Source: a virus. Taken from it: DNA of 20,097 nt. Location: positions 1 through 20,097 of IMG/VR virus record IMGVR_UViG_3300032087_001247; one strand, 5' to 3'. The notes under the pieces are model-generated. The model worked only from the letters and a program-made list of their open reading frames with translations, was not told the origin of the DNA and searched no databases. Positions 1 through 20,097 of the stretch are shown here, one piece after another (within the stretch, counting starts at the first letter, position 1; the number at the start of each line of letters is the position of its first letter). Position numbers and translations under genes: made by a program.

Positions 1-29
1 TTGTCCAGCTGTTTTGCGTCTATTTATAG

Positions 30-49
30 CCCCCCCCTTCCCCCTTTTT
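30..49 (-). other. Homopurine G-tract at the left end
   Basis: Three bases after the HNH stop codon the minus strand carries five A, five G, two A and eight G in a row: 20 purines with no interruption. No ORF of useful length follows before the window ends at base 1. There is no hairpin, so it does not look like an intrinsic terminator. It could be part of a packaging (cos) region, given the adjacent HNH gene, or a leader for a gene outside the window. The function is not shown by the sequence. Confidence 0.4.
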
Positions 50-52
50 ATT

Positions 53-403
53 TTATTTCTCTGCATACCAGCGCAGTAACTCCGCCTGTACGTAGGCCTT
101 ATAGCTTAGAAGCGAAGTAGGCACGGCAGTTATAGCCTTGTCTAGCGTCGCGCTCTTTCTATTGTGGCAGCTGTGGCACAGGCTCTGCCAGTTTTGCGGC
201 TCATAGAATAGCGAAGGATCTATACGTACTGGTACGCTGTGGTCTACTACTTCGGCCGCCCTGTTACATACTTCGCAAAGCGGGTTAGACTTTAAGAAAG
301 CTGTGCGGGCAGCTCTCCAGGTGCGGCCGTTATATCTGCTGTCCTGGTAGCGCCTGCCCTGCTGTGCTGGTCTGTTTCGTTTTGGCCTGGGTAAATACGG
401 CAT
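53..403 (-). CDS. HNH endonuclease, phage packaging type
   Basis: This 116-residue protein has the zinc-finger HNH fold. CEVC at residues 43-46 and CHSC at 76-79 form the zinc knuckles; D54-H55, N71 and H80-N81-K83 are the HNH positions. The N-terminus is rich in Arg and Lys, suiting DNA binding. Small HNH proteins of this kind in cos phages (HK97 gp74 is the model) work with the terminase in cleaving packaging sites. The start is the ATG at 403, directly after the TAA of the upstream 56-residue ORF. In HK97-like genomes this gene lies beside the cos site next to the small terminase gene. Here it is last in transcription order, while the small terminase is at the opposite end of the window, as if the genome were opened at cos. 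Family assignment is firm; the packaging role is inferred. Confidence 0.9.
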   Translation of the reverse strand: MPYLPRPKRNRPAQQGRRYQDSRYNGRTWRAARTAFLKSNPLCEVCNRAAEVVDHSVPVRIDPSLFYEPQNWQSLCHSCHNRKSATLDKAITAVPTSLLSYKAYVQAELLRWYAEK

Positions 404-574
404 TTAGGTAAGTGTTAGCTCTGTTATCTCAAATTGTTTGCGCTGCTGCCAAATGCTGTCCAGTAGCTGCCTGTGTGCTTCTGCTACGCTGCGCAGCTGG
501 CAGGCCATTTCAAGCCGGGGCAGCTCTCCGTCTGTATGGCTCCACAGTACGTAAACTTTCTGCGTTTCATCCAT
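404..574 (-). CDS. Unrecognised 56-residue protein upstream of HNH gene
   Basis: A short ORF fills the gap between the 198-residue gene and the HNH gene. It begins MDETQKVYVLWSHTDGELPR and ends ITELTLT. The ATG overlaps the preceding gene by 8 nt, and the TAA is immediately followed by the HNH start codon, so its boundaries fit translational coupling on both sides. It has no membrane segment or cysteine motif; the second half (RSVAEAHRQLLDSIWQQRKQ) looks helical and amphipathic. I do not recognise the family. The exact fit between neighbours is the main argument that it is real. Confidence 0.6.
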   Translation of the reverse strand: MDETQKVYVLWSHTDGELPRLEMACQLRSVAEAHRQLLDSIWQQRKQFEITELTLT

Positions 575-1163
575 TGCCCGTGCCTTTGTCTTCGGGTGCT
601 ACTTTGTCTAGGTAGTCGCGCAGCCTGGTACCGCTACCGCGTTTGCCTTGCGGCTTATATACTATGCTAGCCGTTTCTACTCCTTGCGGCAGTCCCCTAG
701 CAGGTTGCGGCCTGTGTACCTGCTCTAGTAAATAGCTGCGTTCCTCTTCATGCTTACAGGCAAAGCGCGCTAGCTCTTCCGTCTTTAGTCGCTCGTAGAT
801 TTTATAGCGATCGCCGTACTGCTTAGCGTAGTAGCCGTGCCGTACTCTGTACAGTACTAGCATCCATTCCTGTAGCGTGAACGCCGGAAACTGGTCTACT
901 AGATACCGGGCGCACTCTGCTAAAGCTTCCGCGCCTTGTATACTCTTATTAGCGTCTACATATTTGCAGGTGCTATCTATCATAGCTGCCAGCGCCATAG
1001 TAGTTTGCGCTGGTGCCAGCCTGTAAGCTGTCCGTACGTTAATACCCTTAGCGAAGGCGTCGCTAGGTGTTAGGTCTGCGGGTTGCGTTTTGGATAGCTC
1101 GCGTAAGGTCTGTGCTACTAACTCCGGTGTAGCCTTTACTCTTTGTAGTCCTGTTGTATTCAT
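567..1163 (-). CDS. Unknown 198-residue protein in helicase-loader position
   Basis: A soluble, mostly helical protein. The middle (about residues 80-145, from EALAECARYLVDQ through FTLQEWMLVLYRVRHGYYAK and GDRYKIYERLKTEE) has the pattern of a family seen beside initiators in Bacteroidota phages and mobile elements, for which I know no proven function. The C-terminus is basic and probably disordered. The ATG at 1163 lies inside the initiator gene, giving a 101-nt out-of-frame overlap; the next in-frame ATG is over 50 codons later. Its position directly after an initiator containing iterons matches lambda P after lambda O, so a helicase-loader role is a reasonable guess from context only. There is no Walker A motif, so it is not a DnaC-type ATPase. 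Confidence 0.8.
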   Translation of the reverse strand: MNTTGLQRVKATPELVAQTLRELSKTQPADLTPSDAFAKGINVRTAYRLAPAQTTMALAAMIDSTCKYVDANKSIQGAEALAECARYLVDQFPAFTLQEWMLVLYRVRHGYYAKQYGDRYKIYERLKTEELARFACKHEEERSYLLEQVHRPQPARGLPQGVETASIVYKPQGKRGSGTRLRDYLDKVAPEDKGTGNG

Positions 1164-1812
1164 ATTGTTGCTGTCTTTTAATCCATTGGCTAGCGGCAGC
1201 CGCCCAGCTCTTCATACTGTTGCGTCCTACCTTCCAGCCGTTAGCTTCGTAATAGTTCCAAAAGTCTTCGGCCATGCTAGCAGGATCTGCTACCAGCTTG
1301 CTTGCAAAAAAACTTTCTACCGCCTCAATAGATTGCGGGCGCGCTTTATTCTCTTTGGTATGTTCTGTGTTTTGTTCTATTGTATTATTATTCCTCAGCT
1401 GGTTGTGGGTAGTAGCCTCAGCTGGTTGCGGGTAGTGGCCGTAACTGGTTCCGGGTGCCTGCCTCAGCTGGTTGCGGGTGGTGGCCTCAGCTGGTTGCGG
1501 GTGCTCCCATTGTTCAAAGCATTGCACGGCCATAAGCCTACTACGTTTCTTACCCGTGTATTCAGTCCAGCGCCTAAGGTGTCCCGCCTCTACTAAAAGC
1601 TTAAGCGCCTTCTCTATTGCGCTGCTGCTTACGTTACATAGCTCTGCTAAGTGTTCGTTAGATATAAAGCAGGGCAGCCCGTTTCTTTGAAAGCTGCGAA
1701 CTTCGAGCAGTATAACTTTCTGCGTAATACTTAGCGTAGTGTCTTGCCATAAGGCAGCAGGAAACCAAATACCTTGAAAGTCCCGGCCGTTATCTGTTAA
1801 AGTCGTTTTCAT
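1063..1812 (-). CDS. Winged-helix replication initiator (lambda O / DnaD-like)
   Basis: The N-terminal ~100 residues form a winged-helix DNA-binding domain: the stretch from ITQKVILLEVRSF through NEHLAELCNVSSSAIEKALK to LLVEAGHLRRW reads as the recognition helices and wing. A low-complexity Gln/Asn/Thr linker follows, then a C-terminal domain (FWNYYEANGWKVGRNSMKSW and following) of the type found in phage initiators and DnaD/DnaT relatives that contact helicase or its loader. The ATG at 1812 is chosen over the TTG nine bases upstream. It overlaps the 79-residue gene by 23 nt. The linker is encoded by five 23-bp iterons, so the gene appears to contain its own origin. It probably binds these repeats, melts the neighbouring AT-rich DNA and recruits the host helicase. 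Confidence 0.8.
   Translation of the reverse strand: MKTTLTDNGRDFQGIWFPAALWQDTTLSITQKVILLEVRSFQRNGLPCFISNEHLAELCNVSSSAIEKALKLLVEAGHLRRWTEYTGKKRSRLMAVQCFEQWEHPQPAEATTRNQLRQAPGTSYGHYPQPAEATTHNQLRNNNTIEQNTEHTKENKARPQSIEAVESFFASKLVADPASMAEDFWNYYEANGWKVGRNSMKSWAAAASQWIKRQQQYEYNRTTKSKGYTGVSSTDLTRAIQNATRRPNT
1345..1392. other. AT-rich candidate DNA unwinding element
   Basis: Directly abutting the iterons is a 48-base stretch in which I count 11 G or C (about 23%), against roughly half in the surroundings. It encodes the Asn/Thr-rich part of the initiator linker. In lambda-type origins an AT-rich block beside the iterons is where the strands first open; the same role is inferred here. Confidence 0.6.
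1393..1507 (-). repeat. Five tandem 23-bp iterons: probable replication origin
   Basis: Five head-to-tail 23-bp units start at 1393, 1416, 1439, 1462 and 1485 with exact spacing. The plus-strand core is cctcagctggttgcgggt plus five variable bases. Units 2, 4 and 5 share the full core, unit 1 differs by one base, and unit 3 is divergent. Because 23 is not a multiple of three, consecutive units are read in different frames (PQPAE, RNQLR, GTSYG), so conservation is at the DNA level. Iterons inside an initiator gene, next to AT-rich DNA, are the arrangement of the lambda origin. I infer that these are the initiator binding sites. Confidence 0.8.
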
Positions 1813-2029
1813 CCCAGCCAAGACGTTTGCCCCAAACTGTTTTTAGTTCGGTCATGGTTAGGTGAAAGCGTCGCCTGCGTGCAGCCTCGTAAATCCCTGC
1901 AGCTGCTCTTATATCTTTGTCTAATACTTTGGCGCGTAGGCTGTGCCTGCCGTACTGCTGGCGTAGCGTATGCCTTTCCTGGATCAAAAGTAAAAGCTTC
2001 TGCCTGTACTGCGTTAACTCTTCGTTCAT
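1790..2029 (-). CDS. Unknown 79-residue basic coiled-coil-like protein
   Basis: A small, charged, mainly helical protein. Residues 1-60 are rich in Leu, Arg, Lys and Glu, including YRQKLLLLIQERHTLRQQYG, and could form a coiled coil; the C-terminus ends GWDENDFNR. No known family is recognised and there are no cysteines or membrane segments. The ATG forms an ATGA overlap with the stop of the resolvase-like gene, and its end overlaps the initiator gene by 23 nt, so it is embedded in a tightly coupled operon between a nuclease and the initiator. A DNA-binding or accessory replication role is possible but unsupported. Confidence 0.7.
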   Translation of the reverse strand: MNEELTQYRQKLLLLIQERHTLRQQYGRHSLRAKVLDKDIRAAAGIYEAARRRRFHLTMTELKTVWGKRLGWDENDFNR

Positions 2030-2394
2030 TCCGGTTCGTTACTGCAAATAGGGCAGCGCTTAGCGCGCTCGTACAATTCGACCAGCTCGACAAAACTTTC
2101 CAGCGGCATACTAATAGTAATGCCTTTACGGTTGCGCTTGTGTGCGACCAGGCGCACGCTATGGCGCGGGTGCTTAGGCATGCGCTCAAGCAGGGCGTGT
2201 ACGTCCATACTTTGTTCAACTGCCTTACATTGTACCAGGTAGCGCCCTGCGTTAACAAGGTCGACGCCTGCCGCGTCCAGCTCTCTATTACAGCTCCTGC
2301 TAGTTTTGCAATGGACGTAGCCCAGGCGCCTAAAGATGTCCCGCACGTATAGTTCGAAAGCATGTCCCTTTTTACGTCCGTTTATTTGTGCCAT
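2026..2394 (-). CDS. PD-(D/E)XK nuclease, Holliday junction resolvase-like
   Basis: This 122-residue protein has the archaeal-Hjc-style PD-(D/E)XK arrangement: E14 in GHAFELYVRDIFRRLGY, D45 in AAGVDLVNAG and the QCK triad at residues 55-57 in RYLVQCKAVE. Such nucleases cut branched DNA; in phages they resolve recombination or replication intermediates before packaging. Length fits the minimal fold. The C-terminus ends with CPIC, a lone cysteine pair that could be half of a zinc site. It overlaps the exonuclease gene by 13 nt and the next gene by 4 nt. Its place after a RecE-like exonuclease supports a recombination role. The fold is likely; the exact substrate is inferred. Confidence 0.75.
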   Translation of the reverse strand: MAQINGRKKGHAFELYVRDIFRRLGYVHCKTSRSCNRELDAAGVDLVNAGRYLVQCKAVEQSMDVHALLERMPKHPRHSVRLVAHKRNRKGITISMPLESFVELVELYERAKRCPICSNEPE

Positions 2395-3137
2395 GCTGGT
2401 AGATCCAAGGTAACAGCGTCGCCCTGGTCGTAATAGTCATAGCCTAACAAGGGTGCGCCCGCTGTGTACGTTTTGCACCAATTTAAAAACATTCTAGCCT
2501 CTAAGCGTGCTGCTTTAACACCTGCCGCAACCATAGCAGGCGTAGGGGCGTAAACGCATACAGTATGGGGCGCGTTTGGATCTACGCAAACCCAGTACAA
2601 TTCTACAGGCTCCGGCAGCGCCAAACTGTATAGCGCTAACTGCATGTGGTACTGTGCGTCTAATACAGTACGCAGGAACTTGTTAGGCTCCGGGTTAGTT
2701 ACTTTAAGATCTAACAGCACGCCGTTACCGTACGCGTCCGGGTAGCCGTGCATACGTAAGCCTTCACAGTCCCAGGTTAAGTGCTGCTCTTTGTATTCTG
2801 CGCGCTCTAGCAGCCTGGCCGCTGTCCTGTGCTGTAGTACGGCGTCTGCGATCGCTTGCGCTTCGTCTAGCTCTTTCTGTAGTACTGCCCATTCCCCGTG
2901 CTGCTGTTCTGCTTCCTTGAAAGCTTTTGTGCTGCGCGTGCTGGCGTCTATTACTTGCACCTTTGCCATTTCGTGCGGCTCTAATACCATACGGTGTACC
3001 AGTGTACCGCGCCGCATAGCTGGACTACTTGTGTACTCGCTCTGCTTATAGTGTACGAAGTGCGCAGGACTTTTAGCGAATTGCTTTAAGCCGCTGAAGC
3101 TTACCGGCCATGCGTCGTAAGGGTTGTAGCTATTCAT
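2382..3137 (-). CDS. RecE/DUF3799-like PD-(D/E)XK exonuclease
   Basis: A 251-residue protein resembling the C-terminal nuclease of RecE (Exo VIII) and the phage DUF3799/YqaJ-like exonucleases. Visible elements are MRRGTLVHRMVLEP with H48, GYPDAYGNGVLLDLKVT with D134, D143 and K145 (the PD...DxK core), and the downstream YHMQLALYSLAL helix with Q166. These enzymes resect double-stranded DNA 5' to 3' to give 3' overhangs for single-strand annealing. The ATG at 3137 overlaps the 97-residue gene by 8 nt. The usual partner, a RecT/Erf/Bet annealing protein, is not recognisable nearby, although an SSB-like gene is two genes upstream. Confidence 0.85.
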   Translation of the reverse strand: MNSYNPYDAWPVSFSGLKQFAKSPAHFVHYKQSEYTSSPAMRRGTLVHRMVLEPHEMAKVQVIDASTRSTKAFKEAEQQHGEWAVLQKELDEAQAIADAVLQHRTAARLLERAEYKEQHLTWDCEGLRMHGYPDAYGNGVLLDLKVTNPEPNKFLRTVLDAQYHMQLALYSLALPEPVELYWVCVDPNAPHTVCVYAPTPAMVAAGVKAARLEARMFLNWCKTYTAGAPLLGYDYYDQGDAVTLDLPAWHK

Positions 3138-3423
3138 ATTGCTGCAGTGTGTTATATCTTCCGTCGTTAGTTAGTGCGTATAGTCCCGCCTGGCAGCGTT
3201 CCGCTTTTTTCCATGCTGCTTCGCGCTCTTCAGGCTCTCGTAATTCTGCAAAGTCGTATAAGTGTCGGCGCCGCATTTGTTTAAGCATGCACTCTAAGCT
3301 TACTAGATCTGCGTCTTTTGCTTCTAGGCTGCAGCTTACTATATCTGCTAACGGTACTATTAAGCCGGACTGCAAAGCCTGCAGTACTTCAGAAAGGGGT
3401 GCTGCTGTCTTTTGCTGGCTCAT
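3130..3423 (-). CDS. Unknown 97-residue protein between SSB-like and exonuclease genes
   Basis: An acidic to mixed-charge helical protein containing LSEVLQALQSGLIVPLADIV and an REPEEREAAWKKAERCQAG segment. I do not recognise the family. The ATG at 3423 lies 35 nt inside the end of the SSB-like gene in another frame, and its own end overlaps the exonuclease start by 8 nt, so it is coupled to a recombination operon on both sides. It is too small and unlike RecT/Bet to be called an annealing protein. Confidence 0.75.
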   Translation of the reverse strand: MSQQKTAAPLSEVLQALQSGLIVPLADIVSCSLEAKDADLVSLECMLKQMRRRHLYDFAELREPEEREAAWKKAERCQAGLYALTNDGRYNTLQQYE

Positions 3424-3934
3424 GGGTAAGCACGTTTTTAGGTTGCGTAAAAGGGTTGTCGTTAGTGAACAGCTTAGTAAGGTCTACGCTAGTACGGAAG
3501 TACTCCGCTGCTTTTTGTATACCTGCGTCTGCTTCTGTTCGCGCTCCAGGCTTTACAAACCAGCGCGTACTAAGGCCAGCGCCCTTGCGCATAATAACTA
3601 AATCGTACTCGAAAGGGTGGCCTTCAGCTTCTATAATTTGCTGCATGTCAAGCAGTACGCTTTTAGTGCTACACATGTAAATTTTACTGCTGCCGCTTTC
3701 GTAGTGCCATACGCCCAAAGCTGCAAAAGGCTTAGGCCTTTCGTCTAGCTCGTTTACTCTGTCCGGTGCTGGTTCGTTAATAGGCCAGCGCAGCGGCTTT
3801 TTATCGTCCCATACTTCCAGGCCTTCCAGGGGCGCGCTAATAATTCGCACGGTAGCCGTTTCGTTTGGCGCGATCTTCAGGTAGTTGTTCGTACCGCTTT
3901 CGCTGGCTTCGTAGCTATTCTTAAAAAAAGACAT
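3389..3934 (-). CDS. Single-stranded-DNA-binding-like protein
   Basis: About 181 residues from the ATG at 3934. The N-terminal half (NNYLKIAPNETATVRIISAP then GLEVWDDKKPLRWPINEPAP) has the layout of gp32-like phage proteins: a compact beta-rich domain with a conserved Trp and a KPxRxP segment. The C-terminus EPAKDSSTPF resembles the acidic xxxPF tip by which bacterial SSBs dock replication partners. First gene of the replication and recombination operon, upstream of an exonuclease and resolvase, as expected for an SSB. The frame stays open upstream to a TTG at 4048, but that extension looks non-protein-like and runs through a hairpin. The assignment rests on pattern and context, not on a definitive motif. 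Confidence 0.6.
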   Translation of the reverse strand: MSFFKNSYEASESGTNNYLKIAPNETATVRIISAPLEGLEVWDDKKPLRWPINEPAPDRVNELDERPKPFAALGVWHYESGSSKIYMCSTKSVLLDMQQIIEAEGHPFEYDLVIMRKGAGLSTRWFVKPGARTEADAGIQKAAEYFRTSVDLTKLFTNDNPFTQPKNVLTHEPAKDSSTPF

Positions 3935-3946
3935 TTGTAAAGGTTT
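3935..3946 (-). promoter_or_regulatory. AAACCT leader of the SSB-like gene
   Basis: On the minus strand AAACCT stands six bases before this ATG, in the position of a ribosome binding site but without Shine-Dalgarno similarity. The same hexamer is 7-8 bases before the major tail protein ATG and the internal capsid ATG. It supports the choice of the ATG at 3934. Confidence 0.45.
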
Positions 3947-3993
3947 AGTGCCTTGCGGCTGTGTTTCTTGTTCAGGCCATTGCATAAGCAGGC

Positions 3994-4018
3994 AGCGGCT
4001 GTTACAAAGGTTGCCGCT
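3994..4018. promoter_or_regulatory. Inverted repeat in the early operon leader
   Basis: A perfect 6-bp inverted repeat (AGCGGC / GCCGCT) with a 13-base spacer lies 60 bases upstream of the SSB-like start. On the minus strand the spacer contains AACCTTTG, one mismatch from the Bacteroidota -7 consensus TAnnTTTG, at 4005-4012. A T-rich run follows on the plus strand, but no plus-strand gene exists to terminate. It could be an operator over the promoter of the replication operon. This is tentative. Confidence 0.3.
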
Positions 4019-4053
4019 TTTGTTTGTTCCTTTAACACTTACAGCCAAGTAGA

Positions 4054-4082
4054 TATAAACAAAGGCGCGTTAATATGCGCCT
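4054..4082 (-). terminator. Candidate intrinsic terminator after lysis genes
   Basis: On the minus strand a 6-bp GC-rich stem AGGCGC / GCGCCT (4063-4082) with an 8-base AT loop is followed by TTGTTTATAT. It lies 44 bases after the last lysis ORF, where the late operon would be expected to end. The stem is short and the T-tract is interrupted, so strength is uncertain. Confidence 0.45.
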
Positions 4083-4125
4083 AAGTGTCTAGCTTACAGT
4101 AAAGTACTTGTTAATAGCGGGCGTA

Positions 4126-4296
4126 TTACTTGCCCTTTTTTTGGCGCTCCCGCCTGGTAGCTAATGCTTTTTCGACGTTGTACCAAATGATAGCCAGCCC
4201 GCCAGCTACAGCTACTACGCCCTCTATGTATTCAAGTAGCACGCCTGCTGTAAAGCTTGCGCCTATTACGTTTGTTAGGTGCGTTTGGGCGTCCAT
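4126..4296 (-). CDS. 56-residue single-pass membrane protein (holin or lysis accessory)
   Basis: A short ORF starting MDAQTHLTNVIGASFTAGVL, with a hydrophobic helix (about residues 26-40, VVAVAGGLAIIWYN at its core) and a strongly basic end RRERQKKGK. One membrane segment followed by a positively charged cytoplasmic tail is the usual shape of small holins and pinholin-like proteins. It overlaps the end of the larger holin candidate by 65 nt in another frame. Two overlapping membrane proteins after an endolysin are common in phage lysis cassettes (holin plus antiholin, or holin plus spanin-like partner). It was found by reading the frame directly, and its exact role is inferred from topology and position. 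Confidence 0.65.
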   Translation of the reverse strand: MDAQTHLTNVIGASFTAGVLLEYIEGVVAVAGGLAIIWYNVEKALATRRERQKKGK

Positions 4297-4702
4297 TGTC
4301 GTAGGTCTGAATTATAAAGTAAGCGCCTACTGTGCTTATTGCAAGTGTTGCCCATACACCTTGCCAAAGCTCGCTAACCTGGTAGCCAGTACTTTGTAAA
4401 ATAGTTACAGCTAACCCGCCCAAAACACAGGCAAGCGTAATAAGCGGCCGTGCATTTTTAGCTAAGCTGCTGCCGTGTTTGTTGTCATGCTTCCAAAGAT
4501 CGGCGCGCACGTTTTTTAAGCTAGCGTCTGCTAACGTCTTAGCGTGTTCCATGTCTGCAGCGCTTAGGCGTCTACGGTTTAGCAGCTTCTGTATAAGCGG
4601 CCAAACTGCTTTCTCTGCGATCAAGCCGCCCACAGCTAGAAGCACGTCCGGCGCTTTGTTGGCTAGCCATTGGCCTAAGGGTGTTACTCGAACTCTATCC
4701 AA
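4232..4702 (-). CDS. Holin-like multi-pass membrane protein
   Basis: 156 residues with a moderately hydrophobic N-terminal segment (DVLLAVGGLIAEKAV, about residues 19-33), a charged middle (about 40-80) and two clear membrane helices, LITLACVLGGLAVTIL and GVWATLAISTVGAYFIIQTY, before an Arg/Lys-rich tail. This fits phage holin families with two or three membrane spans. It directly follows the endolysin gene and overlaps it by 19 nt. No ATG is available near the 5' end: the only plausible early start is the TTG at 4702, with a GTG about 19 codons later as the alternative, so the N-terminus is uncertain. A role in timing membrane opening for the amidase is inferred. Confidence 0.7.
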   Translation of the reverse strand: MDRVRVTPLGQWLANKAPDVLLAVGGLIAEKAVWPLIQKLLNRRRLSAADMEHAKTLADASLKNVRADLWKHDNKHGSSLAKNARPLITLACVLGGLAVTILQSTGYQVSELWQGVWATLAISTVGAYFIIQTYDNGRPNAPNKRNRRKLYSRRAT

Positions 4703-5115
4703 TAGTCTAAGTATTCTTGTTTAGCATCGAAACACGGGCAGCTTTTAGCTACGTTTGGTAAGTCCCTATGCCCTACTACCGCGATCTGCCCGAATACCAT
4801 GTGAAAAGCATGTATAAGCTCTAACAGCGCGCGCTTTTGGCTCTGCGTCCTGGTGTCGCTAGGTACGCCGTCTTCGTCTAGCCCGCCTATATAGCATACG
4901 CCTACCCAGTCATTAAACCCGCGCGCGTGCGCTCCCGTTTCGCCTACTTCGCGGCCTTGCCATATATCGCCGTTAAGTCCTATAACGTAGTGGTAGCCGC
5001 ACCCTTTCCAGCCGCGCGCTTTGTGCCAGTCGTCTATATCGTCTATGTCAAACCATTCACCCGCGCGCGTAGCGCTGCAGTGTATTACTATGCCTGGTAT
5101 TTCTAGTTTAGCCAT
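4684..5115 (-). CDS. N-acetylmuramoyl-L-alanine amidase (T7 lysozyme type endolysin)
   Basis: This 143-residue single-domain amidase_2 enzyme cleaves the bond between MurNAc and L-alanine in peptidoglycan. The motifs are IVIHCSAT with zinc ligand H12, GYHYVI, GETGAHARGFN with H63, and VVGHRDLP with H116. The AKSCPCFD segment carries K124 and C126, matching the catalytic lysine and cysteine ligand of T7 lysozyme. There is no signal peptide, so export would need a holin, and two membrane-protein ORFs follow immediately. The ATG shares one base with the stop of the tail-tip gene (TAATG). Length and motif order are normal for the family. Confidence 0.93.
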   Translation of the reverse strand: MAKLEIPGIVIHCSATRAGEWFDIDDIDDWHKARGWKGCGYHYVIGLNGDIWQGREVGETGAHARGFNDWVGVCYIGGLDEDGVPSDTRTQSQKRALLELIHAFHMVFGQIAVVGHRDLPNVAKSCPCFDAKQEYLDYWIEFE

Positions 5116-8030
5116 TACACAGAAAGTTTTACGGCTATGTTTACGTTACCTGGGTTAGTCAGCGGGTTAAGCTGGAAGCGTATAACGTCGCCCGCGCTTA
5201 GGCTGGTGCTGAAGGTGCCAGTAGCGCCGCTGTTAGCCAGTAGGTTTACTGTTTCCGTTTCCGTGCTGGTGCCGTTTACGTATAGCCTAAAGCTGCTGCT
5301 TCCGCCTGCGTTATCGCTGAAAATACTAAACTCTGAAGCCGTGCAGTCTTCAGGTACGCAGAAGTTTATTAGGCTGCTAGTCGTGTCTGTTACGTTAGCA
5401 ATGCCCAGTAGGTTAATCCATGCAGCGCCAGTACCCTTAAAGCCTGCATAGCCAGTAACTGTATAGAAGCCGCCGCCGCTGCCGCCGCTAGCCGCTGCAA
5501 ATTGTGGCGTAAGTGTGCCGCTAACGTCTACCATAGTAAGAACATGCCCGGCAGTAGTTCCGTAAGCTACTGTGCTGGCCATGGTTCCCGTAGTCCCTAC
5601 GGTACGCATGGTAATAAAATGGCTCCCGGTACTGGTAGGCATTTCGGGCAGCTTCATTACTTCGTTCCCTTTCGGGTTATTAGGCTGTATAAAAAGGCTG
5701 TCTGTAGCTGCGCCGCCTGCTGTATTGGGTGCGAAGATCTTAATACCTGGCTGCGTAGTGTCGCTGTCGTCTAGTGGCCTTACTACGAATTGCCCGTTAA
5801 CTAACAGCGTTTGCCTGTGCATGCGGCGTTCGTCCTTCGTAAAAATTCTACTTACTGCTAACTCTGCTTTACTAGCTGTAGAATTTGCGGCAGCTGCAGC
5901 CAGGAACGCGCTAAGGTTAAAGGTACTGCCAGCTAATACCATGCCGCCGCCTGGTAAGCTTACCTGCGCGCCTAAGCGCCATTTGTCCGGTATATCCGTG
6001 TCGCTTATAGTAGTCGTGCCGTCGTAGTCAAGTTCGAAAAAAGTAAGGCTGCTAATATTCGTGCCGCCGTCAAGCGATCCGCCCAGCAGCGCGTAGCGTC
6101 GGCCGTCGTCCGTGTAAATCTTGTGGAAGGGGAAGCTAATAGTATTGCTAAGCATACCGTAGCCCTTAAACAGTCTACGCGGCTTTGATCTAAGGCGCAG
6201 CACGTCTTTTACAATTAGCTGCAGTATATAGTCTGTGCCGTCTACGTTTCCGCTACTGTCAAAGTCTGTAGCTACTGCGCCGCTGGCATTGCTCATAAGG
6301 TACGCCGGGCTATTTACTCCTAACCCGAAGTGCGTATTACCTAGGTCTAAGTTTTCTCTGTAGTCGCCTGTCTGCTGCGTCGCTGTAAACTCTGTGCTAG
6401 TAGCGTCGTCGCCTGTATTTACTGGCGTTTGCGTATTGTATACGCGCGGCGCTAAAAAGTAGCCTATAGCCCAAGCTGCGTCTACCGTAGTTTGGTTAGC
6501 AGCACTAAGGGCTGTGCCGTCGTGTTTTACTACTTCCAGCAGTCCGCCTATACGGGGCGCGGCTGCGTCTGTCAAGGCGTCCGCTGCCGTGTTTATGGCT
6601 GGTAGGGCGAAGCTCATAAGTTCGTCAGCTGCGCGCGCTACGTTGCCGCCGCAATGAATCGGGGGACTGTAAAAAATAAGTCTATCTGCGCTGTTTGTAG
6701 TCCAAGTAATTTCGCTGTACTCTACCGTAGCGCATTCGATCGTCTGCCCGGACTCCCCAATAATAGGCGAAGTAGCTACAGTATCGAAGGTAGCCGTACG
6801 CTTAGCGTATCGCTTTGTTCCCTGGTTAGTTCCGAATAAGTCGACGTAATGCAGCACGCTAACCTTAACCCGTATACATTCGTCTACGTCGTCCGTTTCG
6901 CTTAGTGTAAAGGCATCGAAGCCAGCCTGTAGTAATACTTCTACTAGCGTTAGCTCGTTTTGGCGCTGCGCGAAGTAGCCGTTCCCTTGCCCCATAAGCG
7001 TATAGGGGTACGCGTCGCCTGTAGTATTGTAAAAAGTACCGTCTAAGCTATTTTGCGGGTATACCTGCTGGTTAAAATTAGGCAGCGCATTTATAGCGCC
7101 TATAGCGCCTATATACCCGCCGTTACTTCCAAGACTTACAGACTTTAGCGCAGGCACAAAAGTAGTAGACCAGCCCGCCAGTTTGGTAATATTGGTAAAC
7201 GGCTCTTCGACGTCTACCGTAACGGGACTGTATAGCGTGCCTGCTTTGCTGTAGTTTATTACGTCTACTTCATAATCTACGGCTGTTTCTAGGTGCGGCA
7301 GGCTATGGAAGTAGAAAATACCGCCGTAAAAAATAAGGCGGCTGTTAAAGACCTTACAAAATTCTTCCAGTACTTCCAGGTCTGTAAAGGCTTCGTTAGC
7401 TTCGCCGTCCTGGGTTAGATCCCAGGCGCTGCTAGCTACGTATAAACCTGTTAAGCCCGTACCGCCTGGCGACGTTTCGTAATAGCTAAGCAGCTGTAGA
7501 AAGTTATCTGTGTTGTCCCAATGGTGGAAGATGCGCAGACGCGAAAGGCAGCGCCGTAAGTGTACGTGCGTTAGTTCGTTCGTTTCGCTGTAGGGCGTTC
7601 CGCCCTCTAGTCCTGTTTGGTTGTGGTAGCTATCGGCTAAGCGCGCTAGGTCGTCGTTAGCTTCTACGCTAATAACTACAGGTACAGTTAGGTAAGGTAT
7701 CGTAACGCTTTCCGCCTGGATCACGCCAGCCCAAAAAAAGTTACCTGCTGTGCCTTCTAAAATTTCTACCGTGTACGTCCCTGTAGGGCTGGCCGCTACT
7801 TCCTCGAACCAGTCTACTTGCGCCTGCGTTTCGCATATAAAGTTTAGCGTACAGCTGCTGCTAATTACTCTAGCGTGCGGGTCTTCGTTATCCCAGTTAA
7901 GCGTAAAGGGCGTGCTAGCCATTTCTATAGACGTAGCGCTGCCTGTAAAATCGCTGTCGCATAGGTTAATACGGTACTGCCCGGCCTGCTCCGGTTTGTA
8001 CTCGTGGTAGTATTTTACGTTTACTGCCAT
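5115..8030 (-). CDS. Tail-tip / baseplate protein, probable host-contact protein
   Basis: A 971-residue protein encoded directly after the tape measure (TAATG junction), where distal tail and hub proteins lie in siphophages. The N-terminal ~130 residues (YRINLCDSDFTGSATSIEMA and following) resemble the start of large tail proteins in Bacteroidota phages. The centre is Asp/Asn/Thr-rich and beta-like. A 12-residue Ca-binding-type loop DFDSSGNVDGTD is at residues 589-600. A Gly/Ser-rich hinge near residue 848 separates a final beta-rich domain of about 120 residues (FRLYVNGTSTETETVNLL near its middle), a layout typical of a receptor-binding head. No other fibre or receptor-binding gene is in the window, so this protein probably does both jobs. 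No enzymatic motif was found. Confidence 0.75.
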   Translation of the reverse strand: MAVNVKYYHEYKPEQAGQYRINLCDSDFTGSATSIEMASTPFTLNWDNEDPHARVISSSCTLNFICETQAQVDWFEEVAASPTGTYTVEILEGTAGNFFWAGVIQAESVTIPYLTVPVVISVEANDDLARLADSYHNQTGLEGGTPYSETNELTHVHLRRCLSRLRIFHHWDNTDNFLQLLSYYETSPGGTGLTGLYVASSAWDLTQDGEANEAFTDLEVLEEFCKVFNSRLIFYGGIFYFHSLPHLETAVDYEVDVINYSKAGTLYSPVTVDVEEPFTNITKLAGWSTTFVPALKSVSLGSNGGYIGAIGAINALPNFNQQVYPQNSLDGTFYNTTGDAYPYTLMGQGNGYFAQRQNELTLVEVLLQAGFDAFTLSETDDVDECIRVKVSVLHYVDLFGTNQGTKRYAKRTATFDTVATSPIIGESGQTIECATVEYSEITWTTNSADRLIFYSPPIHCGGNVARAADELMSFALPAINTAADALTDAAAPRIGGLLEVVKHDGTALSAANQTTVDAAWAIGYFLAPRVYNTQTPVNTGDDATSTEFTATQQTGDYRENLDLGNTHFGLGVNSPAYLMSNASGAVATDFDSSGNVDGTDYILQLIVKDVLRLRSKPRRLFKGYGMLSNTISFPFHKIYTDDGRRYALLGGSLDGGTNISSLTFFELDYDGTTTISDTDIPDKWRLGAQVSLPGGGMVLAGSTFNLSAFLAAAAANSTASKAELAVSRIFTKDERRMHRQTLLVNGQFVVRPLDDSDTTQPGIKIFAPNTAGGAATDSLFIQPNNPKGNEVMKLPEMPTSTGSHFITMRTVGTTGTMASTVAYGTTAGHVLTMVDVSGTLTPQFAAASGGSGGGFYTVTGYAGFKGTGAAWINLLGIANVTDTTSSLINFCVPEDCTASEFSIFSDNAGGSSSFRLYVNGTSTETETVNLLANSGATGTFSTSLSAGDVIRFQLNPLTNPGNVNIAVKLSV

Positions 8031-11000
8031 TAGAAAGCTAGTGCTGCGTTAGTGCGCTGTACGTAACGCTGGCTGCGTGCATTGCTTAAATGAATGTCGC
8101 GGCCTGCTAACATGCCTTGTACTTGTACGTGCTGCGCTGCATTGTTTTGGAACATGTTTAGAAACTGTGGCAACTTTTCGAAAGGTACTACCATTTCGCG
8201 GCCGCTGGGGTTATCGCCCAAAAGCGCCAGCGTAGGGCCGAATACGGCGCCGCCCTCTGCAAAGGCTGGTACGTTATTACTGAAAGCTGCTTTAGTAAGG
8301 CTGCTAGCTGTAGCTGCCAGTACTGGCGCCAGGGCAAAGGCTCCCGGCCCGGTAGCAGCAGCAGACTTAATAGCGCTAGCTACCATAGCCGCCACAGCTT
8401 CAGCTACGTACATCTGTATAGTATCGAAGATAGCTTGCTGCCTTTCGAACTTTCTTTGCTGCTCAAGCTGCCGCTGTTTTTCGGCGAACTCTTCGGCCGT
8501 CATTTCTTGTTCATCGAAAGCCTTACGCAAGTCTTTAATGCCCTCGTTATAGTTTCTGTTAGCGTCCCTAAAAGCGCCGCCTATAGATACTATAAGGCTT
8601 TGCACCTTTTGCGCCATAGTTTCTATAGCCTTCTGCTGCTCTTCTGCTGCCGTCTTAGTAGCGTCCGCGTTTTTCTGTGCGGCTTCAGCTGCTGCGCCGT
8701 ACGCTGTAGCCTGGTGGTAAAGCGACTGCGCTAAGTCGCTTTGGCCTAACTGCTGCGCCTGGTAAGCTGCGTCTTCGTAAGTATCTGCTAACCCCTGAAG
8801 CGCTGCGATTCTGTTACCGTCTAAAGCAAAGGCGTTTTCTACGTCGGTAGTACCTAGCTTAATAGTTTCGTCTACTAGTTTCTTAACAGCTTCGTAGCTT
8901 CGGCCTGCTGCGTCTGCTTGATCGCTAAAGGCCTGGCTTTGTTGCTGCAGGTCTGTAGCTATTTCCAAGTTACCCAGCTCTGCCGCGCCCTGCGCAGCTG
9001 CCGCGTACGCGTCGCTAAGGGTGCGCAGCCTGGCTACGGCGTCGCCCGTCAAAGTTTCGGCAGCAAAGGCGGCGTTTTCTGCTTCTGCTAGCGTATTTAT
9101 TACCTGGTTTAACGCGTCGTCGTCTGCTTTAAAATCTGCTTCTGTTTCTTCCGTTTCTGTGCCTACGTTAATTCTTATAGGCTTTGGCCTTAGGTCTTCT
9201 AACCTTTTTTCTATGTCCTGCCGCTGCTTTTCTAACTCTTCTTGCCTGGTCTTAAAAAATTCGTCTACTAGTTCCTGCTGGCGCGCTGCTACTAGTTCTC
9301 TATAGTTTTCTGGTAATTCTCCTAGTACGTCGCCTGTACTTTCAAAAAATGGTTCCGGATCTTCATCTACTATTTCATCAAAACCCACAGGAGGTATAAA
9401 CTGCGGCGTTTGGAAAGCGTCCTGCGCTGCTATGGGTGTTTCATCTGCTAGCATTTCGCTATAAGCGCGATCTCGCGCTTCTGCTAGCCTGTCCGTTAGT
9501 CCTGCCTCATCTATTATTTCGTCTAGTGCCTGCTGGCTAATATCTGAAAAAGCGTCTTCGAGCTGCTTACGTACGTCTTCATCCAAATTTTTAAAGCCTT
9601 CGCCTAAGGACAGCTCATAGTTAAAGCCGCCTAAGTCGAGAATATTAATACCGTCCTCTACAAAGCCTACTTGCTCCGCTAGCCTGTCGCTTAGCTGTTC
9701 CTGCTGTTTAATAATGGCCTGCTGCGCGTCGCGCAATTCTTTTACGCTGGCCTCTGCTACATTCAAATTAAGGGCAGCGTTAAGTAAGCTAACCTGCTCG
9801 CGTAGTTCTGCGTTCTGCCTTTCTGTTTCCTCGCGCTGCCTTTTTTGCGCTTCTGCTGCTTCGTCGTTAGCGTCGCCAAAGTCCAGCATAGCAACAACCG
9901 CAGCGGCAATGCCAACACCAATAGCAGTAACTGGGTTTTCTAGCATAGCAACCTTCAAGGCGCGCAGGCTTCTAATAGCATAGCGTATAGAAATGCTAAG
10001 GCGCCTAAAGCCTAGCAGTATAGGGCCAAAGGCTGCAGCGAACAGGCCTACGTTAACTATGGTTGCTTGCGTTCCGGCGTCTAGGTTACTAAACTTTTCC
10101 GCTAGCCTACTAATAGCGTTAGCTACCCTTTCTACTGTAGGTGCTAAAGCCGTACCTAAGCTAATTTGCGCGCCCTCTACTGCAGACTGCATACGGGCGA
10201 TAGATCCGGCCGCCGTCGCGTCCATAGTATCGGCCATTCTTTGCGCTGTGCCGTCTGCCTGTGCTAGCTTGCCGTTAAGCTCTGCCAGGCCTTCGGCATT
10301 CTTACCAAACAAAGGCTGCAGGATCGCCGCACGCTTGCCTAAAAGGTCTATAGCGTCGGTGTAGTCCATAGTACCGCCTATAATTTGGCCGAAAGTTTCC
10401 TTAACATCTACGCCGCTAGCTGCCAGCTCGCTAAAGGCCATTTTAAGTTTAGTGCCTGCGTCTGCGCCGCTTAGTCCATTGTTAGCCAGTACGCCTAAAA
10501 GGGCTGTAGTTTCTTCTAGGGTAAACCCAAACTCAGACGACAAAATACCGGCGTTCTGCATGGAGCCACTGAACTTTTCCAAGTCCAGGCCGCTATTAGC
10601 AAACGCTGTAGCCATAACGTCCGTAACGCGTCCGGCGTCCTCAGCGTTAAGCCCAAACTGCGCTATAGTTTCCTGGACGGCTGCCGCTGTCGGCCCTAGC
10701 TCAGTACCGAACGCCTGCGAAAGCGAAAGAATACCGGGCGTAGCGTCTATAATGCCTTTAGTAGATACGCCTAGCTTTGCTAACTCAAGCTGCAGGCTGG
10801 CTACTTCGGAAGCTGTAAAGACTGTGCTACTTCCAAACTGCTTCGCGCTGTCCTGCAGTTTTTTAAAGTCGTCGCCTGTAGCGCCAGCGATCGCGCCAAC
10901 GCGCGACATAGCTAGCTCGAAGTCTGCCGCTACCTTAAAGCTTGACGCGCCTACAGCAGCAAGGGGAAGCGTAAGGCCAGCCGTAAGCTTGCGCCCGGCC

Positions 11001-11116
11001 GTTTGTAGTCGTCGCTCTAATACTGCAAACTTTCTTTCGACTCCTTTTAGGTCCTTTGAAAGTTTGTCCGTTTTGGCTCCGAAGATGATATTAAAAGCGG
11101 CAGAAGCGCGTCCCAT
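8030..11116 (-). CDS. Tail tape measure protein
   Basis: A 1028-residue Ala/Glu/Gln-rich helical protein. The N-terminal region (MGRASAAFNIIFGAKTDKLS, then FKVAADFELAMSRVGAIAG and EVASLQLELAKLGVSTKG) matches the TP901/TIGR01760 tape measure core. A hydrophobic segment lies near residue 400 (AIGVGIAAAVVAMLDF). Two degenerate ~76-residue helical copies begin near residues 694 and 770. The end carries the usual AEGGAVFGPTLALLGDN element. In siphophages this protein sets tail length; about 1000 residues implies a tail of roughly 150 nm by the usual 1.5 angstrom per residue rule. The ATG at 11116 follows a run of A residues, typical of Bacteroidota leaders. Confidence 0.93.
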   Translation of the reverse strand: MGRASAAFNIIFGAKTDKLSKDLKGVERKFAVLERRLQTAGRKLTAGLTLPLAAVGASSFKVAADFELAMSRVGAIAGATGDDFKKLQDSAKQFGSSTVFTASEVASLQLELAKLGVSTKGIIDATPGILSLSQAFGTELGPTAAAVQETIAQFGLNAEDAGRVTDVMATAFANSGLDLEKFSGSMQNAGILSSEFGFTLEETTALLGVLANNGLSGADAGTKLKMAFSELAASGVDVKETFGQIIGGTMDYTDAIDLLGKRAAILQPLFGKNAEGLAELNGKLAQADGTAQRMADTMDATAAGSIARMQSAVEGAQISLGTALAPTVERVANAISRLAEKFSNLDAGTQATIVNVGLFAAAFGPILLGFRRLSISIRYAIRSLRALKVAMLENPVTAIGVGIAAAVVAMLDFGDANDEAAEAQKRQREETERQNAELREQVSLLNAALNLNVAEASVKELRDAQQAIIKQQEQLSDRLAEQVGFVEDGINILDLGGFNYELSLGEGFKNLDEDVRKQLEDAFSDISQQALDEIIDEAGLTDRLAEARDRAYSEMLADETPIAAQDAFQTPQFIPPVGFDEIVDEDPEPFFESTGDVLGELPENYRELVAARQQELVDEFFKTRQEELEKQRQDIEKRLEDLRPKPIRINVGTETEETEADFKADDDALNQVINTLAEAENAAFAAETLTGDAVARLRTLSDAYAAAAQGAAELGNLEIATDLQQQSQAFSDQADAAGRSYEAVKKLVDETIKLGTTDVENAFALDGNRIAALQGLADTYEDAAYQAQQLGQSDLAQSLYHQATAYGAAAEAAQKNADATKTAAEEQQKAIETMAQKVQSLIVSIGGAFRDANRNYNEGIKDLRKAFDEQEMTAEEFAEKQRQLEQQRKFERQQAIFDTIQMYVAEAVAAMVASAIKSAAATGPGAFALAPVLAATASSLTKAAFSNNVPAFAEGGAVFGPTLALLGDNPSGREMVVPFEKLPQFLNMFQNNAAQHVQVQGMLAGRDIHLSNARSQRYVQRTNAALAF

Positions 11117-11124
11117 TTTTTTTG

Positions 11125-11792
11125 CTAGCTTTTTAGGTTAGTGCCTAGAAATTCGAAAAACTCCGGGCCTTTGTCGGGTGCTAGCTTCGCCTTTGCTCTT
11201 TGGTCGCGCTCGTCGTCTAGTGCCGTATACGGGTTAAAGTCTGCGCTAGTAAAAGCGCGCTGCCCTTTCCCCCGGTTTACATTAGCTATAAGCGCTTGCA
11301 CAGCAGCAGTACGCAGCCAGGCCGCCCGGTCTTTATTTTCGAAGTGCCTACAGTGGTGCAGGTACTCCCTTAGGGTTAAATTCCAAAAGACTTCCGGCAG
11401 GTACCCAGCCTGTAAAGCTGCTGCGTATATCTCTGCCCAGGTTAACGGGCGGGGGTCTTCGCCCCCGTCCCGTTTCCCAGTGTTTCGTCTTTGGCGCCGG
11501 TAGCTTCTAGAAGATCGTTAGTTAACTCTTCGAAGTCCAGCGTACCTAACTGCGCGGCGAATTGTTCGAACTGGTACTTAACATCTGCCCCTTTCAAATA
11601 GCAGTAATTCTTATAGCCCGCGTAATAGATACGGGGCAGCGCTTCCAGCGCGCTACTGTCTGCCTGGTTTAGAAGCTCGTTAAGTTCTACGCCTAGATCT
11701 TGCGAAGCCAGGCGCAAAGCATTAAGGTTAAGTAGTACCTGCGTTTTACCTGCAGGTAATTCTAGTTCGACGTGTCCGCGTAGTTTATTCAT
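11125..11792 (-). CDS. Tail assembly chaperone GT fusion by -1 frameshift
   Basis: The ORF after the chaperone stop has no start codon of its own but continues the chaperone in the -1 frame. Slippage on GGGAAAC (11478-11472 on the minus strand) after 107 codons joins 115 further residues, giving about 222. The extension reads KRDGGEDPRPLTWAEIYAAA at the junction, then a LPEVFWNLTLREYL segment and FEFLGTNLKS before TAG at 11125. LTW...AG.LP..FW.LT is a pattern of tail assembly T-like proteins. As with lambda gpG/gpGT, the short form would be abundant and the fusion rare, together chaperoning the tape measure and recruiting the tail tube protein. The tape measure gene follows after eight bases, the expected position. 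Confidence 0.85.
11442..11792 (-). CDS. Tail assembly chaperone, short form (lambda G-like)
   Basis: This 116-residue product starts MNKLRGHVELELPAGKTQVL and has a beta-rich beginning, then helices (ALRLASQDLGVELNELLNQA; KYQFEQFAAQLGTLDFEEL), similar to the GTA gp10-like tail assembly chaperones. It lies between the major tail protein and the tape measure gene, the conserved position for this family. The ATG at 11792 is ten bases after the major tail protein stop. The last ten codons contain a slippery heptamer and half of a strong hairpin, so this is the non-shifted product of a two-product gene. Function in tail assembly is inferred from position and architecture. Confidence 0.85.
   Translation of the reverse strand: MNKLRGHVELELPAGKTQVLLNLNALRLASQDLGVELNELLNQADSSALEALPRIYYAGYKNYCYLKGADVKYQFEQFAAQLGTLDFEELTNDLLEATGAKDETLGNGTGAKTPAR
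11444..11478 (-). promoter_or_regulatory. -1 programmed frameshift signal
   Basis: On the minus strand the heptamer G GGA AAC (11478-11472) fits X XXY YYZ in the chaperone frame. A hairpin follows (11474-11444): AACGGG, a bulged A, CGGGGG, the six-base loop CGAAGA, then CCCCCG and CCCGTT, giving 12 pairs. Counting only the upper six pairs, the spacer from the heptamer is four bases. The zero-frame TAA starts at the base of the stem. Lambda uses GGGAAAG at the same gene. Confidence 0.85.
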
Positions 11793-11801
11793 GCGACTAA
11801 A

Positions 11802-12308
11802 TTAGTCAACTACTGCGAAAGTGTGCGTACCGTTGGTAATTGCAACTTTAGCAATGTCGCCCGTGCTTTCGAAAGTGCAGCTGTACGTAGCTACGTCGTT
11901 TACTCCGGCGCTCTCGCTGTACGAAGACAAAAAGGCCTTGCCCTTATACATATAGTCGCTGTCTGTAGCGTCGTTGCTTCCAGTAGTCCAGGCCAAAGTA
12001 AGCTCTGTTTTATTGTACCAGGCGTCGAACAAGTCGATAGTGTTTTGCACGTCTGTTACGTCGGTGCCTGACTGGTTCTGCGCCGTGTAGTTCACTACGC
12101 CGTCGCAGCTCATAGTCCAGCCCTGGCCGCCTAAAATAATAGTTTTAGCGCCGTCGTTATCTTTTGTTGTCGCGTCGATCGTTTCGCGCGAAAGCTCCAA
12201 GCTACCGCTAGTGCTATATGCAATAACTTGGAAGGTGTTGGCGGAGTCTTCTACAAAGATGCCAATAGCATTACTGTGTACGGCTCCTTTAGTTTTTGGG
12301 TTTGCCAT
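11802..12308 (-). CDS. Major tail (tube) protein
   Basis: A 168-residue protein resembling the TP901-1/phage tail tube family. It has an N-terminal FVEDSANTFQVIAYSTSGSL strand region and an ETIDATTKDNDGAKTIILGG loop typical of tube subunits, followed by a beta-rich second half (WYNKTELTLAWTTGSNDATD; KAFLSSYSESAGVNDVATYS) and CTFESTGDI. It would polymerise into the rings of the tail tube. It lies between the tail terminator block and the tail assembly chaperones, as in most siphophages. The ATG at 12308 is preceded by the AAACCT leader shared with the capsid and SSB-like genes, consistent with high expression. Confidence 0.9.
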   Translation of the reverse strand: MANPKTKGAVHSNAIGIFVEDSANTFQVIAYSTSGSLELSRETIDATTKDNDGAKTIILGGQGWTMSCDGVVNYTAQNQSGTDVTDVQNTIDLFDAWYNKTELTLAWTTGSNDATDSDYMYKGKAFLSSYSESAGVNDVATYSCTFESTGDIAKVAITNGTHTFAVVD

Positions 12309-12321
12309 GTTTATTAGGTTT
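12309..12321 (-). promoter_or_regulatory. AAACCT leader of the major tail protein
   Basis: Minus-strand AAACCT lies seven bases before the ATG (AAACCTAATAAACATG). It is not a Shine-Dalgarno sequence. The same element precedes the internal capsid start and the SSB-like gene. Confidence 0.45.
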
Positions 12322-12329
12322 GTGTGTAG

Positions 12330-12497
12330 TTATTTCTTTTTTCTACGGTCGCCTGTAATAGCCGTAATAATTACGTCAAGGTAGCCGAATACAGGCCGCG
12401 CCGGGTGTTCTGAAGGCAAAAGGTTTACTACTGCCTTACCAAAGGCAAGCGCCGCCAAAAGCAGCTCTGCCCAGTGTGTTAGTACAAAGTCTAGCAT
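12330..12497 (-). CDS. 55-residue protein between tail terminator and tail tube genes
   Basis: A short ORF starting MLDFVLTHWAELLLAALAFG and ending ITAITGDRRKKK. The N-terminal 27 residues form one hydrophobic or amphipathic helix (ELLLAALAFGKAVVNLL); the end is strongly basic. Small proteins of this shape (hydrophobic helix, a Pro-containing turn, a LDxxIxxI helix, Lys/Arg tail) are familiar to me at this position in Bacteroidota phages, without a known function. It starts five bases after the tail terminator stop and ends 21 bases before the major tail protein ATG. It could be a membrane-associated or assembly factor. Confidence 0.65.
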   Translation of the reverse strand: MLDFVLTHWAELLLAALAFGKAVVNLLPSEHPARPVFGYLDVIITAITGDRRKKK

Positions 12498-12502
12498 AGG
12501 TG

Positions 12503-12874
12503 CTATAGTTTAATTTGTGTGGTAAAATTTAGGGTGATCGTAAAAAGTTCGTCTGCTTCGAATACGTCGCTAACCCATTGGTTAAACTGGTTGCTTAGTA
12601 TGTTGTCGTCTGTATTGCCGTTAAGTGTTCTAAATACTTTGGTAGCTAGCCGCCAGGTAGCGGCGGGCGTTTCGGCAATTACTGTAACTTCTACGAAGCA
12701 TGTAATAATATTAAGGTGGAAGCCTTTTTGCTCGTTTTCCTGGCTGCCTGTCATTTGCAGCACAATACAGGGCGTGTTACTATTCTGCAGCCTGCTTAGC
12801 GGAAAAATATTGTTACCTACTAAGTCCGTTATAGCCGTGTCTGCTTCTAGCTGTGCTATTAGGTAGTGTATCAT
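12503..12874 (-). CDS. Tail terminator / completion protein (DUF3168-like)
   Basis: A 123-residue protein starting MIHYLIAQLEADTAITDLVG, then NIFPLSRLQNSNTPCIVLQM and a FVEVTVIAETPAATWRLATK region. This matches the DUF3168/HK97 gp11-like family, whose members cap the tail tube and join it to the head. The order gp6-like connector, closure, gp10-like, then this gene is the standard neck and tail-completion cassette. The ATG shares one base with the preceding stop (TAATG). Confidence 0.8.
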   Translation of the reverse strand: MIHYLIAQLEADTAITDLVGNNIFPLSRLQNSNTPCIVLQMTGSQENEQKGFHLNIITCFVEVTVIAETPAATWRLATKVFRTLNGNTDDNILSNQFNQWVSDVFEADELFTITLNFTTQIKL

Positions 12875-13455
12875 TATAGGCCGTATTCGTATTTTACCTG
12901 CTGTACTCTTTTGTCTATGGCTGGCAGCAGTCCGTTAACTGCTAGCTGCCTGGTCTGCGTCCAGGCTTCGCCTATCCAGTTCGTACCTTTGGTGCCTGGG
13001 TGCGTAATTTTTTTAACGCGCATAGGTCGCCCCTGGTCGTTATAGACTACAAAGCCTTTTTTAGTGGTAGTACGTGTGCCGCCGCGCGTTCCTAAGATCG
13101 TCCAATGCAAGTAGCGCCCTGGTGTACGTACCTGGGTCTGCAGACTGCCTTTACTTTCCTTTAGGCGTTTCTTAGTTACTTTTTTGCCTTTGTCGTCTAT
13201 AAGCTGCATTTTAGGATTAACGCGAAGCACTACGTACGGGCTGCCTGGCTTAGCCTCTTTGCCCTTTACTACATGCACAGCACGTCCAAGCGATCCGGTA
13301 CGGCGCGGCGCGTTTTGCTGCGCCATTTTTACGGTAGGCTTCATAGCGCGTTTCATGGCCGTAAGTATGGCGCGATCGCCTAACCTTAGTGGCAGGTCTG
13401 CCAAAGCGCGGCGCACCCTAATAACGTCGGCCTTATTAACTTCCGCTGTTAGCAT
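12874..13455 (-). CDS. HK97 gp10-like head-tail / tail completion protein
   Basis: A very basic 193-residue protein. The N-terminal half (RALADLPLRLGDRAILTAMK, then MKPTVKMAQQNAPRRTGSLG) is the hallmark of the HK97-gp10-like family: a helix, then a xxAPxxTGxL turn. It then has strands and a Lys-rich insert (about residues 85-105), GRYLHWTILGTRGGTR, and a C-terminal helix. Family members act in joining head and tail. The start at 13455 lies 20 nt inside the previous gene. Confidence 0.85.
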   Translation of the reverse strand: MLTAEVNKADVIRVRRALADLPLRLGDRAILTAMKRAMKPTVKMAQQNAPRRTGSLGRAVHVVKGKEAKPGSPYVVLRVNPKMQLIDDKGKKVTKKRLKESKGSLQTQVRTPGRYLHWTILGTRGGTRTTTKKGFVVYNDQGRPMRVKKITHPGTKGTNWIGEAWTQTRQLAVNGLLPAIDKRVQQVKYEYGL

Positions 13456-13765
13456 CGCGCTTTACTGTTATTAGTTCTAGTACTTCCTTATTACCGTACT
13501 GGCGCATGCCTACTATATCGTAGTCCTCGCTGCCCTGGCGTACGCGCATTTTAGTAGTAATATCGTCCATGTAGCGCACTCTAAAAATAACTTGCATAAC
13601 GTGGGTAAGGCCGTCTACTTCGCTAACTAGCTGGCTATTCTTATACTTTTTTTCTGCCCAAACGGTAGTCTTAGTAGTCCACTGTTTTACCTCTGTATTC
13701 CAGTCGTCTAACGTACTTGTATATTCTTGTACGTCGATCCGGTCGCGCATGTTACCGAACTTCAT
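13436..13765 (-). CDS. Head closure / head-tail joining protein
   Basis: 109 residues with the pattern of the Phage_H_T_join / SPP1 gp16-like family: MKFGNMRDRIDVQEYTSTLD at the N-terminus, TTVWAEKKYKNSQLVSEVDG in the middle, and FRVRYMDDITTKMRVRQGSE followed by YDIVGMRQYGNKEVLELITV. This is a small beta-barrel that closes the portal channel after packaging and gives the docking surface for the tail. It overlaps the connector gene by 4 nt and the gp10-like gene by 20 nt. Confidence 0.85.
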   Translation of the reverse strand: MKFGNMRDRIDVQEYTSTLDDWNTEVKQWTTKTTVWAEKKYKNSQLVSEVDGLTHVMQVIFRVRYMDDITTKMRVRQGSEDYDIVGMRQYGNKEVLELITVKRDANSGS

Positions 13766-14328
13766 ACTAGGCGGCTTTGAGCTAACAAACTTTCTACGGC
13801 CATAGGCAGCGTAGCTACCGTGCTACCAATGTGTACAGCGCTTCTATTTTCGTACCAATGTCCTAGCAGCATTAAAGCAGCTGTGCGAATGTTATCCGGT
13901 ATAGCGTCTGCGCGGGTGCCGCCAGTCGCAGTAAGTGTTACTGCGTCCGGTCTGTAAGGGTCTACTGTGGGTGTAGTCTGTCTGTAGCGAATGTGCAGCA
14001 CGTCGCCTAAAAGCTCTGCTGCGTATTCGGTAGCTGCTAGCGTATATAAAGTAGCGTCGTTTTCTTTGTAGTACTCCAGGCTAGTAACTGAAGTAAGCGC
14101 ACCAATAGGCAAGCGCGCTAGATCGCTAAAGCGCGGCGCTGTAATAGTAAAGGTAGACGTGCGCAGTGTCCTACCTGTATGCCTTTCGCATTGTTCCAAA
14201 GCAGCGTCGCGCAGCGCGTTAATAATAGCGTCTTCGTCGCTGTGGTCTACTTTAAGCCAGGCCTTAGCGTCGTCTGTGCTAATACTGCTGCTATATTCTT
14301 GCGTCGTGGTAGTGCTTACTTGGAACAT
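13762..14328 (-). CDS. Head-tail connector (HK97 gp6-like adaptor)
   Basis: About 188 residues from the ATG at 14328. The N-terminal part (STDDAKAWLKVDHSDEDAII, then LRDAALEQCERHTGRTL) is the helical core of the gp6-like connector family. A beta region (ALTSVTSLEYYKENDATLYT) and a C-terminal helix (IPDNIRTAALMLLGHWYENR) follow. These adaptors form a ring under the portal. An in-frame TTG at 14361 is rejected because translation from it would run through a strong terminator hairpin. As the first gene after that terminator, its expression probably depends on read-through or a promoter I cannot see. Confidence 0.85.
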   Translation of the reverse strand: MFQVSTTTTQEYSSSISTDDAKAWLKVDHSDEDAIINALRDAALEQCERHTGRTLRTSTFTITAPRFSDLARLPIGALTSVTSLEYYKENDATLYTLAATEYAAELLGDVLHIRYRQTTPTVDPYRPDAVTLTATGGTRADAIPDNIRTAALMLLGHWYENRSAVHIGSTVATLPMAVESLLAQSRLV

Positions 14329-14340
14329 TTCTAAAAGCTT

Positions 14341-14372
14341 AAAAAAAACAAGGGCGGGCAAAATTCCCGCCC
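14341..14372 (-). terminator. Strong intrinsic terminator after the capsid gene
   Basis: On the minus strand a perfect 7-bp GC stem GGGCGGG / CCCGCCC (14372-14352) with a 7-base loop is followed by TTG and eight T residues (14348-14341). It starts 28 bases after the capsid stop codon. This is a textbook rho-independent terminator in the middle of the structural operon. Partial termination would give capsid mRNA in excess over the connector and tail genes. Confidence 0.88.
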
Positions 14373-14400
14373 CTGCTTCATTGTTTAACCTGTTTACCTG

Positions 14401-15678
14401 TTAGGTTGCTGCGATGTCTTCGCAAATGCTAAAGGCTCCGGCCTGACGTACTGCCAAGTCTACGAAACGGTTAGCGTGCAGCTTAATGTTAGCGTTATCG
14501 CCCAACGTGTAAGGATCTACCAAAATGTCGATACCTGACCCGAAGTAGCAAAGTACCAGCTGGCGGAAGTTTCCAAAGACTGCTTTACCTACAGTAGCGG
14601 AAGCGTTAGCCAGGTAGCCGCTAATAACAGCGTTATAGCCGTTTACGTTATTGTTACCCATGTCCCAAAGGCCGCTAACGCTAGATACTTGCGCTGCAAG
14701 CTTAGCAAGGTTGCCAGCCTTAGGGCTAAAGACGTAGCTAGCGCCGTCTGCAGCTCCGTTAGCGATCAAAGCCGCCTCCATAGCTGTTACCATAGCTGCC
14801 AAGTCGGTAGTATTGCCGGTTGCTGCGCTTTGGTCGTCTACGCCAGTAGTGTTAAGAATACCCGTAGGCTGGCCGCTTGCGCCGCTGCCGCTGAAGGCTG
14901 CCGTATCGATTGCGTTATTAAGTGCTAATGCAATGTCCTGAGAAATTACGGCGTCTACAGACGCGCCGCCCTGGATAAGCAACTGGCGGGAATAGCGGGT
15001 AATAGCTCCAACGCGCTTAGGCGTCAAAGTCAAATCGTCCATTTCCATAGTAGCGTCGCTGCCCGCTGCTACTTCGGTAGCCCATGCGCCTACAGCTTTT
15101 GCACTTACTCGTGGAAACTTAAGGTTACCAGTAGCGCCAGTAATAACAGTAGCGCCCAGGCGTTCGATAAGCGAAGGCTCGCGAAGCGATCCGATAGCCT
15201 GCCCAACGCTAGTACCTACAAAGCCGTCGCCGTCGCCGCTGGTCGTAAAGTCGTCAGCGTTAGCACGCAAAGCTACTTCGGGTACTGCAATGTTTCCGGT
15301 AAGGTGAATGCCTGAGCCGCGCGCCTCTTTGTCGGCTTCCTGCTTCCATTCTAGTTCGGCGCCTTCCAGCTTTCCGCCCTGGATGATTTGCGCAGCTGCG
15401 CGGGCAATGCTAAAAGACTTGTTTACCTTCTGCGCTTCGCGCACGTCGGCAGGTGCAGACGTTCCGCCCATTTGTGCCATACGTGCCGTCATTTCTTCAG
15501 ACTGCAGGGCGCGCTTCAATTTGTCGTCAATGCGCAAAATTTCACTGTTCAAAAAGTCGCAGCGCTGGCTTTCTGCTTCGGTAAGGTTGCGGCCGTCCGC
15601 GTCTGCTTTCGCGTTAATGGCCTCGAATTCGGCAGTATGCTTGCCGCGCAACTCTTTAAGGTCGTTGCTGTTTTTCAT
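14401..15678 (-). CDS. Major capsid protein from probable internal start
   Basis: The internal ATG (codon 361 of the fusion frame) begins MKNSNDLKELRGKHTAEFEA, which looks like an ordinary stand-alone HK97-type capsid N-terminus (helical delta domain). The 425-residue product is a normal length for a capsid precursor. The 14 bases before the ATG include AAACCT, shared with two other expected high-expression genes, and the region before that is A-rich with little coding character. Capsid protein is needed in hundreds of copies and protease in few, which an internal start would satisfy. Whether the full fusion is also made cannot be told from sequence. Confidence 0.7.
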   Translation of the reverse strand: MKNSNDLKELRGKHTAEFEAINAKADADGRNLTEAESQRCDFLNSEILRIDDKLKRALQSEEMTARMAQMGGTSAPADVREAQKVNKSFSIARAAAQIIQGGKLEGAELEWKQEADKEARGSGIHLTGNIAVPEVALRANADDFTTSGDGDGFVGTSVGQAIGSLREPSLIERLGATVITGATGNLKFPRVSAKAVGAWATEVAAGSDATMEMDDLTLTPKRVGAITRYSRQLLIQGGASVDAVISQDIALALNNAIDTAAFSGSGASGQPTGILNTTGVDDQSAATGNTTDLAAMVTAMEAALIANGAADGASYVFSPKAGNLAKLAAQVSSVSGLWDMGNNNVNGYNAVISGYLANASATVGKAVFGNFRQLVLCYFGSGIDILVDPYTLGDNANIKLHANRFVDLAVRQAGAFSICEDIAAT

Positions 15679-16758
15679 GTTGTAAAAGGTTTGTTTTGTT
15701 TGTTCTGTATATGGTTCGGGCGCTGTGCTGCGCTCGTTAGTTTCTGTATTTTCTGCAGCTGCTTCTACTGTAGGCTGCTCTTCTGTAGGCTCTTCTACTT
15801 CAGCATGTCGAAGGCTGGCGCTGCTTTGCGGGTACGCCGGGTATACTACGGGCGCAATGTCTAACAGGGCGCCTACCTTTTGTACAGTACGCGTGCTGTG
15901 GTCTTCGCTCCATTGCTGTTCCTTGATCGTAAAAGCAAAGCTGCTGGCGTTCACGTCGCCGCGTCGCATGCTTTCTACCAGGTCGCGCGCGTAAGTTTGA
16001 TTGCCTGGTGTAAACTCGTACGCTAGTCCGTGCTCGTCTGTGTGTAGTCGCAGCGTTCCGCTTCCGTCGCTGTGGCGGCGTGCCAGGATCATATTAGCGT
16101 CATGGTTAAACAGCGCCCGTACGTCTGCCGTGTCTAGTACTTCGTCGAAGGCGCCGCGCGCGATCGTTTCCGTAAAGCTTCCAATGCGCGTAGGTGCGTC
16201 GAATACGGCGGCATAGCCTCTAATAACAGGCTGGCCGTTATCGTCTTCCCGTACTTCGAAGTTAGCACGGTGCGTACGCTGCTGTACTTGTTCGTCTGTG
16301 TGTGTAGCGCTGCGCTCTGTCTGTACAGGAACGTAGCCCCCACAGCTGCAAGGGTGTACGCCGTCGCAGTCGCGCTTAGTAGCTTCCGCTTCTGCAGCTT
16401 CGCGGCTTTGCGGCTGTACTAGCTCGTAGTTAATTTCTACGTCTTCCGTTACTGTTCTGTCTTCGTTCATTTTTTCCCATTGTTTTTCCGTCCAGCGCTT
16501 AGCCGCTAACCCGCCCCAAAGCAGGTAACTAATAGTACCGCACGCCGTTTCGTCTGTTTCGTCGTAATACGTTTGTGCGCGCTGCAAATAGCTGTACATG
16601 TCTTTTAGCAGTTCGTCGCTAATGGTACCGCGATCTGCTAAAATTCTGCTAGTGCGTTTGCCTGCATCTGTAGCGCATTTGTTACCGTTTTCTGCGTTAA
16701 GCTTAATACCGCGCTTAGCCGCGTCGGTCATGGCCTGCGGGTAGTCGTTATACGGCAT
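14401..16758 (-). CDS. Prohead protease - major capsid protein fusion ORF
   Basis: One 785-residue frame holds three parts. Residues 1-100 form a helical accessory domain with ISYLLWGGLAAKRWTEKQW, of a type found ahead of phage head proteases. Residues ~165-315 are an HK97 gp4-like prohead protease: IRGYAAVFDAPTRIGSFTET, then FNHDANMILARR with catalytic H219, and DVNASSFAFTIKE with the Ser pair 272-273. Residues 361-785 are a scaffold delta domain (~361-480) and an HK97-fold capsid protein (SIGSLREPSLIERLGATVIT-like region to the ICEDIAAT end). A cysteine-rich patch (C131, C137, C139) lies in the first linker. The ATG overlaps the portal gene by 11 nt. The joining segment (~345-360) looks like translated leader, so capsid protein is probably also made from an internal start. 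Confidence 0.9.
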   Translation of the reverse strand: MPYNDYPQAMTDAAKRGIKLNAENGNKCATDAGKRTSRILADRGTISDELLKDMYSYLQRAQTYYDETDETACGTISYLLWGGLAAKRWTEKQWEKMNEDRTVTEDVEINYELVQPQSREAAEAEATKRDCDGVHPCSCGGYVPVQTERSATHTDEQVQQRTHRANFEVREDDNGQPVIRGYAAVFDAPTRIGSFTETIARGAFDEVLDTADVRALFNHDANMILARRHSDGSGTLRLHTDEHGLAYEFTPGNQTYARDLVESMRRGDVNASSFAFTIKEQQWSEDHSTRTVQKVGALLDIAPVVYPAYPQSSASLRHAEVEEPTEEQPTVEAAAENTETNERSTAPEPYTEQTKQTFYNMKNSNDLKELRGKHTAEFEAINAKADADGRNLTEAESQRCDFLNSEILRIDDKLKRALQSEEMTARMAQMGGTSAPADVREAQKVNKSFSIARAAAQIIQGGKLEGAELEWKQEADKEARGSGIHLTGNIAVPEVALRANADDFTTSGDGDGFVGTSVGQAIGSLREPSLIERLGATVITGATGNLKFPRVSAKAVGAWATEVAAGSDATMEMDDLTLTPKRVGAITRYSRQLLIQGGASVDAVISQDIALALNNAIDTAAFSGSGASGQPTGILNTTGVDDQSAATGNTTDLAAMVTAMEAALIANGAADGASYVFSPKAGNLAKLAAQVSSVSGLWDMGNNNVNGYNAVISGYLANASATVGKAVFGNFRQLVLCYFGSGIDILVDPYTLGDNANIKLHANRFVDLAVRQAGAFSICEDIAAT
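15679..15692 (-). promoter_or_regulatory. Internal leader for capsid protein, AAACCT motif
   Basis: Minus-strand AAACCTTTTACAAC directly precedes the internal capsid ATG, with AAACCT eight bases upstream. The preceding 20 or so bases are A/C-rich, unlike the surrounding GC-balanced coding DNA, and resemble a Bacteroidota ribosome-loading leader. Confidence 0.5.
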
Positions 16759-17938
16759 TGTTACTTTCGCTTAGTTTTTCGCTGTACTCGTCGAATTTGT
16801 CCAGGCTAATAGTATTAACCTGTACGCGCAAAGTATCGCCGCCGTTAACTGGCTGCATGTTCTCACGGCTCCGGACTTCGTTAATACTCATGGCGCCGCC
16901 TTCGAGCATCTGCCGGAAGTATTCGGCGCGCGTCTGAAGATCGCCCCTGTACAATTCGTGTAAGTCTACTTGCGGCTGCAGGTCTTCGCGCTGCGTAGCG
17001 CTAATAAGCTTAAACTGCACTTCGGCTTCGATGCGCTTAGCTAACGGCGCTACGGTATGCTGTGCAAAGTGTAAGTTTTGCTGCTCCGTATTGCTGTAGG
17101 TTGTACCTGTCTGAATTTGTACCAGGGCTGGGGGTACGCCGAACGCCGTACAAATAGCTTCGTCTGCGTGCCGTCTGCTTTCTAGCGTTTGTGCTGCCTG
17201 CGGGTCTACGCTAATACGGTTGTACTTGCCGCCAAAAGGTAGCATTTTCGTACCTAGTTCGCCGCCGTCCCTGTTCCAGCTTTCGCGGATCTGCTCTAAC
17301 TGTTCCTTTTTTAGTGGCTGGTCGAACGACAAAATACCTAGCATGTTACCCTTACCAGCAAAGAAAGCGCTAGCAAACTGCTGGGCAGCCAGGGCTAAAC
17401 CTATTGTAGTCTTCTGCGTTTCAATAGGGGACGTGCTGTAGATCCAGCGCAAGCAAAACATATCTTCATTAAAAATAGGTTCGCTGTAGCCCTCGACTAC
17501 AAAAAGGCGGCTGCCGTCTACGCTTCGTACGTCGATCTTCGCCGGGTTCAAAAGGCGCAAAGCAATAGGCCGGGCGCTTTCGTCCCTAATAATATGCGCG
17601 TAGCCTTTGCCGTGCAGTAGCATGTCTGCTGTAAGCGTTTCCCAAAATTCGTGCGCGCTCATTTCGCCGTCGGGCGTTACGTTAAGCAAGTAGTGTAGCG
17701 GGTGCCTTTCGTCTAGCGTTTTAACGCCGTTTTCTACCCGGTAGATACCGCAGCCCAGGTTAGCAATAGTACGAGAAAGCAGGCTAACACAGCTGTATAC
17801 TGCTGGCACTCCTAAGGCGCTTTGCGGGTTTACGTTTTGCCCTGCGCTAGTCATACGCGTAAGCTGGCTATACTCCCAGCCAGGGTAAGCGTAGCCTGTG
17901 CGTCCCCTAGTTAATAGTGCGCGTATTCTTTCGAACAT
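16748..17938 (-). CDS. Portal protein (HK97 family)
   Basis: About 396 residues from the ATG at 17938 (a TTG two codons earlier is less likely). Family signatures are ALGVPAVYSCVSLLSRTIAN near the start, HPLHYLLNVTPDGEMSAHEF, LTADMLLHGKGYAHIIRDES, IGLALAAQQFASAFFAGKGN, and AICTAFGVPPALVQIQTG followed by TYSNTEQQNLHFAQHTVAPL. The dodecameric portal forms the DNA entry vertex and motor docking site. Length is typical. It overlaps the protease-capsid gene by 11 nt. Its leader contains a perfect hairpin. Confidence 0.95.
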   Translation of the reverse strand: MFERIRALLTRGRTGYAYPGWEYSQLTRMTSAGQNVNPQSALGVPAVYSCVSLLSRTIANLGCGIYRVENGVKTLDERHPLHYLLNVTPDGEMSAHEFWETLTADMLLHGKGYAHIIRDESARPIALRLLNPAKIDVRSVDGSRLFVVEGYSEPIFNEDMFCLRWIYSTSPIETQKTTIGLALAAQQFASAFFAGKGNMLGILSFDQPLKKEQLEQIRESWNRDGGELGTKMLPFGGKYNRISVDPQAAQTLESRRHADEAICTAFGVPPALVQIQTGTTYSNTEQQNLHFAQHTVAPLAKRIEAEVQFKLISATQREDLQPQVDLHELYRGDLQTRAEYFRQMLEGGAMSINEVRSRENMQPVNGGDTLRVQVNTISLDKFDEYSEKLSESNNAV

Positions 17939-17948
17939 GCCCAAACTT

Positions 17949-17966
17949 AGCGGGCGCTAGCCCGCT
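17949..17966 (-). other. Perfect hairpin in the portal leader
   Basis: AGCGGGC, the four-base loop TAGC, then GCCCGCT forms a perfect 7-bp stem in the 42-base gap before the portal gene, ending ten bases before the ATG. No T-tract follows on the minus strand, so it is not a standard terminator. It may limit ribosome access or mark an RNA processing site. Confidence 0.5.
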
Positions 17967-17980
17967 GGCAGGTGTCTTTT

Positions 17981-18178
17981 TCACAATTTAAGGCGCCGCC
18001 TAGCTGCTAAAAAGTTTTGGTACTCGCTAAACCTACGCCGCCCGTATTGCTGTAAGTGTAGCTGCTCTGTAGCCTCGTACGCCTCGCCTCTGTATATGTG
18101 TGTCTGCAGCATCTTATTAAAGACCCGTACAAAGCTTGCCGCTGTAGCTCTATCGCAGGTAAAAGTTATAGTGTCCAT
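17981..18178 (-). CDS. Unknown 65-residue basic protein between terminase and portal
   Basis: A small basic protein starting MDTITFTCDRATAASFVRVF, with a C-terminal half of Arg-rich helix (YGRRRFSEYQNFLAARRRLK). There is no membrane segment. I do not recognise a family. It overlaps the large terminase gene by 13 nt, which supports its being translated. The charge pattern suggests nucleic-acid contact, and the position suggests a packaging accessory, but both are guesses. Confidence 0.65.
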   Translation of the reverse strand: MDTITFTCDRATAASFVRVFNKMLQTHIYRGEAYEATEQLHLQQYGRRRFSEYQNFLAARRRLKL

Positions 18179-19710
18179 ATTTCAAATGTTTCCGGCTCTG
18201 TGTCCTGTTCCTGCTCGCTTTGGCCTAATGCCATTATAGAAGCTATTACGGCGTCTATCATTTCGCCCGCTTTGTTTCTGTTCTTTGTTGGTTTGATATT
18301 GTCGGCCGGGTCGCGTGCGATCTTTACGCATGAAAACTGCCAGCGCAGTACTTCGTTACCGCCGTGGACTAGATCGCCGCCGACTAGTAAGCGCTCTAAC
18401 ATTTTGGTAGGGTGCGAAAGGCTTAAAAAGCCCTGTCCGAAAGGCTGAAGATTTACGCCAGCTTCTAACAGCTTAGGAACTATATACGCGCTAAATTTTC
18501 TGTCGTACGCTACAGCTCGAATACTGAAGCGTTCGGCCTGTTCTAGTATATACTGCAGTATTACGTCGTAGTCTACTACGTTGCCGGGTGTTATAGTCAT
18601 GTCGCCAGCGTCTGCAAATTGCCTGTACTTTTTGCGCTCTGCAGCTGTGGCCTGTGGTACAAAGCTATGCGCCCGTAGGTAGTACGTCTGTCCGTCGCGC
18701 CATACCATAGCAAACGCTGTAAGGTCGCGCGTACTGGCTAAGTCTAAGCCTGCCCAGCACGGTAGCCCCTGCAAATAGTCGTCAGCTGGTAACGGGTCTG
18801 CGCCTCGCATTACGTCGTGGTCTTGTAGCCAGGCGTCTTGCTGTGCGTCCGTCCATATATTCAGGTGCAGCCGCTGGAAGGTGTACAGCTCGCTAGGTTG
18901 CTGGTTTATCTTATTTACGTACGTTTCGAAGTAGCTACGGCTGCAGGTAGTCCCTAAGCCTGGGTTAGCCTTAGCCCATACTTCCGGGTCTGTCCAGTCG
19001 TCCGTAGGTTCGGCGCAGTACAGCACAGGTAAAAAAGTTTCGTCTTTTATTTCGCCGCTTTTAACCTTTCGGGCGTATTCGTGGACTTCAAAGCCTATGC
19101 CGTTTACGTCGTCGCCCGCTGTAGTTAGTGCCAGTATAATAGGCTGGCTGCGGCTAAGCACGGAAGTACCTAATACGTCCCATAGATCCCGCCCGCGTTT
19201 CTGCGCGTGCAGTTCGTCAAATATTACAGCGCTGCAGTTATAGCCGTGTTTAGTATTGCTTTCCGCGCTAATGCTTTGGTAGAAGCTACTGCCGTACTTT
19301 ATGCGGCTTTGTAAGATCGTGCAGCGCCTGGCTAGCTCCGGGCTGTTTCGGATCATGTCGGACGCTATTTCGTAAATAATACGCGCCTGCCCTCGATCTG
19401 CTGCAGCGCTAACTATTTCCGCGCCTTTTTCGCCGTCTGCTAAAAGCAGGTATAAGGCTAAGGCTGCTGCTAGGCTGCTCTTTCCGTTTTTACGTGGTAT
19501 TTCTACGTAGCACGTTTTATAGCGGCGTTTACCTGTTTCGCTAACCTTAGTGCCGAACAGCGGGTGCAGTATGTCTTTTTTTTGCCAGTCCTCAAGTATA
19601 AACGGCTGGCCTGCTAAGTCTCCTTTTGTATGCGTGCAGAAAGTTTCTATAAACTCTACTACCCGGTTAGCTGCTGCTTCGTCGAAGTAATATTTTTCTG
19701 TATGGCTCAT
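18166..19710 (-). CDS. terL: Terminase large subunit (HK97/Terminase_1 family)
   Basis: The 514-residue DNA packaging motor and nuclease. In the N-terminal ATPase, IPRKNGKSSLA (residues 71-81) is Walker A and SAVIFDELHAQ is Walker B with D165-E166; ILALTTAGDDVN is the coupling motif. In the C-terminal RNase H-like nuclease, GLDLASTRDLTAF (D323), AVAYDRKFS (D403) and GEMIDAVIA (D486) supply the metal ligands. It pumps DNA through the portal and cuts the concatemer. It starts in an ATGA overlap with the small subunit gene. All catalytic residues appear intact. Together with the HNH gene, the family favours cos-type packaging, but the end type cannot be proven here. Confidence 0.96.
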   Translation of the reverse strand: MSHTEKYYFDEAAANRVVEFIETFCTHTKGDLAGQPFILEDWQKKDILHPLFGTKVSETGKRRYKTCYVEIPRKNGKSSLAAALALYLLLADGEKGAEIVSAAADRGQARIIYEIASDMIRNSPELARRCTILQSRIKYGSSFYQSISAESNTKHGYNCSAVIFDELHAQKRGRDLWDVLGTSVLSRSQPIILALTTAGDDVNGIGFEVHEYARKVKSGEIKDETFLPVLYCAEPTDDWTDPEVWAKANPGLGTTCSRSYFETYVNKINQQPSELYTFQRLHLNIWTDAQQDAWLQDHDVMRGADPLPADDYLQGLPCWAGLDLASTRDLTAFAMVWRDGQTYYLRAHSFVPQATAAERKKYRQFADAGDMTITPGNVVDYDVILQYILEQAERFSIRAVAYDRKFSAYIVPKLLEAGVNLQPFGQGFLSLSHPTKMLERLLVGGDLVHGGNEVLRWQFSCVKIARDPADNIKPTKNRNKAGEMIDAVIASIMALGQSEQEQDTEPETFEIWTL

Positions 19711-20054
19711 GCAGGCGTAAAAAAGCTGTCTGCTGCTGTAGGTAGTTCGATGCTGTCAAGCGCTAAGCTTTTGCGCATCTGCCTAAGCTCTTTGCGTAGA
19801 TCGCAAAGCTGCTGGTACTCCGGTCGCTGTCTGCTGTAGACGTCGCCGCTTTTGCCAGTTACTAGGTAGGTAGTACGGTTTTCGTTTACGAACTTTTGTA
19901 ATTCGCGCATTTCGTCTACCATACATGCCATGTCCGGAAGCATAAGCCTTTCGAGGTGCGTAAGCTCTCTGCCCTGGGTTAGCTGTTCTGTTAGTTCGTC
20001 CAGTATATCTAACTGGCGCTGTGTCATGTGGTGCGTTATCATGTTGTTCTGCAT
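19707..20054 (-). CDS. terS: Terminase small subunit (P27 family)
   Basis: A 115-residue helical protein. TQRQLDILDELTEQLTQGRE opens it, and GDVYSRQRPEYQQLCDLRKE followed by LRQMRKSLALDSIELPTAAD is the C-terminal signature of the P27-like small terminases, which bind the packaging site and load the large subunit. The first ATG at 20054 is preceded by AAAGGG two bases away, unusually close; the ATG four codons later (20042) would have a longer spacing and is an alternative start. It overlaps terL by 4 nt. First gene of the late block in this window. Confidence 0.85.
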   Translation of the reverse strand: MQNNMITHHMTQRQLDILDELTEQLTQGRELTHLERLMLPDMACMVDEMRELQKFVNENRTTYLVTGKSGDVYSRQRPEYQQLCDLRKELRQMRKSLALDSIELPTAADSFFTPA

Positions 20055-20097
20055 ATCCCTTTAGTTAAAATGTATGTATGTGTATATAAGTGAGATC
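20055..20097 (-). promoter_or_regulatory. Leader upstream of the small terminase, possible promoter
   Basis: The 43 bases upstream of the small terminase gene are AT-rich with a short TGTA-type repeat. On the minus strand TACATTTT (20074-20067) matches seven of eight positions of the Bacteroidota -7 consensus TAnnTTTG. No convincing -33 element is visible before the window ends. It could be the late promoter; evidence is weak. Confidence 0.25.

Follow-up and report, generated by a model that had tools for sequence, protein, structure and literature searches.

A candidate lambda-like replication origin of dyad iterons within the initiator gene of a phage record and its homologs

Gene organization of the window

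The stretch of DNA analyzed here (the window) is the whole of virus record G000, a linear sequence of 20,097 bases. Its features of interest lie on the minus strand and comprise a gene for an HTH_36 protein, a DUF6633-like gene overlapping its 3' end, and a recombination and replication gene set upstream of it (2026-4048):

53-403, minus strand: HNH endonuclease gene, at one end of the record
567-1163, minus strand: DUF6633-like gene (198 aa), overlapping the 3' end of the initiator gene; candidate helicase loader
1063-1812, minus strand: initiator gene (249 aa from the ATG at 1812), encoding an HTH_36 winged-helix replication initiator
1141-1338, minus strand: part encoding the helical C-terminal domain (residues 162-227), a candidate partner-binding domain
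1522-1737, minus strand: part encoding the winged-helix DNA-binding domain (residues 29-100, counted from the TTG)
2026-2394, minus strand: RusA-like or Mrr_cat nuclease gene
2382-3137, minus strand: exonuclease VIII-like gene
3389-4048, minus strand: single-strand-binding protein gene (weak match)
18166-20054, minus strand: terminase genes, at the opposite end of the record

HNH endonuclease and terminase genes are usually adjacent. Their separation over the two ends of the record, together with a relative (G002, 21,043 bases) that is cut at a similar place, suggests that the record may hold almost the whole of a circularly permuted genome of approximately 21 kb. The intergenic positions 31-46, close to the first base of the record, consist of C runs (ccccccc ttc ccccc). 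Since the neighbors of the terminase are scattered over many hosts, all at less than 60% identity, no host was assigned.

The initiator and its downstream partner

The initiator start was selected by comparison with the L005 homolog, whose open reading frame begins MKQIGTD; an alternative TTG start at 1821 would add three residues. The N-terminal domain matches the Pfam HTH_36 profile above its cutoff (32.3 bits vs. 25, residues 29-82), as do all 42 homologs analyzed below, and several PHROG replication-initiation families match the protein; phrog_15768 matches residues 135-225. These profiles agree with an earlier note, made from the sequence alone, which had called the gene an initiator. In an AlphaFold model built on the alignment of the 42 homologs, the winged-helix domain (blocks with pLDDT 89-97) and the C-terminal helical domain (blocks mostly with pLDDT 95-97) are separated by a linker predicted to be disordered (residues 116-155, pLDDT <50). 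The iterons and AT-rich block described below cover the codons for approximately residues 108-159, and therefore the DNA element sits where the structural demand on the protein is least.

Structural neighbors of the model in the PDB include the DnaD N-domain (2v79, Z 9.5) and the RepA plasmid initiators 4pql (Z 9.2), 4pt7 (8.8), 4pta (8.2), and 5kbj (8.4); being tied with many other winged helices, these matches support the fold only. A search by sequence found no relative of the initiator with a solved structure, and RepA_N was absent among the Pfam matches listed for the window protein and the 42 members (25 of 27 families). Phage_rep_O (PF04492) scores 18.4 bits on the window protein, below its curated cutoff of 28.7, and matches 11 of the 42 homologs, each time weakly, while hhalign of the family alignment against lambda O gave a probability of 0.1%, that is, no detectable homology. 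On these two grounds, membership in the lambda O family by sequence was rejected. The claim of the earlier note that the phage is unrelated to lambda by its proteins thus holds for sequence, but not for profiles, by which the initiator and lambda O are both O-like initiators.

A homolog of the overlapping partner gene lies downstream at 36 of the 42 loci, and DUF6633 is matched by 26 of the 33 aligned members, the window copy giving no match. In related isolates, the initiator is followed by a gene with the annotation replication protein P, DnaC-like loader, AAA ATPase, or DnaB. The DUF6633-like protein is a candidate helicase loader by virtue of its lambda P-like position; the call is by position only, as fold searches gave no informative match (Foldseek E >1; VIA Z <8). 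The matches listed for its model include no loader, a result with which a loader identity is still compatible, and no mention of DUF6633 was found in the literature searched. By eye, genes resembling DNA cytosine methyltransferases and sigma factors were noticed downstream of the initiator pair in L010 (1536-2549) and L006 (4793-5314).

The iteron array and the AT-rich block

A tandem-repeat search (TRF) of the whole window placed a 23-bp array of 4.8 copies at 1393-1503, with a score of 145 compared with 63 for the runner-up. Five units span 1393-1507, starting at 1393, 1416, 1439, 1462, and 1485; an 18-base core is common to four of them, the 1393 unit having one change, and the outlier at 1439 has four positions changed compared with the others. 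Since 23 is not a multiple of three, the units fall in rotating frames and encode different peptides. In reading direction, the iterons come first and the AT-rich block follows directly:

1485-1500, minus strand: iteron 1, CCGCA-accagc-TGAGG
1462-1477, minus strand: iteron 2, CCGCA-accagc-TGAGG
1439-1454, minus strand: iteron 3 (divergent), CCGGA-accagt-TACGG, with the right arm of the CCGTA/TACGG relatives
1416-1431, minus strand: iteron 4, CCGCA-accagc-TGAGG
1393-1408, minus strand: iteron 5, CCACA-accagc-TGAGG, adjoining the AT-rich block
1345-1392, minus strand: AT-rich block, a candidate unwinding element (48 bp, 22.9% GC, A-rich on the coding strand); GC drops past the array across the family

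The exact 23-base spacing, the four nearly identical cores, the rotating frames, and the 48-base stretch of about 23% GC had all been described in the earlier note, and each was found again here. The note had overlooked the minus-strand reading order, which puts the iterons ahead of the AT-rich block as in lambda gene O, and also the inverted repeat: every unit is a 16-bp imperfect dyad (4/5 arm pairs), mostly CCRCA-N6-TGAGG, the coding strand carrying CCGCA-N6-TGAGG three times, CCACA-N6-TGAGG once, and the divergent CCGGA-N6-TACGG once. In a scan of the window, four of the 16-base cores matched CCNCANCCAGCTGAGG exactly, and beyond these four no site came within fewer than three mismatches of it. 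At 1531-1546, two units upstream of iteron 1 and still within the 23-bp register, a degenerate CGTAGTAGGCTTATGG may be what is left of an iteron; at the matching position, the CCGTA-type relatives carry a perfect dyad, CCGTAGAATTTTACGG, which also encodes a conserved RRILR.

Synonymous codon shuffles, which keep the protein and the codon usage, were run on L018, whose initiator is identical to that of the window. The observed 23-bp self-match was 50.6, compared with a shuffle mean of 9.9 (z 14), and none of 100 shuffles reached it; the array is therefore unexplained by protein sequence or codon usage. The GC-skew profile shows no turn near 1400 and, the record being a linear fragment of 20 kb, is uninformative on the origin.

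Conservation of the array among homologs

A profile search of IMG/VR yielded 493 relatives, 80 of which were kept and, with two further loci, reduced to 42 genes at 90% redundancy. The best self-match period (range 16-40) was 22 or 23 bp in 34 of these, and the arrays mostly occupy the equivalent position in the gene, with different DNA words. In 26 genes, 25 of them with a period of 22 or 23, no codon shuffle reached the observed self-match. Among related initiators, the period is kept and the array sequence changed. The earlier note had named related initiator genes lacking repeats at this point as evidence against its reading. This check came out in favor of the reading, as related initiators carry arrays there, except that about a dozen of the 42 (L031, L040, L049, L061, L062, L068, L191, and others) have no clear array, some of these still carrying dyads in register. 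The same layout with different DNA words appears, from these sequences, to recur in dozens of related phages.

Selection on the DNA, which the earlier note had proposed from the rotating frames, is seen in the codons of residues conserved between homologs: 83% of them (1102/1327) are identical within arrays vs. 62% (6408/10416) elsewhere, with higher identity in the array in 66 of 73 gene pairs (pairs 55-90% identical, sharing members and thus not independent). Mean GC over the 50 nt past the array is 29%, compared with 44% in the remainder of the gene (30 genes); the stronger proposal that GC is always lowest in the AT-rich block was abandoned, as it holds in 18 of the 30. Directly past the array, several relatives have 12-bp AT-rich direct repeats of the TACCAATACAAG type:

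L007, 3425-3459: 12-bp AT-rich direct repeats
L009, 5375-5400: 12-bp AT-rich direct repeats
L011, 5330-5364: 12-bp AT-rich direct repeats; others occur in further relatives

These repeats encode an Asn/Thr/Ser linker and resemble repeated unwinding elements.

Dyads in phase with the period exceeded the synonymous-codon null in 18 of the 42 genes (0/200 shuffles); a combined p-value was set aside because the genes are related. The dyads fall into classes by group, namely CCTCA/TGAGG, CCGTA/TACGG, and CCRCA/TGWGG (including CCACA/TGTGG), with a further group of period 22 and CCGTAAA/CCGAAAG type. In L005/L019, a relative at 67% identity, two units are perfect (CCACA-N6-TGTGG). Registers were chosen with the dyads in view and iterons were selected on the outer C/G and inner A/T positions, so that the two variable arm positions provide a fair test of arm matching. 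At these positions, arms matched their own partners at 1.36 of 2 (73 iterons, 18 genes, related and thus not independent), compared with 0.84 for shuffled partners, the highest of 2000 shuffles reaching 1.14.

The half-site varies with the recognition helix (SESG with CCTCA, SAST with CCGTA, SSSA with CCRCA, and SRPT with the period-22 CCGTAAA/CCGAAAG type). In the tree, each helix/half-site class arose once, with one change per class, and the coupling is therefore confounded with descent; it was rejected as independent evidence and is retained as a lead. Arrays of another type occur in L054 and L085 (AGGCAGCATCGCCAAAATGACG; AGGCAGCATCCCCAAAATGGGG, period 22), with recognition helices APRT and SRNT.

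Arrays in bacterial genomes and isolated phages

Significant arrays were found in 13 of 31 HTH_36 homologs from bacterial genomes, and 10 of the 13 have a period of 22 or 23, including Nitrosospira, Arenibacter, Saprospiraceae, Lachnospiraceae, and Bacilli assemblies. Near-perfect dyads were seen by eye in L148 and L116 (AGGGTAGTCAAAATGACTACTC; CCTTTCAAAAAATGAAAGG). Similar initiators with arrays also occur in isolated phages. In Pseudomonas phage Skulduggery, a 22-bp array precedes an AT-rich stretch and the gene for a DnaC-like loader; in Oceanospirillum phage GJ44, the array has a period of 23 bp and comes before AT-rich sequence and the gene for an AAA ATPase. The match in Bacteroides phage C3_41T2LP was confined to the HTH, and no array was found in it.

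Interpretation and alternative explanations

Repeats, dyads, their conservation, their position over the linker, and the gene order are observed directly in the sequences. With high confidence, we interpret the region as a theta-type replication origin lying within its own initiator gene, and from this anatomy we infer binding, dimer stoichiometry, unwinding, helicase loading, and origin activity. In the proposed mechanism, modeled on lambda, the N-terminal winged-helix domain would bind the five dyad iterons, probably as one dimer per 16-bp dyad, the 23-bp repeat corresponding to approximately 2.2 helical turns. Assembly of the initiator on the array would open the neighboring AT-rich block, and the C-terminal domain, together with the overlapping DUF6633-like product, would recruit the replicative helicase of the host. 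The DNA element would be tolerated within coding sequence because the linker it encodes is flexible.

An initiator bound within its own gene could also block transcription, and its DNA-binding fold is common to MarR-type repressors; the repeats might accordingly be an operator through which the initiator controls its operon, rather than an origin. We consider this improbable, given that the site lies mid-gene, in phase with the linker, with an AT-rich block coming after it in most relatives, that the profiles favor replication initiators, and that the adjacent gene in isolates encodes a helicase loader, a P-like protein, or a helicase. Operator activity may nevertheless be a second function of the array. 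Slightly less credible is a cis site at which a different phage protein would act, for example in packaging or partition. Dyad arrays can serve other proteins, and the initiator as the binder is itself a candidate assignment, but the array keeps to this initiator class across very distant homologs in viruses and bacteria of several phyla, which ties it to the initiator and not to a neighbor.

Neutral tandem duplication, which slippage could produce and which the close likeness of the window units might suggest, is very unlikely to account for a period that recurs in distant homologs with different sequences and for synonymous sites that are conserved within arrays, and the same low probability applies to a repeated protein motif, since a period that is no multiple of three repeats no motif. 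Least probable of all are mRNA hairpins, for instance in translation control: the arms are complementary and covary, but compared with dinucleotide-shuffled sequences the window RNA shows no gain in folding stability (z +0.48). The two variable positions hold 47 mismatched cells, of which only 3 read as G-U on the coding strand, and G-A, the most frequent mismatch, is unpaired in either strand.

HTH_36 initiators of phages and prophages from several phyla could constitute a single system of fixed frame, in which a dyad of roughly 15-17 bp recurs every 22-23 bp of the linker-coding stretch and the half-site is free to change with the recognition helix; we propose this tentatively, at somewhat below even chances. 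Since protein and target in one gene are inherited together, such a family would be a natural record of a protein-DNA recognition code. The locus and its homologs offer many co-evolved initiator/target pairs from which a winged-helix code could be derived. Origins would become predictable to the base pair from sequence for a large group of uncultured phages, and DUF6633 is singled out as a candidate helicase loader.

Comparison with known systems

An origin within the initiator gene is the textbook arrangement of lambda, and such origins are already known for lambda, SPP1, pSK41, and p42d repC. The family-wide fixed period of 22-23 bp with changing dyads seems to be new, as no description of it was found in the limited literature searched.

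In anatomy, the locus resembles a lambda-type origin, its initiator gene containing dyad iterons and, directly after them, AT-rich sequence. In lambda, O dimers bind iterons that are themselves imperfect inverted repeats, and two of these together with the AT tract are enough for unwinding (PMC7466680). As in the window, the iterons of ori-lambda lie inside the initiator gene O, between the parts encoding the DNA-binding and C-terminal regions, and an A-rich AT tract follows directly, then an overlapping gene. The lambda dyads are CCCTC-N5-GAGGG, in four iterons spaced unevenly (20, 24, and 23 bp), whereas the window has five at exactly 23 with another dyad, and a DUF6633-like protein takes the position of P.

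In the repABC plasmid p42d, the origin lies inside the initiator gene repC, close to an A+T-rich region, and repC is reported to contain no iterons, unlike the window initiator gene (PMC3155836). In pSK41, representing the RepA_N plasmids, the origin boxes lie centrally in rep and encode a linker dispensable as protein, behind a winged-helix N-domain; the Rep N-domain of pPR9, for which autonomous replication has been demonstrated, is pfam13730 (HTH_36) (PMC5703833), the Pfam family of the window initiator. pSK41 differs in being a plasmid, in that its Rep C-domain binds DnaG primase, and in having no described DUF6633 partner. The SPP1 initiator binds direct repeats in its own gene 38 (oriL), beside an AT-rich unwinding element and next to the gene of the helicase loader gp39, and a second origin, oriR, is also present (PMC6316719). 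The likeness to the window is one of arrangement (repeats in the initiator gene, AT-rich element, and an adjacent loader vs. a candidate loader here), the second origin setting SPP1 apart. The best explanation of the locus is a self-contained initiator/origin module that would work like lambda O/ori, SPP1 gene 38/oriL, and pSK41 rep.
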